Origin: Lactobacillus taiwanensis DSM 21401
GTDB taxonomy: Bacteria; Bacillota; Bacilli; Lactobacillales; Lactobacillaceae
DNA: 64,000 nt
Assembly (NCBI RefSeq): GCF_001436695.1
Contig: NZ_AYZG01000017.1
Location: 29,764-93,763, forward strand
Direction: 5' to 3'
In this document: piece by piece, positions 1 through 64,000 of the stretch
Layout: each line of letters begins with the position of its first letter
How positions within the stretch are numbered: position 1 is the first letter of the stretch
Translations under genes and position numbers: made by a program
The notes under the pieces: model-generated
Databases searched by the model: none
Told to the model about the DNA's origin: nothing
Seen by the model: the letters and a program-made list of their open reading frames with translations, nothing else

Positions 1-630
1 GGTGTTAGTTTGTACAGTAGTTCTAGCTGCTGCTTGTGCTACTGGAGCTTGTGCAGTTGCTGAAGTTGATTGTACCTTTGCTGCAGTATTAGTTTGTACA
101 GGTGCAGTTGCTACAGCTGCAGTGTTGTTAGTTGAAGCAGTTGCTACTTGTGCGTTGTTAACGTTAGCTACAGCAGTTTGTGCAGTAGTGTTTTGAGCGT
201 TGTTTGCAACGTTTGCTGCAGGAACTTGACTTACGGCAGCCTTAACTGCAGTTAAATCAGCAGTAACTGCGATAGGAGCTTCTTCTTGTACGTCGTCAGC
301 TGAGATCCATTGGTCTCCACCTAAGTTGTACCAAGTTTCACCCTTAACGTTCTTAACTTTCTTGTATGTCTTCCAAGTTGATTCATGTGGTAAGTACTTA
401 CCTGTTTGTTGCTTGTTGTCTTCGTAGCTGTTCCAAACTGCAACATTTTCACCAGTCTTGGAATTTACTTTTACAACACCAATTTCTTGTGCTGGTGCTT
501 GAACAGTTGAAGCTTGAGCAGTGTTGTTAAAAGATAATGCATTTAATTTAGCTGCACTTAAAGTTGCAATACCTGCAACAGCGAATGAAGCAGCAGTTGT
601 GAATTTGATTACTTTAGATTTGATAGTCAA
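1..630 (-). CDS. Secreted SLAP-like cell-surface protein, partial (C-terminus beyond window)
   Basis: The first 210 codons are visible and the frame stays open to the left edge. No in-frame ATG exists near the 5' end; a TTG at 630 follows a strong GGAGGAAT site with normal spacing, so TTG is the start. Residues 1-45 form a signal peptide: basic N-terminus (KSKVIK), a hydrophobic Ala-rich core and an AQAS-type cleavage site. Residues about 60-120 carry aromatic and lysine motifs (VAVWNSY, STWKTYKK, ETWYNLGGDQWIS) typical of lactobacillar SLAP/surface-layer-associated domains. From about 130 on there is a low-complexity Ala/Thr/Gln/Asn linker. Such N-termini usually precede an NlpC/P60 hydrolase or aggregation-promoting-factor domain, but that part is not in the window, so the enzymatic class is inference. 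Confidence 0.75.
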   Translation of the reverse strand, partial: MTIKSKVIKFTTAASFAVAGIATLSAAKLNALSFNNTAQASTVQAPAQEIGVVKVNSKTGENVAVWNSYEDNKQQTGKYLPHESTWKTYKKVKNVKGETWYNLGGDQWISADDVQEEAPIAVTADLTAVKAAVSQVPAANVANNAQNTTAQTAVANVNNAQVATASTNNTAAVATAPVQTNTAAKVQSTSATAQAPVAQAAARTTVQTNT

Positions 631-699
631 GGGTTATTCCTCCATAAAATTCTTTTTTCTCAATTATTAACATAGCTGTCATTAATTAACTAAAAAGTT

Positions 700-729
700 A
701 TGCTATGTGTCTCTTTTTTTAATTGACAA
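700..729 (-). promoter_or_regulatory. Likely promoter of the SLAP-like gene
   Basis: On the minus strand TTGTCA (724-729) and TAGCAT (700-705) are separated by 18 bases, leaving an untranslated leader of about 60 bases before the ribosome binding site. Confidence 0.4.
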
Positions 730-767
730 TGGTTATTGTAGGAGATCAATATTACAGACCTGTTACA

Positions 768-797
768 AAGCTAAATCATTGTCATTACATTTAGCTT
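768..797. repeat. Inverted repeat in leader/intergenic region
   Basis: Nine-base arms AAGCTAAAT and ATTTAGCTT flank a 12-base loop. There is no U-run on either side, so it is not a convincing terminator. It could be an operator or a weak end signal for the kinase gene. Confidence 0.3.
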
Positions 798-828
798 GTT
801 ATCAACCTTTTTCAATATTCAAAACCTA

Positions 829-1383
829 TTAATCTTCTAGCTCTTTTACAATTGTATCAAGCTCTTTGGCTACTTCTTCCCAGTTGTCATTATTTAATAC
901 ATGAGCCTTTTTAGCTAATTCATCGGATAGATGCAAATCACGCTTAAATTCGTAACTGTTTAATCGCTTATCAATTTCACTCACCTTATCTCCGCGTCCT
1001 AATAATCTTTTTTTCAAAACTGAAAAGTCAGACACAGTCAAATATATAAAATATACTTGTTGTCCTAGCTTTTCCAAATAAGACTTAACACCATCTGTCT
1101 CTATAATTAGAGAAACTAGATCGTTCTTTGTCCAGGCTTTATCTAAGGCTTCTTTACTCGACCCATATTGATATTCTCCATATTTTACATGCTCGAAAAA
1201 ATGGAGCTTTTTAAAACTTTCATCAGTTTCAAAATAATATGATTTTCCGGGAACTTCGCCCTCTCTCATTGGTCTAGTAGTATGAGTTACTACACGAGGA
1301 ATGTTATATTTTTCTGTTAAGTACTTTGAGACTGTGGTCTTTCCTACTCCACTTGGACCAGCAATTATGATAATTCTTTGCAA
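829..1383 (-). CDS. Guanylate-kinase-like P-loop protein (184 aa)
   Basis: Nucleoside-monophosphate kinase fold. The P-loop GPSGVGKTT lies at residues 8-16 and a GMP-binding-type segment with TTRPMREGE follows at about 37-45. The frame is open further upstream, but a TTG at 1383 sits behind a GGGAGAG ribosome binding site and gives MQRIIIIAG, which is where kinases of this family begin; the 40 extra upstream residues have no binding site and overlap the promoter. At 184 aa it is shorter than housekeeping Gmk (about 205 aa), and the region after the P-loop differs from Gmk, so it is probably a paralogue rather than the essential enzyme. It is divergent from the DUF2187-like gene. Confidence 0.75.
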   Translation of the reverse strand: MQRIIIIAGPSGVGKTTVSKYLTEKYNIPRVVTHTTRPMREGEVPGKSYYFETDESFKKLHFFEHVKYGEYQYGSSKEALDKAWTKNDLVSLIIETDGVKSYLEKLGQQVYFIYLTVSDFSVLKKRLLGRGDKVSEIDKRLNSYEFKRDLHLSDELAKKAHVLNNDNWEEVAKELDTIVKELED

Positions 1384-1413
1384 AATATTACTCTCCCGCT
1401 TGAAATCGACTAT

Positions 1414-1442
1414 TATATATAATAGTATTTCACTATTGTAAA
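1414..1442 (-). promoter_or_regulatory. Promoter of the guanylate-kinase-like gene
   Basis: TTTACA (1437-1442) and TATATA (1414-1419) on the minus strand with 17-base spacing. The predicted start of transcription lies just ahead of the GGGAGAG site, which supports the TTG start at 1383. Confidence 0.5.
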
Positions 1443-1473
1443 ACATTTCTATACAGAAAAGGGAGTTTTTTAA

Positions 1474-1764
1474 ATGAAAAAAGCTGATGTAAAAATTGGT
1501 CAAATTTTAGCTGCTACTTCTGAGGAAGAACTTAAGCATCCTTTTCAAGGAAAAGTAGAAAAGATTTATGAAAATTCTGCTTTGCTAGCTATTACTTCAT
1601 ACGATCCAGAAGATGAATCTTCAGTTAATGAATTAAACAACAAAATGGTGATCAACTTTAAGAACTTGAAGAAAGTAAAATCACCTGCACGTGGAAAAAC
1701 TGCCGCTACAAATGATGTAAAAATTTCAAAAGTTCAACCAGATAAAGACAAAAAGTCAAAATAA
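1474..1764 (+). CDS. DUF2187-like small protein (96 aa)
   Basis: A GGGAG site sits 7 bases before the ATG. The N-terminal 65 residues resemble the KOW-like DUF2187/YkvS family: a short beta-rich fold with KVEKIYENSALLAI and a MVINFKNLKKV segment matching the V-N-H/F-K-N ending of that family. The last 25 residues are a Lys-rich charged tail. Function of the family is unknown. It is divergent from the kinase and followed after 49 bases by the membrane protein. Assignment rests on motif resemblance only. Confidence 0.55.
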   Translation: MKKADVKIGQILAATSEEELKHPFQGKVEKIYENSALLAITSYDPEDESSVNELNNKMVINFKNLKKVKSPARGKTAATNDVKISKVQPDKDKKSK

Positions 1765-1813
1765 AAGTTAAGCCTATATAATTTTATTTTTTATAAAGGA
1801 TATCTATCATCAT

Positions 1814-3346
1814 ATGAAAAAAAGGCTTCAAACATTTTTATTTTGGTTTATCTTAATTCAGCCATTTTTAGATATTTATTGGCTATCTAGGCCGCCACTT
1901 CTAAGATTCTCAATTCCTACCATTTTGCGAGTCTTAGGAGTTTTTATTGCCATTATTTTGTTTTTCAGTATTAAAAATAATTGGCAAAGATTCAAAAAAC
2001 AATGGTGGATCATTGCTTATATTGCAATATTAGCCATTTATTCTTTCTGTCACTTAATTTCAGTCAAGAATTTTATCGGCGTAGAACCAACTGGTTTTCA
2101 CTATTCACCTATTGTCGAGATTCTTTATCTTGTACGAGCTTGCTTACCTTTAACAATTTTATACATTACTTCGTATAGTGAATTTAAGCCATACTACTTT
2201 TTTAGAGTTATTCAAGCTATCTCGGGCTTATATTCTTTAACAATAGTTATTTCGAATCTTCTTGTTTTTTCCCTAACTTCATATCACACAAGTGAAGCAA
2301 AGAGAATTAGTGCTAATATCTTTTCCTGGTTTGATCATACGAATTATCCCTTTAACGCTTTGGCTTCTAAAGGCATCTTCTTTCAAGCCAATACTTTATC
2401 GGCTATATTATTTATGATTATGCCAATAATGCTCTATATTCTTTATAAAGAATTCAATCTTCTGAATATAATTTTAGTTAGTGCTCAAGCTTTAGCAATG
2501 TTAATGTTAGGAACAAAAGTTGGTAATTTTGGATTAATCATTAGTTTAGTTGCTTTTCTAATCATTTTCTTATTACATAGTTTGATTTTGAAAAACACAA
2601 AATTCTCATCCAAGTTTCTAATTACCATGATTTGTATTTTAGCTGCCTCTGCTGCTATCTTCCCTTACAGTCCCACTCTCAGACGTTCTTCTCTTGAAAG
2701 TGGAGTAGCTCAAAAGCGTAGTAATCTTGGGAATAAAAACAAGCTTGATCAAGAATTAAACACTGGACTAAAAAGATATCAGGGTCAAAAACAAGAAGAA
2801 TTTTTAAAAGATTTTATCAAAAAGAACTATTGGGTTTATTCATTAAAACATGATCTAGTTTTAGATCACTATTCATATAAAAATGATCCTTACTTTTGGC
2901 TTGAGGTTATGAGAAGACCCGCAAAGGAGCGACTCAATTATCGACATCTTGAACGAGATATCTTAAGTCGCGTCATGAATAATGATAAAAATAAGCTAAA
3001 TAAGCTTTTTGGTATTTCTTTTAGTCGTGAAAACAATATTTCTCCACTTGAGCGCGATTTTCTCGCTCAATATTACTCAATGGGAATACTAGGGGTACTT
3101 CTGCTAGCAGTAATTTACATTATTGTACTTGAATATGGAATCTTTTATTGGCTCGTCAATAAAAAGACAAGAACCTTTTTAAATTCTTCGCTCCTAGCAT
3201 CGGGAGGATTTATTCTCTTTGCTGCTTTTTATGCAGGAAACGTACTTGAATACCTCTCAGCAACTCTAGTGATGGCATTTATTTTAGGATTTTTATTACA
3301 AAATATTCGCTATAGTAGATCTACGAAAGAAATAGTAAGAAAGTGA
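1814..3346 (+). CDS. Polytopic membrane protein, O-antigen ligase/polymerase-like
   Basis: 510 residues with about ten to twelve hydrophobic helices, a Lys/Arg-rich soluble stretch at roughly 290-410, and then two or three more helices. This topology (many helices with one large external loop near the C-terminal third) and the segment around residues 170-200 (WFDHTNYP, then SKGIFFQANTL) resemble Wzy/WaaL O-antigen ligase-type proteins. In a Gram-positive such proteins join or polymerise surface glycans, but there is no glycosyltransferase cluster beside it, so the substrate is unknown. The AAAGGA site is about 13 bases from the ATG, a little long. A bidirectional terminator follows the stop. 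Confidence 0.55.
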   Translation: MKKRLQTFLFWFILIQPFLDIYWLSRPPLLRFSIPTILRVLGVFIAIILFFSIKNNWQRFKKQWWIIAYIAILAIYSFCHLISVKNFIGVEPTGFHYSPIVEILYLVRACLPLTILYITSYSEFKPYYFFRVIQAISGLYSLTIVISNLLVFSLTSYHTSEAKRISANIFSWFDHTNYPFNALASKGIFFQANTLSAILFMIMPIMLYILYKEFNLLNIILVSAQALAMLMLGTKVGNFGLIISLVAFLIIFLLHSLILKNTKFSSKFLITMICILAASAAIFPYSPTLRRSSLESGVAQKRSNLGNKNKLDQELNTGLKRYQGQKQEEFLKDFIKKNYWVYSLKHDLVLDHYSYKNDPYFWLEVMRRPAKERLNYRHLERDILSRVMNNDKNKLNKLFGISFSRENNISPLERDFLAQYYSMGILGVLLLAVIYIIVLEYGIFYWLVNKKTRTFLNSSLLASGGFILFAAFYAGNVLEYLSATLVMAFILGFLLQNIRYSRSTKEIVRK

Positions 3347-3351
3347 CCATT

Positions 3352-3397
3352 AAAAAAGGCCTTATTTCGACTTAATCGAAGTAAGGTCTTTTATTTT
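3352..3397. terminator. Bidirectional rho-independent terminator
   Basis: AAGGCCTTA and TAAGGTCTT arms with TTCGA/TCGAA pairing inside, A-run on one side and T-run on the other. It separates the convergent genes ending at 3346 and 3412. Confidence 0.8.
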
Positions 3398-3411
3398 TCA
3401 AAAGCTTTTTA

Positions 3412-4038
3412 TTACTTTAATTCTCTAACAAAAGTACGATCTGGTACTCTAATCAAATAATATTTTGCTGCAGTCTTTCCTGCATGCATTCTTAAACCAT
3501 TGTACCAATTCTTTTTATAGGTTGCGGTATAAGTAGCCACATAAGCATTTTGATAACGTCCATCAGCTTGTCTTAATTGCTTATCGGAATAAGGAATTGC
3601 TGCTGCTTGGACTGACATCGGATTCTTTCCATCAGAAATAGTCGCATAGGTGCTGCTAACTGTTACTCTATTTCCATTACTATAAAAAGTATAAGTCTGA
3701 ATTGGAGCTTTCTTATTATCGGATCTAGCAGTAACATAATATGAGCGTTTATTACCAGCCGTTAAAATCAACGGTTGGTAGTCCACTCTACTAGATAGAA
3801 CTTGTTTATTCTCTAAATTTGGATTGTAAAATAAAGTGATGCTAAACATATAGATCGCACCGCATAATAGAATTAAAACTTCTAAAATATCTAGTAAAGT
3901 TGTTTTCCATTCAAAACGCTTACGGTCTTTTACAATCATCATTAAGTGACGTTTACGAATATTCTGTACAATAAAGATTAAATATAAAACAAGTATTAAC
4001 CATGCCAAAATACCTAAAATGTTCCATCCAAGTGTCAT
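3412..4038 (-). CDS. Two-helix membrane protein with external C-terminal domain (possible LVIS_2131 family)
   Basis: 208 residues. Transmembrane helices at about 5-27 and 50-70 are joined by a basic cytoplasmic loop (IRKRHLMMIVKDRKRFEW). Residues 75-208 form a beta-rich, polar, presumably extracytoplasmic domain with many Tyr/Thr and the segment YVATYTATYKKNWYNGLR. A GGAGGCTCC site precedes the ATG. I recall similar lactobacillar proteins labelled LVIS_2131 family, function unknown; that name is tentative. It is monocistronic and divergent from the NrdI-NrdF fusion. Confidence 0.5.
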   Translation of the reverse strand: MTLGWNILGILAWLILVLYLIFIVQNIRKRHLMMIVKDRKRFEWKTTLLDILEVLILLCGAIYMFSITLFYNPNLENKQVLSSRVDYQPLILTAGNKRSYYVTARSDNKKAPIQTYTFYSNGNRVTVSSTYATISDGKNPMSVQAAAIPYSDKQLRQADGRYQNAYVATYTATYKKNWYNGLRMHAGKTAAKYYLIRVPDRTFVRELK

Positions 4039-4107
4039 AAAGGAGCCTCCATTTTTCTTTAAGTTAAGTATACGGTACTTATGGATGTTTTTAAAACTTT
4101 TTTTGAT

Positions 4108-4136
4108 TTGACTTTATTGCAAAAAGTCGCGACAAT
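4108..4136 (+). promoter_or_regulatory. Possible promoter with GTCGCGAC palindrome
   Basis: TTGACT (4108-4113) and GACAAT (4131-4136) with 17-base spacing. An 8-base perfect palindrome GTCGCGAC (4126-4133) overlaps the -10 element and stands out in A+T-rich DNA, so it could be an operator. No NrdR-type box is seen. Confidence 0.3.
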
Positions 4137-4181
4137 TAAATATGTAAAAGGTAGTTTTGGTATATATCGTTAGGCAAAACT

Positions 4182-5579
4182 ATGGTAAAAATAGCTTTTT
4201 ATACAATTACAGGACAAACGCAACGATTCATAAATAAAACGGGTCTTGATGCACATCGAATTGAAGATGCTCATCCTCAATATCAAATGAATGATAAATA
4301 CATTTTGATTTTACCTTCGTATCAAGATTTTATGATGGATTCCGTTGTTGATTTTTTAACATATAAAGATAATAAAGAGAATCTTCTAGGATTAATTGGA
4401 TGCGGCAATCGTAACTTTAATGATCTTTTTGCTCAAACAGCCAAAAAAATCTCCGTTACATTACATGTACCAATCCTCTATTTACTTGAACTAAGTGGCA
4501 ATTCAGCCGACGTCAAAAACGTTCGCCAAATTGTTAAAGAAGCTTGCAAAGAAGAGCACGGCACACAAAAAGATCTCCCAATTCAAAATCCATCTCTTAG
4601 CAATATTAATTTCTTAAGGGACTTCAGGCAAAAAATGAATAAAAAAACTTATTACAAAGCAAGTAACTGGAATGCCGTTGAAGATCAAGTAGATCGTGCT
4701 GCTTGGGCGAGACTAAACGATATTGTTTACGAACCTCGTCGTGTTCCAATTTATAAAGATCAAGATGAATTTTTTCATCTCCCAAAAAACGAACAAACTA
4801 TGCTTCTTCATAGTTTCGTCTCTTTAACTCTTTCCTCTACTCTTCAAATGAAAGTGGCACTATCAAAAATTAAAGAAGATGCCGAGAATTCTGATGAAGA
4901 AGCAGCTGTATATAATGCATTGCAATATTTAGAATCAATTAATAATAAGGCTTATGGTCATGCTTTAAATGTATTCGCTAGCAAAGAAGAGCAAAATGAA
5001 TCCTATGAATGGGTACATAATAATCCATACTTACAAAAGAAAATGAAGCTTTTAAATACAGTTTATCAAGCAGAAAACTCTATCCATAAAAAAGCTGCGC
5101 ATGTTTTTATTTCTACTGGCTTATACCATTCTTCTTTTTTTGGTCCACTTTATTTATTCGGTCAGCACAAATTACCACGAACAGCCGAATTAATTAAGTA
5201 CGCCCTTCGAATTACAGCTTTAAACGGAATTTATACAGGAATAAAATTTCGCCGTGACTTTTTTAAATTGTCTAAAGAAGAACAAGATACTGTACATAAC
5301 TGGGTATCCGATTTATGTGACAAATTATACGATAATGAACTCAATCATATAAAACTTCTCTATCATCATACCGGCCTAGAAGATAAAGTAGAACATTACA
5401 TCCGCTATACCTTAAATAAGGCACTAATGAACTTAGGACAAGAACCAAAATATCCTGAAAATATTGAAATTCTAGATCCTATTCTTATAACAGGTATAAT
5501 GGATAGTGCAATGATTGAGGATTTCTTCTTTTACACAAACGCGCATCCCATTCTTAAAATGCGTGAAATAAAAAAATAA
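4182..5579 (+). CDS. NrdI-NrdF fusion protein with degenerate metal site
   Basis: 465 residues made of two ribonucleotide-reductase accessory modules. Residues 1-125 match the flavodoxin NrdI: FMN-loop TGQTQRF (10-16), GCGNRNFNDLF (73-83) and the LELSG ending (102-106). Residues 160-440 match NrdF, the class Ib radical-generating subunit: WNAVEDQVDRAAW, LTLSSTLQ, YLESINNKAY, NPYLQKKM, LIKYALR, KALMNLG. In E. coli NrdF the ligands are D67, E98, H101, E158, E192 and H195. Here the aligned residues are S219, E251, N254, S311, T345 and N348, so only E251 remains; the radical Tyr105 equivalent, Y258, is kept. The acidic-aromatic NrdE-binding tail is absent. There is no nrdE or nrdH nearby, and the ribosome binding site (TTAGG) is weak. 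Likely a repurposed or pseudo-reductase subunit; catalysis is not supported. Confidence 0.85.
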   Translation: MVKIAFYTITGQTQRFINKTGLDAHRIEDAHPQYQMNDKYILILPSYQDFMMDSVVDFLTYKDNKENLLGLIGCGNRNFNDLFAQTAKKISVTLHVPILYLLELSGNSADVKNVRQIVKEACKEEHGTQKDLPIQNPSLSNINFLRDFRQKMNKKTYYKASNWNAVEDQVDRAAWARLNDIVYEPRRVPIYKDQDEFFHLPKNEQTMLLHSFVSLTLSSTLQMKVALSKIKEDAENSDEEAAVYNALQYLESINNKAYGHALNVFASKEEQNESYEWVHNNPYLQKKMKLLNTVYQAENSIHKKAAHVFISTGLYHSSFFGPLYLFGQHKLPRTAELIKYALRITALNGIYTGIKFRRDFFKLSKEEQDTVHNWVSDLCDKLYDNELNHIKLLYHHTGLEDKVEHYIRYTLNKALMNLGQEPKYPENIEILDPILITGIMDSAMIEDFFFYTNAHPILKMREIKK

Positions 5580-5608
5580 GGAGTTGAAACTCAACTCCTT
5601 ATTTTTTT
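5571..5608. terminator. Strong bidirectional terminator
   Basis: A near-perfect stem (AAATAAGGAGTTGA paired across a three-base loop AAC) flanked by A- and T-runs between two convergent genes. It overlaps both stop regions. Confidence 0.9.
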
Positions 5609-6087
5609 GCTTTCTTAGTTTTGGTTTCAGATTTTTGATAGTTTCGAATAACTTCGATTTTTTCTTCAATCGCCTGAACTAACAATTGACTATACTTATC
5701 TGGATCGGCAATTATTTCATCACTTGAGCCTAAAATATCAATTCTAAAATGGGAAACATTTACATATTCAGAAATAGTTTCAAAATAGATATTTACTTCA
5801 TATTCATCTTCATCATTACAGAAATTGCTAATTTTCTTATAGTTTGCAAATGGAAGATTAATGATATTACTTTCAAGTGCAAAAGTCATTGGTCTTCTTC
5901 CACTAATTGCTAATTGAGTTTGAATTAGTGAATCGTGCTTAAAAGCTTGAACAGCTTCACTAATCATTTTGCTTGCAATATTTCTTAATTTTGTTTTAGT
6001 TATTTCGCTATATTTGAGAGTTTCAAGATCTTGAAGATAATCTTGTTCTTCAATTTTTTTAGTTATTTCTTCTTGTTTAATTTTCAC
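5599..6087 (-). CDS. Hypothetical cytoplasmic protein (162 aa)
   Basis: Not recognised. The start is a GTG at 6087 behind AAGGGA. The protein is soluble and acidic in the middle, with a Lys-rich end (SETKTKKAKK) and helical charged N- and C-terminal segments around a beta-rich core (EYEVNIYFETISEYVNVSHFR split by charged turns). No signal peptide, helices or catalytic motif is visible. It stands alone, convergent to the NrdI-NrdF fusion and downstream of mazF by about 80 bases. Codon use looks like the neighbours. Confidence 0.55.
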   Translation of the reverse strand: MKIKQEEITKKIEEQDYLQDLETLKYSEITKTKLRNIASKMISEAVQAFKHDSLIQTQLAISGRRPMTFALESNIINLPFANYKKISNFCNDEDEYEVNIYFETISEYVNVSHFRIDILGSSDEIIADPDKYSQLLVQAIEEKIEVIRNYQKSETKTKKAKK

Positions 6088-6169
6088 AATAAAATCCCTT
6101 TATGTATCCTTTTTCACTAATAAGATACTCAATAAATCTTCTTCATGCAACTTAAAAAATAAAAAATGC

Positions 6170-6511
6170 CTAATCAAATTGCAACGCAAAACTAAGTAAT
6201 TCCATTACTTTAAGCATATCTTCAGGACGCAAATGATCAGCGGGCTTTTCATCAAGCAAACGCATCCTTGAAAAAGTTTGAATTTGAGCTGCATTTACAC
6301 GACCATGAATATGATATCCGAACAAGTCTAAGTAGGTAGGGAAATGATTGCCGTGGGATGTAATTGGACAAACCATTAGATAATTAGTCTTTTCATTATA
6401 TGAATTAGACGATACTACTACAGCAGGATGTTTTCCCTTCATTTCTTGTCCAACTGATGGTGAGAAGTCCGCCCACACAATATCTCCTTGTTTAAATTTA
6501 TTCTTCGGCAT
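6170..6511 (-). CDS. mazF: MazF/PemK-family toxin (endoribonuclease)
   Basis: 113 residues. Residues 1-40 contain the MazF/PemK core: KFKQGDIVWADFSPSVGQEMKGKHPAVVVS, split here by the conserved glycine and proline turns that build the RNA-binding groove, followed by VCPITS (the conserved Thr/Ser region). An upstream ATG exists in the frame, but the start at 6511 lies inside the 3' end of the antitoxin gene with a 14-base overlap, the usual coupled arrangement. Members cleave mRNA at short single-stranded sequences and are held inactive by the upstream antitoxin. The C-terminal half (RMRLLDEKPADHL) also fits the family. Confidence 0.85.
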   Translation of the reverse strand: MPKNKFKQGDIVWADFSPSVGQEMKGKHPAVVVSSNSYNEKTNYLMVCPITSHGNHFPTYLDLFGYHIHGRVNAAQIQTFSRMRLLDEKPADHLRPEDMLKVMELLSFALQFD

Positions 6512-6749
6512 GACGTAATTCCTCCATAGCCATATTTTCCCAAGCTTCCCTTTCTGGTCCTGGTACATCTTCAAATTTAGCATCGGAGGTATAAGGATTA
6601 GAAATTTTCGGTATTAAGATCAAACTTCCATCAGACTTCTGATGAATTGCATACTCAGTACCCACTTCTACTTTAAAAGAAGCAGGTAGTGAAAAGCCAA
6701 CTGAATTACCGACTTTTTGAGTTACAATATGATGAATAGATATTTTCAT
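6498..6749 (-). CDS. mazE: MazE-family antitoxin (AbrB-like swapped-hairpin)
   Basis: 83 residues. Residues 8-45 are a MazE/AbrB DNA-binding fold (VTQKVGNSVGFSLPASF, then GTEYAIHQ), and the acidic C-terminal tail (FEDVPGPEREAWENMA, EELRHAEE) is the usual toxin-wrapping segment. It begins with ATG behind TGAGGT and overlaps mazF by 14 bases. Antitoxins of this type repress their own promoter as a complex with the toxin. The promoter assigned here lies inside the terminator of the upstream RNA gene. Confidence 0.85.
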   Translation of the reverse strand: MKISIHHIVTQKVGNSVGFSLPASFKVEVGTEYAIHQKSDGSLILIPKISNPYTSDAKFEDVPGPEREAWENMAMEELRHAEE

Positions 6750-6782
6750 AAGTTTTTACCTCATTAAGTTACTTTCAAGGAT

Positions 6783-6812
6783 ATTGTAGTACTAAAAAAG
6801 ACTAACTTTCAA
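6783..6812 (-). promoter_or_regulatory. mazEF promoter embedded in upstream terminator
   Basis: TTGAAA (6807-6812) and TACAAT (6783-6788) with 18-base spacing on the minus strand. The -35 element is part of the 3' arm of the terminator hairpin at 6794-6832. Confidence 0.5.
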
Positions 6813-6832
6813 AAGAAAGCTAGTCTTTTTTT
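6794..6832 (-). terminator. Terminator of the candidate ncRNA
   Basis: GACTAGCTTTC and GAAAGTTAGTC pair across a TTTT loop (one G-U), followed by TTTTTT on the minus strand; a run of T on the other side makes it symmetrical. Confidence 0.85.
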
Positions 6833-6973
6833 GCGAGAAACATAGAAAAGTATGTCAGGGTCTTTGTTTCACAGCCAAAGTAGCCCATCATCAGCACTTC
6901 CCGTGCTTTGACTTCGAAAGTCTAGATGATCTCTGTCAAAGAACGCATCTCGCGTTTTCCTCGACTCGTCGCA
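6794..6973 (-). ncRNA. Candidate structured non-coding RNA, about 180 nt
   Basis: No coding frame longer than a dozen codons crosses this stretch, yet it has its own consensus promoter and intrinsic terminator and is visibly richer in G+C than its surroundings. By hand it folds as a closed multi-branch: GCGAGA pairs with UCUCGC near the 3' end; inside, AUCAUC pairs with GAUGAU and encloses two hairpins (GACUUUCGAAGUC and GCACGGGAAGUGC). A third arm is GGG/CUUUG paired to CAAAG/CCC, and a fourth is CAUA/UAUG. A possible alternative or pseudoknot pairs CUUUGAC with GUCAAAG. It does not match tmRNA, RNase P or SRP RNA signatures that I know. Size would suit 6S-like RNA, but the branched fold argues against that. 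Identity unknown. Confidence 0.6.
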
Positions 6974-6979
6974 TCTATT

Positions 6980-7008
6980 ATTATACCAAATTTTTCTTAT
7001 TTTTTCTA
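6980..7008 (-). promoter_or_regulatory. Promoter of the candidate ncRNA
   Basis: A consensus TATAAT (6980-6985) preceded by TGG (extended -10) with TAGAAA 17 bases upstream. It lies exactly at the stop codon of the exporter gene, so transcription would start near 6973. Confidence 0.65.
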
Positions 7009-7451
7009 TTTTGACGCTTCTTGAAAAAGATTTCTCCAATTAACTGCGCCAACATAAATCCCATCGCTATTGCAATCGTTACAATTGCTACACGTAAGAT
7101 TAAATCTTCTGCATCAGATAATTGTCCCTCAACCATCGCACGCACAGCCTGATAAGCAGGCACTCCAGGAACAAGTGGTACTACTCCCGGAATATTAAAA
7201 ACTGTTACTGGGCACTTTTTAATGCGTGCAAACACTAAACCTAGAATTCCCACACACAAGGCACCCAAAAGATTAGAACCTAAACGGCCAACACCAATTC
7301 TATTAGCTAACCAATATAAAATCCAACCTGCACTACCGCTAATTCCGCATAAGAATAGTGCACGATGTGGAACGTTAATAATTAACCCAAAACCTACAGA
7401 GGCAAGCCAGGCAAACACTATATTAATAATTATTTCTAACCAAAAAGGCAT
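6981..7451 (-). CDS. Threonine/serine exporter, small subunit (DUF3815/ThrE C-domain)
   Basis: 156 residues, five hydrophobic helices. The sequence (PFWLEIIINIVFAW, NIPGVVPLVPGVPAYQAV) matches the small half of split ThrE exporters, which export threonine and serine with the larger half. The conserved VPGVPAY stretch is clear. The frame extends to an ATG at 7466, but the ATG at 7451 shares its A with the stop codon of the upstream subunit (TAATG), the usual translational coupling, and has GGGGTG in range. The basic tail KKRQNRKNKKNLV is cytoplasmic. The ncRNA promoter overlaps the stop. Confidence 0.8.
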   Translation of the reverse strand: MPFWLEIIINIVFAWLASVGFGLIINVPHRALFLCGISGSAGWILYWLANRIGVGRLGSNLLGALCVGILGLVFARIKKCPVTVFNIPGVVPLVPGVPAYQAVRAMVEGQLSDAEDLILRVAIVTIAIAMGFMLAQLIGEIFFKKRQNRKNKKNLV

Positions 7452-8233
7452 TACATCACACCCCATAACAATTTAATTGCAATACCTATGCCGCCACCTA
7501 ATGCAATTGCTGTCAAAATTGCTTCCGTAGTTCTCGCCATCCCTGATAATAAGTCTCCACCAAAGAGATCTCTTAATGCATTCGTAATTGCTACTCCTGG
7601 CACTAAAGTCATCAAAGAACCAATTAAAATATTATCAACGACAAGCTTAGGGAAGATTTTACATGTCAAAATAGTAATAACACCCATAAATATTGCAGTT
7701 ACCATCTCGGCTAAAAAACGAATATTAGTATAGCGCTTAATAGCTAAATAAAGTGCATAAGATACACCACCAATTACAGCAGCTGCCGGGAAATCAATCC
7801 AATCATAATCATCCATAAACAAGACCATTAAAGTAGGACTTAAAATAGCAGCTCCAATAATTTGAAGCCAAATTGGAAAATCTGGAATAGAGATTGAAAC
7901 TTGCTTAAGACGATCTTGCAATTCTTTCAGTGTGATTTCCTTAGCTGCAAATTCACGCGATAATTCATTAACACGGTCTACTAATTCTAGATTAATATTT
8001 CGCTTCTTAACTTGGGTAACTTGAGTATAGGAATGTTCACCCAGACTCATAAATATTCCAGTTGGCGTTGTAAAACATCTAGCTCCAGCAATACCAGCAT
8101 TGCGTGCTATTCTCATCATTGTATCCTCAACTCGATAAGTTTCACTGCCACCCTCAATCATTAGTCTACCCGCTTTTAAACAAGTATCTAAAACTTCAGC
8201 AACGTAATCTTGACTTACACGCTCTTTATCCAT
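7451..8233 (-). CDS. Threonine/serine exporter, large subunit (DUF1212/ThrE N-domain)
   Basis: 260 residues. The soluble N-terminus carries the family motif GGSETYRVEDTM (28-39) and the segment GARCFTTPTGIFMS; from residue 118 on there are five helices including TLVPGVAITNALRD, the equivalent of the VPG motif in the small subunit. Split ThrE proteins move Thr/Ser out of the cell using the proton gradient. Translationally coupled to the small subunit and 10 bases downstream of the ABC-F gene's region, all on the minus strand, so the ABC-F gene may be cotranscribed. Confidence 0.8.
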   Translation of the reverse strand: MDKERVSQDYVAEVLDTCLKAGRLMIEGGSETYRVEDTMMRIARNAGIAGARCFTTPTGIFMSLGEHSYTQVTQVKKRNINLELVDRVNELSREFAAKEITLKELQDRLKQVSISIPDFPIWLQIIGAAILSPTLMVLFMDDYDWIDFPAAAVIGGVSYALYLAIKRYTNIRFLAEMVTAIFMGVITILTCKIFPKLVVDNILIGSLMTLVPGVAITNALRDLFGGDLLSGMARTTEAILTAIALGGGIGIAIKLLWGVM

Positions 8234-8242
8234 TTCTATCCT

Positions 8243-9790
8243 CTAATTACTATTCATCTTTTCAATATCAATTGTCTTATCAACCCAATTTCCTCTAAAG
8301 AAATCTCTTTCGTGACTGACAATAATTACTCCACCCTTAAATTTAACAATTGCTTTTCTTAAAGAATCTTTTGTAGCAACGTCTAAGTGATTAGTTGGTT
8401 CATCCAAAAATAGTAGATTAGATGGCTCAAATTGCATTTTTGCTAATTTAACTTTTTCTTGTTCTCCACCAGATAATTCCTTCAGAGGGCTCATAGCCTG
8501 CTGTGCAGTTAATCCCATTCTGGCTAGAGCTTGACGTAATTCTCTAGGACGCAGACGTGGGAATTCTTCCTGTAAATATTGTAAAGGCGTCATATTTTTA
8601 TTCGGCCAAACTAAGTCTTGCTGGAAATATCCCAATTTTGCAGTCGAAGATAATTCAAAGTTTCCATAAATAGGTTTTAGCTTGCCTAGTAACGTTTTTA
8701 ATAAAGTAGTCTTTCCAATCCCATTAAATCCCGTCACAGCAACTTTTTCACCATTTCCAACAGAAAAATTAAATGCTGATTTTACTAGTGCTTGGTCATA
8801 TCCAATTACTAAGTCTTGCGTTTGCAGTAATAAATTAGATGCTGTATCAACATAAGGGAAAATCACATGCGCCTTTTTATTATTTTGCGGTGGTGTTAAA
8901 ATTTCCATCTTTGCAAGTTGCTTTTCACGAGATTTGGCACTCTTAGATCTGGAACCAGCCTTATTTTTACGAATATATGCTTCTGTCTTTTTAATTTTTC
9001 TTTGTTGATTAGCATATGCCTTTAAATAACTTTCACGATCCGCTTCTTTTTGTCTAAGAGCATGTTTCAAGTCGCCTGTATAGCGAGTAATCGTTCCAAA
9101 ATCTATATCAATAATACAGTTTGTAATTCGACCTAAAAAATCATAATCATGCGATACAACAATAAATGCTCCCTCAAAGTCGTTTAAATAATCAGCCAAC
9201 CAATCAATATGATTAACATCTAAATAGTTCGTTGGCTCATCTAAGACTAGGACATCAGGATTTTGCAGAAGAAGCTTAGCCAAAATTAATTTTGATCGCT
9301 GTCCACCAGAAAGTTTTGCTACATCCTGATCATAACCTAATTCTGCTAACCCTAATCCCGTAGCCACTCGATCAATTTTTGTATCAATATCATAAAATTC
9401 TTTCTCTTCAAGTAAAGTTTGTATCTTACCAGCTTTTTCTAATAAAGCGTTATCGCCATTTTCACCATATTTTACATAGAGATCATTTAATTCTTTTTCT
9501 TTTTCAAAAAGATCGCTAAAAGCAGTTTGTAAAAATTCTTTAATTCCCATACCTGCTTCAAGTCGAGCATACTGATCTAAATAACCAACGTGAAGCTTAT
9601 TTTGCCATTTAACCTCACCACTATCTTGAGTGATTTCACCCGTCAAAATTTTAATTAAAGTTGATTTACCAACTCCATTTTGACCAGTTACTCCCATATG
9701 ATCTTCTTTATTTAAAACAAAATTAGCATCTTCGTATAAAGTTTTATCAATAAATGTTTGACTCAAATTTTTTACTGTTAGTAGACTCAT
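8243..9790 (-). CDS. ABC-F family ATPase
   Basis: 515 residues with two ABC domains and no membrane span. Domain 1: Walker A GQNGVGKST, signature LSGGQRSKL, Walker B VLVLDEPTNYLD. Domain 2: GFNGIGKTT, LSGGEQEKVK, LLFLDEPTNHLD. Between them (about 235-300) is a charged helical linker with an SKSAKSREKQLAKM segment like the P-site tRNA interaction motif of ABC-F proteins. ABC-F proteins act on ribosomes, some as translation factors and some as antibiotic-protection factors; no feature here decides between them. Its ATG overlaps by one base with the stop of the small membrane protein at 9790 (TAATG). Confidence 0.85.
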   Translation of the reverse strand: MSLLTVKNLSQTFIDKTLYEDANFVLNKEDHMGVTGQNGVGKSTLIKILTGEITQDSGEVKWQNKLHVGYLDQYARLEAGMGIKEFLQTAFSDLFEKEKELNDLYVKYGENGDNALLEKAGKIQTLLEEKEFYDIDTKIDRVATGLGLAELGYDQDVAKLSGGQRSKLILAKLLLQNPDVLVLDEPTNYLDVNHIDWLADYLNDFEGAFIVVSHDYDFLGRITNCIIDIDFGTITRYTGDLKHALRQKEADRESYLKAYANQQRKIKKTEAYIRKNKAGSRSKSAKSREKQLAKMEILTPPQNNKKAHVIFPYVDTASNLLLQTQDLVIGYDQALVKSAFNFSVGNGEKVAVTGFNGIGKTTLLKTLLGKLKPIYGNFELSSTAKLGYFQQDLVWPNKNMTPLQYLQEEFPRLRPRELRQALARMGLTAQQAMSPLKELSGGEQEKVKLAKMQFEPSNLLFLDEPTNHLDVATKDSLRKAIVKFKGGVIIVSHERDFFRGNWVDKTIDIEKMNSN

Positions 9791-10179
9791 TATTTCCTCT
9801 CGTATTGATTATTTATATCGTCTTTATGCTGTTTGTCATATTCTTGCAATGCATTTAATACTTTAGGCCACTGTCTTTTTGGAATGATTAACTGAAGTTT
9901 ATTATGATAAATAGGAAAGTCACTTGCTTTCATCCCTGTTATTTTAGCTAAATCTTGATCCGTTAAATGATATTTAGCTACAATTGCTTTAATTTCATAA
10001 GAAGCATGTCCTCTAAAATATGAAAGAACATAAAAGAATGCCGCAAAAATTCCGGCACTCAACACGGCCATTGGCAAAGAAAAGTGAAAAGTTCTTTGAG
10101 CAATAAAAAACACTGCAATAAATGCTATAAGTGCAGAAATTATCCCATAAATAACTGGAAAATACTTATTTTGCTTCAT
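9790..10179 (-). CDS. Small two-helix membrane protein (129 aa), unknown
   Basis: Two helices at about 8-28 and 36-54, then a cytoplasmic basic domain with FRGHASYEIKAIVAKYHL and a DFPIYHNKLQLIIPKRQW stretch. No family recognised. Its stop codon overlaps the ABC-F start by one base, so the two are translated together; this suggests a role with the ribosome-acting ATPase, but that is inference only. Confidence 0.6.
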   Translation of the reverse strand: MKQNKYFPVIYGIISALIAFIAVFFIAQRTFHFSLPMAVLSAGIFAAFFYVLSYFRGHASYEIKAIVAKYHLTDQDLAKITGMKASDFPIYHNKLQLIIPKRQWPKVLNALQEYDKQHKDDINNQYERK

Positions 10180-10270
10180 ATTTCATCATCCTTTTTATTA
10201 CATTGATTTTTCAAATATTACATTAAATTTACGCGATTGACGTTTTTGTAAAAAATTGTAAATTTTGTTT

Positions 10271-10300
10271 TATTTTACTGCAATAATCTTCTTATATAAT
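10271..10300 (+). promoter_or_regulatory. Possible promoter of the small secreted protein
   Basis: TATAAT at 10295-10300 with only a poor -35 (TATTTT, 10271-10276). It leaves an A+T-rich leader of about 90 bases that contains the palindrome CACTAGTG. Confidence 0.4.
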
Positions 10301-10399
10301 ACAGTTTGTTAAGTAAATTAAAAACGATTTTTTAAATATCACTAGTGTATCACGATTAACATTTAATTATTAGTTAATGCCTCAAAAGGAGTAAATATT

Positions 10400-10651
10400 T
10401 TGACATATAAGAAGGGAACTTCAGTAGTACTTATTGCATTATTAAGCTTAGGCTTTCTTACTAATTCAGTTACTTCACAAGCTGCCGATAAAGATACTAA
10501 CTTCAACGTATCTAAAAGCCTAGCAGAAAACACAATCAAACCAACTCTTCTTAGTAAAAAGTTTAAAGAAAATAAACTTAAAGAAGACAAGGAAAATAAA
10601 TTAGCAGATATTAAATTCGAAGAAAAAAGACTTAATGAGCAAAATTATTAA
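10400..10651 (+). CDS. Small secreted Lys/Glu-rich protein (83 aa)
   Basis: A TTG at 10400 lies 8 bases after AGGAG and is the only reasonable start. Residues 1-29 are a signal peptide (TYKKG, then VVLIALLSLGFL, cleavage near SQAA-D). The mature 54 residues are highly charged and probably helical, with repeated K-E-N-K-L blocks (FKENKLKEDKENKLAD, EEKRLNEQNY). There are no cysteines, no LPXTG sorting signal and no double-glycine leader, so it is neither a lantibiotic nor an anchored protein by sequence. It is monocistronic, with a shared terminator facing the LCP gene. Function unknown. Confidence 0.6.
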   Translation: MTYKKGTSVVLIALLSLGFLTNSVTSQAADKDTNFNVSKSLAENTIKPTLLSKKFKENKLKEDKENKLADIKFEEKRLNEQNY

Positions 10652-10730
10652 TTAGATAACCAAAACTTCACCGACAAGAGTTGAAGTTATCACTTAAAAT
10701 TACTAAGATAGAATCATCAACAGATATACA

Positions 10731-10767
10731 TAAAAAGCAGTTAGCATTTCGCTAGCTGCTTTTTTAT
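10731..10767. terminator. Bidirectional terminator
   Basis: AAAAAGCAGTTAGC and GCTAGCTGCTTTTTT arms (one mismatch) around ATTTC, between the secreted-protein gene and the convergent LCP gene. Confidence 0.8.
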
Positions 10768-11885
10768 TAGTTACCATCCATAGTATTGGAATCTTTATCA
10801 TAGATTACATAATTTCTGAAATCGTCTGGATCATTCCAATCTAACCCTTGTTGTAGACTATTCTGTCGTGTTTCTTGATTGCGAAGTTTTTCTTTTTTCA
10901 GTCCTAAACTAGTTCTTACTAAATCTGAAACACGTTGTAATTCTTTAGTAGAAGCTACCTGCATAGCTGCTGTACCAATCCAAACATTATGACCATGAAT
11001 ATAGCCACTTTGAATCTTTTGAGTACAATCTCGATAATTCATCGCAATGGAAAGCATATCATCAAAAGTTAAATTAGTTTTAACATATTTAGCAAATACC
11101 TTAAGAATCTTACGATAATTAGTAATTGAATTTACTGACATACCTTTGCGAACAATATCGTTAATTACCTGTCTTTGCCGCATCTGACGGCCATAATCGC
11201 CTTGAGGATCTTCTTTTCGCATTCGAACATAGTCTAATGCTTCTTTACCGTTTAAATGCTGTTTTCCCTTCTTAAAATACGTGTGATAGGTAAATGTAAA
11301 TGGCACATTAACGTCTACACCCCCAAGGGCTTCTACCATGCTTTCTAGCGCCTTCATATTAACTTCCATGTAATAGTTAACTGGCGTATTTAAAAGCGCG
11401 CTAACCGTTCTTGTAGCTCCTTTACTACCGCCAAGTTGATAAGCTGAATTTGCCCGAAACATGTAGTACTTTCCTTCCCCAGTTCCGTCCCCTTTAATAT
11501 CAGCTAATAAATCTCTAGGTATCGACGTCATAGTTGCTTCTTTTTTCTGAGGATTCATTGTCGTTAAAATCATCGTATCAGAATTTCCTCGATCATGTCT
11601 TCCTTCAATTCCTTGATCAACTCCAAGAATCAAAATTGAGATTGGCTTTTTTTGAGAAATCAATTGCGATGTCTTACCAGTACCACGATAAGCTTGCTGC
11701 ACTGAACTCATAGCTGAGAAATAGGCATGTGCAAAATACGCAACGCTTCCGCAAACAAGTAGAATTGTTAAGAGACCTACCAGGCGAGCCAAACTATTTC
11801 CATCTTTAATGTTTTTTCTATTTGCTGCAAAAACATTATTCCTTTTTAGTTTTTTATTTAGCTTTTTTTGTTCATCAGGTTTCAT
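10767..11885 (-). CDS. LytR-CpsA-Psr (LCP) family cell-wall glycopolymer ligase
   Basis: 372 residues. A cytoplasmic basic N-terminus, one transmembrane helix at about 30-52, and an external LCP domain starting at SILILGVDQG with the conserved arginines and aspartates HDRGNSDTMIL, SIPRDL and MRKEDPQGDYGRQMRQRQV. LCP enzymes transfer teichoic acids or polysaccharides from undecaprenyl carriers to peptidoglycan. The frame continues upstream to a TTG at 11930, but the ATG at 11885 has an AGGAG site and no other start does. It ends in a weakly conserved tail. It shares a terminator with the convergent secreted-protein gene. Confidence 0.85.
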   Translation of the reverse strand: MKPDEQKKLNKKLKRNNVFAANRKNIKDGNSLARLVGLLTILLVCGSVAYFAHAYFSAMSSVQQAYRGTGKTSQLISQKKPISILILGVDQGIEGRHDRGNSDTMILTTMNPQKKEATMTSIPRDLLADIKGDGTGEGKYYMFRANSAYQLGGSKGATRTVSALLNTPVNYYMEVNMKALESMVEALGGVDVNVPFTFTYHTYFKKGKQHLNGKEALDYVRMRKEDPQGDYGRQMRQRQVINDIVRKGMSVNSITNYRKILKVFAKYVKTNLTFDDMLSIAMNYRDCTQKIQSGYIHGHNVWIGTAAMQVASTKELQRVSDLVRTSLGLKKEKLRNQETRQNSLQQGLDWNDPDDFRNYVIYDKDSNTMDGN

Positions 11886-12047
11886 TAACCTATTAACTCC
11901 TCTGCCTACTATTTGCTTTTCATAATACAAAAATCACGATTTATGCGCATTAGTTTCATTATTAAAAAATTTTTATTTTTTAGCAAGCGAAATAATGTTC
12001 TATAATGGTGATTAATAAAAATTGTATTACAGAAAGAAGGAAAATAT

Positions 12048-13859
12048 ATGTCTCTTCCAACAAGAAACGAAGTATCTGATGATCTAAAATGGGACTTAAG
12101 TCGCGTTTTTGAAAATGATCAAGAATGGGAAAAAGAATACCAACAAGTCACAAATGAAATTAAAAATATAAGCAAATATAAGCAAACATTGACCAAATCT
12201 GGTAAAGATTTATATGAAGGTATTACTACAATTTTAGCTATAGAACGTCGATTAGAAAAAGTCTATGTTTACGCCACAATGTCAAGTGATGTCGATACCA
12301 AAAATAATCACTACCTTGGTTTTATAGCTAAAGTCCAAAGCTTAGCTAGTCAAATGGCAGCTGCAACATCTTTTGTAGATCCTGAAATCTTATCTATTCC
12401 AGAAAAAACTCTAGCTAAATTTATACAAGATGAACCTCGCTTAGAAAACTATAGACATCGTCTTGAGCAAATTACCCAAAAACGTCCTCATACCTTGCCT
12501 GCAAATGAAGAAAAGATTATTGCTGCCGCAGGAGATGCAATGGGGACATCTGCTAATACGTTTAACGTTTTAACTAATTCTGATATGGAATTTGGCTATG
12601 TCCAAGACGAAAACGGTGATATGATTCAACTATCTGATGGTTTATATTCACTTTTGATTCAATCTCAAGACCGTGAAGTACGTAAAAATGCTTTTGATGT
12701 TATGTACGCAAGTTATGGTCAATTTGAAAACAGTCTCGCTTCAACTTTATCAGGCGAAGTAAAGGCTCACAATTTTAATGCTCGTGTGCATAAATATAAT
12801 TCAGCTAGAGAAGCTGCTCTAAGTGAAAATGGTGTTCCAACAGCCGTTTACGATACATTAATTAAAGAAGTAAACAGCCACCTTGACTTACTTCACCGCT
12901 ACGTTTCACTAAGAAAGAAAATTTTAGGCTTAAAAGATCTTCAAATGTATGATATGTATGTTCCTTTAACAGGAGAGCCACCTCTTTCTTATAATTTTGA
13001 AACAGCTAAGGCAGAAGCTAGAAAGGCCTTAGCTCCACTAGGAGAAGACTATTTAAAGCATGTTGATTACATTTTTAATAACCGCGTAATTGACGTAGTT
13101 GAAAGTCAAAATAAAGTAACTGGTGCATATTCAGGTGGTGCCTACGATACTGATCCATATGAACTCCTTAACTGGGAAGATAACCTTGATTCACTCTATA
13201 CTCTAGTTCATGAAACTGGTCACTCTGTCCACTCTTGGTATACAAGAAACACTCAGCCTTATGTCTATGGTGATTATCCAATTTTTGTAGCTGAAATTGC
13301 TTCAACTACTAATGAGAATATTTTGACTGAATATTTCTTAGATAATATTACCGATCTTAAGACACGAGCATTTGTTTTGAACCACTATCTCGACTCTTTC
13401 AAAGGTACACTCTTCCGTCAAACTCAATTTGCGGAATTTGAGCAATTTATTCATGAAGCTGATGCACAGGGACAACCGTTAACAGCTGATGTACTTGATG
13501 AATTTTATGGTAAGTTAAATCAAAGATATTATGGCGATAGCGTTGAACCAGGCGAGGAAATTGCTAAAGAATGGGCACGAATTCCTCACTTCTACTACAA
13601 CTTCTATGTTTATCAATACGCAACTGGTTTTGCGACTGCAACTGCACTTGCTAATAAGGTTGTTCATGGTACTGACCAAGAACGTGACGTTTATATTAAT
13701 TTCTTAAAATCTGGCTCTTCAGATTACCCAACAGAAATTATGAAACGAGCTGGCGTTGATATGACTAAGGCTGACTACTTGAGGGATGCTTTTGATACTT
13801 TTGAAAAACGTCTTAATGAATTTGAAAAAATTATAGATGAATTAAACGCTGAAAAATAA
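12048..13859 (+). CDS. pepF: Oligoendopeptidase F (M3 metallopeptidase)
   Basis: 603 residues, the usual PepF length. The zinc motif HETGH is at residues 388-392 (LVHETGHSVHSWY), with the third ligand expected in the following helix (VAEIASTTNENILTEYFL carries the glutamate). The N-terminal half is a helical M3 cap. The enzyme degrades peptides of about 7-17 residues in the cytoplasm as part of peptide-based nutrition. AAGAAGGAA is a good ribosome binding site before ATG. It is flanked by its own terminator and by a divergent LCP gene. No signal peptide. Confidence 0.92.
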   Translation: MSLPTRNEVSDDLKWDLSRVFENDQEWEKEYQQVTNEIKNISKYKQTLTKSGKDLYEGITTILAIERRLEKVYVYATMSSDVDTKNNHYLGFIAKVQSLASQMAAATSFVDPEILSIPEKTLAKFIQDEPRLENYRHRLEQITQKRPHTLPANEEKIIAAAGDAMGTSANTFNVLTNSDMEFGYVQDENGDMIQLSDGLYSLLIQSQDREVRKNAFDVMYASYGQFENSLASTLSGEVKAHNFNARVHKYNSAREAALSENGVPTAVYDTLIKEVNSHLDLLHRYVSLRKKILGLKDLQMYDMYVPLTGEPPLSYNFETAKAEARKALAPLGEDYLKHVDYIFNNRVIDVVESQNKVTGAYSGGAYDTDPYELLNWEDNLDSLYTLVHETGHSVHSWYTRNTQPYVYGDYPIFVAEIASTTNENILTEYFLDNITDLKTRAFVLNHYLDSFKGTLFRQTQFAEFEQFIHEADAQGQPLTADVLDEFYGKLNQRYYGDSVEPGEEIAKEWARIPHFYYNFYVYQYATGFATATALANKVVHGTDQERDVYINFLKSGSSDYPTEIMKRAGVDMTKADYLRDAFDTFEKRLNEFEKIIDELNAEK

Positions 13860-13876
13860 GATTCACATTTAACATA

Positions 13877-13913
13877 GAAAAAGCTGGTAGATTTTATTTC
13901 TACCAGCTTTTTC
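13877..13913 (+). terminator. Terminator of pepF
   Basis: AAAAAGCTGGTAGA and TCTACCAGCTTTTT arms around TTTTATT, 17 bases after the pepF stop; it is near-symmetrical, so it could also end the minus-strand mini-ORF transcript. Confidence 0.85.
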
Positions 13914-13918
13914 GTTAG

Positions 13919-13996
13919 CTATTTTATTTTATACATACCGACGATCTTTTCTAGCTCTTTATCAGAAATCAGTTTCAAAGTACTGCCATTATTCAT
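13919..13996 (-). CDS. 25-residue ORF with double-glycine-leader-like sequence
   Basis: The peptide begins MNNGSTLKLISDKELEKIVG and ends MYKIK. The segment L-K-L-x-x-D-K-E-L-E-K-I-V-G closely follows the leader of class II bacteriocins and induction peptides of this group (the lactacin F peptide LafX starts MKLNDKELSKIVGG), including the LS/LxDKEL and IVG positions. The second Gly is replaced by Met, and the peptide stops five residues later. There is a weak TAGGG site before the ATG. It lies between a terminator and the lactate permease gene, with no ABC transporter or immunity gene nearby. It is either a remnant of a bacteriocin gene or a very short signalling peptide. Not tested. Confidence 0.4.
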   Translation of the reverse strand: MNNGSTLKLISDKELEKIVGMYKIK

Positions 13997-14137
13997 TAGT
14001 TTCGCCCTATCCTAATCAAAATATATATGATAAAAGTCATAAAATTTATCATCTTTCTTAGGTTTAAAATTACAGAGAAAAAGAATATAAAGTCTCGATA
14101 AACAAAAAGATTAAATATGAGGTTAAGAACTTTTTTA

Positions 14138-15649
14138 TTACACTAGCTTAGCAAACAAACCACCTAAATAAAGAAATACACAAGTAATTAACAAGTATAA
14201 GCTTCCCCACTTAGCGGTTTCTTTTAGAATTTTTCCTTCTAAGCCTTCTTTATTAATCGCACCAGTAGCTACTGCAATATTCTGAGGTGACAGCATCCCT
14301 GCCGTAGCTCCTGTCATGTTTGATGCTACAATCCAGTACTTGCTTACACCCAAAGATTGAGCAGCTGAGTATTGTAAATTACCAAACAAGACATTAGCTG
14401 AAGTAGCAGAACCTGTTAAGAATGTTCCAAGCGCTCCAATTAACGGTGCAAATAATGGGTAAGCTGGTCCAAGCAAACTTACTAAGGCCAAAGCCAAAGC
14501 ATTCGTCATCCCCGCATAAACCATTACTTTAGCTAAACCAACAATTGCACACACAGTAATAGTCGTCATGCCAATTGTCTTTAAAACTTTAACCAAAATT
14601 TTGAACATTTTATTAAAGCTCAATCCCTGAATTTTTCCACCAATTAAGCCAGCTAATAAAATCAACGTTCCTGGAGATGATAGCCAGTTAATTGGTAAAT
14701 CATTAGGATTCTTTCCTAAATAAATATGTAAATGGGTAGTTACACTAGTTAAAAAGTTATTCACAGGTGGACAAAGTGAAGAAGCAAGTAATACAAAAAT
14801 AAAGACTAGGATAAATGGTGAACAAGCCTTTATAATCTCGCTAATACTTTCATTTTCTACTTCTTCTACTGCACCAGTCTTTCGCTTCGTGAGCCACACC
14901 GTAATCAAAATTGAAAACAATGAACCAACTAAAGCTGGAAGTTCTGCACCTGTAAACTTAGCAATAATGACTTGCGGAATCGCCATTCCAAGTCCTGACA
15001 TCAAAGTAATAAAGCCTATCCCCTTAAATGCCTTAATACTCTTTTCAGTAAGAAATACCAGAATAAACGGTACTAAAATCACTAAAACAACTAATTGCAA
15101 AGTTACAATAAATCCTAATCGCACATCATTAAGATTAGTTACTTCAGCTAACGTCAGAACCGGCAAGCCAATTGCTCCAAAGGCCGTTGCTGTACTATTA
15201 GCAACTAAGCAAATCACAGAGGCTTGAATTGGCTCTAAACCTAATGAAATCAAAATTCCAGCACAAATTGCCACTGCTGTACCAAAGCCAGCAATAGATT
15301 CAAGAAATCCACCAAAACCCCAAGCAATTATTAACACTAGAATTCTTTTGTCAGTCGTAATTGACGACAGCAATTTTTCAATCGTCTGCATACTGCCTGA
15401 TTCAGTCGTAATCTGGTAGACAAACAGTGCCGCCAGAATTACATACATAATCGGCCAAATTCCCATGATAATGCCTTCTAATGCTCCTGATAAGGTATTA
15501 AGTACCGGTTGCTTAAACAGTAAAACTGCGTCCGCAATTGTAATAATTAAGCCAATTACGCAAGCTCTTGAAGCGGACATTCCAATTATTCCGAGCGAAA
15601 TTATTAACCATAAAATTGGTAATAATGCCCATAAGAAATTTATCCACAT
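14138..15649 (-). CDS. L-lactate permease family (LctP/LldP)
   Basis: 503 residues, about thirteen helices. Motifs match the lactate permease family: WGFGGFLESIAGFGTAVAI, VANSTATAFGAIGLP, GALGTFLTGSATSANVLFG and TGATAGMLSPQNIAVATGA. It should exchange or export lactate across the membrane with protons. The frame begins at an ATG at 15661 without a binding site; the ATG at 15649 has GAGG 7 bases upstream and starts MWINFLWALLP, which fits the first helix, so it is preferred. It stands alone, with the metal transporter operon upstream on the same strand separated by a terminator. Confidence 0.88.
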   Translation of the reverse strand: MWINFLWALLPILWLIISLGIIGMSASRACVIGLIITIADAVLLFKQPVLNTLSGALEGIIMGIWPIMYVILAALFVYQITTESGSMQTIEKLLSSITTDKRILVLIIAWGFGGFLESIAGFGTAVAICAGILISLGLEPIQASVICLVANSTATAFGAIGLPVLTLAEVTNLNDVRLGFIVTLQLVVLVILVPFILVFLTEKSIKAFKGIGFITLMSGLGMAIPQVIIAKFTGAELPALVGSLFSILITVWLTKRKTGAVEEVENESISEIIKACSPFILVFIFVLLASSLCPPVNNFLTSVTTHLHIYLGKNPNDLPINWLSSPGTLILLAGLIGGKIQGLSFNKMFKILVKVLKTIGMTTITVCAIVGLAKVMVYAGMTNALALALVSLLGPAYPLFAPLIGALGTFLTGSATSANVLFGNLQYSAAQSLGVSKYWIVASNMTGATAGMLSPQNIAVATGAINKEGLEGKILKETAKWGSLYLLITCVFLYLGGLFAKLV

Positions 15650-15715
15650 AGTTTTCCTCATTTAAAAAAGTAATACTGTTTAATTTTATCGTTTTTCCAC
15701 ATTTTAGGGAAATTT

Positions 15716-15761
15716 AAAAACAAAAACCTACAAAAGCATTTTCTACTCTTGTAGGTTTTAA
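15716..15761 (-). terminator. Terminator of the metal-transport operon
   Basis: On the minus strand AAAACCTACAA and TTGTAGGTTTT flank a 15-base loop and are followed by a T-rich tract; it lies just after the permease stop at 15771. Confidence 0.75.
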
Positions 15762-15770
15762 ATCTGATTA

Positions 15771-16562
15771 CTATTTCTTAATGGCGTGAATACCATAAAC
15801 TAATAAATAAATTCCAACTTCAATAATCGAAATGAAAAATGTAACAGGCAAATTAGTTATATAGCCCAAAACTAACCCCGTCCAAACTCCAAACAAGGCA
15901 ATTCCAATTGACCAGCAAAGCATGGCTAGAATAGTTTTACCTAAATAACGTGCACTGGAAGACGGTAAAGTTAGTAAAATAAATACTAACAATGAACCAA
16001 CAACTTGCGCACCAATCGAAACAGCTAGAGCCAAGGCTATTAAGAATACTACTGAGACTAAACTAGTATTAATATGATGACTAACAGCTCCAACATGGTC
16101 GAATGAATCATAATTTAATTGTCTTAAAACTAAGAAAATTATTGCTAATACAAAGAGAGAAAGAACAACTAGTTGAATAACTCCGTCTCTATCAACTCCA
16201 ATAATTGAACCAAATAAGATGTTAGTCGCATATCGACTATTACCACCGGCAATGGCTAAAAATAGTACACCCAAGCCGATAAACAAGGCTGAAATCGCAC
16301 TAATTGCGGATTCTTTCTGATCACTTCTCATGGATAATTCGCCAACACTGATTGAGCCAAGCAAAGTAAAAAGAACCATGCCCCAGAGTGGAACCCAACC
16401 AATCCAAACCGCAAAAGCAGCTCCGGCAAAACCAATTTCTGAAAGAGTGTGAGCTAAGAATGAAAAACTTCTAGCTACAACATATACACCCACTATTCCA
16501 CAGGTAATAGCAATAAAGGTACTGGCTAGAAATGCATAGCGCATAAAATCATATGCAAACAT
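15771..16562 (-). CDS. Metal ABC transporter permease (ZnuB/MntB-like)
   Basis: 263 residues, seven to eight helices, cluster-9 metal permease. Diagnostic segments are ATFIAITCGIVGVYVVAR, FLAHTLSEIGFAGAA and VGSLLVFILLTLPSSSARYL. It is the channel for divalent metal import with the adjoining ATPase and binding protein. The start ATG shares a base with the stop of the ATPase (TAATG), so the two are coupled. Which metal it carries cannot be read from the permease. Confidence 0.87.
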   Translation of the reverse strand: MFAYDFMRYAFLASTFIAITCGIVGVYVVARSFSFLAHTLSEIGFAGAAFAVWIGWVPLWGMVLFTLLGSISVGELSMRSDQKESAISAISALFIGLGVLFLAIAGGNSRYATNILFGSIIGVDRDGVIQLVVLSLFVLAIIFLVLRQLNYDSFDHVGAVSHHINTSLVSVVFLIALALAVSIGAQVVGSLLVFILLTLPSSSARYLGKTILAMLCWSIGIALFGVWTGLVLGYITNLPVTFFISIIEVGIYLLVYGIHAIKK

Positions 16563-17221
16563 TATTCTTCACCCACCTCTTCATTTAGATCCTTAATTTT
16601 TCCAGCAACTAAGCCTTTATCTTTAAATAAAAGATAATCTTTCATGTATTTCTTAGCTAGAGGAATGTCATGAGTTGTAAACAAAACAGTCATTGCGTGT
16701 TTTTCATTTAAATGCTTAATTAATGACATTAACTCTTCTTTAGCGACTGGATCTAAGCTAGCTGTTGCCTCGTCCAAAATAATAAAGTCTGGCTTATCCA
16801 ACAAAGCTTGAGCTAAATATGCACGCTGCTTTTGACCTCCGGAAGCTTCGCCCATCCTAGTATTTTGAATATCTAGTAAATGAGTCTCTTTTAAAATTTG
16901 ATTTACTCTTGCCTTTACCCGAGCGTTCTTAAATAAAGGAGTATTAAGTTCTACAAAAGCCCGAATTGAGAGAGGATAATCAGCATCTAGATTTCTAAAT
17001 TGAGGTACATAACCAATTTCTGTATCTGGCGCAAATTTAAACGATCCTGTCGTTGGTTGTAACATTCCCATCAAAATTCTAATCAAAGTTGTTTTTCCTG
17101 TACCATTTGCACCAAGTAGAGCTGTCATTGACCCCTTAGATAGAATAAAATTTAAGTCTTTAAAAATCACCTTATCCTCAAATTTCATCCCCAAGTCTTT
17201 AACTGTTAATATATCAGTCAT
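16562..17221 (-). CDS. Metal ABC transporter ATPase (ZnuC/MntC-like)
   Basis: 219 residues with one ABC domain: Walker A GANGTGKTT, signature ASGGQKQR (one residue from the LSGGQ standard), Walker B FIILDEATASLD and switch His TTHD. It powers the neighbouring permease. The gene follows the binding-protein gene by 36 bases and runs into the permease with a one-base overlap. Confidence 0.87.
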   Translation of the reverse strand: MTDILTVKDLGMKFEDKVIFKDLNFILSKGSMTALLGANGTGKTTLIRILMGMLQPTTGSFKFAPDTEIGYVPQFRNLDADYPLSIRAFVELNTPLFKNARVKARVNQILKETHLLDIQNTRMGEASGGQKQRAYLAQALLDKPDFIILDEATASLDPVAKEELMSLIKHLNEKHAMTVLFTTHDIPLAKKYMKDYLLFKDKGLVAGKIKDLNEEVGEE

Positions 17222-17257
17222 ATCACTACTCCTCTTCTTCTAATAAACTAATCCTAT

Positions 17258-18157
17258 TTAATTATTTTGAATATCAGCTAGTTTTTGATAATTTTCTTTC
17301 ATCCAAGCTAAGTAAGTAGTGTTATTAGGAATAGTTTCCCGCACATCTAAAACTGGAATATTGTTCTTTTTTGCAAGTTTCACAAAAGACTTAACTGTGG
17401 AGCTACTTGCCTGAGTGTTATTAACAAAAAAGGCAATCTTCTTTTCTTTAATAGCATTATTCATTTCGTTAATTGTCTTAGGACTAGGATCTGTACCATT
17501 TTCAATAGCTTCTTCAAATTTCTTGTCGCCTATTTTATAACCAGCTTCTTGTAAAGCATAGTCAAAGACTGGTTCACTAACAAAAACTGATTTTTGATCA
17601 CCCTTATTAGCTTTAACTAGCTTTTTAATTTTATCAATCTTAGCTAAGTATTTTTCGCCATTTTCCTTAAAATAAGTGGCATGCTTCTTATCCAACTTAG
17701 ATAATCGTTTAACTAAATAATCAACATACTTAGTTGGCATATCTAAATTGTACCAAATATGCGGATTATCACCGCTCTTTAGTCCCATCAAGTCTTCACC
17801 AACTAAGACGGGCTTTTTATCAACAGACCTCGCTAGCTTATTCATCCACGAATCATAACCTAACCCATTTGCAACGATAATATTTGCTTGAGCTACCTTT
17901 TTAGCATCTGCTGTTGTTGGATCAAAATCGTGTGGATCAACGCTGCTTTTATCGATAATTGCAGTCGCTGTACCATATTTTCCAACAATATTTTTAGCTA
18001 TATCTGAATAGACATTAGTTGTTGTAACTATCGAAATTTTATCTGATTGACTAGTAGAGTTCTGCTTATTCGAACATCCTACCATTATCAATGATAGGAG
18101 GGTTACTAACCCCATAATAGAAATGAATTTTGTAATTTTAGATTTAAAATTTTGCAT
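17258..18157 (-). CDS. Metal-binding lipoprotein of the ABC importer (cluster A-I SBP)
   Basis: 299 residues. A lipoprotein signal ends at IMVGC with Cys28 as the lipidated residue. Metal ligands expected for the ZnuA/PsaA fold are visible: H76 (DPHDFDPT), H133 (DNPHIWYN), E195 (FVSEPVF) and an acidic fourth position near the C-terminus (LDVRETIPNN). The third ligand is Glu rather than His and there is no His-rich loop, which is more like manganese-type than typical zinc-type proteins, but the metal is not settled. An upstream GTG-like extension was rejected because ATG 18157 has a perfect AGGAGG site. It heads the operon, with promoter and operator at 18189-18255. Confidence 0.87.
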   Translation of the reverse strand: MQNFKSKITKFISIMGLVTLLSLIMVGCSNKQNSTSQSDKISIVTTTNVYSDIAKNIVGKYGTATAIIDKSSVDPHDFDPTTADAKKVAQANIIVANGLGYDSWMNKLARSVDKKPVLVGEDLMGLKSGDNPHIWYNLDMPTKYVDYLVKRLSKLDKKHATYFKENGEKYLAKIDKIKKLVKANKGDQKSVFVSEPVFDYALQEAGYKIGDKKFEEAIENGTDPSPKTINEMNNAIKEKKIAFFVNNTQASSSTVKSFVKLAKKNNIPVLDVRETIPNNTTYLAWMKENYQKLADIQNN

Positions 18158-18188
18158 AAATATCCTCCTGTGCAAAATAAAAAAGCAT

Positions 18189-18230
18189 TAAGTTAGAAAA
18201 TTCAGCATAAGTTCTAACTTAAAGTTAGAC
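18189..18230. promoter_or_regulatory. Operator-like repeats upstream of the metal importer
   Basis: TTAAGTTAGAA (18189-18199) reappears as the palindrome TTCTAACTTAAAGTTAGA (18212-18229). The TCTAACTT unit thus occurs three times in 40 bases, twice on one strand and once on the other. It overlaps the -10 region and the predicted transcription start. It differs from the AdcR/Zur boxes known from streptococci and bacilli, so the cognate regulator is open. Confidence 0.55.
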
Positions 18231-18255
18231 TAAGCTACTTTTTTTATTATGTCAA
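18227..18255 (-). promoter_or_regulatory. Promoter of the metal-import operon
   Basis: A consensus TTGACA (18250-18255) with TAGTCT (18227-18232) 17 bases away on the minus strand. The poor -10 overlaps the operator, consistent with a repressed promoter. Confidence 0.6.
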
Positions 18256-18275
18256 CCATTTTATAGATAGACAAA

Positions 18276-18305
18276 TAGCATCAAGACGTCTCAGACTTGA
18301 TGCTA
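18276..18305 (-). terminator. Hairpin, probable end signal of arsR transcript
   Basis: Perfect 10-base arms TAGCATCAAG and CTTGATGCTA around a 10-base loop; only a short U-rich tract follows on the minus strand, so termination would be weak. Confidence 0.4.
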
Positions 18306-18453
18306 CCAATAAGTGTAAATAATAAAAATTTTGCTGAATTCTTAATTTAATGCTTTTCTAAAATTACATCTTTATATAAACATATTTTTATATGTTTGTC
18401 AAAGAGGTTCAGAAAAAATACCCAAAGTTATTGTAATTATTCAAGCTTTTAAA

Positions 18454-18741
18454 CTAAAAATCTTCGTTAACATGCCGTCTCAAGACATCTAAAATCTTAA
18501 TAACGTGCTTGTCCTCTAGGCTATAGTACCGCTCCTGCTTAACTTGCTCACTCTTAACTAGCTTAGCCTCTTCTAAGATTCTCAAGTGCCTAGAAATAGC
18601 TGGCTGACTAACATCAAACTGTTTTACCAAGTTATTTACACTGCTTTTTTGATTGTCATTTAAGTAATAAAGAATTTGAATTCGAATGGGATGATTTAAA
18701 GCTCTAGTAACTCGAATAATTTGATCGTCCAACTTGTTCAC
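18454..18741 (-). CDS. ArsR/SmtB-family regulator with alpha5-type zinc site
   Basis: 95 residues, winged-helix repressor: LNHPIRIQILYYL, SQPAISRHLRILEEAKLV and the wing QERYYSLEDKH. The C-terminal helix carries D77-x-H79-x10-H90-x2-E93. This is the spacing of the alpha5 zinc site of CzrA/SmtB (D, H, H, H), with Glu in the last place. The alpha3N cysteine motif is absent. The start is a GTG at 18741 with GAG in range. It follows the HAD gene by 20 bases on the same strand, so the two are probably one operon, and lies directly upstream of the metal importer. ArsR sensors normally release DNA when metal binds, which is unusual for control of an importer. Confidence 0.85.
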   Translation of the reverse strand: MNKLDDQIIRVTRALNHPIRIQILYYLNDNQKSSVNNLVKQFDVSQPAISRHLRILEEAKLVKSEQVKQERYYSLEDKHVIKILDVLRRHVNEDF

Positions 18742-18761
18742 CTATCTCAACTTACATTTAA

Positions 18762-19547
18762 TTATGAGAGTAACTCAAGAATTTTCTTTTGCACACTTGA
18801 CTCTTCACTAGATCCAATGATTTGATTAGCAGCTTTCTTTGCATCCGGAAGAGCAGTAGCCGTAGCAAAGCTGGTACCTGCAAACTTAAGCATACCAACA
18901 TCATTACCACTATCACCAAATGTTACCATTTCACTAGATTTAATCTTAAGTTTTTTACCTAAATATTCTAAACCTACAGCTTTATTCATTCCTTTAGTCT
19001 GCATATCAATAGCAGTACTTGCACCTGAGACAAAACCAATCTGTGGATAATCTTCTCTAAGTTTATCTAAGACCTTAGGCATCTCATCTTCTGGAACACG
19101 AAGACTTACTTTAAAAATACGATCGTCTATATCGTTAAAGCTATCAACAACTTGAATTTTCTTAACGTACTTTTTTAGATCTTCCGCAAATTCTTTTCCA
19201 CTGCTTTTTTCAACATATGCACTAGTTACACCAGCTACAATAGCCTTATATGGTAAGTTTTCCACAATTTCAAGCATGGTTTGATAATCTTCGTCAGATA
19301 AATCAGATATTTGAAGAATTTCATTTCCATGAGCTACTAAGGCACCATTTTCAGCCACAAAGTACATATGCTTATTAGCTTTTGGAAAACGATCGAGGAT
19401 ATTTTCATACTGATTACCACTAGCAATAACAAATTTAATATCACGATCCTGCATAATTTGAAATTCTTTTTCAAAGAGTTCCTTATCATAAGTCTTATCT
19501 TCTCTTAGCCAAGTACCATCCATATCAGTTGCAATAAGCTTAATCAT
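18762..19547 (-). CDS. HAD-family (Cof-type) phosphatase
   Basis: 261 residues. Motif I DMDGTW at residues 8-13 (nucleophile Asp), motif II IASGN, and motifs III/IV around KAVGLEYL and VTFGDSGNDVGML, with a C2 cap between, all place it in the Cof/YwpJ subfamily of cytosolic sugar-phosphate or flavin phosphatases. A GTG four codons earlier is possible, but ATG 19547 has GGAAAG upstream and begins MIKLIATDMDG as the family does. It is cotranscribed with the ArsR gene; a link of its substrate to metal is not evident. Confidence 0.85.
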   Translation of the reverse strand: MIKLIATDMDGTWLREDKTYDKELFEKEFQIMQDRDIKFVIASGNQYENILDRFPKANKHMYFVAENGALVAHGNEILQISDLSDEDYQTMLEIVENLPYKAIVAGVTSAYVEKSSGKEFAEDLKKYVKKIQVVDSFNDIDDRIFKVSLRVPEDEMPKVLDKLREDYPQIGFVSGASTAIDMQTKGMNKAVGLEYLGKKLKIKSSEMVTFGDSGNDVGMLKFAGTSFATATALPDAKKAANQIIGSSEESSVQKKILELLS

Positions 19548-19592
19548 TTTCAGTCTCACTTTCCACTTTTATTATCCACACTCCACTATACT

Positions 19593-19621
19593 AAAAAACG
19601 CCACCCGGAGGTAGCGTTTTT
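19593..19621. terminator. Terminator of the fru operon
   Basis: AACGC-ACC and GGT-GCGTT arms around CGGA, flanked by A- and T-runs, 50 bases after the fruA stop on the minus strand. Confidence 0.85.
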
Positions 19622-19670
19622 CATAAAACTATTTTATTCAACTAGTTTAATCCTTTTTAATTAATTATTT

Positions 19671-21656
19671 TTATTCATCTGGGTCTTCAGAAACAGGTTT
19701 CTTCCAGAAACTCATAATTAGACCAGCTACAATAGACCCAACAATTGTAGCAACGAAGTAAAGTAAAATGTGGTTAGATAATGGTGATACCCATAGTCCT
19801 CCGTGAGGAGCTGGTACTTGAATATGCCATAATCCAACAAGTAAACCACCAACTGCTGAACCAATTACGCAGGAAGGAATTACACGACCTGGGTCAGCTG
19901 CGGCAAATGGAATAGCACCTTCAGTAATGAATGAGAAACCTAAAATCCAGTTTGACACACCAGCACGACGCTCTTCCTTAGTGTAACGTTTCTTAAAGAA
20001 AGTAGTACCAATTGCAGTAGCAAATGGAGGAACCATACCACCAACCATAACAGCTGCCATCATAACTGCAGCAGTTGCAGAATGTGGGTCGTTAGCAAAG
20101 GCACCTGAAGCAAAGACATAAGCAGCCTTGTTGAAAGGACCACCCATATCGATAGCCATCATACCAGCTAAGATCATTGTCAAAATTACAAGGTTACCAG
20201 TACCCATACTGTTCAAGAAGTGGGTAATAGCAAAGTTAACTGAACTAAAGATTGGGTTGATGATGTAGAACATAATCAAAGCAATGAACAGCAAGCCCAA
20301 AATTGGGTAAAGCAACATTGGTTTCATACCTTCTACTGATTTTGGAAGTTTAGCAAATAACTTCTTCAATCCAATCATAATATATCCAGCAATGAAACCT
20401 GCAGCGATACCACCTAAGAATCCAGCTGGAGATACAGCATGGGCTTGTGCATTAACTTGTAACCCATTAGTACCGTTAACAATGGCTGCCATGTATCCAC
20501 CAACAAATCCTGGCATCAAGGCAGGTAAGTCGCCGATTGATTCAGCAATATAAGCAGCTAATACAGGAACCATAAATGCAAAGGCTAAGTTACCAGCACT
20601 GTTTAAGAAAATAAATGCAGGATTCTTAGCACCACCAGCCATATAGTTTTCAACTATAAATGAGATGGCCATTAAGATACCACCACCGATAACGAATGGA
20701 AGCATGTGGCTAATACCACTCATTAAGTTCTTGTAAATAGATGCCCACAAACCTTGTTTTTCTTTTGCATCATTATCGCTAGAACTTGCACTGCTATCAG
20801 CATGATAAATTGGAGCCTTGTTTTCTAAGATATCTTCAATCAATTCTTTTGGATGATTAATACCATCTACAACAGGCTTCATAACAAGTTCTTTTCCGTT
20901 GAAACGTGGCATATCAACTTTTTTATCAGAAGCAATGATGACACCTTTTGCTCGCTTAATTTCTTCTGGAGTAAGCTTATCCTTTACACCTTCAGACCCA
21001 TTCGTTTCAATACGAACATCAACGCCTAATTTTTTACCAGCCTTGATTAAAGCCTCTTGAGCCATGTAGGTGTGTGCAATACCATTGATACATGCAGTAA
21101 CACCGACAATTAAAGGCTTTTGTTCGCTAGTAGGCTTAGCTGCTTCTTTTGCAGCTTCTGCCTTTCTCTTTTCGGCATCGGCCTTATCTTGAGCATCCTT
21201 TTCAGCTTCAGCCTTTTTAAAGATATCAATAACTTCTTCTGGTGTAGTTGCTGCCTTTAAAGCATTAACAACATCTGGGTTAATTAATAAACTTGATAAC
21301 TTAGCTAAAGCTTGTAAGTGTGTGTTATCAGCACCGGCTGGTGCAGTAATCATAAAGAATAAATGAACTGGTTGTCCATCAAGAGCTTTATAATCAATTC
21401 CTTTAGGACTTTTTGCAAATAAAACAGCAGCACGATTAATGTACTTGTTTCTTGCGTGTGGCATGGCGATTCCTTCACCAATACCCGTTGTTGATTCTTT
21501 TTCACGAGCCCAAATTGATTTAATGAATTCATCTTCGTTATTTACAACACCTTGCTTTACTTCAAGATCAGCCATTTCTTTAATAGCTTCTTCTTGAGTA
21601 GTAGCCTTCAGATCCATAATCATTAAATCAGGACTTAAAAGATCTTCAATTTTCAT
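19671..21656 (-). CDS. fruA: PTS fructose-specific enzyme IIABC
   Basis: 661 residues with three PTS domains in order: EIIA 1-150 with phospho-His H67 (MPHARN), a Lys/Glu/Ala-rich linker, EIIB about 182-280 with phospho-Cys C189 (VGVTACINGIAHTYMA), and EIIC from about 305 with roughly ten helices. It takes up fructose and phosphorylates it to fructose-1-phosphate, the substrate of the upstream fruK. The EIIB loop reads CINGIA where most have CPTGIA. An AGGGAG site precedes the ATG. Third gene of fruRKA; regulated by FruR and probably by CcpA. Confidence 0.92.
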   Translation of the reverse strand: MKIEDLLSPDLMIMDLKATTQEEAIKEMADLEVKQGVVNNEDEFIKSIWAREKESTTGIGEGIAMPHARNKYINRAAVLFAKSPKGIDYKALDGQPVHLFFMITAPAGADNTHLQALAKLSSLLINPDVVNALKAATTPEEVIDIFKKAEAEKDAQDKADAEKRKAEAAKEAAKPTSEQKPLIVGVTACINGIAHTYMAQEALIKAGKKLGVDVRIETNGSEGVKDKLTPEEIKRAKGVIIASDKKVDMPRFNGKELVMKPVVDGINHPKELIEDILENKAPIYHADSSASSSDNDAKEKQGLWASIYKNLMSGISHMLPFVIGGGILMAISFIVENYMAGGAKNPAFIFLNSAGNLAFAFMVPVLAAYIAESIGDLPALMPGFVGGYMAAIVNGTNGLQVNAQAHAVSPAGFLGGIAAGFIAGYIMIGLKKLFAKLPKSVEGMKPMLLYPILGLLFIALIMFYIINPIFSSVNFAITHFLNSMGTGNLVILTMILAGMMAIDMGGPFNKAAYVFASGAFANDPHSATAAVMMAAVMVGGMVPPFATAIGTTFFKKRYTKEERRAGVSNWILGFSFITEGAIPFAAADPGRVIPSCVIGSAVGGLLVGLWHIQVPAPHGGLWVSPLSNHILLYFVATIVGSIVAGLIMSFWKKPVSEDPDE

Positions 21657-21696
21657 GAAAATAACTCCCTACCCTAACTGTATTATTTAGTTTTAA

Positions 21697-22611
21697 TTAC
21701 TTTACTTCTTCAACTGTAATTTGTGGTAAAACAGCATCAATTTGGCTCTTAACTGCAATATCTTCAGTAAATGCAGTAGCACCACCACAAGCTGATCCGA
21801 CTTTCAATGCTTCAACAACATTATGAGTCTTGTAGTAAGTACCTACAAAACCGGCAATCATTGAATCTCCAGCGCCAACTGAGTTAACAGCAGTACCAAC
21901 AGCAGCACTTGCATGGTAAACATGATCCTTAGTTACTAAGTATGCACCGTCGCCAGCCATAGAAATCATGACGTTTTGTGCACCCATGTCTAAAAGTTTC
22001 TTAGCTGCTTCAAGCATTTCTTGATCATTAGCAAAACTTGTATCAAATAATGCTGCTAATTCATGGTGGTTAGGCTTAATAACTAATGGGTGGTATTTCA
22101 AAGTTGCAAGTAAAGCTTCCCCAGTAGTATCAATTGCAAATTCAGCACCAGCTTCTCTAATAGTTGGTAATAGTTGTTCATAGAAGTCAGTTGGTAAACT
22201 TGGTGCTAAACTACCACTTAATACAACAATATCACCTTCATTAAGATCATCCAAACGCGCCTTAAATGCAGTAATTTCTTGTGCATCAATCTTTGGACCA
22301 GCCGCATTAATTTCAGTTTCTTTTTGAGCATGAATTTTCACATTAACACGGGTATCGTCAGAAATAGTTACAAAATCACTTTCAATTTTTTTAACGTTTA
22401 ATTGGCGAACTAATTCTTTGCCAGTAAAACCACCAACAAATCCCCAAGCAGTGTTATCAACATCAAGTTGGTTCAAAATTTGAGAAACATTAATTCCTTT
22501 ACCACCAGCTAAAAATTGACAATCATTTGAACGGTTAACACTACCCGCTTCCACCTTTTCTAATTGCATAACATAGTCTAATGCTGGATTAACTGTAACA
22601 GTATAAATCAT
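21697..22611 (-). CDS. fruK: 1-phosphofructokinase
   Basis: 304 residues, PfkB/ribokinase fold. Signature 1 is at GGKGINVSQILNQL; signature 2 with the catalytic Asp is NSVGAGDSMIAGF near residue 247. It phosphorylates fructose-1-phosphate to fructose-1,6-bisphosphate. The start codon overlaps the stop of fruR by four bases (ATGA), and fruA follows after 40 bases, giving a compact operon. Confidence 0.92.
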   Translation of the reverse strand: MIYTVTVNPALDYVMQLEKVEAGSVNRSNDCQFLAGGKGINVSQILNQLDVDNTAWGFVGGFTGKELVRQLNVKKIESDFVTISDDTRVNVKIHAQKETEINAAGPKIDAQEITAFKARLDDLNEGDIVVLSGSLAPSLPTDFYEQLLPTIREAGAEFAIDTTGEALLATLKYHPLVIKPNHHELAALFDTSFANDQEMLEAAKKLLDMGAQNVMISMAGDGAYLVTKDHVYHASAAVGTAVNSVGAGDSMIAGFVGTYYKTHNVVEALKVGSACGGATAFTEDIAVKSQIDAVLPQITVEEVK

Positions 22612-23366
22612 AACCGAGCCTCCTCAACTCTGATTTGTTCAGGCAAGATACTTTCTTTACCCGTACTTAAATTGTTAGTGATGAGTATTGCCTCATTGAT
22701 ATGTGCAAAACTTGCAAAATTTGCTGCACCAATCTTACTACTATCCATTAAAATAAAAGATTCTTTAGCCTGCTTAATTGCAGCCTTCTTGATTCCAGCT
22801 TCAGCAGGATCCGGTGTAGTAAATTGCCCTTTTGCGGTTAAACCATTAGCACCAATAAAGGAAACAGTAAAGTTCATTTCCTGAAGTTGCTTCATGGTAG
22901 TATTGCCGACTACTGCATGCGTTTCAATCTTCGCCTCGCCCCCTAACAAGCGAGTATAAATTCCATTATCTAAACATGCCAGTGCAACATCAACGCCATT
23001 AGTAACTACATGTAAATCATTAACTTCTCGCAAGAATGGCACCATTTCATAAGTTGTGGTTCCAGCATCCAGAAATATATGATCTCCATTAGTAACATGA
23101 TTCATCACAGCAAAACGTGCAATCTCACGTTTATTGTCAACATTAAGATTAAATCTCACTTGTTGTTCAACATCACGTGAATAATCTTGCAGTGAGCGTG
23201 CTCCTCCGTGTACACGAACAATCACGCCCCGCTTTTCTAATTCAATGAGGTCACGGCGAATTGTTGACTCTGATGACTTAGTCAACTTACACAATTCATT
23301 AACACGACAGATACTGTGTTTATTAATATAGGTTGCTATAGTTTGTTGACGTTCCTCGGTCAGCAT
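22608..23366 (-). CDS. fruR: DeoR-family fructose operon repressor
   Basis: 252 residues. N-terminal DeoR helix-turn-helix: ERQQTIATYINKHSICRVNELCKLTKSSESTIRRDL in a familiar arrangement (family key residues R-Q-x-I, T-I-R-R-D-L), followed by the DeoR C-terminal sensor with DAGTTTYEMVPFL and the conserved FIGANGL. It should repress the operon until fructose-1-phosphate binds. It is the first gene of fruRKA and has repeats and a cre-like site in its promoter. Confidence 0.9.
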   Translation of the reverse strand: MLTEERQQTIATYINKHSICRVNELCKLTKSSESTIRRDLIELEKRGVIVRVHGGARSLQDYSRDVEQQVRFNLNVDNKREIARFAVMNHVTNGDHIFLDAGTTTYEMVPFLREVNDLHVVTNGVDVALACLDNGIYTRLLGGEAKIETHAVVGNTTMKQLQEMNFTVSFIGANGLTAKGQFTTPDPAEAGIKKAAIKQAKESFILMDSSKIGAANFASFAHINEAILITNNLSTGKESILPEQIRVEEARL

Positions 23367-23390
23367 CGTTCATCATCACCTCATTTAATA

Positions 23391-23405
23391 TGATAAACGC
23401 TTTCA
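23391..23405. promoter_or_regulatory. Imperfect cre (CcpA site) in fru leader
   Basis: On the minus strand TGAAAGCGTTTATCA has a perfect left half (TGAAAGCG) but one extra base in the right half of the cre consensus. It lies just downstream of the predicted start of transcription. Confidence 0.35.
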
Positions 23406-23451
23406 GATATAAAATCAATCATCTTTCGTCAAAATCATTCATATTCATTCA
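23404..23451 (-). promoter_or_regulatory. fruRKA promoter with phased direct repeats
   Basis: TTGACG (23427-23432) with TATCTG 17 bases, or TATATC 15 bases, downstream. On the plus strand TCATTCA occurs at 23435 and 23445, and TCAATCA at 23415, so copies are 10 and 20 bases apart on one face of the helix. They flank the -35 element and are candidate FruR sites. Confidence 0.45.
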
Positions 23452-23496
23452 ATATTAGTCAAATCTGAGACTATTAAAAGTGAAAAGTTTTCTATA

Positions 23497-23535
23497 TAAA
23501 AATGAGCTAGCACAACATCGCACTAGCCCATTTTC
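23497..23535 (-). terminator. Terminator of the alpha-glucosidase gene
   Basis: AAAATGGGCTAG pairs with CTAGCTCATTTT (one G-U) across a 12-base loop, followed by T residues on the minus strand. Confidence 0.8.
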
Positions 23536-23541
23536 ATTAAA

Positions 23542-25848
23542 TTAATTAACCTGAATATATTTTTTATCTTTATAAATAAAATTCATTTTTTCATTAGTAA
23601 TCCTAATCTCAATTCTCTGATAAATTGGTTTATAACCATTAATTTTCAAACTGATAGTCGCCTTACCATCATCAACCTTTATCTCATAAAGATTATACTC
23701 ACCTTTTTGATATGCAAAATCAGTCCCGTTATCCTGATAATGAATGTATTTACCATGTTCACCAAATACTCTAAATATCATTTTTTCATCTGGTTTAGAA
23801 GAAATATGTTCTTTAACTTCTCCCCACGGTAAAATAGTATTTTTCTTAATAAATAAGGGTAGCTTGTCAATTGGGGCACTGACTAAAATAGTAGTATTAC
23901 CGCTATAAGTAACATTATTCCAAAAATCAATCCATTCACCTTGTGGCAAATAAACAGTTCTACAGTTTTTACCTTCTTCAACAATTGGTGCTACCACAAT
24001 ATTTGTACCAACCATGTATTCGTCATTCATGTTTTTAACTGCTGGATCAGTTGGATAGTTTAAAACTAAAGGTCGCATAATCGGTAAACCTGTCTTACTT
24101 TCTTGAGCAAATAAATCATAAAGATATGGAATAAAATGATATCGCAAATGTAAGTACTTGCGGTATATCGATAGAGTTGGTTCTCCAAAGATCCATGGCT
24201 CTTGCGACCGTGTGCCCATAGCAGCATGATTTCGAAGAAGAGGACTAAACACTGCTGTCTCAATCCATCTTGTTAGGAGTTCTGGTGTAGTATCTGCACC
24301 AAATCCTCCAATATCGGTCCCCGCAAAAGCAAAACCACTCATTCCTAAATTACATAGCTGTGGAATCATCATTTGTAAATGAACCCATAAACTTTGATTA
24401 TCACCAGTCCAAACGGTAGAGTATTTTTGCGTTCCCGCATAAGCAGCACGGGTAATCACAAATGGGCGTTTACCAGTTAAATTCTTTAAGCCGTAATAGG
24501 TTGCTTTAGCCATATTGTGACCATAAACGTTATGCATTTTAGCATGTGTTGATTCCTTTTTTTCATCACTAAAAATAATATCTTTCGGAATTTCTCCATT
24601 AAATGACGCTGGTTCATTCATATCATCCCAGATTCCATCAACATCTAAATCAACTAAAAATTTACAATTTTCTGACCACCATTTTCTGACTGCTCCACGA
24701 CCAAAATCTGGGTAAACAGCATCTCCCGGCCAAACTTTATTAACATAAACTTGCCCATTCGGTGCTTTTACAAAATATCCTTTTTTAATTCCTTCTTGGT
24801 AGACCTGATAACTATCATCCTTTTTGACACCAGGATCAATAATTGTAATCACATGGAAACCTAATTTATGAAGTTTATCAATAAATTTTCTCGGATCATC
24901 ATAGGTATCTGTCCTCCAGGTAAAAACTCGATAGCCATCCATATAATCAATATCTAAATGGATAGCATCACAGGGCAGGTGATATTTGCGCATCTTAGTA
25001 ACAATTTCTTCTACCTTTTCAGCACTTATACTATATCCCCACCGAGATTGTTGATATCCTAAAGTCCACTTTTGTGGCAACGGTGTTTTTCCAGTTAAGT
25101 AAGTATAATTTTTAACAATTTCTTTTAAGTCACTCCCGCCAATAATGTAATAATCAATATTTCCATTGTCAGCTGCAATGTAGTAGTAGTTATTACTTTC
25201 TTTGCCTAAATCAAAATAACTATGATAAGTATTATCGAAAAAAATTCCGTATGGATGATTGTTCTTCAACCCAATTAGAAATGGAACCGACTTATATAAA
25301 CGAGTAAAACTTTCTACCTGCGGCTCGGGATTATCTGTATTCCAGTTTTCATAGGCATAGTGACGTTTATTTAAAAACCCAGTCTTATCGCCTAAACCAT
25401 AAAATTGCTCATCGTCTGCTAATTCTTTGACTAGTTCATAGTAGTGGTCATCTTTTCCTCTACTAGTAACTACTTCATGTCCTTCCGACTCGGCCAACTT
25501 TTGTTGGCTAGAATCTACTTGTCGGTCAATTGGAATTCGAGAGCCCTGATAGTCAATAATTAAAGGATTTTCTTCTCCATCATAAACATCTATTTTTTTA
25601 TCGTGATAAACTTTAATGATTAATTTTGAAGTTTTTATTTCAAGATAGTCATTCTTTTTCTCAACTTTAAATTTAGTGTCTATTGCCTTATTTCCTTCAA
25701 TTGCATATGAATTAGTATGCTCACCGCGATTTTGAAATACACGGATTATCTCAGGTGTTAAGATTGTTAATTCAAGACTAGAATTAGTGAAATTTATCTT
25801 TATTTTGTTTTTATTAATCGCATATGTTTTCAAACTATTTGTATTCAT
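23542..25848 (-). CDS. GH31 alpha-glucosidase
   Basis: 768 residues. The GH31 nucleophile motif WDDMNEP is at about residue 405-411, with the usual galactose-mutarotase-like N-terminal beta domain, the TIM barrel from LGYQQSRWGY, the second catalytic region FAGTDIGGFG and RNHAAMGTRSQEPW, and a C-terminal beta domain. It hydrolyses terminal alpha-glucosidic bonds of maltose/isomaltose-type oligosaccharides in the cytoplasm; there is no signal peptide. The frame extends 20 codons upstream, but ATG 25848 has GAGG and the extension covers the cre-like site. No sugar transporter adjoins it, so the natural substrate is unknown. Confidence 0.88.
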   Translation of the reverse strand: MNTNSLKTYAINKNKIKINFTNSSLELTILTPEIIRVFQNRGEHTNSYAIEGNKAIDTKFKVEKKNDYLEIKTSKLIIKVYHDKKIDVYDGEENPLIIDYQGSRIPIDRQVDSSQQKLAESEGHEVVTSRGKDDHYYELVKELADDEQFYGLGDKTGFLNKRHYAYENWNTDNPEPQVESFTRLYKSVPFLIGLKNNHPYGIFFDNTYHSYFDLGKESNNYYYIAADNGNIDYYIIGGSDLKEIVKNYTYLTGKTPLPQKWTLGYQQSRWGYSISAEKVEEIVTKMRKYHLPCDAIHLDIDYMDGYRVFTWRTDTYDDPRKFIDKLHKLGFHVITIIDPGVKKDDSYQVYQEGIKKGYFVKAPNGQVYVNKVWPGDAVYPDFGRGAVRKWWSENCKFLVDLDVDGIWDDMNEPASFNGEIPKDIIFSDEKKESTHAKMHNVYGHNMAKATYYGLKNLTGKRPFVITRAAYAGTQKYSTVWTGDNQSLWVHLQMMIPQLCNLGMSGFAFAGTDIGGFGADTTPELLTRWIETAVFSPLLRNHAAMGTRSQEPWIFGEPTLSIYRKYLHLRYHFIPYLYDLFAQESKTGLPIMRPLVLNYPTDPAVKNMNDEYMVGTNIVVAPIVEEGKNCRTVYLPQGEWIDFWNNVTYSGNTTILVSAPIDKLPLFIKKNTILPWGEVKEHISSKPDEKMIFRVFGEHGKYIHYQDNGTDFAYQKGEYNLYEIKVDDGKATISLKINGYKPIYQRIEIRITNEKMNFIYKDKKYIQVN

Positions 25849-25869
25849 AATTAAGCCTCTACATCTTTT

Positions 25870-25883
25870 TGTATTCGCTTTCA
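25870..25883. promoter_or_regulatory. cre-like CcpA site upstream of the alpha-glucosidase
   Basis: TGTATTCGCTTTCA agrees with the cre consensus TGWAANCGNTNWCA at all but one defined position. It lies just after a TGATAAAAT extended -10-like element, where CcpA would block transcription. Confidence 0.5.
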
Positions 25884-25891
25884 ATTTTATC

Positions 25892-25931
25892 ACAAAAAAA
25901 CTACTCAACTTTTGAAAGCTGAGTAGTTAAA
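25892..25931 (-). terminator. Terminator of the ABC-2 exporter operon
   Basis: ACTACTCA-CTTT and AAAG-TGAGTAGT arms around CAAA, followed by TTTTTTT on the minus strand, just after the permease stop. Confidence 0.85.
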
Positions 25932-25934
25932 TTT

Positions 25935-27161
25935 TTATTCCTTAATACCTTGTAAGGCACGCTTCATATTCTTCCACATTCCATTATCATCGGTTTGTAA
26001 AATAAGGCTTGGGTAGATTTTTCTAATCCACCAAATCGATCCCAGTAAAAATACGAATAAAATTATTAGAGAGATGACTGCTTCTAGGCCAGTCGCATTT
26101 CCTTTAATTAGGCGAAGGGGCATTAGGAAAGATGATAAAAATGGTACGTAAGACATAATCATGGCAAAAATACTATCAGGATTATTAGATAAACTCATAC
26201 TACTAAATAATCCAAGTAAAGTTAAATAAACTAAAGGTTGTACAGACTTGTTAGCATCTTCAGCCTTAGTGACAATTGCACCACAAACAGCCGCATAAAC
26301 GATGTATAGGATCAAGCCAAGTACGACGAATAAGAGTCCCCAAGAAATTATTTGTCCTAAAGCTTGATCGATAGCAGGCTTTATTTGAGCAAATTTATCT
26401 TTTACTCCATCAATATGGGGAGCCATATAGTAAAAGCCAGAAAACATCACAGCATAAATTAACAGTTGAGTAAGAATTTCGAGGAAAATACCTAACACTT
26501 TACCATCGAAGTACTTTCCACCAGGCATGCTTGAAAAGATCATTTCCATAATTTTAGTTCCCTTTTCACTCGCAATGTCTTGCGCCATGATAGTGCTATA
26601 GGTTTGAACTAAAAAGTATAAAACAAAGATTAAGATCCAAAAAGTAGCGGTCTTTAAATTCTTTTCATCACTTGCATTCAACTTTTTATCATTAGTCTTC
26701 TCAGTAAATTTAACTTTTTGAGAAAGTGACTGCATCTGTTCCTCACTGAGCTTAGCGTTTCTTAGATTAAGTGCTTGCTGTTGAGTGTTTAAAACTCTGA
26801 ACAACTTAGTCTTAACATCATTATCAAGGCTTTCAGTACCATAATAATTTGCGACTAATTGAGTAGAAGTCTCTTTAACCACAATATAACCACTAATATC
26901 ACCGTCTTTATAGGCTTTTTCAGCTTTTGCCTTATTTTTATATCCATCAAAATCTTCTGTTTTCTTTAATGGCCGAACTATACTCTGATTTTGACTTACT
27001 ATTCCTACCGTTGTATTACTATCGAAAGCTGAAGATGAACTCATTCCAAAGAAAAAAGAAATCAATAACACAAGAAATGGTGCGAAAATCATTAATAAAA
27101 ATGACCAATTTTTCACTTCTCTACGATATGTTTCTTTAGCAACTAACCAAGTTTTATTCAT
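25935..27161 (-). CDS. ABC-2 type exporter permease (NatB-like)
   Basis: 408 residues. An N-terminal helix (about 20-40), a large external loop to residue about 170, then five to six helices. This is the NatB/YhaP topology of ABC-2 permeases that work with a single-domain ATPase. The frame opens at a GTG, but ATG 27161 (MNKTWLVAKETYRREV) has GGTGAAG and fits the family start. It overlaps the ATPase gene by 8 bases. Substrate unknown; relatives export sodium or antimicrobials. Confidence 0.82.
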   Translation of the reverse strand: MNKTWLVAKETYRREVKNWSFLLMIFAPFLVLLISFFFGMSSSSAFDSNTTVGIVSQNQSIVRPLKKTEDFDGYKNKAKAEKAYKDGDISGYIVVKETSTQLVANYYGTESLDNDVKTKLFRVLNTQQQALNLRNAKLSEEQMQSLSQKVKFTEKTNDKKLNASDEKNLKTATFWILIFVLYFLVQTYSTIMAQDIASEKGTKIMEMIFSSMPGGKYFDGKVLGIFLEILTQLLIYAVMFSGFYYMAPHIDGVKDKFAQIKPAIDQALGQIISWGLLFVVLGLILYIVYAAVCGAIVTKAEDANKSVQPLVYLTLLGLFSSMSLSNNPDSIFAMIMSYVPFLSSFLMPLRLIKGNATGLEAVISLIILFVFLLGSIWWIRKIYPSLILQTDDNGMWKNMKRALQGIKE

Positions 27162-28050
27162 TATCTTCACCAGCTTTCATTTTAAAAATTTCATCTAAAG
27201 TTGGTGGTTCTTGATCAAAAGTTCGCAAGTATTTTCCATGGGAAAGTGTATTAAAAATTTCTTCTCCATAACTAGCGTCTGTTAACCAAAGTTTGTAGAT
27301 ACCGTTATTTTGTAAAACTACATTTTCAACCCCAGGTAAATTTTTAACATTATCAAGATTCAAGTCCGTTCTGATAAACAATCGAGTTAAGCCGAAATTA
27401 TTACGAACATCATTTACAGCACCATTTAACACAATATGCCCATTATTAATCATTACTACGTCATCACACAATTCTTCAACATTAGACATATCATGATCCG
27501 AAAATAGGATAGTAGCTCCGCGTTTCTTTTCTTGTAAGATTACTTCTTTAATTATTTCGACATTTACTGGATCGAGCCCACTAAAAGGCTCATCCAAAAT
27601 AATTAAGTTTGGCTGATGAATAAGAGTAGCAATTAATTGGATTTTTTGTTGATTACCTTTAGACAAACTCTTTATTTTATCAGTAATCTGACCCTTAACT
27701 TCTAGCTTTTGCATCCAATCTTGCAAATCACTTTTTACTTCATCTTTTTTCATTCCTTTTAAACTAGCCAAAAAACTCACTTGCTCTAAAACAGTTAATT
27801 TTGGCATTAAGCTCCGCTCTTCAGGCAAATAGCCAACAGAGTTATAATCACGACTTGAAAAAGACTGACCATCAATAATAATTTTTCCTTGGTACTTAAC
27901 AAACTTTAGGATGCTATGAAAAAGAGTCGTTTTTCCTGAACCGTTTTTACCAATTAAGCCTAATATCTTTCCATTATCTGCTTGGAAGTTGATATCAAAC
28001 AAAACTTGTTTGCTTCCAAAGCTTTTATTTAAGTTCTCTACTTGTAACAT
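27154..28050 (-). CDS. ABC exporter ATPase (NatA-like)
   Basis: 298 residues. Walker A GKNGSGKTT, signature LSKGNQQKIQL (K for G in the LSGGQ motif, common in this subfamily), Walker B NLIILDEPFSGLDPVN and switch His SDHD. The C-terminal 70 residues fit the DUF4162-type domain of NatA/YhaQ ATPases. Forms the exporter with the overlapping downstream permease. Starts at MLQVENLNKSF. Confidence 0.85.
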   Translation of the reverse strand: MLQVENLNKSFGSKQVLFDINFQADNGKILGLIGKNGSGKTTLFHSILKFVKYQGKIIIDGQSFSSRDYNSVGYLPEERSLMPKLTVLEQVSFLASLKGMKKDEVKSDLQDWMQKLEVKGQITDKIKSLSKGNQQKIQLIATLIHQPNLIILDEPFSGLDPVNVEIIKEVILQEKKRGATILFSDHDMSNVEELCDDVVMINNGHIVLNGAVNDVRNNFGLTRLFIRTDLNLDNVKNLPGVENVVLQNNGIYKLWLTDASYGEEIFNTLSHGKYLRTFDQEPPTLDEIFKMKAGEDNE

Positions 28051-28130
28051 AGTCTTTTCTTTCTAAGTAAATTTTATTAAAGTTAGGCTTAATTATATCA
28101 ATATTTTTTCTCAATAGCTGCTAATATACC

Positions 28131-28168
28131 AAAAATACCTCTCAACTATCCAAAGCTGAGAGGTATTT
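28131..28168 (-). terminator. Terminator of the murE-racemase operon
   Basis: AATACCTCTCA and TGAGAGGTATT arms (minus strand) with a T-run, directly after the racemase stop; it resembles the neighbouring hairpin after the ABC-2 operon. Confidence 0.85.
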
Positions 28169-28172
28169 ATCT

Positions 28173-28922
28173 TTATTTATACATATATTTTGCAGTAGCT
28201 TCTTTAGGATCCATCCCATTACGTATCTTCAAAGCAAGTTCAATTGAAACATCAGCGATAATTGATTGCGGATCAATCACATTATAAGGATGGTCTGGAG
28301 CTTTTTCTTGAGCAAGAGACAATTCAGTACATCCCAATAAAATCACTTTACAACCATATTTATCATGCATTGTCTTCAAGATCTTATGGTATAAATCATG
28401 ATCAACAATACCCTTTTCCTTAATATCGCTGTAAATTAATTCGTTAACCATTGGCTGAATTTCTGGACCGCCTAGTTCTACCTTCTTGCCAACACGTTCT
28501 AGTTCATCCACATACAGATGATCATAGATAGAACCTTCAGTTGCAATTAAGCCAATCTTTTCCTCACTAGGAAAATCATCCACAAACTTATGCACCGCAA
28601 TTCGCATCATATGTAAAAATGGTACATCAGTTAATGCAGCCAGATCATCATAAAAGTAATGCGCAGTATTACATGGCATTACAAAGAAATCTGGATTAAG
28701 CTTGGCTTGGCTTACTACATCATCCTTTAAATCATAGAAAAAGTTAGGTTTACTATGATCCATAATATATGCTGTTCGGTCAGGAATTTGAGCATCATTT
28801 ACTAAGATGTAGTTCAAATAATCCTGATCTTTAGCAATTCTTACTCGATGATTAATTAAGCGGACATAACTTTCAGTTGCAATTGTCCCCATTCCGCCAA
28901 TAATTGAGAAAAAGTGTTTCAT
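28173..28922 (-). CDS. Aspartate/glutamate racemase-family protein
   Basis: 249 residues. The two catalytic cysteines of cofactor-independent Asp/Glu racemases are in MPCNTAHYF (about residue 83) and LLGCTELSL (about residue 194), and the N-terminus IIGGMGTIATESYVRL is the substrate loop of the aspartate racemase subfamily. The gene lies two bases after murE, so both are cotranscribed. Because lactobacilli of this group use Lys-D-Asp cross-bridges, a role supplying D-aspartate for peptidoglycan is attractive, but this is inference from context. Confidence 0.82.
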   Translation of the reverse strand: MKHFFSIIGGMGTIATESYVRLINHRVRIAKDQDYLNYILVNDAQIPDRTAYIMDHSKPNFFYDLKDDVVSQAKLNPDFFVMPCNTAHYFYDDLAALTDVPFLHMMRIAVHKFVDDFPSEEKIGLIATEGSIYDHLYVDELERVGKKVELGGPEIQPMVNELIYSDIKEKGIVDHDLYHKILKTMHDKYGCKVILLGCTELSLAQEKAPDHPYNVIDPQSIIADVSIELALKIRNGMDPKEATAKYMYK

Positions 28923-28924
28923 TC

Positions 28925-30496
28925 CTATTCCTCGTCATCTTTTTCTAGTTCATTAATTACACTTTCAGCAACTTTAATATCAGTTGGATATGGTGTATCT
29001 ACTCCGCGAATCTTTTGGAATGGATCAGCACCCTTACCACAGATCAAAACGATATCATCCTTATTAGACATGGCAATTGCATCGTGAATTGCCTTTTCAC
29101 GATCTAATTCAATTGTGACATCAACTTTTTCATGATCAATGCCAGCATCAATCTCTTGTGCGATATCCATTGGGTCTTCAAAGCCAGGATCATCTGTTGT
29201 TAAGAATGCCTTATTTGCATAAGCAGTTAAGCTTTCGCTAAATCCAGGACGACGAGATACACCCTTATCTCCAGGTGCTCCAACAACCACAATAATCTTA
29301 GGATTATTAAACTCACGTTGCATAAAACCCATTAAGGCCATCATAGATGCTTTATTGTGTGCATAATCAACAATCACAGTACCATGATTCTTTGATGGCA
29401 AAGCTTCCATACGCCCAGGAATAGTTACGTGGCGAATACCCTTAGCACATTCCTCATAGCTTTCACCAGCAAGTCCAGCACCAATAATAGCAGCTGTACC
29501 ATTCATTTCATTGAAATCACCAATCATTTGAAGAGTGTAATCTCCAGCAATTGGTAACTTCTTAGCTTTTTCAGAAGCACAGAACAGTTTGAATTCAGTC
29601 TCTTTCATATCAGTTTCAACTGATTGGAAGCGGAAGTCAATTGGTTGCTTTAAGTTAGGATTTTCAAAATCGTTTCTTGCAAATAGGTAAATACTATCTG
29701 GATTAGTAGTTGTCGTAGCTGCTGCGTAAATCTCATCGAAGTGATCAGACATTGCGTTAATAATACACTTACGTGAGTTAACCATTAATTGCAACTTACA
29801 GTGCAAGTAATCCGCAAAGTTAGGGTGTTCATTTGGTCCAATATGGTCTGGAGTAATATTTAAGAAAAATCCTAAATCATAAGTTAAACCAAAGACACGG
29901 TTCTTCTTATATGCCTGACTAGAAACTTCCATTACCAAGTGAGTCATACCATTATCAACAGCAGTTCTCATATCACGGAATAAATCTAAGCTTTCAGGCG
30001 TAGTCAAACTTGCCTTAAACTTATCTTCAGGCTTGGGTCCGACAATGTCATCTACTGATGAGAATAAGGCTGTACGACCTCCATTAATTTGGTCAAGCAT
30101 GCCTTTTAAGAAGTAAGCAGAGGTTGTCTTACCCTTAGTACCAGTGAACGCTACAACATATAAATCATCTTGTGGAAATCTGTAAAATGCAGCTGATAAA
30201 AGAGCCATAGCTTTAGTTACATCTCTAACAACTAAAGCATGCATTCCTTTACCTTCTGGATAGGGCTGTTCTGCTACATAACAAGTAGCACCACTATCTT
30301 TAGCCATTGATAAATAAGTAGGTCTGAAACCTTTACCCTTACAGAAAAACAAAGTATTTGTTTTTATATCACGTGAATCATATGAAATATAATCCATCTT
30401 AGTTGGAACTGCATCTTGAACAGCACTTGATTTAAGCAAGTGGTGTTCCTTCAATATTAAGATGCAAGTGTTTAAAGAAATGCTAGAATCGCTCAT
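28925..30496 (-). CDS. murE: UDP-N-acetylmuramoyl tripeptide synthetase (MurE-type)
   Basis: 523 residues, Mur ligase: ATP loop FTGTKGKTTSAYFL, carbamylated-Lys region, MEVSSQAYKKNR, NITPDHIGPNEHPNFADY and the C-terminal domain with VVVGAPGDKG. The amino-acid-selecting motif reads TTDDPGFEDP rather than the DNPR of meso-diaminopimelate enzymes, so L-lysine addition is expected, though the Lys pocket cannot be proved here. AGGGAG precedes the ATG. It is cotranscribed with the racemase and downstream of the two-component genes by 50 bases. Confidence 0.85.
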   Translation of the reverse strand: MSDSSISLNTCILILKEHHLLKSSAVQDAVPTKMDYISYDSRDIKTNTLFFCKGKGFRPTYLSMAKDSGATCYVAEQPYPEGKGMHALVVRDVTKAMALLSAAFYRFPQDDLYVVAFTGTKGKTTSAYFLKGMLDQINGGRTALFSSVDDIVGPKPEDKFKASLTTPESLDLFRDMRTAVDNGMTHLVMEVSSQAYKKNRVFGLTYDLGFFLNITPDHIGPNEHPNFADYLHCKLQLMVNSRKCIINAMSDHFDEIYAAATTTTNPDSIYLFARNDFENPNLKQPIDFRFQSVETDMKETEFKLFCASEKAKKLPIAGDYTLQMIGDFNEMNGTAAIIGAGLAGESYEECAKGIRHVTIPGRMEALPSKNHGTVIVDYAHNKASMMALMGFMQREFNNPKIIVVVGAPGDKGVSRRPGFSESLTAYANKAFLTTDDPGFEDPMDIAQEIDAGIDHEKVDVTIELDREKAIHDAIAMSNKDDIVLICGKGADPFQKIRGVDTPYPTDIKVAESVINELEKDDEE

Positions 30497-30545
30497 TTTT
30501 TCTCCCTAATTTTTTAATCAATTCAGCCTAAATTATAGCACACCA

Positions 30546-31691
30546 TCATTTCTCTTGGGGGCTATTGAGTGGTAGTTGAATAATAAAACTAGTTAATTCT
30601 GCTGTTGACTGACATTTAATGGTTCCACCATGTAGATCAACAATACTTTTTGTAATCGCTAGCCCTAATCCAGTACCGCCAGTTTTTAAATTTCTTGAAC
30701 TTTCGACACGATAAAAACGATCAAAGATCTTTTGCAAAGATTTCTTAGGGATTTGTTCCCCATTATTTTCAACTCTAAGTTCTACAAATTTGTTATTTAC
30801 CCTATTTGCAATTAAGTTGATTTCAGTTGCTCCATGTCCATACTTTAAGGCATTTGAAATCAAATTATTTAACATTCGAACAATCATCTTTGCATCTGCA
30901 TCAATTACGAGATCTCTTGGCCTAGTTATCACATTAAAAGTAATGGTTTTCTTTTCAGCTTCTAATTCAAAACCAGCAGCTACTTGTTCAAGCATCGAAT
31001 TAACATGCAGCGGTGCTAAAACCAGCTTATTATTTGTCGAAGAGCGCAGAGTAGTATATTCAAATAGATCTTCGGCTAGAGCCTTCATTTGAAGAGCTTT
31101 ATCATAAGCTATTTGGATGTACTTAGTTTGATCTTCATTTAACTCACTGCTCTTCAATAAGCCAAGATAGCCAATAATCGAAGTTAATGGTGTTCTAATA
31201 TCATGAGAAACATTAGTAATTAAGTCATCCTTCGATTGCTCTATCTGCCGCTCCTCTTCCATTGAAGCAACAGTACTATCAACTAACGCATTAATTGAAT
31301 CAATCACTTTTTGCAAATCTGTCTTTACAACAAAGGGAATTCGATGATCAAAATGACCATCTGCAATATAGTGTAATTCATCAATAACGTGACGCAATTG
31401 CATTTGTCGATATCTTCTAATTAAGCGCCAATACACTACAATGGCATCGCTGACTAACATGAAGCTAATAAAAAGCCGTTGCCAAGACCATAAATGCACT
31501 CCATTAGCAAAAGTAATGGTTTTCTTCAAAAAGAAAATTCCATTTTCTAATCTTGGATCATTTAAGACAGCTAGGTTAATCAAGATAATGATCGAAAGGT
31601 TTAAAAGTAAAAGCAAAATAACGGTTATTACGCCTTCACCGAAAAGTTCGCTTTTTTCTTTTGTGGTTAGGATTACTTTCTGCTTTTTCAT
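30546..31691 (-). CDS. Sensor histidine kinase
   Basis: 381 residues. Two helices (about 22-44 and 70-90) with a short external loop, a HAMP-like linker, a HisKA domain with the phospho-accepting His163 (NVSHDIRTPLTS), and an ATPase domain with the N box MLNNLISNALKYG and G boxes TGGTGLGLAI. The 25-residue external loop suggests it senses something at the membrane rather than a large ligand. It starts 5 bases after the response regulator, so the pair is one operon. Trigger and regulon are unknown. Confidence 0.88.
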   Translation of the reverse strand: MKKQKVILTTKEKSELFGEGVITVILLLLLNLSIIILINLAVLNDPRLENGIFFLKKTITFANGVHLWSWQRLFISFMLVSDAIVVYWRLIRRYRQMQLRHVIDELHYIADGHFDHRIPFVVKTDLQKVIDSINALVDSTVASMEEERQIEQSKDDLITNVSHDIRTPLTSIIGYLGLLKSSELNEDQTKYIQIAYDKALQMKALAEDLFEYTTLRSSTNNKLVLAPLHVNSMLEQVAAGFELEAEKKTITFNVITRPRDLVIDADAKMIVRMLNNLISNALKYGHGATEINLIANRVNNKFVELRVENNGEQIPKKSLQKIFDRFYRVESSRNLKTGGTGLGLAITKSIVDLHGGTIKCQSTAELTSFIIQLPLNSPQEK

Positions 31692-31696
31692 CCCTA

Positions 31697-32383
31697 CTAA
31701 GCCTCTACTTTATAGCCTACTCCCCAGACTGTTTGAATAACTTCTTCACCATCAGTTGCCTTTTGAATCTTATCACGTAAGTGAGAAACGTGTACCATAA
31801 CAGTTTTAGCAGAAACAACTGATTCTTGTTGCCATACTCTTTCGAATATCTCATCAGCACTAAAAACTCGATTAGGATGGCTAGCAAGCATATATAAAAT
31901 TCCAAACTCTAAGGCAGTTAATTGGATAACCTTACCAGTTAAAGTTTTAACTTCATGTGAATCTTTATTGATCACTAAAGGTCCTACCTCTAATACATCT
32001 GGCTTATCATCTTTTACTTCCTTCTGGCTACGACGAAGAAGTGATCTTACACGTGCCATTACTTCTAATGGATTAAATGGTTTAACTACATAGTCATCTG
32101 CTCCAGTAATCAAGCCTTGAATCTTGTCCATATCACTAGTCTTAGCAGAAACCACTAAAATTGGAATCTCTGAATCTTTTCTAACTTCCTTGATAACTTC
32201 AATTCCTGACATTTGTGGCATCATAATATCAAGAATCATTAATGCAATTTCTGGATTAGTAGAAAGTTTCGTTAAAGCTTCTTTACCGCTATAGGCAGCA
32301 ATTGGCTCATAACCTTCATTTTTTAAATATATACTTAATAATTCAACGATTTCTTTATCATCATCAACAACTAAGATCTTCAT
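31697..32383 (-). CDS. OmpR/PhoB-family response regulator
   Basis: 228 residues. Receiver domain with acidic pocket VVDDDKE and phospho-acceptor D52 (ILDIMMPQMSG), conserved Thr/Lys (VVSAKT, VVKPFNP), then a winged-helix DNA-binding domain (VNKDSHEV, LTALEFGILYMLASHPNRV, VMVHVSHLRDKIQ). An AAGGAG site precedes the ATG. First gene of the two-component operon. Resembles VanR/LisR-like regulators in architecture only. Confidence 0.9.
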   Translation of the reverse strand: MKILVVDDDKEIVELLSIYLKNEGYEPIAAYSGKEALTKLSTNPEIALMILDIMMPQMSGIEVIKEVRKDSEIPILVVSAKTSDMDKIQGLITGADDYVVKPFNPLEVMARVRSLLRRSQKEVKDDKPDVLEVGPLVINKDSHEVKTLTGKVIQLTALEFGILYMLASHPNRVFSADEIFERVWQQESVVSAKTVMVHVSHLRDKIQKATDGEEVIQTVWGVGYKVEA

Positions 32384-32491
32384 GAGGATTGCTCCTTATC
32401 TATAATTATTTATCACATTAAAAAATCTATTATTAATATTTTACCTGTTTTCCTTTTAATTACCTAAATTAAACCACGTTTTTAAAGAATT

Positions 32492-32535
32492 ATAAAAAAA
32501 TGGACTCTAGAAAAAATCTCTAGACTCCATTTTTA
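32492..32535 (-). terminator. Terminator of the LmrCD-like operon
   Basis: AATGGA-TCTAGA and TCTAGA-TCCATT arms with one mismatch, followed by TTTTTTT on the minus strand, immediately after the stop at 32537. Confidence 0.8.
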
Positions 32536-32536
32536 A

Positions 32537-34393
32537 TTAATCTAATTCTTTTTTACCAGTGTACAACTCGTAGTAGTAACCTTTTTGTTTCAAAAGTTCT
32601 TCATGGGTACCACGTTCAATAATATGACCATGGTCTAGAACCAAAATAAGATCTGAGTTAACAATTGTTGATAAACGGTGAGCAATAACAAAACTTGTCC
32701 TACCAGCAAGTAAGTTGTCCATACCGGCTTGAACCATACGTTCAGTTCTAGTATCAATACTTGAAGTTGCTTCATCTAGAATCATTACCGGTTCATCCGC
32801 AATCATCGCTCTAGCAATACTGAGCAGTTGCATTTGGCCTTGCGACAAATCGCCGCCATCACCATCAATTACAGTTTCATATCCGTCATCAAGTTCATGA
32901 ATAAACTCATCTGCATGTGCTAAACGCGCAGCTTGATATACTTCATCATCACTAGCATCAGGTTTACCAAAACGAATATTATCCATAATAGTTCCAGTAA
33001 AGAGGTGAGTTTCTTGTAAAACAATCGACAAAGAATGTCTCAAATCATTTTTTCTAATTTGAGAAATTGGAACACCATCATAGGTTATCTTTCCGGATTG
33101 AATCTCATAGAAGCGGTTAAGCATGTTAGAAATAGTCGTCTTGCCTGCTCCCGTTTCACCAACCAAAGCGACTTTCATACCAGGTTTGGCATTGATATTA
33201 ATATCATACAAGATTTGATGTTCTGGAACATATGAGAAGTTAACGTGATCAAAGACAATGTGACCTTTAATTGGAACTTTTTTAATATCGCCATTCTTTT
33301 CTGGCACATCCCAGTACCAGCTATTCTTAACTTCTTGATTAGGAGACATAATAACATCCCCATTATCAATTTCAGATGGTTCATCTTCTAGTGCAAAAAT
33401 TCTTTGAGCACCAGCTAAAGCTAGAACAATTGAGTTCAATTGCTGTGAAATTTGAGCAATTGGCATACTAAATTGACGCGATAACTGTAAGAATGAAGCA
33501 ATTGCACCTAAGGTTAGTGGAGCCCAACCATTAATTGCAGCTGCTCCTCCAATAAATGCAATTAATACATATAATAAGTTTCCCATGTTACCCATAATTG
33601 GGAATAGGATTGTTGCATATGTATTAGCTTTTCCAGAAGCTCCACGTAACTCTTCGTTAAACTTATCAAACCCTTCTTCAGCTTCAGGTTCATGAGAGAA
33701 GACCTTAATAACTTTTAAACCATTAAGCATCTCTTCGTTATAACCATTGATTTGTCCTAATTTATTCTGTTGTACTTTGAAGTAATAACTAGATTTAATA
33801 GTTAAAAATCTAACAATTCCAAATGATAAAGCAAAAATAATAAATGAGAATAAAGTTAGTTGCCAGCTTAAACTAAACATGGCTACAATAACAAAAATCA
33901 AACTCAATGCTGAATTTAAGAATTGCGGCAATGACTGCGAAATCATTTGCATCAAGGTATCAATATCGTTAGTATAACGACTCATGATATCCCCATAATT
34001 ATTTTGATCAAAATAAGCAATTGGCAAAGATTCCATATGAGCAAATGTTTCATTACGGACACGGAACTGAACTTTTTGAGCTAAAACACCCATTAACATA
34101 CTGAAAAGATAGTTAGAGATGAAGCCAATTGCATAAATCCCAAGCATTACCAAAATTGCGTTTAGAAGTGGGCCATAATTCGGAACTTTTTCATGTAAGA
34201 GTGGTGTTACGTAAGTATCAATCAGTCGCTCAATAAATAGCGATCCAATTACAGCAGAAGCAGCTGCTAAAACAATAGTAATTATTGAAACAACTAGCAT
34301 CCAAGGGCTAGTTGTCAAAACTAATTTTAATAAACGACCAAGGACTTTTATCCTGTTTCCTTTAGGTTGTGTTCTTTCTTTTACTTGATCCAT
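32537..34393 (-). CDS. ABC multidrug exporter half-transporter, catalytic-site subunit (LmrD-like)
   Basis: 618 residues: six helices, then an ABC domain with an intact Walker A GETGAGKTT, signature LSQGQ and Walker B VMILDEATSSID ending in the catalytic Glu. Inserted between helices and ABC domain is a charged segment near residues 330-375. In heterodimeric exporters such as LmrCD or BmrCD one partner has an intact catalytic carboxylate and the other does not; this is the partner with Glu. The upstream half-transporter begins 14 bases away, so the two are one operon. Substrates are probably amphipathic drugs or lipids. Confidence 0.87.
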   Translation of the reverse strand: MDQVKERTQPKGNRIKVLGRLLKLVLTTSPWMLVVSIITIVLAAASAVIGSLFIERLIDTYVTPLLHEKVPNYGPLLNAILVMLGIYAIGFISNYLFSMLMGVLAQKVQFRVRNETFAHMESLPIAYFDQNNYGDIMSRYTNDIDTLMQMISQSLPQFLNSALSLIFVIVAMFSLSWQLTLFSFIIFALSFGIVRFLTIKSSYYFKVQQNKLGQINGYNEEMLNGLKVIKVFSHEPEAEEGFDKFNEELRGASGKANTYATILFPIMGNMGNLLYVLIAFIGGAAAINGWAPLTLGAIASFLQLSRQFSMPIAQISQQLNSIVLALAGAQRIFALEDEPSEIDNGDVIMSPNQEVKNSWYWDVPEKNGDIKKVPIKGHIVFDHVNFSYVPEHQILYDININAKPGMKVALVGETGAGKTTISNMLNRFYEIQSGKITYDGVPISQIRKNDLRHSLSIVLQETHLFTGTIMDNIRFGKPDASDDEVYQAARLAHADEFIHELDDGYETVIDGDGGDLSQGQMQLLSIARAMIADEPVMILDEATSSIDTRTERMVQAGMDNLLAGRTSFVIAHRLSTIVNSDLILVLDHGHIIERGTHEELLKQKGYYYELYTGKKELD

Positions 34394-34406
34394 AACTTAC
34401 TCTCAC

Positions 34407-36137
34407 CTACTCCCCCGCATTATTTTCTTCTTGGAACTTAGCAATTGAACGATAAAGTTCATTGGTTTTCATTAATTCTTCGTGTGTTCCAATTGCTTGA
34501 ATCTTACCGTGTTCCATAACAATAATTCGATCGGCATCTTTAATGGAAACTACTCTTTGAGAAATAATAATCTTAGTAGTATGAGGCATGTCTTTTGCCA
34601 AAGATTCACGAATTTCACGCTCAGTTGTCGTATCCACAGCAGAGGTTGAATCATCTAGAATTAAAATTTCTGGATTCTTCAAAAGTGCACGAGCAATAGT
34701 CAGACGTTGTTTTTGTCCACCCGAAACATTATTCCCGCCTTGTTCAATCATTGTATTGTAGCCATCTGGCATTTCACGAATAAAGCCATCTGCATGAGCA
34801 ACCTTAGCTGCAACTACAACTTCTTCATGTGTTGCATTTTCGTTTCCCCATTTTAGGTTTTCTTCAACAGTTCCACTAAACAAAACATTCTTTTGTAAAA
34901 CCATTGCAACTTTATCACGAAGGGCCTTCAATTCGTATGATTTAACATTATGGCCAGCTACTCTAACTGCACCAGACGTTACATCGTAAAGACGAGGAAT
35001 CATTGAAACTAAAGTTGATTTAGATGATCCAGTCTCACCGATAATACCGATTGTTTCCCCAGGGGTAATATGTAAGTTAATATCCTCTAAAGCATAGTGC
35101 TTTTCATCTGGTGAGTATTTGAAGTTAACATGATCAAAAATAATATCTCCATTAGTTACGTCTTTAAGAGGTTTACGTGGATTTTCGATTGCTGGCTTTT
35201 CGGTTAAGACAGCTGCAATACGTTTACCACTAGCTTCAGAAATAACTAATTGTGTAGTGATCATAGCTAAAATATTTAAACTAAACAAAACAGAGTTTGA
35301 ATACGAAAACATAGAAACTAATTGTCCAGTTTGTAAACTTCCACCAACGATTTCTTTGGCACCAAACCAACAGATTGCTAAAGTTGAAATATTAAGAACT
35401 GCCATTACAACTAACGCATTAAGTGACATAATCTTTTGCGCAGTTGAGAAAAGTTTATAAATAAAACCAGATGACTTTTCAAACTTTTCAATTTGGGCTT
35501 CTTCTTGAACATAAGTCTTTACTTCTCTAATTCCGCGAATATTTTCACGAACATCTTGGTTCATTGCATCATATCCTCTAAAAATACGTGGGAAGTAAGG
35601 ATATGCACTTTTAATAATTAATGCTAAAATCAAGACAAAAATTGGGGCAATTACCACAAAGATTAAAGATAATCTAGGACTGATAATGATTGACATAATA
35701 ATTGAAAAAACTAGCATTAATGGCGCACGAACAGCAATTCTAATAAGCATTTGATATGCGTTTTGAACATTAGTTACGTCTGTTGTTAGACGTGTTACCA
35801 AACTAGCACTAGAAAACTTATCGATATTACTAAAAGAAAAATCTTGAATATGATAAAACATATCTTTTCTTAAATTAGCTGCAAATCCCGCCGCTGCATG
35901 TGCAGAAACATAACTAGCACTTGCACCTAATGCTAAAGAAATTAAAGTTAATACAAAAAGAATTAGGCCCCATTTATTGATATAGCCCATATTCCCTTTC
36001 ATAATTCCCCTATCAATTAGAATACCAACCAAGTACGGGATCAGCATTTCAATTAAAGCTTCACCTGCAACCAGGACTGGGGAAGTCAACGACAATTTTT
36101 TGTATTGTCTAATTGACTTACGTAACTCATTAACCAT
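34407..36137 (-). CDS. ABC multidrug exporter half-transporter, degenerate-site subunit (LmrC-like)
   Basis: 576 residues: six helices and an ABC domain. The Walker A reads GETGSSKST, where the second Gly of GxGK is Ser, and the Walker B ends LILDDSTSAVD with Asp in place of the catalytic Glu. The signature VSGGQKQR is intact. These two substitutions mark it as the non-catalytic partner of a heterodimer. The Ser in Walker A is rarer than the Asp and may be strain- or clade-specific. Begins with ATG behind GGGGG. Neighbour of the intact LmrD-like gene. Confidence 0.87.
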   Translation of the reverse strand: MVNELRKSIRQYKKLSLTSPVLVAGEALIEMLIPYLVGILIDRGIMKGNMGYINKWGLILFVLTLISLALGASASYVSAHAAAGFAANLRKDMFYHIQDFSFSNIDKFSSASLVTRLTTDVTNVQNAYQMLIRIAVRAPLMLVFSIIMSIIISPRLSLIFVVIAPIFVLILALIIKSAYPYFPRIFRGYDAMNQDVRENIRGIREVKTYVQEEAQIEKFEKSSGFIYKLFSTAQKIMSLNALVVMAVLNISTLAICWFGAKEIVGGSLQTGQLVSMFSYSNSVLFSLNILAMITTQLVISEASGKRIAAVLTEKPAIENPRKPLKDVTNGDIIFDHVNFKYSPDEKHYALEDINLHITPGETIGIIGETGSSKSTLVSMIPRLYDVTSGAVRVAGHNVKSYELKALRDKVAMVLQKNVLFSGTVEENLKWGNENATHEEVVVAAKVAHADGFIREMPDGYNTMIEQGGNNVSGGQKQRLTIARALLKNPEILILDDSTSAVDTTTEREIRESLAKDMPHTTKIIISQRVVSIKDADRIIVMEHGKIQAIGTHEELMKTNELYRSIAKFQEENNAGE

Positions 36138-36165
36138 ATAAAACCCCCGTTCTTTACTTAAAAAA

Positions 36166-36200
36166 GATAAAAATAAATAGACGCCTCGCGCCGTCTATTC
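36166..36200 (-). terminator. Terminator of the rsmG-to-DUF1129 cluster
   Basis: AATAGACG and CGTCTATT arms around GCGCGAGG, followed by T-rich sequence on the minus strand, 73 bases after the DUF1129 stop. Confidence 0.75.
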
Positions 36201-36272
36201 ACTCCCCTAACCAATAAATTATTTGTTATCTTTATTTATACTGTAGACTAATTTAAATAAATAGTCACGCTT

Positions 36273-37106
36273 TTAATTTCGACGATTTTGTCTTCTAGCG
36301 GCAATTTCATTTTGACGCTTAATTTGCAATGGATCAACAACATGGTATTTTTGACGGAACCATCTGCGAACAAAGAAGGCAATTACCGCTAATACAATGT
36401 AAACCCATGGGTTTAATACAGGATTAATCACTCGCATAAATGGCATTGTTGTAAATTGAATCCAAACCATTATGATTCCGACTAAAAATACACCTATCAA
36501 AATAATTTGCCACATTGGTGGACGTTTACTTTTATCCCTAGTAATTAACTCAGTGTAGTATGCCATTAAAATACCAAATAAAATTGTAACTGATGCAACA
36601 GTTAAAATACCCAATTGTTGCATACGATCTTGTTGCTTAGAACTGTTGCTAAATAGTTGTACTACACCAAAAAATCCAGCAAAGATAACAAAGTATAACA
36701 AACTATTATCTACGGCATGCATCCAAAACTTAGTCTTAGGTGCTTCTTTTTTAGGATTAGCAATTTCGATTGCTTTTTCTCTTGGAGCTTTTTGATATAA
36801 GTTAGATGCTGGAATTCCTTTACGTTGCGCAACAATAATTTCTGGCAAAATTTGATCAATTGCTGGCTCTACTTGATCCATAGTATAGTTTTGATCTTCT
36901 GTCAAAAACTTCTCCAAACGAAAAATGTAATCTTGGTTTTTATTACTCAACTTATTACGCAATTCTTTCGGAGACATCTTTTTAATCTCTTCATCACGAG
37001 CATTTTGTTCATGTGCCTTTTTTAATTTTTCTTGTTGCGCATTACCTGCTGTTGAGTTCTTGGCAGCTTCAGTATTTTTACTTTTATTTTGATCTTTTGG
37101 ATCCAT
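36273..37106 (-). CDS. DUF1129 membrane protein
   Basis: 277 residues. A charged soluble N-terminus contains SPKELRNKLSNKNQDYIFRLEKFL, split here only by spacing from the DUF1129 signature, then about five helices from residue 125 and a basic C-terminus (FVRRWFRQKYH). DUF1129 proteins are common beside ychF in lactobacilli and have no known function. It starts 11 bases after the ychF stop. Position at the end of an origin-type cluster suggests no special role by itself. Confidence 0.75.
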   Translation of the reverse strand: MDPKDQNKSKNTEAAKNSTAGNAQQEKLKKAHEQNARDEEIKKMSPKELRNKLSNKNQDYIFRLEKFLTEDQNYTMDQVEPAIDQILPEIIVAQRKGIPASNLYQKAPREKAIEIANPKKEAPKTKFWMHAVDNSLLYFVIFAGFFGVVQLFSNSSKQQDRMQQLGILTVASVTILFGILMAYYTELITRDKSKRPPMWQIILIGVFLVGIIMVWIQFTTMPFMRVINPVLNPWVYIVLAVIAFFVRRWFRQKYHVVDPLQIKRQNEIAARRQNRRN

Positions 37107-37117
37107 TCAACAAACTC

Positions 37118-38218
37118 CTAAACATTAAATCTAAATTCAATAATATCCCCATCTTGAACTACATAATCTTTTCCTTCAAGACGAAGCTTTCCAGCTTCTT
37201 TAACTTTTTGCATGGTTTCAAGCTCATTTAAATCATCAAATGAAACAACTTCTGCTCGAATGAATCCACGTTCAAAGTCTGAGTGAATAACACCTGCAAC
37301 TTGTGGTGCTTTCATGCCTTCATGGAAAGTCCATGCACGAGTCTCAGGACCACCAGCAGTAAAGAAAGTACGAAGGCCTAAAATGTGGTAAGCAGCCTTA
37401 ATCAAGCGATCAAGTCCAGACTCTTCAACGCCTTCCATTTCAAGAAATTCTTTTCTTTCATCTTCATCCATTGAAGCAATTTCTTCTTCAGTAGCTGCAC
37501 TAATTCCTAAGGCCTCTGCATTTTCACTTTCAGCATGCTTTTTAACAATTTGGTAGTACTTGTCACTTTCTGGATCAGCCATTGAACTTTCAGCAATATT
37601 AGCAACATAAATAACTGGCTTAGAAGTAAGTAAGAATAGTCCCTTAACGATCTTTTGTTCATCTTCATTAAAGTCAATTGAACGAGCCGCCTTACCTTCT
37701 TCAAGAACTGGCTTTAATTTATTTAAAACAGCTAATTCAGCTTTAGCTTCCTTATCGTCTTGTTGAGCAACCTTTTGAACTTTTCCAATTCTACGGTTAA
37801 CTGCATCTAAGTCCGCAATTGCTAATTCCAGATTAATTGTGTTGATATCTTCTTCCGGATCAACCTTACCAGTAACTGAGGTAATGTTGTCATCATCAAA
37901 AGCACGAACAACGTGAACAATTGCATCGGTTTGGCGGATATTTTCAAGGAACTTATTTCCAAGTCCTTCACCTTTTGATGCACCTTTTACTAAACCAGCA
38001 ATATCAGTAAATTCAAATGTAGTATGAACAATCTTCTTAGCTGGAATTAATTCTTGAATACGAGCTAGACGACTATCTGGAACTTCAACCATCCCCACAT
38101 TTGGCTCGATTGTGGCAAATGGATAGTTTGCCATTTCGGCACCAGCTTTAGTAATCGCGTTAAACAAAGTAGATTTACCTACATTTGGTAATCCAACAAT
38201 ACCTGCAGTTAATGACAT
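37118..38218 (-). CDS. ychF: Obg-like ATPase YchF
   Basis: 366 residues. G1 loop GLPNVGKST, G3 DIAGLVKGASKGEGLG, the NIAE motif in place of NKxD that gives ATP rather than GTP preference, a coiled-coil insert around 130-170, and a C-terminal TGS-like domain ending YVVQDGDIIEFRFNV. A ribosome-associated ATPase of the OLA1 group. RBS AGGAG. Followed by the DUF1129 gene. Confidence 0.93.
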   Translation of the reverse strand: MSLTAGIVGLPNVGKSTLFNAITKAGAEMANYPFATIEPNVGMVEVPDSRLARIQELIPAKKIVHTTFEFTDIAGLVKGASKGEGLGNKFLENIRQTDAIVHVVRAFDDDNITSVTGKVDPEEDINTINLELAIADLDAVNRRIGKVQKVAQQDDKEAKAELAVLNKLKPVLEEGKAARSIDFNEDEQKIVKGLFLLTSKPVIYVANIAESSMADPESDKYYQIVKKHAESENAEALGISAATEEEIASMDEDERKEFLEMEGVEESGLDRLIKAAYHILGLRTFFTAGGPETRAWTFHEGMKAPQVAGVIHSDFERGFIRAEVVSFDDLNELETMQKVKEAGKLRLEGKDYVVQDGDIIEFRFNV

Positions 38219-38240
38219 ATTATTCTCCTCTTAATTGATT

Positions 38241-38489
38241 TTATTCAAAGTGCGGTACAGCAATATTTTCCTTTGGAACATAATGTTCTTCTTTTAAGTT
38301 AACAGGATCATTTGCTGCATGCAGCACTTTTTTTAATTTTTTATTGAATTCTGCTCGAGGCATCATAATTAAATGACCACACCCTAAGCACTTAATGCGA
38401 ATGTCTGCACCCATTCGCAAGATTTCCCACTTATTTTCACCACATGCATGTGGTTTTTTCATCTGTACTACATCGCCCAAATGATACAT
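38241..38489 (-). CDS. DUF951 family small protein (82 aa)
   Basis: DUF951 signature: YHLGDVVQMKKPHACGENKWEI, with a later IKCLGCGHLIMMPR, so Cys-x(n)-Cys-x2-Cys residues suggest zinc binding and the fold is small and beta-rich. In Firmicutes it typically lies between parB and ychF, as here. No function is established. Confidence 0.88.
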   Translation of the reverse strand: MYHLGDVVQMKKPHACGENKWEILRMGADIRIKCLGCGHLIMMPRAEFNKKLKKVLHAANDPVNLKEEHYVPKENIAVPHFE

Positions 38490-38509
38490 GAAAAATCAAC
38501 TCCTATTAA

Positions 38510-39391
38510 TTATTTATCTAAATTAATTCCTAGTAAATCCAAAATTCGATTTAATTCATCCGTTGATGCAAAATCAATGGCTAAATGACCATTTCCTTTT
38601 TTGCCTTCGGTAATATTTACACTAGTACCAAATTTATCAGTTAATTGAGACTCACTAGCCCGAATGAAAGCAGATTTTTTAATAGACTTTTTCTTGGGCT
38701 TCTTTTCTTTTTCGTTTAATTTAGCTACTAATGACTCTAATTGACGGACAGTGATTCCATTCTTAACTACTTTTCGAGCTAGGTCATCAATACCATCTTT
38801 ATCTTTTAATCCCAGCAGAGTTCTTGCTTGACCCATTGATAGTTCTCCTCTTTGGAGAAGACGCTTAGTTTTTTGTGGCAGGGTAAGCAAACGAAGATAG
38901 TTAGCAATATATGGTCGAGACTTTCCTAATCTTTTTGAAACTTCAGCTTGAGTTAAGCCCAGATTCTTTTGAAGCATTTCATAAGCTTGAGCTTCTTCTA
39001 AAGGTGTCAGATCTTCACGTTGCAAGTTTTCCAAAACTGCAACTTCCATCATTTGTGCTTCATCAAATTTACGAATAATAGCTGGAATTGTTTTTTTCTT
39101 AGCTAATTTGGAAGCACGAAAACGTCGCTCACCCGCAATAATCTCGTAACCATTAACTGATTTACGAATAATAATTGGCTGAAAGACGCCATTTTCTTTA
39201 ATGGATTCAGAGAGTTCCTTTAAGCTTTTATTATCAAACGTTTTTCTAGGTTGATAAGGATTGGGTCTAATTTCATCTAAAGGAATTTCTGTAATTTCTT
39301 CAGTTTCTTGAACTTGCGGGCTTTCATCAAATAAAGCTTCTAATCCACGTCCAAGACCACGTTTTTTAGGTTCTTTAGAGTTTTTTACCAT
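38510..39391 (-). CDS. parB: Chromosome-partitioning protein ParB (Spo0J)
   Basis: 293 residues. ParB/Sulfiredoxin-like N-terminus ends with the CTP-binding motif GERRFRA, then a helix-turn-helix (SKRLGKSRPYIANYLRLL) and a C-terminal dimer region with LNRILDLLGI. It binds parS DNA and spreads as a CTP-dependent clamp in partner with ParA. Overlaps parA by 17 bases. Second ParB-like protein in the cluster besides Noc. Confidence 0.92.
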   Translation of the reverse strand: MVKNSKEPKKRGLGRGLEALFDESPQVQETEEITEIPLDEIRPNPYQPRKTFDNKSLKELSESIKENGVFQPIIIRKSVNGYEIIAGERRFRASKLAKKKTIPAIIRKFDEAQMMEVAVLENLQREDLTPLEEAQAYEMLQKNLGLTQAEVSKRLGKSRPYIANYLRLLTLPQKTKRLLQRGELSMGQARTLLGLKDKDGIDDLARKVVKNGITVRQLESLVAKLNEKEKKPKKKSIKKSAFIRASESQLTDKFGTSVNITEGKKGNGHLAIDFASTDELNRILDLLGINLDK

Positions 39392-40148
39392 GAGCTTTCA
39401 ACACCTCTTTTGCTAAGGAATCATACACTTGTGAGCCCCGAGATTTCGGCGCATATTCTGTAATTGGTTGACCATAACTTGGTGCTTCTGCCAATTTAGT
39501 AATTCTCGGAATAATGGTTTTATAAACTTTTTTATTAAAGTAGGATTGTACTTCCTTAACAACTTCTGCACCTAAATTAGTTCTTGCATCAAGCATTGTT
39601 AAAAGAACTCCTTCAACGCCTAAGTTTTTATTAAAATGCTTTTGAACTAAGCGAATTGTATTCAACAGCTGACTTAAGCCTTCCATTGCATAATATTCGC
39701 TTTGAACTGGGATTAAAATTGAATCTGAAGCCGTAAAAGCATTAATTGAAAGTTGTCCTAAAGAAGGTGGACAATCAATTAAAATAAAATCATATTCATG
39801 ACTTACCTCATCAATTCCTTGTTTTAATCTAGTTTCACGAGCCATCATTGAAGTTAATTCCATCTCAGCACCAGCTAATTGTATCGTAGCTGGAACTGCA
39901 TCAAGATTCTTAGTCTCAGTATGATGAATTGTTTCAGACAAAGAAATTTCATCAATTAAAACATTATAGATATCCTTATCTACAGAAGATTTTTCAATGC
40001 CTAAACCAGATGTCGCATTTCCTTGCGGATCAATATCAACAATTAAAACTTTATAACCATGATTTGCAATACTGGCACCTAAATTAATTGTTGTAGTTGT
40101 TTTACCAACGCCGCCTTTTTGATTGGCAACCGAAATAATTTGAACCAT
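39375..40148 (-). CDS. parA: ParA-family ATPase (Soj)
   Basis: 257 residues. The deviant Walker A VANQKGGVGKTTTTINL and Walker A-prime IDCPPSLG of ParA/MinD proteins are intact, with LIVDIDPQGNATSGLG. Membrane-associated or nucleoid-binding ATPase for chromosome segregation with ParB. Start ATG behind AAAGGGG and 14 bases after noc. Confidence 0.93.
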   Translation of the reverse strand: MVQIISVANQKGGVGKTTTTINLGASIANHGYKVLIVDIDPQGNATSGLGIEKSSVDKDIYNVLIDEISLSETIHHTETKNLDAVPATIQLAGAEMELTSMMARETRLKQGIDEVSHEYDFILIDCPPSLGQLSINAFTASDSILIPVQSEYYAMEGLSQLLNTIRLVQKHFNKNLGVEGVLLTMLDARTNLGAEVVKEVQSYFNKKVYKTIIPRITKLAEAPSYGQPITEYAPKSRGSQVYDSLAKEVLKAHGKKL

Positions 40149-40162
40149 ATTTACCCCTTTGC

Positions 40163-41044
40163 TTACTTTTTAAGCAATTCAATAGTAATCTTATAGGAAT
40201 CTCCCTTTTTATCTTCTTTATATTTCACAGTCATTCCTGAATCTTTTGCCATCTTAATTGCTTTTTTAATGGTATTTATTTGTACTTTAAAGTCATTAGC
40301 TGTTCGAACTTGGACCTTTTTCTTAGCTTTTTTCTCTTTTTTAGGTTTATCTGCTTGAAGTTCTTCCTCTTTAGCCTTTTCTTGTGCTTCAAAATAACCA
40401 TCAAGATCTTTTACCATCTTTTCGGTTTCTTTTACTGTTAAACCATTCTTAACAATTTCACTAACAGCAGTATCTTGATCTTCTCCATTCAAAGCTAAAA
40501 GAGCACGTCCATGCCGTTGTGAGATTTTCTTATCAATTAAAAAGCCTTGTACTTTTGGTGTAAGCTTGAGCAATCTAATTTTATTAGCAATATAAGATTG
40601 AGTCTTACCCATTTGAGCAGCCAATTCGGTTTGAGTTAAGTTATTAACCTTCATTAATTGAACATAAGCTTGCGCTTCATCAATTGGATTAAGATTTTCA
40701 CGTTGTAGATTTTCAACTAAAGCCAAGGAGGCTGCTTTTTCATCATCCATATCTTCAACAATTGCTGGAATTTTAGCCCAATTTAATGACTGAGCAGCAC
40801 GGAAACGACGTTCTCCAGCAATGATTTCATACTCTCCCTCAGGACCATCAGCGGGCTTGCGAAGAATAATAGGTTGTAATAGCCCTTGTTCTTTTAGAGT
40901 AGCAGCTAATTCTTCAATTGATTCATCACTAAAAGTATGACGTGGCTGATAGCGATTAGGAATAATTTTATCTAATTCAATCTCTTGAACCTGCTTACTT
41001 TCAGGAATCTTTTTTTGACGATTGCCAAATAATGAAAATGCCAT
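40163..41044 (-). CDS. noc: Nucleoid occlusion protein Noc (ParB-like)
   Basis: 293 residues. ParB fold with GERRFRA (CTP site) and a helix-turn-helix at MGKTQSYIANKIRLL. An N-terminal amphipathic start (MAFSLFGNRQKKIPES) is the Noc membrane-targeting helix, and position between rsmG and parA is the classic site of noc. It prevents division over the chromosome when bound to its DNA sites. A Lys/Glu-rich linker lies near residue 230. Confidence 0.85.
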   Translation of the reverse strand: MAFSLFGNRQKKIPESKQVQEIELDKIIPNRYQPRHTFSDESIEELAATLKEQGLLQPIILRKPADGPEGEYEIIAGERRFRAAQSLNWAKIPAIVEDMDDEKAASLALVENLQRENLNPIDEAQAYVQLMKVNNLTQTELAAQMGKTQSYIANKIRLLKLTPKVQGFLIDKKISQRHGRALLALNGEDQDTAVSEIVKNGLTVKETEKMVKDLDGYFEAQEKAKEEELQADKPKKEKKAKKKVQVRTANDFKVQINTIKKAIKMAKDSGMTVKYKEDKKGDSYKITIELLKK

Positions 41045-41066
41045 ATTTCAAATCCCCCAATCAAAT

Positions 41067-41786
41067 TTAAAGTGGTTTTTTATTCGGCGTACCAGCCTGA
41101 CGCGGATATTTCTTTGGTGTAGTCTTTACTTTTTTGACTATGATTAATGTACGCTCATCATCACTATCAGGAAGAGTTAATTCCTTAACGTCTTCAACTT
41201 CTCCCCCTAACACTTCAATTGCATGTTTAGCTTCTGCTAATTCATCTTGTGCCTTAGGTCCTTTTAACGCGACCAGATCTCCATTGACTTTAGTTAATGG
41301 CAAGCAGTATTCACTCAAGACACTCATTCTTGCTACTGCTCGTCCAGTGACTAAATCAAATTTTTCTCGTAAATTTTTATTTTGTCCTGCGTCTTCTGCG
41401 CGACTATGAACTAAAGTAACTTCATCTAAGTCTAAATCATTTACTAATTCGTCTAAAAATTTCAATCGTTTACCCAAAGAATCAACAATTGTAATCCGCA
41501 AGTTAGGACATAAAATTTTAATTGGTAAGGAAGGAAAACCAGCTCCTGCTCCAACATCACACAAGGTCTTTTCGCCTTTAAATAGGTCGGGAAATTCCAA
41601 AAGAGGTGTAATGCTATCAAAAAAATGTTTTAAATAAACCTCGTCTTCATCAGTAATTCTGGTAAGATTAACTTTTTTATTAAATTCAATTAATTTATTA
41701 TAGTATGTCGCAAATTGGCCTTTTTGATTATCACTAAGTTCAAAGCCATATTTTGCGAGTTCTTTTGCAAAAATTTCTGGATTCAT
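41067..41786 (-). CDS. rsmG: 16S rRNA m7G methyltransferase RsmG (GidB)
   Basis: 239 residues. SAM-binding motif [17 protein letters not shown], then [12 protein letters not shown] and [12 protein letters not shown], all as in RsmG, which methylates G527 (E. coli numbering) of 16S rRNA. First gene of the rsmG-noc-parA-parB cluster. The ATG follows GGGTGA. A TTTCAC-CC-GTGAAA palindrome upstream is discussed as a rejected parS. Confidence 0.92.
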
Positions 41787-41932
41787 TTTTCACCCGTGAA
41801 ACCTAGTTTCACACTCCTAATTTACCGCAATTAAAGTCGGTTAACAATACTATTATGATCATAAACTAACGTATTTAATTATGGAGTATTTTTTAAGAAT
41901 CGTCAAAAAACAACTAAGTCCCAAAAAATATG

Positions 41933-41961
41933 TATTTAAATTAAAATCTATAGGCTATAAT
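41933..41961 (+). promoter_or_regulatory. Promoter of cvpA
   Basis: Consensus TATAAT (41956-41961) with a weak TATTTA (41933-41938) 17 bases upstream; an AAAGGAG site follows 15 bases downstream. Confidence 0.5.
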
Positions 41962-41985
41962 GATTAGCAAAAGGAGTTAAATTTC

Positions 41986-42522
41986 ATGATTGTTACGCTT
42001 ATTGTGATTCTTTATCTTGGCTACCAAACTTATAAAGGCTACCAGCTGGGATTTGCTCAACGTGTTATTAATATGATTTTTGGTGCAATTGTATTTGCTG
42101 CTGCCATCCTAGGTCAAAATAGTTTAGGAAATTGGTTCTACGAACAATTTTCAGGGAAACTAGTTCCAACAACTGGCAACATTAGTCTTGAACTAATAGG
42201 ATATCGTTTCTTGGCTTTCTTTGTAATTTGGTTTATTGGAAAGATGATTCTGAAAATATTCAAGGGCTGGCTACCTAAACGTGATCGGACTAAAAAGGGC
42301 ATCAGTAACCTATTAGACAACGTACTTGGTGCACTGGTGTCATTCATTGCTGCTTACTTTCTAGTTTACGTTGCCCTATCGATGTGCCAAGCTTTTCAAA
42401 ATCCTTGGTTTATCCAACAAACAGTGGATTCACCAATTTTACGAGTAATTATTTATAATACTCCAGGACTATCAAATGGTATCTTTAAGACAATTTTTGG
42501 TATTAGTCGTACAGTAGGATAA
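41986..42522 (+). CDS. cvpA: CvpA family membrane protein
   Basis: 178 residues, four helices. The opening VTLIVILYLGYQTYKGYQLGF and the central RFLAFFVIWFIGK with DNVLGALVSFIAAY are typical of CvpA, whose exact role (envelope homeostasis and, in E. coli, colicin V production) is unclear. It is divergent from rsmG and ends in a strong terminator. Confidence 0.82.
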   Translation: MIVTLIVILYLGYQTYKGYQLGFAQRVINMIFGAIVFAAAILGQNSLGNWFYEQFSGKLVPTTGNISLELIGYRFLAFFVIWFIGKMILKIFKGWLPKRDRTKKGISNLLDNVLGALVSFIAAYFLVYVALSMCQAFQNPWFIQQTVDSPILRVIIYNTPGLSNGIFKTIFGISRTVG

Positions 42523-42527
42523 CTCAA

Positions 42528-42565
42528 CAAAAATAGGATTCGGAAATTTCCGAATCCTATTTTTA
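42528..42565. terminator. Strong bidirectional terminator
   Basis: AAAAATAGGATTCGGAAA pairs perfectly with its mirror half, flanked by A- and T-runs. It ends cvpA and the convergent apbE; it overlaps the apbE stop. Confidence 0.92.
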
Positions 42566-43489
42566 TACCCCAACTCTTTCAATTGAGTCATCGGCATATA
42601 CAAATATTGCTCCATAACGACCAGCCTTATCATTTTTCCATCCTGGAATCGGTTGACCAGCGAAAAATAGTCGTTTACATTCAATTTCTGCTTGAACTGA
42701 ATCACGGGTAAATAGCGTAACTCCTGCTACATGCGTTTTAACTGGATACCCAGTCTTTGGATCAATAATATGGTGATATTTTTTACCATTAATCTCTAAA
42801 AAGCGTTCGTACGTTCCACTGGTTACTGCTGAACATTCATGAACAGTTGCCGTTGTAAGATTGTCTCCGCGTTTCTTTTTTGGATCTTGAACACCTAAAA
42901 TCCATTCACCACTTGTTCTTTTAGGAGAACTATTTACAAATAAAACATTGCCACCTAAATTAATAATTCCAGCTCTTACATCATAAGCATGCCATAAGTC
43001 TCTAATCCTATCAGCAATATATCCTTTTGCAATTCCTCCTAGATCAAGTTCCATTCCCTTTTTAGTTAGAAAAACAGTTTGATCATCATCATATAATATA
43101 ACGTCATCAGGATTAGTTAAAGCCATTCTCTTTTTAATTTGAGCATCAGTTGGAATATGCGCTCCTTTAAACCCAATATGCCATAGCTTTACAACTGGTC
43201 CAATCAAAGCATTAAAGCCAAAATTTTGTTTACTTTCATAGACAGCTAATTTAATTAAATCATATGTACTTGCCGAAACTTGAACCGGATGAACTCCAGC
43301 TGCATGATTAATATCCATTACTTCAGAATGATCCCGATTTACAGTTAATCGATCCTCATAACCTGCAATCAAGTCAAAACTTTGATCTAAAATCTTTTCA
43401 CTATGATCTCCATAAATTTGTAATGTAATTACAGTTCCTAATCCACGCCCAACTTTTGAAATTGGATTTGAAGCATAATTTTCTATCAT
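42563..43489 (-). CDS. apbE: FAD:protein FMN transferase (ApbE family)
   Basis: 308 residues. ApbE signatures are present: MGT-like opening GRGLGTVITLQIYG, then LDLGGIAKGYIAD with the Asp-Gly-Gly region, NLGGNVL and HHIIDPKTGYPV (metal and FAD contacts). Unlike classic exported ApbE there is no lipoprotein signal, so it may act inside the cell. It covalently attaches FMN to a Thr/Ser of flavoproteins. It lies downstream of the phosphatase and MupG genes and not far from two flavin reductases, but neither of these has an obvious flavinylation motif. Confidence 0.88.
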   Translation of the reverse strand: MIENYASNPISKVGRGLGTVITLQIYGDHSEKILDQSFDLIAGYEDRLTVNRDHSEVMDINHAAGVHPVQVSASTYDLIKLAVYESKQNFGFNALIGPVVKLWHIGFKGAHIPTDAQIKKRMALTNPDDVILYDDDQTVFLTKKGMELDLGGIAKGYIADRIRDLWHAYDVRAGIINLGGNVLFVNSSPKRTSGEWILGVQDPKKKRGDNLTTATVHECSAVTSGTYERFLEINGKKYHHIIDPKTGYPVKTHVAGVTLFTRDSVQAEIECKRLFFAGQPIPGWKNDKAGRYGAIFVYADDSIERVGV

Positions 43490-44289
43490 TTTGAGACCTT
43501 CTTTGGCTCTAAGTATAATTCTCTTAAACTTTGAATTAAATCGTCATCAATCTTCAGAACATTTTTAATATAATTGTCTAAACCATTATATTTTTCATCA
43601 ATTAATAAAAGAGCAGTATCTAAATATTCATTAGCCACACTAGCTAAACTTCTAACATTAGCTCGCAAAATCACACTGCCTCCTTCATCAATTATCTTTT
43701 GATTCATCATTGCCTGATACTTGCCTAGCATTAAATTCGAAAATAAATAATCCTGCCGAATGGTTTCCATATCAACGCCAAGTAAATATAAAATCAAAAC
43801 AGTAGCTAAACCCGTACGATCTTTTCCTTCAGAGCAATGAAAGATAATTGCTCCATCTTTAGTATTAGCAAAAATATTAAGCAAATTTCTAAAGGCATTT
43901 TGTGAATATTTTTTACCAACTGAGGAATGGTATTGGTAACACATTGTTTTAAAGCCAGCATATTGATCTTTAGTATATGTCTTTTTTAATTGAAAAATTT
44001 TTTGATCTGTTTCCACATTCTGATTCCCATGAATCGGATTATCAATATGTTCAACACCTGTCGGTACAATATCAGGTGCATTTTCGGTTTCTTTAGGTGA
44101 ACGTAGGTCAATTATCTTAGTTAAACCATAGTTAAGTAAAAAAGTCTCATCTTCCTTAGTCATTTGGCACAATTTACCAGTTCTAAGGAGACGGTGCATT
44201 TTTATTTTTCGACCATCAAAACCTACATAACCACCTAAGTCACGTGCATTAGGCACATGTTCTAATGGTAAAATATTTGGCCTAATCAT
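43486..44289 (-). CDS. Tyrosine/serine phosphatase (Y_phosphatase3 type)
   Basis: 267 residues. P-loop HCSEGKDRTG gives C152 and R158 as catalytic Cys and Arg; upstream NARDLGGY and LRTGKL are typical of LipA/PtpB-like dual-specificity phosphatases. Cytoplasmic, substrate unknown. Overlaps apbE by four bases and follows the MupG-family gene by 10 bases, so it sits in a three-gene operon. Confidence 0.87.
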   Translation of the reverse strand: MIRPNILPLEHVPNARDLGGYVGFDGRKIKMHRLLRTGKLCQMTKEDETFLLNYGLTKIIDLRSPKETENAPDIVPTGVEHIDNPIHGNQNVETDQKIFQLKKTYTKDQYAGFKTMCYQYHSSVGKKYSQNAFRNLLNIFANTKDGAIIFHCSEGKDRTGLATVLILYLLGVDMETIRQDYLFSNLMLGKYQAMMNQKIIDEGGSVILRANVRSLASVANEYLDTALLLIDEKYNGLDNYIKNVLKIDDDLIQSLRELYLEPKKVSK

Positions 44290-44299
44290 TTTGCAATCC

Positions 44300-45340
44300 C
44301 TACTTTTCTAAATTTTTAAAAACAATTTTTTGTCCAGGCTCAATATTTGAAAGTAAACTACATTCACTATCGTCAACTTTTCCAAGTATTCTTACTTTTT
44401 GGCTCGCTGGTAAATCTCGTTTAGCGATATGAATTTCGCCACTATTTAAGTTTTCACTACTATTAACTGTAACCGTTCCAACTAGTCGATCAAGTGGTAA
44501 GTCTTGAGCTTCAAATTTTGGAAGTTCATCTTCGTTATGGAGTCGAACAATATCTCTAGCCACATATAAATAATTATGCCATTCATTTTCTTCCAAAAAC
44601 GGAACTTTTTTATCTAAATGGAGTGTAATAGCATAATCCTTAGTATAGCGCGCAAAAGTCTTTATTGTTTCACTAGTTAATCTATCGCCTACGATAACAT
44701 TACTGCAAGATAATTTCTTTAAATTTAAAGCAGCAGCTAAAGGATATATACCGCGTTGAGATTCAAGAGTAGTTTTTCCAGCAAAAAATGATCCTCTTTT
44801 TACTCTATCTCCAGCAATAAATGCAGCGGTTTCTAAATTACATTTACGAAGCCAACGATTTTTCTCTTCAAACCAATCATCAGCCATTCCTGTTTCAGGT
44901 TGTGAGTAAAAATCAAATAAGGCCCGAATATGATCAAAGTTCGCTGCTTCTTCCTTCAAATGAGTAATATCTTCTGGCTGTAAATAAATAGCATTTAATG
45001 AAACCCACATTGATTTAGATAATTTAGAAACAAATCTCATTAAGACTTGATCATTAATTCTTAAGCCTGTAACATTTAGAGTCTTCAACTTCTCCACATC
45101 ATCTAAATCATATCCCAGTCGATGCAAATCATCTTGCGATACATCAGCTATTATCTTTAGCTCCAGATCTTTACACCAACCAGTTAACTGATTCAATCTT
45201 TTTAAGATTACATCTGCTTCATCATTTAATCCTGTTAATGAAGTAAATACCTCATTAAAGCCAGCATTTCTCATTCCTAATAAATAGTTATGGTCATCTG
45301 CTGTTAAATCTTTATCCAAGTAAACTGAAAAACCGAGCAT
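44300..45340 (-). CDS. MupG-family TIM-barrel protein (DUF871)
   Basis: 346 residues. The N-terminal barrel opens GFSVYLDKDLT and contains FYSQPETGMADDWFEEKN and KRGSFFAGKTTLE, equivalents of the FYPRPYTGLS and KRGPLYEGLPTLE motifs of DUF871. The C-terminal domain is the beta-barrel of the family. MupG of Staphylococcus is a 6-phospho-N-acetylmuramidase that cleaves MurNAc-6P-GlcNAc. Without a matching MurP/MurQ set here, function is by family only. First gene of the operon with the phosphatase and apbE. Confidence 0.82.
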   Translation of the reverse strand: MLGFSVYLDKDLTADDHNYLLGMRNAGFNEVFTSLTGLNDEADVILKRLNQLTGWCKDLELKIIADVSQDDLHRLGYDLDDVEKLKTLNVTGLRINDQVLMRFVSKLSKSMWVSLNAIYLQPEDITHLKEEAANFDHIRALFDFYSQPETGMADDWFEEKNRWLRKCNLETAAFIAGDRVKRGSFFAGKTTLESQRGIYPLAAALNLKKLSCSNVIVGDRLTSETIKTFARYTKDYAITLHLDKKVPFLEENEWHNYLYVARDIVRLHNEDELPKFEAQDLPLDRLVGTVTVNSSENLNSGEIHIAKRDLPASQKVRILGKVDDSECSLLSNIEPGQKIVFKNLEK

Positions 45341-45402
45341 CTATATTTCTCTTTTCTAAGCTTGAAAATGCTTTCTTTCATAAAAGATGATAAACTTTAA
45401 TC

Positions 45403-45440
45403 ACAAAAAAAGCTAGATAGAAAATTCTATCTAGTTCTTT
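45403..45440 (-). terminator. Terminator of the flavin reductase operon
   Basis: AACTAGATAGAA and TTCTATCTAGCTT arms, then TTTTTTT on the minus strand, 25 bases after the stop. Confidence 0.85.
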
Positions 45441-45464
45441 TAATATGCGGAAATATACTTTAAA

Positions 45465-46019
45465 TTACTTTTGTGTTTGTTCAACAAATTTAACAAAGTT
45501 ACTAAATGCTAAATCAATTGCATGGATTGTTTCTTGATCTAATAAGTCTCCAGTATTTTTATCAAATTTATCTGCAGCATGACCAATCAAAACTTCATTT
45601 CCTGGTAAAACATTTGCGCTTTGATCAGGAGAAAGTAATATTTCACGCATTTCTTCTTGCGCTCTAGACGCACCTTGAATACCATAAGATGTTCCTAAAA
45701 CCATTGCTGGTTTCATTTTCATTACATTTGCATTTCCTTGTGCATGGCTACCTGTCCATTCCATTGCACTCTTTAAAGATGAGGGAATTCCGTGATCATA
45801 TTCAGGTGTAGCAAAAATCACACCATCTGCTTCACGAATCTTATTCTTGAATTCTTCAACCTTGCTATCTGGTTGAGCTTCCTTTTTAAAAGGCGGCAAA
45901 TCAGCAATTTCATATACTTCAATTTCAGCTTGGTCTTGATAGCGTTTAGCCATAAATTGTTCTAAAAAACGATTATATGAAAAATCTGCATTTGTACCAA
46001 CAATTGCTAATAACTTCAT
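45465..46019 (-). CDS. NAD(P)H-dependent FMN reductase (Nfr-type), second of tandem pair
   Basis: 184 residues, flavodoxin-like fold of the NADPH-dependent FMN reductase family: AIVGTNADFSYNR at the FMN phosphate loop, FATPEYDHGIPSSLKSAMEW and GTSYGIQGASRAQEEMRE. In L. johnsonii a tandem pair of NADH flavin reductases (Nfr; reported as LJ_0548/LJ_0549) is the main source of H2O2; this pair looks equivalent. It follows its paralogue by 13 bases; identity in core motifs indicates a tandem duplication. Acts in the cytoplasm. Confidence 0.85.
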   Translation of the reverse strand: MKLLAIVGTNADFSYNRFLEQFMAKRYQDQAEIEVYEIADLPPFKKEAQPDSKVEEFKNKIREADGVIFATPEYDHGIPSSLKSAMEWTGSHAQGNANVMKMKPAMVLGTSYGIQGASRAQEEMREILLSPDQSANVLPGNEVLIGHAADKFDKNTGDLLDQETIHAIDLAFSNFVKFVEQTQK

Positions 46020-46032
46020 GCTTAACCCTCTC

Positions 46033-46569
46033 TTACTTACCTACTTCAGCGTAAAAACTATCAAATTCATCAAAGAAATGATCCAAGAATTTAACAGTTC
46101 CATCTGGTAAATTACCATCTTCATCGAACTGTTCTGGAGCAGTTCCCATCATAAATTCGTCGCCATTAAATACCTTGGCGCTAAATCCTGGTGAAGAAAG
46201 AACCATCTTCAAATGACTTTGTCCACGTGCTGAACCTTGAGGTAAAACTGAAGTTCCTACAATAACTACTGGCTTATCTTTAAAAGGATGTTCAGCTGAT
46301 GAAAGCCATTCTAACGCACTCTTTAAAGATGAAGGAACTGAGTGTTGTTGTTCTGGAGTAGAGATTAAAACAGCATCCGCCTCAGCAACTTTTTTAGCAA
46401 AACTTGCCACTTTGCTTGGTTCTTTAATCCCCTCTTTAAACATTGGAAGATCTCTAACTTCTCCTAATTCAATATCATATCTACCAGTAAAATGTTTCTT
46501 AATAAAATTTAGCAAGTCTCGATTATAAGAATGATCTGCGTTGCTACCGACGATTGCAAAGAGCTTCAT
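46033..46569 (-). CDS. NAD(P)H-dependent FMN reductase (Nfr-type), first of tandem pair
   Basis: 178 residues, paralogue of the next gene: [32 protein letters not shown] and [18 protein letters not shown]. The pair probably forms the heteromeric flavin reductase that transfers electrons to flavin and oxygen, making H2O2. The ATG is preceded by AAAGGTAAC. A TetR gene lies upstream on the same strand behind a terminator, so the reductases have their own promoter and might be its targets. Confidence 0.85.
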
Positions 46570-46654
46570 TTATTTCGTTACCTTTCATTAATTATCTATC
46601 TCTTAAATTATACGTTTTAATTTCATAATTTTAAAAGTCACAATATCATTTTAA

Positions 46655-46690
46655 CAAAAAAAGACACCACTTTAACTTAAAAGTAGTGCC
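46655..46690 (-). terminator. Terminator of the TetR gene
   Basis: GGCACTACTT and AAGTGGTGTC arms (with G-U pairs) around TTAAGTTA, then TTTTTTT on the minus strand. Confidence 0.8.
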
Positions 46691-46708
46691 TAATTTATAC
46701 TTATCCAA

Positions 46709-47332
46709 CTAGCCTAAACGTTCTTCAAGAGATGCATCTGCATCTGCTGCAAACAATGGATTTTCTTCTACATTAGTAAGACGGTCGTTTAACATAGCAT
46801 CGTGAATTTGTGCTTTCAATACACTAATCATTTGTGCTTGCGTAAAGTTAACCATCTTGTTAATGAGTAAAGTTGCCAATCCAGTAGCAGCAATCCAGTT
46901 AGAAATCACAATATGCTTTAATCTTTCATCGGAATATTGTTCTGCATCAAATTGTTGCTTGAATTTTTCAATTCCAAGTCCCATTAAAGTATCAACAATC
47001 ATTTGGTTACCAAACTTACCGTCGACAAACATTGCTCTAAATAGGTCAACATGTTCTTTAGCAAAGTACAAGTATGAAAGATCTAGGTCAATCAATGGTT
47101 CACCTGTAAAGTTTTGTTGAAGAGTATTAGACTTCAATTCATCAGAAATTCTTGCTAAAACTTGATTACGTAAGTCTTGCATGTTCTTAAATTCAAGATA
47201 AATTGGTTGAGTTGAGCAGTTAACTGCCTTAGCAATATTTCTTGCAGTTAAACTTTCAATTCCACCACGAACTGCTAATTTATAAGCAGCATCAAGAATT
47301 CTTTGCTTATCTATTTCCTTTTTTCTAGCCAC
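46709..47332 (-). CDS. TetR-family transcriptional regulator
   Basis: 207 residues. N-terminal TetR helix-turn-helix: DKQRILDAAYKLAVRGGIESLTARNIAKAV interrupted by the classic A-A-x-x-L and T-x-R-x-I-A pattern, then NCSTQPIYLEFKNM. The C-terminal ligand domain is helical and not classified. GTG start at 47332 with GAGG. It may control the two flavin reductases downstream. A partial inverted repeat ATAGCAGA/TCTGTTAT lies in its leader near 47395-47425. Confidence 0.85.
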   Translation of the reverse strand: MARKKEIDKQRILDAAYKLAVRGGIESLTARNIAKAVNCSTQPIYLEFKNMQDLRNQVLARISDELKSNTLQQNFTGEPLIDLDLSYLYFAKEHVDLFRAMFVDGKFGNQMIVDTLMGLGIEKFKQQFDAEQYSDERLKHIVISNWIAATGLATLLINKMVNFTQAQMISVLKAQIHDAMLNDRLTNVEENPLFAADADASLEERLG

Positions 47333-47478
47333 TTTAATTACCTCATTTAATTAAAATTTTTTACAAATATCCACACATAGAGATCATCTAAAAATAGCAG
47401 AATTGCCTAACATCTGTTATTTATCCGTGTTTATATTATAACAAAAATGTGAAAAAGTGGAGGAATTTATATCAAATT

Positions 47479-47721
47479 CTATAATCTTTTAAATAAACTT
47501 GAATCATCATCCCCAGTAAATTGATCATAATGAGAATTAATCATTTCAATAACTTGTTGTTTATCTAAGCCTTCATTTGCTGCAAATGCCAAAAATGCTG
47601 CTGAAAGAATATAACCTTTTTCACGATTATCAACTAAATTGTCAGAAAATTCCATGTTAATGGTATTATCTTTATAATCAGTGGTAAGAATGATTTTTTT
47701 ATCTTCTGGTAATTCTGCCAT
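47479..47721 (-). CDS. Small acidic protein (80 aa), unknown
   Basis: The frame is open 14 codons further, but ATG 47721 has AGGG nearby and starts MAELPEDKKIIL. It is a soluble acidic protein with LSAAFLAFAANEGLDKQQVIEMI near the middle and a FTGDDDSSLFKRL end. Not recognised. It is divergent from the pepD pseudogene. Confidence 0.5.
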   Translation of the reverse strand: MAELPEDKKIILTTDYKDNTINMEFSDNLVDNREKGYILSAAFLAFAANEGLDKQQVIEMINSHYDQFTGDDDSSLFKRL

Positions 47722-47800
47722 TTTAATACCCTCGCTTATTTTTAATTTTTTTACGTTATACAATATAGATTATATTATATCAATAGAAAGTGTGAAACCT

Positions 47801-49213
47801 ATGACTTCTCCTGTTGGACGTTCATCTTGTACATCTATTTTAATTGGCAAAAAAGCTACTGTAGATAATAGCGTGATTATTGGTCGAAATGAAGATGCTA
47901 AAACAGCTTGGCCAAAGCACCTAGCTTTTAATCAACATCAAATAAAGAAACATAACATTTTTAAATCAAAAGACAATAAATTTGAAATAACATTACCAGA
48001 CGAGTGTTTTTCTTATTCTTCCACTCCTGAATGGACAGATAAATATGGTGTATTTGAAGAAGATGGAATCAATGAATATCATGTAGCAATGAGCGCTACT
48101 GAAAGTGCCTATGCTAACGACCGAGTAATGGCATTTGATCCTTTTGACGAAGAAAAAGGCATCTTAGAAGAAGCAATGGTAACAGTCGTTTTACCATATA
48201 TTAAATCTGCTTGAGAAGGTGTAGAACGTTTAGGTAAAATTGTTCAAGAGCATGGCGCAGCTGAAGCAGATGGAATTTTATTTGCAGATAGAGATGAAGC
48301 CTGGTACATGGAAATTGGTTCTGGTCATCATTATGTTGCTCAGCGTATTCCTGATAATTCTTATGCCGTAGTAGCTAATCAATTAGCAATTCAAGTAATT
48401 GATTTTAATGATAAAAAGAATTTCATTACCTCTCCCGATATTCAAAAGTTCGTTTATCAAAATAATCTCTGGCCAAAGAATAAACCATTTAATTTTAGAC
48501 TAATTTTTGGTACACATGATGATTCTGATCTAACTTACAACACGCCACGTGTTTGGAGTGGACAAAAGCTATTAACCCCATCAATAAGCCAAGATCCAGA
48601 AAGCTTTGATTTACCATTTATTAGAAAACCTGATCACCCAATATCAATTCAAGAAGCACAACGTGTTTTAAGCGATCACTTTAATGGCACAAAATATGAT
48701 TTAACTAATTCTAAAAATGAAGGACAACCGGCTTACCGACCAATTGCTGTTGCTACCACTCAAGAATCTCATTTGTTACAACTCAGAGATGAAGATATGG
48801 TTCATTGGCTCGCGATGGGAATTGCTGCTCAAAGTGTTTATATTCCCTTCTATCCCCAAGGAACTAAAGTACCTACTATATTTAAATACGGAAAAGAAGA
48901 ATTTACTACTAATTCCGCTTATTGGGTCTTTAAAATGGCTAGTGTCTTAGTTGATCGAAATTGGGGTAAATATGCAACTGATTTAGTTAATACCCAAAAA
49001 GCAACGAATCTAGCTTTGAATAAACTACGAGTTGAGTATGATAAAAAATTAGCTCAAGAAAAAGAGAATACTAAAAAAATTGATCTAGTCAATGAAGCAA
49101 ACAAAAAACTGGCTAATGTTGCTACTAAGAACTATCAAAAATTAATTGCCAAACTTATTACCGCTCAAACGGCAGATTCTCCATTGAGATTTAAGATTGA
49201 TCCTAATTTGTAA
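47801..49213 (+). pseudogene. pepD: Dipeptidase PepD (peptidase C69), interrupted by one in-frame TGA
   Basis: Codons 1-470 form one uninterrupted PepD-type dipeptidase apart from a TGA at 48212-48214, which lies where the family has Arg (sequence reads KSA, stop, EGVERLG; normally SAREGV), so CGA became TGA. The N-terminus GRSSCTSILIG carries the Ntn nucleophile Cys10, and the length matches L. helveticus PepDA. Upstream of the stop are NEYHVAMSATESAYAN and DGINEY motifs; downstream continue ADGILFADRDEAWYMEIGSG and YRPIAVATTQESH. Without readthrough only about 137 residues would be made. This is a recent point mutation or a sequencing error, as both halves are otherwise intact. Weak ribosome binding site. 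Confidence 0.88.
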
Positions 49214-49229
49214 TAAAAACATAAAGTCT

Positions 49230-49268
49230 AAAAATACGCAGATACAAATTTGTACCTGCGTATTTTTT
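49230..49268. terminator. Bidirectional terminator
   Basis: AAATACGCAGATACAAA and TTTGTACCTGCGTATTT arms, ends both pepD and the convergent ABC ATPase gene. Confidence 0.88.
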
Positions 49269-49944
49269 ATTTCTTTTTCAAACTCAAGTGCCCATCTAAC
49301 ATTTCATATATTTTGTCAGAATACTTATTAAGTCTTAAATCATGGGTAACTAAAATAATAGCCTTTTCTTTTTGTTTAGCTAAAGTCTTAAATAGTTTTC
49401 CCACTTCTTCAACCTTTTCACTATCTAATGAAGCAGTAGGTTCATCAGCTAAAATAATGGCCGGATCTGCATATAATGCTCTTGCAATTGCCACTCTTTG
49501 CTGTTGACCACCGGATAATTCTTTAGGATATTTATTTACTAGTTGAGAAATTCCTAATTCATCTAGCAATCCATCAAGAGCTTCTTTACTTAAATTACCA
49601 GTCTTTTTAACTTTATCTACTAAAATGAATTGTTCTCTAACAGTTAAATAAGGCACTAAATTATAAGCCTGTAAGACAAAGCCGATTTTATCTAGACGTA
49701 GTGCATCAGCTTGTTTAGGAGAATAGTTAGTTACGTTATCTCCTTCAATAAATACCTCACCAGAAGTAGGCTTTTGTAGTGCTCCTGCAATTGTCAGGAA
49801 AGTACTCTTGCCCGCTCCAGAAGGTCCTTCAATTAAGACAACTTCACCCTTTTGAGCTTCAAAATTTATATTTTTTAGAGCATTAACCTTAGCATCTCCT
49901 TGACCATAGGATTTGCTTACATCTTTTAATTCAATTACTGACAT
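49267..49944 (-). CDS. ABC transporter ATPase (MacB/LolD-type)
   Basis: 225 residues. Walker A GPSGAGKST, signature LSGGQQQRVAIARAL, Walker B AIILADEPTASLDSE, switch His VTHD. It partners with the FtsX-type permease 13 bases upstream. Such three-gene TetR-permease-ATPase units serve in efflux or envelope stress. An AAAGGAGG site precedes the ATG. Confidence 0.87.
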   Translation of the reverse strand: MSVIELKDVSKSYGQGDAKVNALKNINFEAQKGEVVLIEGPSGAGKSTFLTIAGALQKPTSGEVFIEGDNVTNYSPKQADALRLDKIGFVLQAYNLVPYLTVREQFILVDKVKKTGNLSKEALDGLLDELGISQLVNKYPKELSGGQQQRVAIARALYADPAIILADEPTASLDSEKVEEVGKLFKTLAKQKEKAIILVTHDLRLNKYSDKIYEMLDGHLSLKKK

Positions 49945-49957
49945 TTAAATTCCTCCT

Positions 49958-51010
49958 TTACACAGCCTTTGAAGGATCAACCTTAAGAATTGAACGAATT
50001 GGAATCAATCCACCGATTGCTCCCATTAAAATCATCCCTGCAAACGTTGAAATCATGATCCATGGGGCAAAATCAATCGGTACAGTGGCTGGCATTACGC
50101 TAACAGTAAGCAACATCAAAAGATATGCTAAGACCGTACCTATAATTACTAAAATTAATGATTGGCTAAGAGTAGCACCAATTAATGTCTTGCTTGGGAT
50201 ACCTTGTGCTCGTAAAACAGCATAATTTGGCATTTTTTGAATAGTTAAAATGTATAAAAATACGGCAATCACAATCAACGAAATTACGAATAGAAAACCA
50301 ATCATTAATTCAAAAGTTGAGTTTTGGGCTGTATAACCAGGTAATTTATTAACAAAAGTCTGCTTATCGTAAGATCTAACATTCTTAGCTTTAAAATCTA
50401 AGTTTTTCTTAGAAATAATTCCAGAAGCTTCTACATTCAGAGCCATTGGTCTTAGTTTCTTCCATGCTGCCATCGTACCATAAGCAATTGGCGCAATATT
50501 AATCTTGGCATTTTTTAAGAAACCAACGATTTTATACTTTTGATTGCTACCATTTAGGGTTACTTTATCACCTAAGCGGTAACCTCTATTCCAGAGAATT
50601 TGATCAACAGCTATTTCGTCATTATGCTTTGCTTTACGACCAGAAACTACTTCCAAATCTTTATAGATGTACTCATCTTTATTCAACCCAATAAATTGAG
50701 CTGAAATTGTTTGATGTTTCTTTTCTTTCATTACAATTGGCACTATCCCGACATAGCTATCATTTTTTGTCTTTTTAAAATCTTTTAGATCTTCTTTGGT
50801 TAACAAAGACTGACTTAAACTTACATTCGAATTGTCATTCAAAACCACTGCTTGAGTCTGCCAGCTATTAACTGCTTGGGTATTTTCTGAAGCTAGACCT
50901 ACTGACAATGATGACAGCATAAAAATTAAATATGCAATTAAAAAAATCATCAATGTAATTAAGCCGTACCGAAACTTCTCGTATTTTATTTCTTTTAGAG
51001 CTAAAAACAT
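49958..51010 (-). CDS. ABC transporter permease, FtsX/MacB type
   Basis: 350 residues: one N-terminal helix (18-38), a large external domain (40-230) and three C-terminal helices. The region GFLFVISLIVIAVFLYILTIQKMPNYAVLRAQGIPSKTL is the FtsX motif, broken here by helix ends. The permease acts with the downstream ATPase; the external loop may bind its own substrate or a toxin peptide. Follows TetR by six bases in the same operon. Confidence 0.82.
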   Translation of the reverse strand: MFLALKEIKYEKFRYGLITLMIFLIAYLIFMLSSLSVGLASENTQAVNSWQTQAVVLNDNSNVSLSQSLLTKEDLKDFKKTKNDSYVGIVPIVMKEKKHQTISAQFIGLNKDEYIYKDLEVVSGRKAKHNDEIAVDQILWNRGYRLGDKVTLNGSNQKYKIVGFLKNAKINIAPIAYGTMAAWKKLRPMALNVEASGIISKKNLDFKAKNVRSYDKQTFVNKLPGYTAQNSTFELMIGFLFVISLIVIAVFLYILTIQKMPNYAVLRAQGIPSKTLIGATLSQSLILVIIGTVLAYLLMLLTVSVMPATVPIDFAPWIMISTFAGMILMGAIGGLIPIRSILKVDPSKAV

Positions 51011-51016
51011 TTTTGC

Positions 51017-51538
51017 CTACTTCCTTTGTAATAAACACAAACTTTCATGGTATCTTTTTAGAATTTTTTCTTTATTCTCTTTATCAAATAAAGCTAAATC
51101 TATTGCTTCATGAGTTAAAACCATGGCAGCCCAGACTTGAGAGTCGAGATTAAGAAAAGCATCCTTCTGCTTTTCATCATCTCCAAGAAAAGCTTGATTC
51201 TGACTAAGATGTAGTTTAATGAGATCAAAATAAATACTATTTTTAGTCTGATCAATAAAATTAACAGTCATTTGATAGAAAGATTCCGGATCAAATTCTT
51301 TTAGTCTTGCCGGAGAGCCCATGTGGACCTCTTTCATCGCAAGTCGATAAAGATAAAGATATGCATCTCTTAAATCACCAAAATATTTGTAAAATGCACC
51401 TCGAGCAATTCCTGCATCCTTTACGATTCTTGCTACTTGAGCTTTAGCCAAAGGATAGGTACTGAATTCCTTCAAAAGTGCTTTTTCTATTCTTGCTTTC
51501 TTTTCATCTGAAAGATTTATAAAAGTTTCACTAACCAT
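51017..51538 (-). CDS. TetR-family repressor of the ABC operon
   Basis: 173 residues. TetR helix-turn-helix: KARIEKALLKEFSTYPLAKAQVARIVKDAGIARGAFYKYFGDL, with family positions intact and spaced by A-x-V-A-R-I-V and Y-K-Y-F. The C-terminal part is helical and small. First gene of the operon, so it most likely represses itself and the transporter through the two operators at 51552-51610. The ATG follows AAGGAGG. Confidence 0.87.
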   Translation of the reverse strand: MVSETFINLSDEKKARIEKALLKEFSTYPLAKAQVARIVKDAGIARGAFYKYFGDLRDAYLYLYRLAMKEVHMGSPARLKEFDPESFYQMTVNFIDQTKNSIYFDLIKLHLSQNQAFLGDDEKQKDAFLNLDSQVWAAMVLTHEAIDLALFDKENKEKILKRYHESLCLLQRK

Positions 51539-51551
51539 GTCTTCCCTCCTT

Positions 51552-51610
51552 GTGACACCGTGTCACTTTTGATGTATCTTAAGTCTATTACTAAAGTGAC
51601 ACTGTGTCAA
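51552..51610 (-). promoter_or_regulatory. Operon promoter with two TetR-type palindromic operators
   Basis: Operator 1 (51552-51566) is GTGACAC-C-GTGTCAC, a perfect palindrome. Operator 2 (51596-51610) is GTGACAC-T-GTGTCAA. Their centres are 44 bases apart, near four helical turns. On the minus strand TTGACA (51605-51610) inside operator 2 and TAGACT (51582-51587) are 17 bases apart, so one site covers the -35 and the other covers the start of transcription. Confidence 0.8.
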
Positions 51611-51620
51611 CATCTAGGTA

Positions 51621-51661
51621 CAAAAAATGCTTAATTTCGATAAGATATCAAAATCAAGCCT
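51621..51661 (-). terminator. Terminator of the phosphatase pair
   Basis: GCTTGATTT and AAATTAAGC arms (one G-U) around a 13-base loop, then TTTTTT on the minus strand. Confidence 0.75.
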
Positions 51662-51669
51662 TAAATTTA

Positions 51670-52269
51670 TTACGCTAAAACCCGATTATAGTAAACCAAA
51701 GTACCATATTCTTTATTAATATCTAATTCAGCCAAACCACAGTTTTGCATTTGATCAAAATACTTAATATCACCATTAGTTAAAAAATGAGCACAGATCA
51801 TTCTGCTTACCACACCGTGACAAACGACTAGCATTGTATCATCAGCATGTTTTTGATACAAATCGTCAAAGAATGAGGCGATTCTTTTTCTAAAATCTTC
51901 TCGCTTTTCAACACTTGAAGCGTATTTATAGATATTATCGTTAATTAAACCTTTTTTATTAAAAGCATCGGGATATTTAGCACGATATTCAAGTGATGAT
52001 TTTCCATCCCAAGAACCATAATTTAATTCCTCAATTCGTTTATCTGTCTTAATTGGAGTATTATCCCCTACAAAAATCCTAGCAGTTTCTTGTGCTCTTT
52101 TTAACGGACTAGCATAGACTGCATCAAATTGACTAGGATCGAAATTTTTAGCTGCTTTTTCTGCATAAGCACGACCTTCTTTACTTAGATCCGGATCAAC
52201 GCTTGAGCCTTGAATCATACCTTTTTTATTTAATTCAGTAGTTCCATGACGTAAAATTACTACTCTCAT
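51670..52269 (-). CDS. Histidine phosphatase family protein (phosphoglycerate-mutase-like), second of pair
   Basis: 199 residues. RHG motif ILRHGTTELNKKG at residues 5-17 (catalytic His8), DAVYASPLKRAQETA, the acidic EELNYGSW and the second His in VVCHGVVSR. Cytosolic, substrate unknown; relatives are broad phosphatases or RNaseH/cobC-like enzymes. It follows its paralogue by 8 bases and shares arrangement RHG-x(n)-ASPL-x(n)-YGSW. Confidence 0.85.
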   Translation of the reverse strand: MRVVILRHGTTELNKKGMIQGSSVDPDLSKEGRAYAEKAAKNFDPSQFDAVYASPLKRAQETARIFVGDNTPIKTDKRIEELNYGSWDGKSSLEYRAKYPDAFNKKGLINDNIYKYASSVEKREDFRKRIASFFDDLYQKHADDTMLVVCHGVVSRMICAHFLTNGDIKYFDQMQNCGLAELDINKEYGTLVYYNRVLA

Positions 52270-52277
52270 AAAGTATC

Positions 52278-52904
52278 TTACCTCTTAATTCCATAATATA
52301 AGGGCTCTGCTCGATTAAATGTCATTAATCTTGGGCGCTCAATATCATTTTTTTCAAAATGAAGTTCAGTAAAACTAACATTTCTTACTGTCATTACATC
52401 TTCAATTTTTAGTTTAAACCATCTAGCTATTAAACTCCTAATCACAAATCCGTGACAAACAATCATAATCGTCTTGTCATTAGCATCGGGTTGAATCTCA
52501 GATAAAAATTCTTCAACTCGATCTGCTACTTGACTAAAAGTTTCACCGCTTTCAGCATATTCTGCATATTTACTATTAATAGTTCCTAAATCATCGAAGG
52601 CATCAGGATATTTTATCTTAAGCTCTTCGGCATGTTGTCCTTCCCAAGAACCAAAATCCATTTCTCTAAGTCGATCATCAGTAATTATGTCTTTTTGAAA
52701 ATCAGTTAAAATTTGAGCTGTTCTTTTAGCTCTAATTAATGGGCTTGCATATACTTGATCAAGTTTACTATTGTCAATTAACTTACTCACTTCTTCAACT
52801 TGCTTAACACCAGTTTGACTCAAATTAGGGTTACTTATGCCTCCAGAAATTATGTCTGAAGTATTATGTTCGCTTACTCCGTGTCTTACTAATAGCAGAT
52901 CCAT
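52278..52904 (-). CDS. Histidine phosphatase family protein, first of pair
   Basis: 208 residues. LLLVRHGVSEHNTSD, YASPLIRAKRTAQIL, EMDFGSWEG and VCHGFVIRS contain the RHG, Arg, Glu and His of the family. The frame starts with a GTG three codons earlier, but ATG 52904 has AAAGGA at a normal distance. Paralogue of the downstream gene; the two may be a tandem duplication. Function unknown. Confidence 0.85.
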   Translation of the reverse strand: MDLLLVRHGVSEHNTSDIISGGISNPNLSQTGVKQVEEVSKLIDNSKLDQVYASPLIRAKRTAQILTDFQKDIITDDRLREMDFGSWEGQHAEELKIKYPDAFDDLGTINSKYAEYAESGETFSQVADRVEEFLSEIQPDANDKTIMIVCHGFVIRSLIARWFKLKIEDVMTVRNVSFTELHFEKNDIERPRLMTFNRAEPLYYGIKR

Positions 52905-52973
52905 ATAATTCACAATCCTTTATATTTTATCCAAGAAAATATTATACTAAAAATTTATTAAGCTACTAAATTA

Positions 52974-52994
52974 TCTCACATGTGAGACTATAAT
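52974..52994 (+). promoter_or_regulatory. Esterase promoter with perfect palindrome in the -35/-10 spacer
   Basis: TATAAT at 52989-52994; immediately upstream the palindrome TCTCACATGTGAGA (52974-52987) fills the spacer. The -35 region (CTAAAT) is poor, so a regulator binding the palindrome is probable. Confidence 0.65.
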
Positions 52995-53025
52995 GAAGTT
53001 AGATAAACGGAAAGTAGGCATTTAT

Positions 53026-53775
53026 ATGGCAACAATTACACTTGAGCGTGACGGGCTAAAACTGGTTGGTACTCGCGAAGAACCGTTCGGCGAGATTTAT
53101 GACATGGCGATCATTTTCCATGGCTTTACGGCTAATCGTAACACCCCATTTCTAAAAGAAATCGCTAATAATTTACGTGATGAAAATATTGCTAGCGTTC
53201 GTTTTGACTTCAATGGCCATGGAGATTCTGATGGTAAATTTGAAAATATGACTGTATTAAATGAAATTGAAGATGCTAATGCAATTTTAAATTACGTTAG
53301 AACTGATCCCCATGTACGAAACATTTACCTCGTGGGACATTCACAAGGCGGAGTTATCGCTTCAATGTTAGCTGGACTTTATCCTGATATTATTAAAAAA
53401 GTAGTTCTTTTAGCGCCGGCAGCTACTTTAAAAACTGATGCACTCAAAGGTAGTACACAAGGCGTAACATATAATCCTAATCACATTCCAGACCGACTCC
53501 CATTTAAAGATCTAACTTTAGGTGGTTTTTATCTACGTGTTGCTCAGCAATTGCCTATTTATGAAGTATCTGCACACTTTACTAGACCTGTATGTTTAGT
53601 ACATGGTACAAACGACACTATTGTCTCACCAGATGCTTCTAAAAAATATGATCAAGTCTACGAAAACAGTACTTTACATTTAATTGATGGATCAGATCAT
53701 AGTTTTAGTGATAACTATCAAAAAATTGCGGCTGACTTAACTGCAGAGTTTCTGCAAGATAATAATGCTTTTTAA
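53026..53775 (+). CDS. Cinnamoyl/feruloyl esterase (alpha/beta hydrolase)
   Basis: 249 residues, equal in length to L. johnsonii LJ0536, which it resembles throughout. Oxyanion and nucleophile: HGFTANRN and GHSQGG with Ser106; Asp197 (GTNDTIV) and His225 (SDHSF) complete the triad. The insertion domain (residues about 134-170) sits between. LJ0536 hydrolyses phenolic esters such as chlorogenic and ferulic acid esters. The earlier ATG at 52993 is part of the -10 box, so the ATG at 53026 with TAGG upstream is the start. No signal peptide. Confidence 0.92.
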   Translation: MATITLERDGLKLVGTREEPFGEIYDMAIIFHGFTANRNTPFLKEIANNLRDENIASVRFDFNGHGDSDGKFENMTVLNEIEDANAILNYVRTDPHVRNIYLVGHSQGGVIASMLAGLYPDIIKKVVLLAPAATLKTDALKGSTQGVTYNPNHIPDRLPFKDLTLGGFYLRVAQQLPIYEVSAHFTRPVCLVHGTNDTIVSPDASKKYDQVYENSTLHLIDGSDHSFSDNYQKIAADLTAEFLQDNNAF

Positions 53776-53785
53776 TTAATTTAAA

Positions 53786-53817
53786 CAAAAAGGGAAATCT
53801 AACGATTTCCCTTTTAT
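53786..53817. terminator. Bidirectional terminator
   Basis: AAAAAGGGAAATC and GATTTCCCTTTT arms around TAAC. It includes the stop codon of the convergent DUF975 gene. Confidence 0.85.
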
Positions 53818-54416
53818 TCTTCAATAATCTTTTTAAACTGATCGCCAGCTAATTGGCGGTAGTAATTTGCCTTAGTTGCTTGGTAATAAGGCGTAAGCCA
53901 GAGCCAACCTAAACCAAATGGAATAGTAGCTAAAATTGCCCAACCAATGAAACTTAAATCTAATAAAAACAACTCACCCTTATGACCGTCCATTAATTTA
54001 CGACTAGCCGTAATTGCCTCAGTTGGTACACTATCGCTACCTGCTTCAGCCATATCTTTGACAATGTAAGGTGCCATTGAATACGAATATCCTTTAACAA
54101 TCCCTGGGATCACTAAAAGAAGTATCCATAAAGAAATAAAAATATTAACTAATAAGGATGTTAACAGTGTTGGCAGAAATTTACCACTAGTAAATCCTGA
54201 AAACATAGCAGTAAAAATATTTTCAGTCTTTTCTCCATCCGCTAAAGTCAAAAAAGTATAGGTAACACCATAAAGAACCATGCTACCTAGAATACCAATG
54301 CTAAATGAACTTGCTAAACTAGCTATAATTCCACCAACGAAACACAAACCTACAGCCCAGAGCCAATTACCACGTAACTGCTCTTTTGCATTTGCTTTTA
54401 GTTCTGATCTTTTCAT
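53814..54416 (-). CDS. DUF975 membrane protein
   Basis: 200 residues, about four to five helices. The N-terminal KRSELKANAKEQLRGNWLWAV is the DUF975 start, and GYSYSMAPYIVKDMAE with ITASRKLMDGHK later. Function unknown. It is separate from yaaA (a 54-base gap on the same strand) and convergent to the esterase. Confidence 0.82.
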   Translation of the reverse strand: MKRSELKANAKEQLRGNWLWAVGLCFVGGIIASLASSFSIGILGSMVLYGVTYTFLTLADGEKTENIFTAMFSGFTSGKFLPTLLTSLLVNIFISLWILLLVIPGIVKGYSYSMAPYIVKDMAEAGSDSVPTEAITASRKLMDGHKGELFLLDLSFIGWAILATIPFGLGWLWLTPYYQATKANYYRQLAGDQFKKIIEE

Positions 54417-54470
54417 TATTTCTTCTCCCCAAATTAAATATAAGAAGAATTTATCATTTATCGCAATTCA

Positions 54471-55217
54471 TTACAACCGTTTTTTAAAGACATAAGTTTC
54501 TGCAGAAGAATCTTCAGCTGAAAAAACATAACCAAAATCAGAAAACTCTTTTAATTGTTCAGGAGTATTAATTTGCTCTTTTGCTGCAAAACGAACCATT
54601 TCTCCACGGGCCATCTTGGCATGAGTCGCAATTTGTCGCCACTTACTATTTTTATTCTCTAAAAATTTAATTGTGATCATCCTTTGCCCATCTTTTAAAT
54701 ATGGAACAATTAAACGTGAATATTCTAGAGATGCCAGATTAAGGACCGTTTCTGTATCACGGAAAAGTTCTTGATAAGGCAAATCTCCCCAAAAATGATA
54801 AAGACTGTAGTCTTTAAACCCTGTCATTTGCGTCTTTAATTCTAAACGATAGGGAATTACGCCATCAAAAGGCTTCAAAATACCATAAAATCCAGATAAA
54901 ATACGCAAATGGTCTTGAAGATAGTCTAATCCTTCTTGTGGTAAAACATCACCTGCTAAATATTGATATTGAATTCCTGAAAAGGCTAAAATAGCCGGCG
55001 TTAATTTTTTATCAAGATCACTTACTAGAAGATTATTTTGATTTGTTCGAACAATATTATCATTAGCCTTCCACAAGCTTTTTAATTGTTCAAAATTTCT
55101 CGTCTTTAAGAAATCTAATAATTCTTGGACCTTATCTAAATATACCGGCCGTGATCTTACTAAAAAAGTATCTTGATCTATCTTCATTTTTTTTGCAGGT
55201 GCAATAATTATTTTCAT
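54471..55217 (-). CDS. yaaA: Peroxide stress protein YaaA (DUF328)
   Basis: 248 residues. YaaA signature: MKIIIAPAKKM, LAFSGIQYQYL, LSGFYGILKPFDGVIPYRLE and FWGDLP. E. coli YaaA limits iron during peroxide stress, and it also binds DNA. The frame is open further; the start at 55217 fits the family, though the ribosome binding site (AAGAG) is weak. Preceded by a micro-ORF only 4 bases away. Confidence 0.88.
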   Translation of the reverse strand: MKIIIAPAKKMKIDQDTFLVRSRPVYLDKVQELLDFLKTRNFEQLKSLWKANDNIVRTNQNNLLVSDLDKKLTPAILAFSGIQYQYLAGDVLPQEGLDYLQDHLRILSGFYGILKPFDGVIPYRLELKTQMTGFKDYSLYHFWGDLPYQELFRDTETVLNLASLEYSRLIVPYLKDGQRMITIKFLENKNSKWRQIATHAKMARGEMVRFAAKEQINTPEQLKEFSDFGYVFSAEDSSAETYVFKKRL

Positions 55218-55221
55218 ACTC

Positions 55222-55374
55222 TTATTTAACATTAGTAACCACGATAAATAAAACAATCAAACTAACAACTGCTAAAGCTGTAGAAACTATTAATTCTATT
55301 TTTCCCTTCTTTTTATCTTGTAAATTAGCTGTAATGTATCGCGCACTAGCAGCTACACTAACAAACAAGAACAT
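55222..55374 (-). CDS. Candidate micro-membrane protein (50 aa)
   Basis: Two likely helices: a short N-terminal one (MFLFVSVAASARYITANL region) and a second IELIVSTALAVVSLIVLFIVVTNV, separated by a basic loop QDKKKGK. Four bases separate its stop from yaaA. Its frame is open further upstream to a preceding stop with several hydrophobic codons, but the only good ribosome binding site (AAGGG, near 55405) points to an ATG in another frame. A T-run between could hide a one-base indel. So the true start is uncertain. Confidence 0.4.
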   Translation of the reverse strand: MFLFVSVAASARYITANLQDKKKGKIELIVSTALAVVSLIVLFIVVTNVK

Positions 55375-55515
55375 AATAAAAAGCCATAAAAATAAGCATA
55401 TTTCCGTACCCTTCTATATCTATTTTTAATTATACGTGAAAACATTTTGCTTTGCTTAAAATTTCTTTTCCACTTATAATCAATCTTGAATATGCAATAG
55501 AAAGTGAATACTAAA

Positions 55516-56205
55516 ATGTGTGAAAAAGAAGATTTAAATATTGGTCTTGTCTTGCAGTATCAAGTTGCTCCTAAAGGAACATTTGATGCCGACACTCTTG
55601 TACGCCATGCAAGAGATTTTGGCTTTAGAGGAGTAAGTATTAAAGATGGCGATGATTCTCAAATAGAAGCATTGCAAGCTGCATGTCAAAAATACGCTAT
55701 TAAGTTCTGTCAAAAAAGACCAGCAGAAAAATTAATTTCTCCAGATGTATTGGCCAAATTAATTGCAGCACGTCTAGACAACATGAATATTTATTTTGAA
55801 GTGGAACTAAATCAAGATGGGTCTATTAAACCTGAATCAGATCCAGCTATGAAAACCTTGCGTACATGGATTGATCGTTTTGGTCACGCTTATTACGAAA
55901 GCCGTGCAGATCATGAGATTAAAGCAGATGAAGATAATGTTCATGTCTTTTACAATGCGATCGCCAAATATCAACGCTATGTTTTCATCCATATTCCACT
56001 TGAAAAAAGTATTGAGTTAAAACATGTTCCTCAAGTAGAAAAAGCTGCTTGGATTGATACTCGAAACGAATTAGAATTTAAGCAAGATGGCGATCGTCTA
56101 CATATTGAACTTAAACGTAAAGAAGACAGTGAACAATTTTCTGTTTATGGCTTACGTCTTCAACTTCATCGTCCAGAAGATGATTTAGGAAAAACTGAAT
56201 ATTAA
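55516..56205 (+). CDS. Hypothetical protein with TIM-barrel-like N-terminus (229 aa)
   Basis: Not recognised. LQYQVAPKGTFDADTLVRHARDFGFRGVSI resembles the first strand-helix unit of fucosidase or sugar-isomerase barrels, and later ISPDVLAKLIAARL, FIHIPLEKSIELKHVP and a beta-rich C-terminus follow. No catalytic pair can be assigned. GTG at 55504 and ATG at 55516 are both possible; ATG gives the better fit. It is bounded by a strong terminator, and no neighbours suggest a pathway. Confidence 0.45.
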   Translation: MCEKEDLNIGLVLQYQVAPKGTFDADTLVRHARDFGFRGVSIKDGDDSQIEALQAACQKYAIKFCQKRPAEKLISPDVLAKLIAARLDNMNIYFEVELNQDGSIKPESDPAMKTLRTWIDRFGHAYYESRADHEIKADEDNVHVFYNAIAKYQRYVFIHIPLEKSIELKHVPQVEKAAWIDTRNELEFKQDGDRLHIELKRKEDSEQFSVYGLRLQLHRPEDDLGKTEY

Positions 56206-56247
56206 AAAGAAGATGTCAAAGCAAATTTGCTTTGACATCTTCTTTTT
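56204..56247. terminator. Strong terminator of the hypothetical gene
   Basis: A perfect stem AAAAAGAAGATGTCAAAG with its mirror half around CAAATTTG, then T-run; overlaps the stop. Confidence 0.92.
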
Positions 56248-56256
56248 ACTTTTATA

Positions 56257-56292
56257 GCAAAAAAGTACCCTTATGCTAGGATACTTTTTTGC
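56257..56292 (-). terminator. Terminator of the GDPD gene
   Basis: GCAAAAAAGTA-CC and GG-TACTTTTTTGC arms around TATGC. Second hairpin in tandem with the preceding one, one for each convergent gene. Confidence 0.8.
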
Positions 56293-56297
56293 ACTAA

Positions 56298-58073
56298 TTA
56301 TTCTTTCTCAGGCAATATCAAAATATAATTCAATAGCTTATTGGCATTACTGCGTTTATCTTCAAAATCTTTAATAGTATTATTTAATTCAACTAATCGA
56401 TCCGTAATAATTCCATTAACGTTCTCATACATCATCTTCATCATGATATTTGATTCGTTTACAGTCCAGGCATAAACAGGTTTGTTTTGAAGCTGCGCTT
56501 GCCATACAAAATCATTATTTAAAGTTGAATACTCCATAGAATATCCATCTGCAAGACTTTGGGGATAAGTAAAATTGTAGGGCTGAATATATAAGACAAA
56601 TAATTTAGGATTAATCTGATGTAATCCTTCAATAACACAGTAATCTAGCGATTGAACTTGATAATTGCGTTTAAGAATTAGCTTGCCATATTTTTTATTA
56701 AATCTTTCAAGCATTTTAGGCGAATCATTCGGCGTTGTCTTAACTTCAATTAATAATTTTTGCTTTAGCTTGGCAGCGGCCTTTAAATATTGGTCAAAAC
56801 TAGCGATTTTAGCATGGTGTCCATCTTCATGAAGCGTAATTTTAGTCAATTGATTCAAAGTTAAGTCTTTCGGTGCTTTATCGATACCAGCTAATTTTTT
56901 CAAATTTTCATCATGCATAACCACGAATTGCTTATCCTTTGTTTCATGCAGATCTATTTCGACATAATCAGGATGAAGTTTAGCTGTTTTCTTCAAAGCC
57001 GGAATAGTATTTTGCACACCATTTTTGTCACTAACTCCACGGTGCGAAATAGTAATTGGGCGTTGCATCTCCGTGCCTTTTAAATAAAGGATATTATTAA
57101 CTCCAGCAGCTAAAAGAAAAATAGTTATCAAACATAAATCCATTATTTTAATAGATTTTCTTTTTTCAGATGTTACTTGTGTTTGAACTATAAAATCATC
57201 CAAAGGCTTAATAACAATCAAAATAGAGATTACACTAATCCCAATTGCAACAAATTCACTGATTGCTTGAACTAATATCAGATTAAAAGTAGCAAAGCCA
57301 AAACTAAGAGCTTTTGATAGATGATCTAATCCTAATTGGCAGGAGTACACCAATAGATAAAAAACAAATAAAATTAGACCAGCACTAATCCCTAATACTA
57401 CTAACCTACTTAAAATCGTCAACCACTGCTTATGGCTGGTCAATTTCCAACTTTCTTTCATCGCTACCAAAGTCTTTTTTCTTTGATAGATCATTATCGG
57501 AAGAGTCAAAATTAAGCGAATACCAAAGATAAAAGCAAGAATATAAAAGATTATTAATCCACTTGCCAGCCAAACATTTCTCATCAAAAAATCCAAGATA
57601 AATTCTGGAATTTGAATTTTTGCAAGTAAAGGTGTCCGATAAACAATATCAGCAAAAGGGACTATTAATAAAAAGTATAACGCCAATAAAAGCACAGAAC
57701 TAATTCGAACTGATTTATAAGTTTGAATTAATTCCTTTAGCAAAAATCTAAATGTAAATTTTTCCTGAGAAATTTCTCTAATTCCTAGTAAGATTAATGC
57801 AAATCCACCATAAATTACTAATAATAAAATAGCTAGTTCAAGAATTAAACATAGAAATACTAAAGTATGAGTTGTAATGATAATAATAATATTTTGATAT
57901 GAAATAAATGGAATAGCACCAGCTTTTAAAATCCCTGTTGTCACATATCGAAATACTGGAATCACTAAAACTTGAGTAAAAATATCTATGCCAATAAATA
58001 AGGCTATATATTCTAACCAATGTTGTTTAAAATTTTTAGAATATGTATTTATATCTTTTAAAATATTCTTCAC
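56298..58073 (-). CDS. Membrane-anchored glycerophosphodiester phosphodiesterase
   Basis: 591 residues. The first 330 contain about eight helices of the GDPD membrane domain family; from residue about 340 is a GDPD domain with TISHRGVSDKNGVQNTI (His-Arg), YVEIDLHETKDKQFVVMHD (Glu-Asp, His-Asp) and EVKTTP. It should cleave glycerophosphodiesters, possibly those of lipoteichoic acid or lipid turnover, at the membrane. The start is GTG at 58073 behind GGGGA. It is monocistronic between two terminators. Confidence 0.88.
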   Translation of the reverse strand: MKNILKDINTYSKNFKQHWLEYIALFIGIDIFTQVLVIPVFRYVTTGILKAGAIPFISYQNIIIIITTHTLVFLCLILELAILLLVIYGGFALILLGIREISQEKFTFRFLLKELIQTYKSVRISSVLLLALYFLLIVPFADIVYRTPLLAKIQIPEFILDFLMRNVWLASGLIIFYILAFIFGIRLILTLPIMIYQRKKTLVAMKESWKLTSHKQWLTILSRLVVLGISAGLILFVFYLLVYSCQLGLDHLSKALSFGFATFNLILVQAISEFVAIGISVISILIVIKPLDDFIVQTQVTSEKRKSIKIMDLCLITIFLLAAGVNNILYLKGTEMQRPITISHRGVSDKNGVQNTIPALKKTAKLHPDYVEIDLHETKDKQFVVMHDENLKKLAGIDKAPKDLTLNQLTKITLHEDGHHAKIASFDQYLKAAAKLKQKLLIEVKTTPNDSPKMLERFNKKYGKLILKRNYQVQSLDYCVIEGLHQINPKLFVLYIQPYNFTYPQSLADGYSMEYSTLNNDFVWQAQLQNKPVYAWTVNESNIMMKMMYENVNGIITDRLVELNNTIKDFEDKRSNANKLLNYILILPEKE

Positions 58074-58124
58074 AAATTAATCCCCAATCATTACTTTTAT
58101 TAACATTCTACAATTTTACCCATA

Positions 58125-58162
58125 GAAAAAGGAATCCTGACTATCTAGGATTCCTTTTTTTC
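58125..58162. terminator. Bidirectional terminator
   Basis: AAAAAGGAATCCT and AGGATTCCTTTTT arms around GACTATCT. It includes the end of the serine-hydrolase-fold gene and faces the GDPD gene. Confidence 0.85.
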
Positions 58163-58915
58163 AAGCTTAGCAGTTTTTACATGTGAAAAAATCAATTCGC
58201 TTAATTCTTGAAAGAATAATCTATCTTCTATATCTCTTCCCCTATAACTACTTAAAACAGTACAAAAAACTGGAGCTTTTTTAGTCATAAACGCACAAAC
58301 TTCATGCCGTGCCTGTCTATCTTGTCCTAACTTGTTATACGTAAGAAGATTATCCCCATAAAAAGTTAAGTCTGTAGGAATAGTATGATTACTTAATCCT
58401 TTACGCACCAAAGCACAAAAAGGATTTTGAGTAGTCATCAAATGTGTAATCAATTTATCAACACTAGTAGCTGTACATTCATTATCCTGACCACTTGCTG
58501 AATAACGCATCAATTCTCTACCAATTCTTAAGCCAGGATAGTTGTCCTTTAACCATGCATCAATTTCGTAGATATCAAACTTTTCAATTAATAAGTTAGT
58601 AGCCACATTATCTGATAATGCACTAATCAAATAAACTAAATCTAGCACACTCCAATTCGTGCGATGAAGAGCGCCGATAATTCCAGCACCACGTACACGA
58701 GAAAGATCGGTAACTTCCATCATTTCGTTAACAACATCTGGATTCTCTTTCCACTGATCTTCAATATACGCCGCAATGGACAAGTCAATCAAACTTCCTG
58801 CTGGAAAAATCTTATCGGCCTGATATTGATACATTATTTTATCGCCATATTTGACAATCACACTTGCATCAATATCATATTTTTGGATAATTTCAGTAAT
58901 TCCACCCTTTAACAT
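58145..58915 (-). CDS. Class A beta-lactamase-fold protein lacking the SxxK lysine
   Basis: 256 residues. The family motifs are located: SxxK position reads S41-L-I-D44 (PAGSLIDLSIAAY), SDN S101-D-N103 (SALSDNVATNLL) and the KTG position K195-L-G197. Codon GAC at the fourth position replaces the catalytic lysine, so general-base activation by K73 is impossible. Relatives are beta-lactamases or D-alanyl peptidases; this one probably does not hydrolyse beta-lactams. No signal peptide is seen (MLKGGITEIIQKY), so it is cytosolic, unusual for the fold. Monocistronic. Confidence 0.75.
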   Translation of the reverse strand: MLKGGITEIIQKYDIDASVIVKYGDKIMYQYQADKIFPAGSLIDLSIAAYIEDQWKENPDVVNEMMEVTDLSRVRGAGIIGALHRTNWSVLDLVYLISALSDNVATNLLIEKFDIYEIDAWLKDNYPGLRIGRELMRYSASGQDNECTATSVDKLITHLMTTQNPFCALVRKGLSNHTIPTDLTFYGDNLLTYNKLGQDRQARHEVCAFMTKKAPVFCTVLSSYRGRDIEDRLFFQELSELIFSHVKTAKLEKKES

Positions 58916-59052
58916 AAAGCAATCGCCTTCCTTATAAAATTAGACAAAACTTAACCTACGTTATTTTATATATTATGTCAGCATCTTTATTTATAAAATA
59001 AGTTTAAAACTTTTCATTATCAAGTATCAAGACAGCTTTAAATTTTCAAAGA

Positions 59053-59073
59053 AAAAAGATGCCAATGCATCTT
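59053..59073 (-). terminator. Terminator of the RpiR-family gene
   Basis: AAGATGC and GCATCTT arms around ATTG, then TTTTTT on the minus strand, about 55 bases after the stop. Confidence 0.6.
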
Positions 59074-59125
59074 ATTCCTTAATATTTTACGACTATTATT
59101 TAATATAATATTTGAATCACCTTTT

Positions 59126-59974
59126 TTACTTCAAACGTTTTAACTGATTAGTCAACGACTCTGTTTTTCTAAATTTTTCTTCTAAATTCGACAAATCTTG
59201 ATTAATTGTTGCCAAAAACAATACGCTTGAAACAAGCATTTCTGAAAATAATGAATTAATCGCACCAACTCTGAGTAATTTTTCATCAGTTGAAACACCT
59301 AAAACAACATTACTAATTTCAACCAAAGGAGATTGCCGCGAACGTGTAACTGCAATAATTGGAGTATGATTTTTTCGTGCTTGATCAGCCATCAATAAAG
59401 TTTCTTGGGTTAAACCGCTATAGGAAAAAATTACTAAAACATCTGTAGAATGAGAATAACATATCCTCTCTAGCGCAATATGAACATCCTGATTAAAAAT
59501 CACGTTTTTACCGCTACGAATAAATTTATAATACAGGTCTTGCGCTGGTAAACTCGAAGCACCAACGCCAGCTAAATAAATTCTATCAGCATTCTTTAAA
59601 AAGTTTATTGCCTGATTTAATGCCATACCATCAATCAAATGAGCTGTTTGCTCAGTGTTTTTTTCAATACTTAATAAGAGCTTTTGCAAAATAATATGAG
59701 GATTATCATGATTTCCCACAATTGGATCAATAACATTGTCATTTTCTTGAGGTGTATCTTGAGCTAATTGAATTTGAAAATCTTTAAGCCCTTTAAAACC
59801 GAGCTGCTTACAAAAACGAATCATTGAAGCAGCACTAGTTTTGGTAATTTTTCCTAAGCCTTGTGCATCTTCTTGTAAAAAAACTTTTGGATGCGCTAAT
59901 AAATAATCCGCAATCTTTTTAGATGCACCTTTAAAATTTGGATAATTGTTTAAAACTTTAGTTGATAAATCCAT
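59126..59974 (-). CDS. MurR/RpiR-family transcriptional regulator
   Basis: 282 residues. N-terminal RpiR helix-turn-helix: GASKKIADYLLAHP and KTSAASMIRFCKQLGFKGL, then a SIS domain from about 120 with IYLAGVGASS and VLVIFSYSGLTQETLL for a phosphosugar effector. Members control sugar-phosphate or amino-sugar genes. No sugar genes adjoin it apart from the GalT-like DUF4931 gene 49 bases upstream on the same strand, so these two may be one operon. Confidence 0.88.
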   Translation of the reverse strand: MDLSTKVLNNYPNFKGASKKIADYLLAHPKVFLQEDAQGLGKITKTSAASMIRFCKQLGFKGLKDFQIQLAQDTPQENDNVIDPIVGNHDNPHIILQKLLLSIEKNTEQTAHLIDGMALNQAINFLKNADRIYLAGVGASSLPAQDLYYKFIRSGKNVIFNQDVHIALERICYSHSTDVLVIFSYSGLTQETLLMADQARKNHTPIIAVTRSRQSPLVEISNVVLGVSTDEKLLRVGAINSLFSEMLVSSVLFLATINQDLSNLEEKFRKTESLTNQLKRLK

Positions 59975-60023
59975 ACTATACCTCTTTTTCTAATTCAATA
60001 TTTTAAGGTGCTGAAATACTATT

Positions 60024-60800
60024 TCAAGATTTTTGTACGAAGTTTAATAATCTTTTTGCTTCTTTTCTCAAGGTCACGTTATCATTACATTCAGATAATT
60101 TATAACCAACAAAATATGGCGGCGCATAAAAACGTGGAATAATCTTACAACATATTCCATTTCGATTTGGATAGAAAAACAAGTTATATGAATCACAACG
60201 ACCTCCATACATCTCTTTTAATGTATAGCGTATTCCGTATTGAATCCAGTCAGCCCATTTATCTAAGCCTGAGTCTTCTAACAAATTAATATTTAATTCT
60301 TGGAATCCTTGAACGGGATGCGTAGCAAAGTTAACTTCCATATTATTTGTTTTAAAGACATGAATTCCAGTAAAATTATTTTCATAGATATACTTGTAGC
60401 CATCTTCTTTATTCAAACCGACAACTTGCATATGCGGGTGCGCTAAAGAGCCATTGGATTTAGGGCCAAAATTTTTATACCAAAGGACCGATCTAAATTC
60501 ACCACTTTGTTGCATTTCATCAAAGCAATTTAAAGCAAATTTCATCAATTTATGATTATATTCTTGGGAATAACTGCTAACGTCTCCCTTATGCTGGTTC
60601 GACTCAATTATGACTGTTTGCTTTGTATCCTTTAATGTTGGAAAACGATTAGCGAGCCAAATCATTGATCCATTAGTTTGATAAATATCAGTTAAATTTT
60701 CTACATCACAAAAAGGACAAATATTACTTTTTTCACTATTGAAGCTAGACGGCTTATTTTTAGCTACGGCAAATTCAAATATAAGTGGATCATTATTCAA
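60024..60800 (-). CDS. DUF4931 protein, galactose-1-phosphate uridylyltransferase-like
   Basis: 258 residues. A zinc-type CPFCDVE motif (near residue 29) and the GalT/HIT motif SLAHPHMQVVG (near residue 118) place it in the HIT-like GalT fold, as annotated DUF4931. It may transfer a nucleotidyl group or act on a sugar phosphate; the specific substrate is unknown. The start is TTG at 60800 with AGGGA upstream. Its promoter region contains a cre-like site at 60871-60884. It precedes the RpiR-family gene, which may sense its product. Confidence 0.78.
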   Translation of the reverse strand: MNNDPLIFEFAVAKNKPSSFNSEKSNICPFCDVENLTDIYQTNGSMIWLANRFPTLKDTKQTVIIESNQHKGDVSSYSQEYNHKLMKFALNCFDEMQQSGEFRSVLWYKNFGPKSNGSLAHPHMQVVGLNKEDGYKYIYENNFTGIHVFKTNNMEVNFATHPVQGFQELNINLLEDSGLDKWADWIQYGIRYTLKEMYGGRCDSYNLFFYPNRNGICCKIIPRFYAPPYFVGYKLSECNDNVTLRKEAKRLLNFVQKS

Positions 60801-60826
60801 ACTTTTCCCTCATTTCTAAAAAATAT

Positions 60827-60855
60827 TTGCACTTCAGCCTACACTCTACTATAAT
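60827..60855 (+). promoter_or_regulatory. Plus-strand promoter with consensus -10
   Basis: TTGCAC (60827-60832), 17 bases, TATAAT (60850-60855). It points away from the DUF4931 gene and leads into a cre-like site and an intrinsic terminator with no gene between. Confidence 0.5.
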
Positions 60856-60861
60856 AATTAT

Positions 60862-60946
60862 TGAAAGTGATTAAAACGCTTTCATATAACATTTTGTAGC
60901 TTTCCTTAACTTTACTCTTTCGGTCACTTTTCCGAAAGAGTTTTTT
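60862..60946 (+). ncRNA. Candidate small RNA, about 85 nt
   Basis: Between the plus-strand promoter and the hairpin ACTCTTTCGG/CCGAAAGAGT (60914-60941) followed by TTTTTT, no ribosome binding site or coding frame over about 12 codons exists. The hairpin has no T-run on the minus strand, so it is not the end of the aroD fragment. A short RNA is the simplest reading. Confidence 0.4.
60871..60884. promoter_or_regulatory. cre-like CcpA site
   Basis: TTAAAACGCTTTCA differs from TGWAANCGNTNWCA at one defined position. It lies just downstream of the plus-strand start and on the -35 side of a possible minus-strand promoter (TTTTAA, 17, TATAGT) for the DUF4931 gene. Confidence 0.5.
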
Positions 60947-60949
60947 ACT

Positions 60950-61372
60950 TTAAGAAAGAACAACTCCTAATCCCTTATTTTTTGCGTCTTGAATTAAGGC
61001 ATTTACTCGATCAGAAACATGATCTTGTTCAATATCAATAGCATTTCCTAACCCAAAATCAATTGTAATTTTCAGCAAATTTAAATAAGCGTCTTCGCTA
61101 TCTAATTCAGTTTTCCCACCAAATTTCTGACTGCGAAAAGTAATCAAAATTGGAATCTCCTTCATTATATCTTTAAGTTTATTAGCTACTTCAATCAGTC
61201 GATTCATTAAAATTACATCTTCAAAATAGTCAATTCTCCACTCCATCATTTCTGGTTGGAGCTTTTTTATTTTTTCTGCCTGATTTAAAATATCTGCTTC
61301 ATTTGTTCCAGTATTAGTTAATACAGAAATATTTTGATCGTTTATAAGAATTTGATTTTCAGTAAATTTCAT
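60950..61372 (-). pseudogene. aroD: Truncated 3-dehydroquinate dehydratase type I (aroD fragment)
   Basis: 140 residues matching the N-terminal half of type I AroD: substrate-binding motifs MMEWRIDYFE and ITFRSQKFGG, AIDIEQD for the conserved Glu, and GVVLS at the point where the family continues with YHDF. The frame stops there (TAA), so the catalytic His and the Schiff-base Lys (H143 and K170 in the Salmonella enzyme) are missing, and no homologous sequence continues downstream. Full-length enzymes are about 250 residues. It starts at ATG 61372; the 20 codons before it read as a hydrophobic leader with no ribosome binding site. It is a degraded gene, consistent with aromatic amino-acid auxotrophy in this group. 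Confidence 0.8.
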
Positions 61373-61431
61373 GATTTTCTCCAAATAAAAAATTGCTACA
61401 TAAATTATAGTAGCAATTTCATTTCTATTCA

Positions 61432-62304
61432 TTAAAATTTATCTCTTTTAATACTACGAATGATTGCGATAACCAATACTAAAATACTACATCCCATGCC
61501 AAAATAGGCCATGTAGCCGACGCTAAACATCTGTCCAATTTGAGCTGGATTAATTTGGTGGTTGATCGCAAATTGATTGGCCCACTGATGAATCAAAGTT
61601 GGTGTTAAAACAAATAAAATTGTTGATATACCTGAGCTTACCAACATTGCACGTCTTGAATAAGGTTCTCTGAAAAACTGAGCCAATACACAAATAGCTG
61701 GTGCAACCATCAATAAAAATGTCCAAATCATAATCCATCTACCAGCAGGATCATTCATAAACTGCCCAGTATTTGTAGCATAGCGATATGTCCCCCATAA
61801 ACTCCCACCTAATAAGTTATCAAGTAAGCCAACAACATTTGCTCCTTGTGCAGCATAAGCATTATTGGTGCTTGCAGCTGCACCTTGAAGCATTTTTAAC
61901 ATGTCTTGTGAACCCACAGTTTGAAAGTTAATTGTTACAACCTGACGCATATAAGTAGATAAAAACATGACCATTGAAGCGCCTAATTGTAGTGCTTTTA
62001 GTAAATGAAGAGTTTTATTACCACCAAGTTTAAACTCTAAACTAAGAGTTCGATTGGGATTTTTACTTTTTACGATAATAAAAGCTCCCACTATTGCCGC
62101 AATAAGAAGAATTATGAGTCCAAGCCACCATTTAGTCATAATAAAGATAATTGCCAGCACAATTAAAGTTACTGAAACATATGGTCGATTTAAAAATAAG
62201 TCCCAAATATTTACCTTATCGTGACTTGCTAAACGTTGACGATATTCTTCTCTAGTTAATACTTTTTGTTCTTTATTATCCTTTGAATCTTGCTTCTTGC
62301 TCAT
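61432..62304 (-). CDS. Membrane protein (290 aa), unknown
   Basis: A charged N-terminal 35 residues, then about five helices with a polar, Gly/Asn-rich segment (AAASTNNAYAAQGANVVGLLDNL, in two parts) between helices three and four, probably external, and a short basic C-terminus. Not recognised. ATG 62304 with AAAGG was preferred to an earlier TTG. It is the first gene of the minus-strand group here, upstream of the aroD fragment, and divergent from the MFS gene. Confidence 0.55.
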   Translation of the reverse strand: MSKKQDSKDNKEQKVLTREEYRQRLASHDKVNIWDLFLNRPYVSVTLIVLAIIFIMTKWWLGLIILLIAAIVGAFIIVKSKNPNRTLSLEFKLGGNKTLHLLKALQLGASMVMFLSTYMRQVVTINFQTVGSQDMLKMLQGAAASTNNAYAAQGANVVGLLDNLLGGSLWGTYRYATNTGQFMNDPAGRWIMIWTFLLMVAPAICVLAQFFREPYSRRAMLVSSGISTILFVLTPTLIHQWANQFAINHQINPAQIGQMFSVGYMAYFGMGCSILVLVIAIIRSIKRDKF

Positions 62305-62477
62305 TACACTCAACCTTTAACTTATTTTGCTAGTCAATCTTAGCATGTTACACCATTCTTCGCATTACTTTTTTAAGAAAATTAAGCAACTTAAAAATAT
62401 CATGAAAATTCCTATGAAAACTCTATGCTAAAATAGACTATTGAAAAATAAGAAATATCTTAGATTGGGATGACTAT

Positions 62478-63692
62478 GTGACTAAATCTCACACCTATAC
62501 TTTACCTAGCGGTTGGCATAAAATATTTTATACCCTGTGGCTAGGTTGCTTTATTACTGGATTAGGTTACTCAATGACAATGCCATTTATTTCTCTATTT
62601 ATGGCTGAGTTAGGTAACTATAATAAATTACAATTAAACCTTTATTCTGGATTAGCCTTTGCCATGACTTTTATTGCCCAGGCCATTATTTCTCCTTACT
62701 GGGGAAACTTAGCTGATCGAAAAGGAAGAAAGCTCATGTGTATGCGGGCTGCCGGCGTTATGAGTCTAACTATCTTTATTACAGGGCTAGCACAAAGTGC
62801 CTTCTTTATTATCTGCATGCGCTTTTTACAAGGCTTGTTTTCTGGATATATCAATAACGCCACTGCCTTAATGGCTGGTGAGACGCCACATCAGCGTAGC
62901 GGATGGGTAATGAGTCAAATGATGACTGCCGGAACAGCAGGCAACCTAGTTGGGCCACTAATTGGTGGTGCCTTATCTAGTGCCTTTGGATACCGCATCC
63001 CATTCTTTATCACCGGTGGTTTAATGTTTTTAACTTTTTTAGGAACATGGCTATTAGTTAAGGAAGATTTCACTCCTGTTTCAAGAGAAAAGATGAAACC
63101 GATGAATGAAATAATGCATGGATTGCCTAATGTTAAGTTGATCATTATTATGTTCGTCACTACAATGATCGTCCAATTATCAACCATGTCGATCGATCCG
63201 ATTGTTTCTCTTTATGTGAAATCACTCATGCCTCATAGTCACAATATTGCATTAATCGCTGGAATTGTTGCTGCTACTCCTGGTCTTGGAACGATGCTTT
63301 CTGCTTCTCATATTGGTCATTTAATGGATCAAATCGGCGCTGAAAAAGTTTTGCGTTGGGGCCTACTTATTGCTACAATTTTGTTCATCCCGATGACTTT
63401 TATTCCCAATGCCTGGTCATTAGCTTTCTGGAGATTTTTATTAGGAATTATTAGTGCTGGTTTGCTTCCGGCAGCTCAAACTATTCTAACTTTAAATGTT
63501 CCACCAGAAGCATTCGGTAGAGTTTTCTCTTATAATCAATCATTCCAAGCAATAGGTGCAGTTCTTGGGTCTTTACTAGGTTCAACTATTTCTGGTATGT
63601 TTACCTATGAATGGGTGTTTGCAGCGACTGGAATTACCTTATTGATTAATTACTTAATTATGCTAATTTCTTCTCATCGCGAAAATGCCTGA
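62478..63692 (+). CDS. MFS multidrug efflux transporter (DHA1 type)
   Basis: 404 residues, twelve helices. Motif A GNLADRKGRK is in the loop between helices two and three, and the motif C-like GNLVGPLIGGAL sits in helix five; opening TLWLGCFITGLGYSMTMPFISLF is typical of drug:H+ antiporters. The start is a GTG at 62478 with GGGATGA upstream. An extended -10 (TGCTAAAAT) lies at about 62427-62435. It may export drugs or bile salts; the substrate is not determined. Followed after 19 bases by the amidotransferase gene, so an operon is likely. Confidence 0.87.
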   Translation: MTKSHTYTLPSGWHKIFYTLWLGCFITGLGYSMTMPFISLFMAELGNYNKLQLNLYSGLAFAMTFIAQAIISPYWGNLADRKGRKLMCMRAAGVMSLTIFITGLAQSAFFIICMRFLQGLFSGYINNATALMAGETPHQRSGWVMSQMMTAGTAGNLVGPLIGGALSSAFGYRIPFFITGGLMFLTFLGTWLLVKEDFTPVSREKMKPMNEIMHGLPNVKLIIIMFVTTMIVQLSTMSIDPIVSLYVKSLMPHSHNIALIAGIVAATPGLGTMLSASHIGHLMDQIGAEKVLRWGLLIATILFIPMTFIPNAWSLAFWRFLLGIISAGLLPAAQTILTLNVPPEAFGRVFSYNQSFQAIGAVLGSLLGSTISGMFTYEWVFAATGITLLINYLIMLISSHRENA

Positions 63693-63711
63693 TTTGTTAA
63701 AGGAGTATTTA

Positions 63712-64000
63712 ATGAAAACTATTGGTATCACTGCAAGTATTAAAAATAATAAATTAATTGTTGATCGAAGTATTATAGATACTGTTGTAAAACTAGGCTA
63801 TCTTCCACTTGTTTTTGCACCAGTTAGTTTAAAGACATTGCCACTTCCAAATGTTAATTTTGATGCTTTAATTCTAAGCGATGGTCCTGATATTACACCA
63901 ATTTTCTATAATGAAGAACCACTTCCTGAACTTAAAGAAACTGATCCTCATCGAGATCAATTCGAATTAAATCTAATTAAAAATACTCACGATTCTAACT
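63712..64000 (+). CDS. Class I glutamine amidotransferase, gamma-glutamyl-GABA hydrolase-like (partial)
   Basis: The first 96 codons are present; the C-terminal remainder lies beyond the window. GITASIKNNKLIVD, LILSDGPDITPIFY (equivalent to the PGGPD motif) and DPHRDQFELNLIK match peptidase family C26 (PuuD-like), which removes gamma-glutamyl groups. The catalytic Cys lies beyond the edge. ATG preceded by AAAGGAG; probably in an operon with the MFS transporter. Confidence 0.8.
   Translation, partial: MKTIGITASIKNNKLIVDRSIIDTVVKLGYLPLVFAPVSLKTLPLPNVNFDALILSDGPDITPIFYNEEPLPELKETDPHRDQFELNLIKNTHDSN

Follow-up and report, generated by a model that had tools for sequence, protein, structure and literature searches.

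To our knowledge, the flavodoxin NrdI is known only as an activator of class Ib and class Ie ribonucleotide reductase (RNR), and we know of no earlier case in which an NrdI–R2 pair is used outside ribonucleotide reduction. In these classes, NrdI is proposed to supply the cavity of R2 with a reduced oxygen species by way of a channel (PMC9462851, PMC8463856, PMC11846895). Four side chains, named in B. cereus numbering in the source, line this route from NrdI to the metal (PMC9462851); their conversion to E. coli numbers was made in the present analysis. In class Ie, NrdI is reported to be needed for the formation of DOPA on the metal-free R2e (PMC11846895). Here, we describe an nrdI–nrdF pair from Lactobacillus for which no description was found in the open literature searched, subscription papers lying outside that scope, and whose features suggest that it has been recycled for a different job.

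The pair was recognized in a 64,000-nucleotide stretch of the Lactobacillus taiwanensis DSM 21401 genome (contig NZ_AYZG01000017.1), hereafter the window, as a single open reading frame (ORF) at 4182–5579 on the forward strand that encodes 465 amino acids. The original prediction that this ORF joins an NrdI to an NrdF holds, with both Pfam domains above their cut-offs: the NrdI flavodoxin (PF07972, residues 4–116, 110.6 bits, cut-off 27) and Ribonuc_red_sm (PF00268, residues 161–426, 155.4 bits, cut-off 33.6). The NrdI domain occupies residues 1–125 (4182–4556, forward strand) and also exceeds the TIGR00333 cut-off (91.6 bits against 74.65). The NrdF-like domain, residues 152–465 plus stop (4635–5579, forward strand), is referred to as NrdF', as is its family, and residue numbers such as D67 are those of E. 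coli NrdF. The predicted structure of the whole ORF has a mean pLDDT of 76.9, with block means of 78–98 across residues 191–430 and segments 77–84, 125–166, and 440–465 below 50. Its nine best structure matches are all NrdF (Z 38.7–39.2, rmsd 1.1–1.7, 268–275 residues). Superposition on E. coli NrdF agrees with this assignment, residues 165–441 of the model matching residues 13–288 of 3n37 with Z 38.8 and rmsd 1.7 over 275 residues; this fold comparison is one of residue ranges and not of residue pairs, and the matched ranges are consistent with the ligand register given below. Against TIGR04171 (cut-off 355), the L. taiwanensis protein scores 241.2 and four other NrdF' score 197–260, compared with 490–498 for canonical relatives (4/4 tested). 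NF007183 (cut-off 320), which one of the four other NrdF' tested passes, takes the L. taiwanensis protein (372.6) and canonical NrdFs (410–414) alike; the protein would therefore be labelled RNR subunit beta, and such labelling would wrongly credit the species with aerobic dNTP synthesis.

Four phmmer alignments to solved NrdFs place S219 at D67, E251 at E98, N254 at H101, Y258 at Y105, S311 at E158, T345 at E192, and N348 at H195. This register bears out the claim that five of the six class Ib ligands (D67, E98, H101, E158, E192, and H195) have been replaced, one of six being present, with E251 and the radical tyrosine Y258 kept. The replacement extends beyond L. taiwanensis. Residue counts were made over 29 aligned NrdF' rows, which include L. 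taiwanensis, the truncated sequence L023, and near copies (L004 of L. taiwanensis; L009 and L010 of each other) and omit the remnant in G005; the canonical comparison comprises 14 NrdFs from other genera of the Lactobacillaceae, the 25 order-level NrdFs of the tree described below standing outside this ligand-column reading. Homologues with intact ligands, next to which the L. taiwanensis protein might look like a damaged copy, were not found: the full set is present in 0/29 aligned family rows and in 14/14 canonical NrdFs, and D67, H101, E192, and H195 are each kept in no NrdF' row. On the forward strand, S219 (4836–4838) is Ser in 29/29 family rows and Asp in 14/14 canonical ones, while E251 (4932–4934) and Y258 (4953–4955) are invariant in the family. 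N254 and N255 (4941–4946) stand at H101, where Ala (15) and Asn (14) share the 29 rows, and at A102, where a new Asn is found in all of them. S311 (5112–5114), at E158, is one of 12 Ser, alongside 15 Glu and two Asn. Y315 and H316 (5124–5129) form a new Tyr-His, invariant in 29/29, at F162 and the channel tyrosine Y163, both unchanged in 14/14 canonical NrdFs. I344 and T345 (5211–5216) lie at D191, a radical transfer residue, and at E192, which is Thr in 28 rows and Ser in one; N348 (5223–5225), at H195, is Asn in 19, Ser in nine, and Gly in one.

Positions 101 and 158 covary, Ala occurring with Glu in 15 rows and Asn with Ser or Asn in 14, and this joint change is one or a few events on the tree. 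A further 17 columns, in addition to D67S, are fixed within each group but carry different residues in the 29 NrdF' and the 14 canonical sequences; A102N, F162Y, and Y163H are among them. The canonical rows share 214 invariant columns, of which only 41 are conserved in at least 90% of NrdF'; single residue losses therefore weigh less than they appear to. Read from the alignment, the loss of ligands is not accidental. The class Ie signature is likewise absent: where V/P/K or Q/S/K would stand at positions 98, 158, and 192 (the latter residues in what we take to be this site order), NrdF' has Glu, then Glu, Ser, or Asn, then Thr or Ser. With no Lys at 192, and with D67 and both ligand His residues replaced in 29/29, the earlier view that this is not a metal-free class Ie subunit is upheld.

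The channel from NrdI is only half kept, with two of its four side chains. K413 and N417 (5418–5432, forward strand) stand at the channel-entrance residues K260 and N264, which are kept in 28/29 and 27/29 rows and are among the 41 conserved columns. Of the other two positions, Y163 is His in 29/29, and the S159 position is Thr in 18, Met in eight, Ser in two, and Ile in one, Thr also being the residue in 14/14 canonical NrdFs. The radical exit is gone. D191 is kept in 0/29 rows and the tail Tyr in 0/28 rows that reach the C-terminus, the truncated L023 counting as a gap. From the DFF motif to the C-terminal end there are 18–19 residues in two NrdF' rows against 34 in one canonical row, and the tail of the L. 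taiwanensis protein is indeed shortened, in agreement with the predicted lack of an NrdE-binding tail. The predicted change of W31 to Tyr is true of this protein (Y183) and is limited to certain clades, the column holding Trp in 16 and Tyr in 13 of 29 rows. Judged by these residues, NrdF' would be an R2 of neither class Ib nor class Ie, and its role would not be ordinary ribonucleotide reduction.

NrdI is 46–58% identical to the NrdIs of ten canonical relatives, and its TGQT and GNRNF residues are invariant across 19 NrdI rows. A structure search with its model retrieves solved NrdIs (best E 6e-12), and the top 31 Foldseek rows are NrdI without exception. A C-terminal extension (residues 126–149; 4557–4628, forward strand) ends in NINFLRDFR, a motif found in 18 of 19 family NrdIs, with L099, whose tail is divergent, counted as the miss; the NrdIs of the ten canonical relatives are 122–133 amino acids long. 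An origin of this tail as an NrdE remnant found no support: when four tails were compared with three NrdEs, between 15 and 197 of 200 shuffled sequences scored no lower. The NrdI loop YQDFMMDS was also considered as a family-specific feature and rejected: most canonical relatives read have similar YDD/YED-MMD-like loops, and the loop is therefore regarded as inherited.

The fusion of the two genes is trivial, resting on one base in one assembly, and is not a family trait. Where nrdI and nrdF overlap, L. taiwanensis has a run of six A (4630–4635, forward strand). The near-identical metagenome-assembled genome (MAG) G070, which agrees with L. taiwanensis at 1490 of 1501 positions, has seven, and because of this extra A it holds two ORFs; the shorter run fuses both frames. 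In seven other near relatives the overlap reads CAGAAAAATG, or AGGCAGAAAAATG in a second rendering, without a long A-run. The frames are joined in one of 30 bearing genomes. A functional design behind the fusion is accordingly rejected; the frames are separate in 28/28 other bearing genomes having both genes. The six-A slip in the L. taiwanensis assembly may be biological or a sequencing error.

The pair is present in 30 of 75 Lactobacillus genomes, one of which (G005) holds a remnant only, and the scans made (of the family, of the order, and of species genomes by pattern) returned none from beyond the genus. Among 397 family and 98 order genomes, each set sampled from a larger group, NrdF' matches have E values of 1e-133 or lower, against 5.9e-98 or higher for the best match in every other genome. 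When two peptide patterns were searched across 84,980 species genomes, 19 loci were recovered, each with a Lactobacillus title; family members without the patterns are missed by this search. All pair loci compared occupy one fixed slot between two genes that are not part of the pair, c1 (3412–4038, reverse strand; LVIS_2131 family, NF040508, 285 bits) and c5 (5599–6087, reverse strand; a 162-amino-acid protein), each in 69 of 75 genus genomes. The latter has no Pfam or NCBIfam match and occurs in 60/60 good genus genomes, which marks it as a conserved core gene. The two flanks adjoin in 38 pair-less genomes (7 of 45 without usable flanks being left out), with gaps of up to 237 bp in 31 and of 486–4042 bp in seven, and tblastn found no nrdI or nrdF' remnant in any of these 38.

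Presence of the pair follows clades on a tree of c1 and c5, a rough guide built from two small proteins with a midpoint root. In the NrdF tree, 28 NrdF' (the truncated L023 left out) fall on one side of a branch of length 3.11 with support of 100/100, opposite 39 other NrdFs and two class Ie NrdFs, on a midpoint root with long branches. A mobile origin was rejected: tblastn against plasmids (441 records, of which 22 labelled Lactobacillus were left out of closer inspection) and phages (389) gave only matches below 60% identity, the six listed for each set being at 35–36%. A candidate promoter, TTGACT-N17-GACAAT (4108–4136, forward strand), lies 45 nucleotides before the NrdI start. The corresponding pattern of a TTG-type hexamer, 17 bases, and an A..T hexamer, which was defined after viewing the alignment and without a shuffle control, occurs in 18 of 19 family loci, 31–47 nucleotides ahead of nrdI. 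The best candidate NrdR boxes upstream of nrdI agree with the consensus at 10–12 of 16 positions, in a comparison without a control. Across 30 neighborhoods compared, in which the L. taiwanensis locus is counted twice, a guanylate-kinase-like gene and an O-antigen-ligase-like membrane protein (829–3346) stand beside the slot in 29, and a MazF/PemK-type gene with an overlapping partner of 83 amino acids (6170–6749) occurs in nine.

NrdI matches with E values below 1e-29 were found in 16 genomes outside the genus, among 71 family genomes scanned. In the regions of the 11 best of these 16 relatives, the order nrdI–nrdE–nrdF is seen in ten; in the eleventh, NrdI is masked by an overlapping ORF in gene calling. 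Pfam identifies the gene preceding nrdI as a glutaredoxin in the one relative tested, and this gene looks alike in the nine regions read. From this gene order and the preceding glutaredoxin, the pair is read as that operon minus nrdH and nrdE, with an nrdHIEF-type operon as its probable source.

The genome of L. taiwanensis (52 contigs, 99.97% complete) contains one R2 and one NrdD, the latter beside a radical-SAM protein read as NrdG, and no match to NrdE (PF02867) or NrdJ. Strong NrdE matches occur in 2 of 75 genus genomes, and 28 of the 30 bearing genomes have no NrdE match. L. kitasatonis (G029) and L. kefiranofaciens (G027) hold, besides NrdF', a separate NrdI match, an NrdE, and an NrdF with V/P/K class Ie residues; these class Ie-signature NrdFs (L051:7062–8087 and L052:7052–8074) lie on the same contig as NrdE. 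Weak PF02867 matches were rejected as NrdE. One of them, read out and scanned, proved to be class II NrdJ (PF21995, PF17975), and NrdJ was therefore searched for separately, yielding 32 matches of which one (G011) is a 68-residue fragment. The bearing genomes comprise 13 with NrdD only, 11 with NrdD and NrdJ, two with NrdD, NrdJ, and NrdE, one with NrdJ only, and three without any RNR class searched (G039, L. rodentium, and G044, both 99% complete, and G071, 71%). Across the genus, 13 of 58 genomes at a completeness of at least 95% match neither NrdE, NrdJ, nor NrdD, and many species may therefore rely on deoxynucleoside salvage.

Median dN/dS is 0.066 for nrdI (39/231 pairs usable, broken nrdI genes and L099 left out) and 0.068 for nrdF' (35/276), over pairs limited to dS of 0.05–1.5 and mostly from close clades; both genes are under purifying selection. 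Three genomes (G010, G023, and G034) have a broken nrdI next to an open nrdF', G072 has a broken nrdF', and G005 holds a fragment only. Such copies imply that the pair is dispensable and that NrdF' may not always need NrdI. In the region of nrdI codon 66 (loci L005 and L019), G023 (L. johnsonii ATCC 33200) and G010 are each one base short in the same A-rich stretch, a recurrent slip site that perhaps reflects phase variation or decay.

The loss of ligands and radical exit, together with the lack of an NrdE match in 28/30 bearing genomes, supports the predicted change of role away from ordinary ribonucleotide reduction. The reading that we favor, tentatively and at somewhat short of even confidence, is an NrdI-fed module that works independently of RNR and whose chemistry ends inside NrdF'. 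An ancestral class Ib nrdH–nrdI–nrdE–nrdF operon would have lost nrdH and nrdE in Lactobacillus, with nrdI kept beside nrdF; NrdF would then have lost both its metal site and its path to NrdE, and been re-tooled as NrdF'. NrdI presumably still binds FMN and docks on NrdF', and may pass superoxide or hydroperoxyl, by way of the entrance at K260 and N264, into the former metal cavity, where the oxidant would meet a metal-free pocket of E98, N102, Y105, Y162, H163, and T192. With D191, the tail Tyr, and the NrdE-binding tail lost, the chemistry would stay inside NrdF', and the simplest mechanism would have the oxidant spent there on a tyrosine, or in scavenging or sensing. The most likely output, in an aerotolerant lactobacillus, would be a DOPA-like oxidation of Y258 and/or Y315, of the kind that NrdI brings about in class Ie, or else the consumption or sensing of oxygen and superoxide. 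It is possible, if rather unlikely, that NrdF' is more specifically a metal-free oxidase of the R2 fold, in which superoxide from NrdI and the E/N/Y/Y/H pocket make a quinone or radical cofactor of Y258 or Y315 that serves catalysis by NrdF' itself or defense against oxygen.

It is also conceivable, though we consider it doubtful, that NrdF' performs no chemistry and is a pseudoenzyme, signaling the redox state as a scaffold or regulator that is bound either to reduced NrdI or, by way of the new NrdI tail, to another partner. The disappearance of four of six ligands in all 29 rows and of a fifth in 14 would fit such a role, as would the conservation of the new tail in 18 of 19 NrdIs and the higher mean column identity of NrdI (78% of 11 rows, against 61% of 20 for NrdF', in different row sets); however, E98, N102, Y105, Y162, and H163 are the same in 29/29, which exceeds what a pure scaffold would need.

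An accessory or protective role for another RNR (NrdD of class III or NrdJ of class II), such as shielding the glycyl radical enzyme against oxygen, is improbable. It draws on the presence of NrdD in 26 of 30 bearing genomes as compared with 14 of the 45 without the pair (Fisher p 1.8e-6, uncorrected for lineage). But the two 99% complete bearing genomes without any RNR class searched, and the one with NrdJ only, speak against it, as do the location of NrdD on another contig of the L. taiwanensis draft and the lack of an association between NrdJ and the pair across the 75 genomes (p 0.64).

Quite unlikely, too, is a different metal site, with a single metal on E98 and the new H163, joined by E158 where present. 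E98 and H163 are found in all rows and E158 is kept in 15 of 29, but E158 is Ser or Asn in the other 14, and D67, H101, E192, and H195 are replaced throughout. Five of the 30 bearing genomes have broken or remnant copies, as would suit a relic slowly decaying after the loss of NrdE; such a relic we hold to be very unlikely in view of a dN/dS of about 0.07, mostly from the johnsonii-like clade in which five ligands are lost, and of 45 invariant columns among 20 NrdF'. That NrdF' is still the R2 subunit of a class Ib- or Ie-like RNR using NrdE from elsewhere, as homology and the NCBI label of RNR subunit beta might suggest, is hardly credible with no NrdE match in 28/30 genomes, D191 lost in 29/29, and the tail Tyr lost in 28/28.

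An NrdI and a re-tooled NrdF maintained under strong selection in a lineage without NrdE, including two near-complete genomes without an RNR match, offer a direct test of whether an NrdI–R2 module can work alone and of what an R2 cavity does with neither metal nor partner.

Set beside the known systems, NrdF' shares with class Ib NrdF and NrdI (of E. coli, B. cereus, S. sanguinis, and the nrdHIEF operons of the Lactobacillaceae) its fold, an adjacent nrdI, Y105, E98, and K260/N264. Unlike them, it lacks four ligands in 29/29 rows and E158 in 14/29, as well as D191, the tail Tyr, and the tail, and the nrdI–nrdF' pair has no nrdE or nrdH between or beside its genes. With the class Ie R2e proteins (VPK and QSK), NrdF' has in common replaced ligands, an accompanying NrdI, which is needed there for DOPA, and a derivation from class Ib (PMC11846895, PMC8463856). 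The class Ie VPK NrdFs L051 and L052, however, keep D67, H101, and H195, with Lys at 192 and Val at 98, whereas NrdF' has Ser at 67, Ala or Asn at 101, Asn, Ser, or Gly at 195, Thr or Ser at 192, and Glu at 98, and no NrdE. No R2lox match among NCBIfam models was found for the L. taiwanensis protein up to E 1, in a test of sequence alone. R2lox is an R2 fold used outside ribonucleotide reduction, as NrdF' would be, and differs in that it is reported to assemble Mn/Fe and to bind a fatty acid (PMC6399176).
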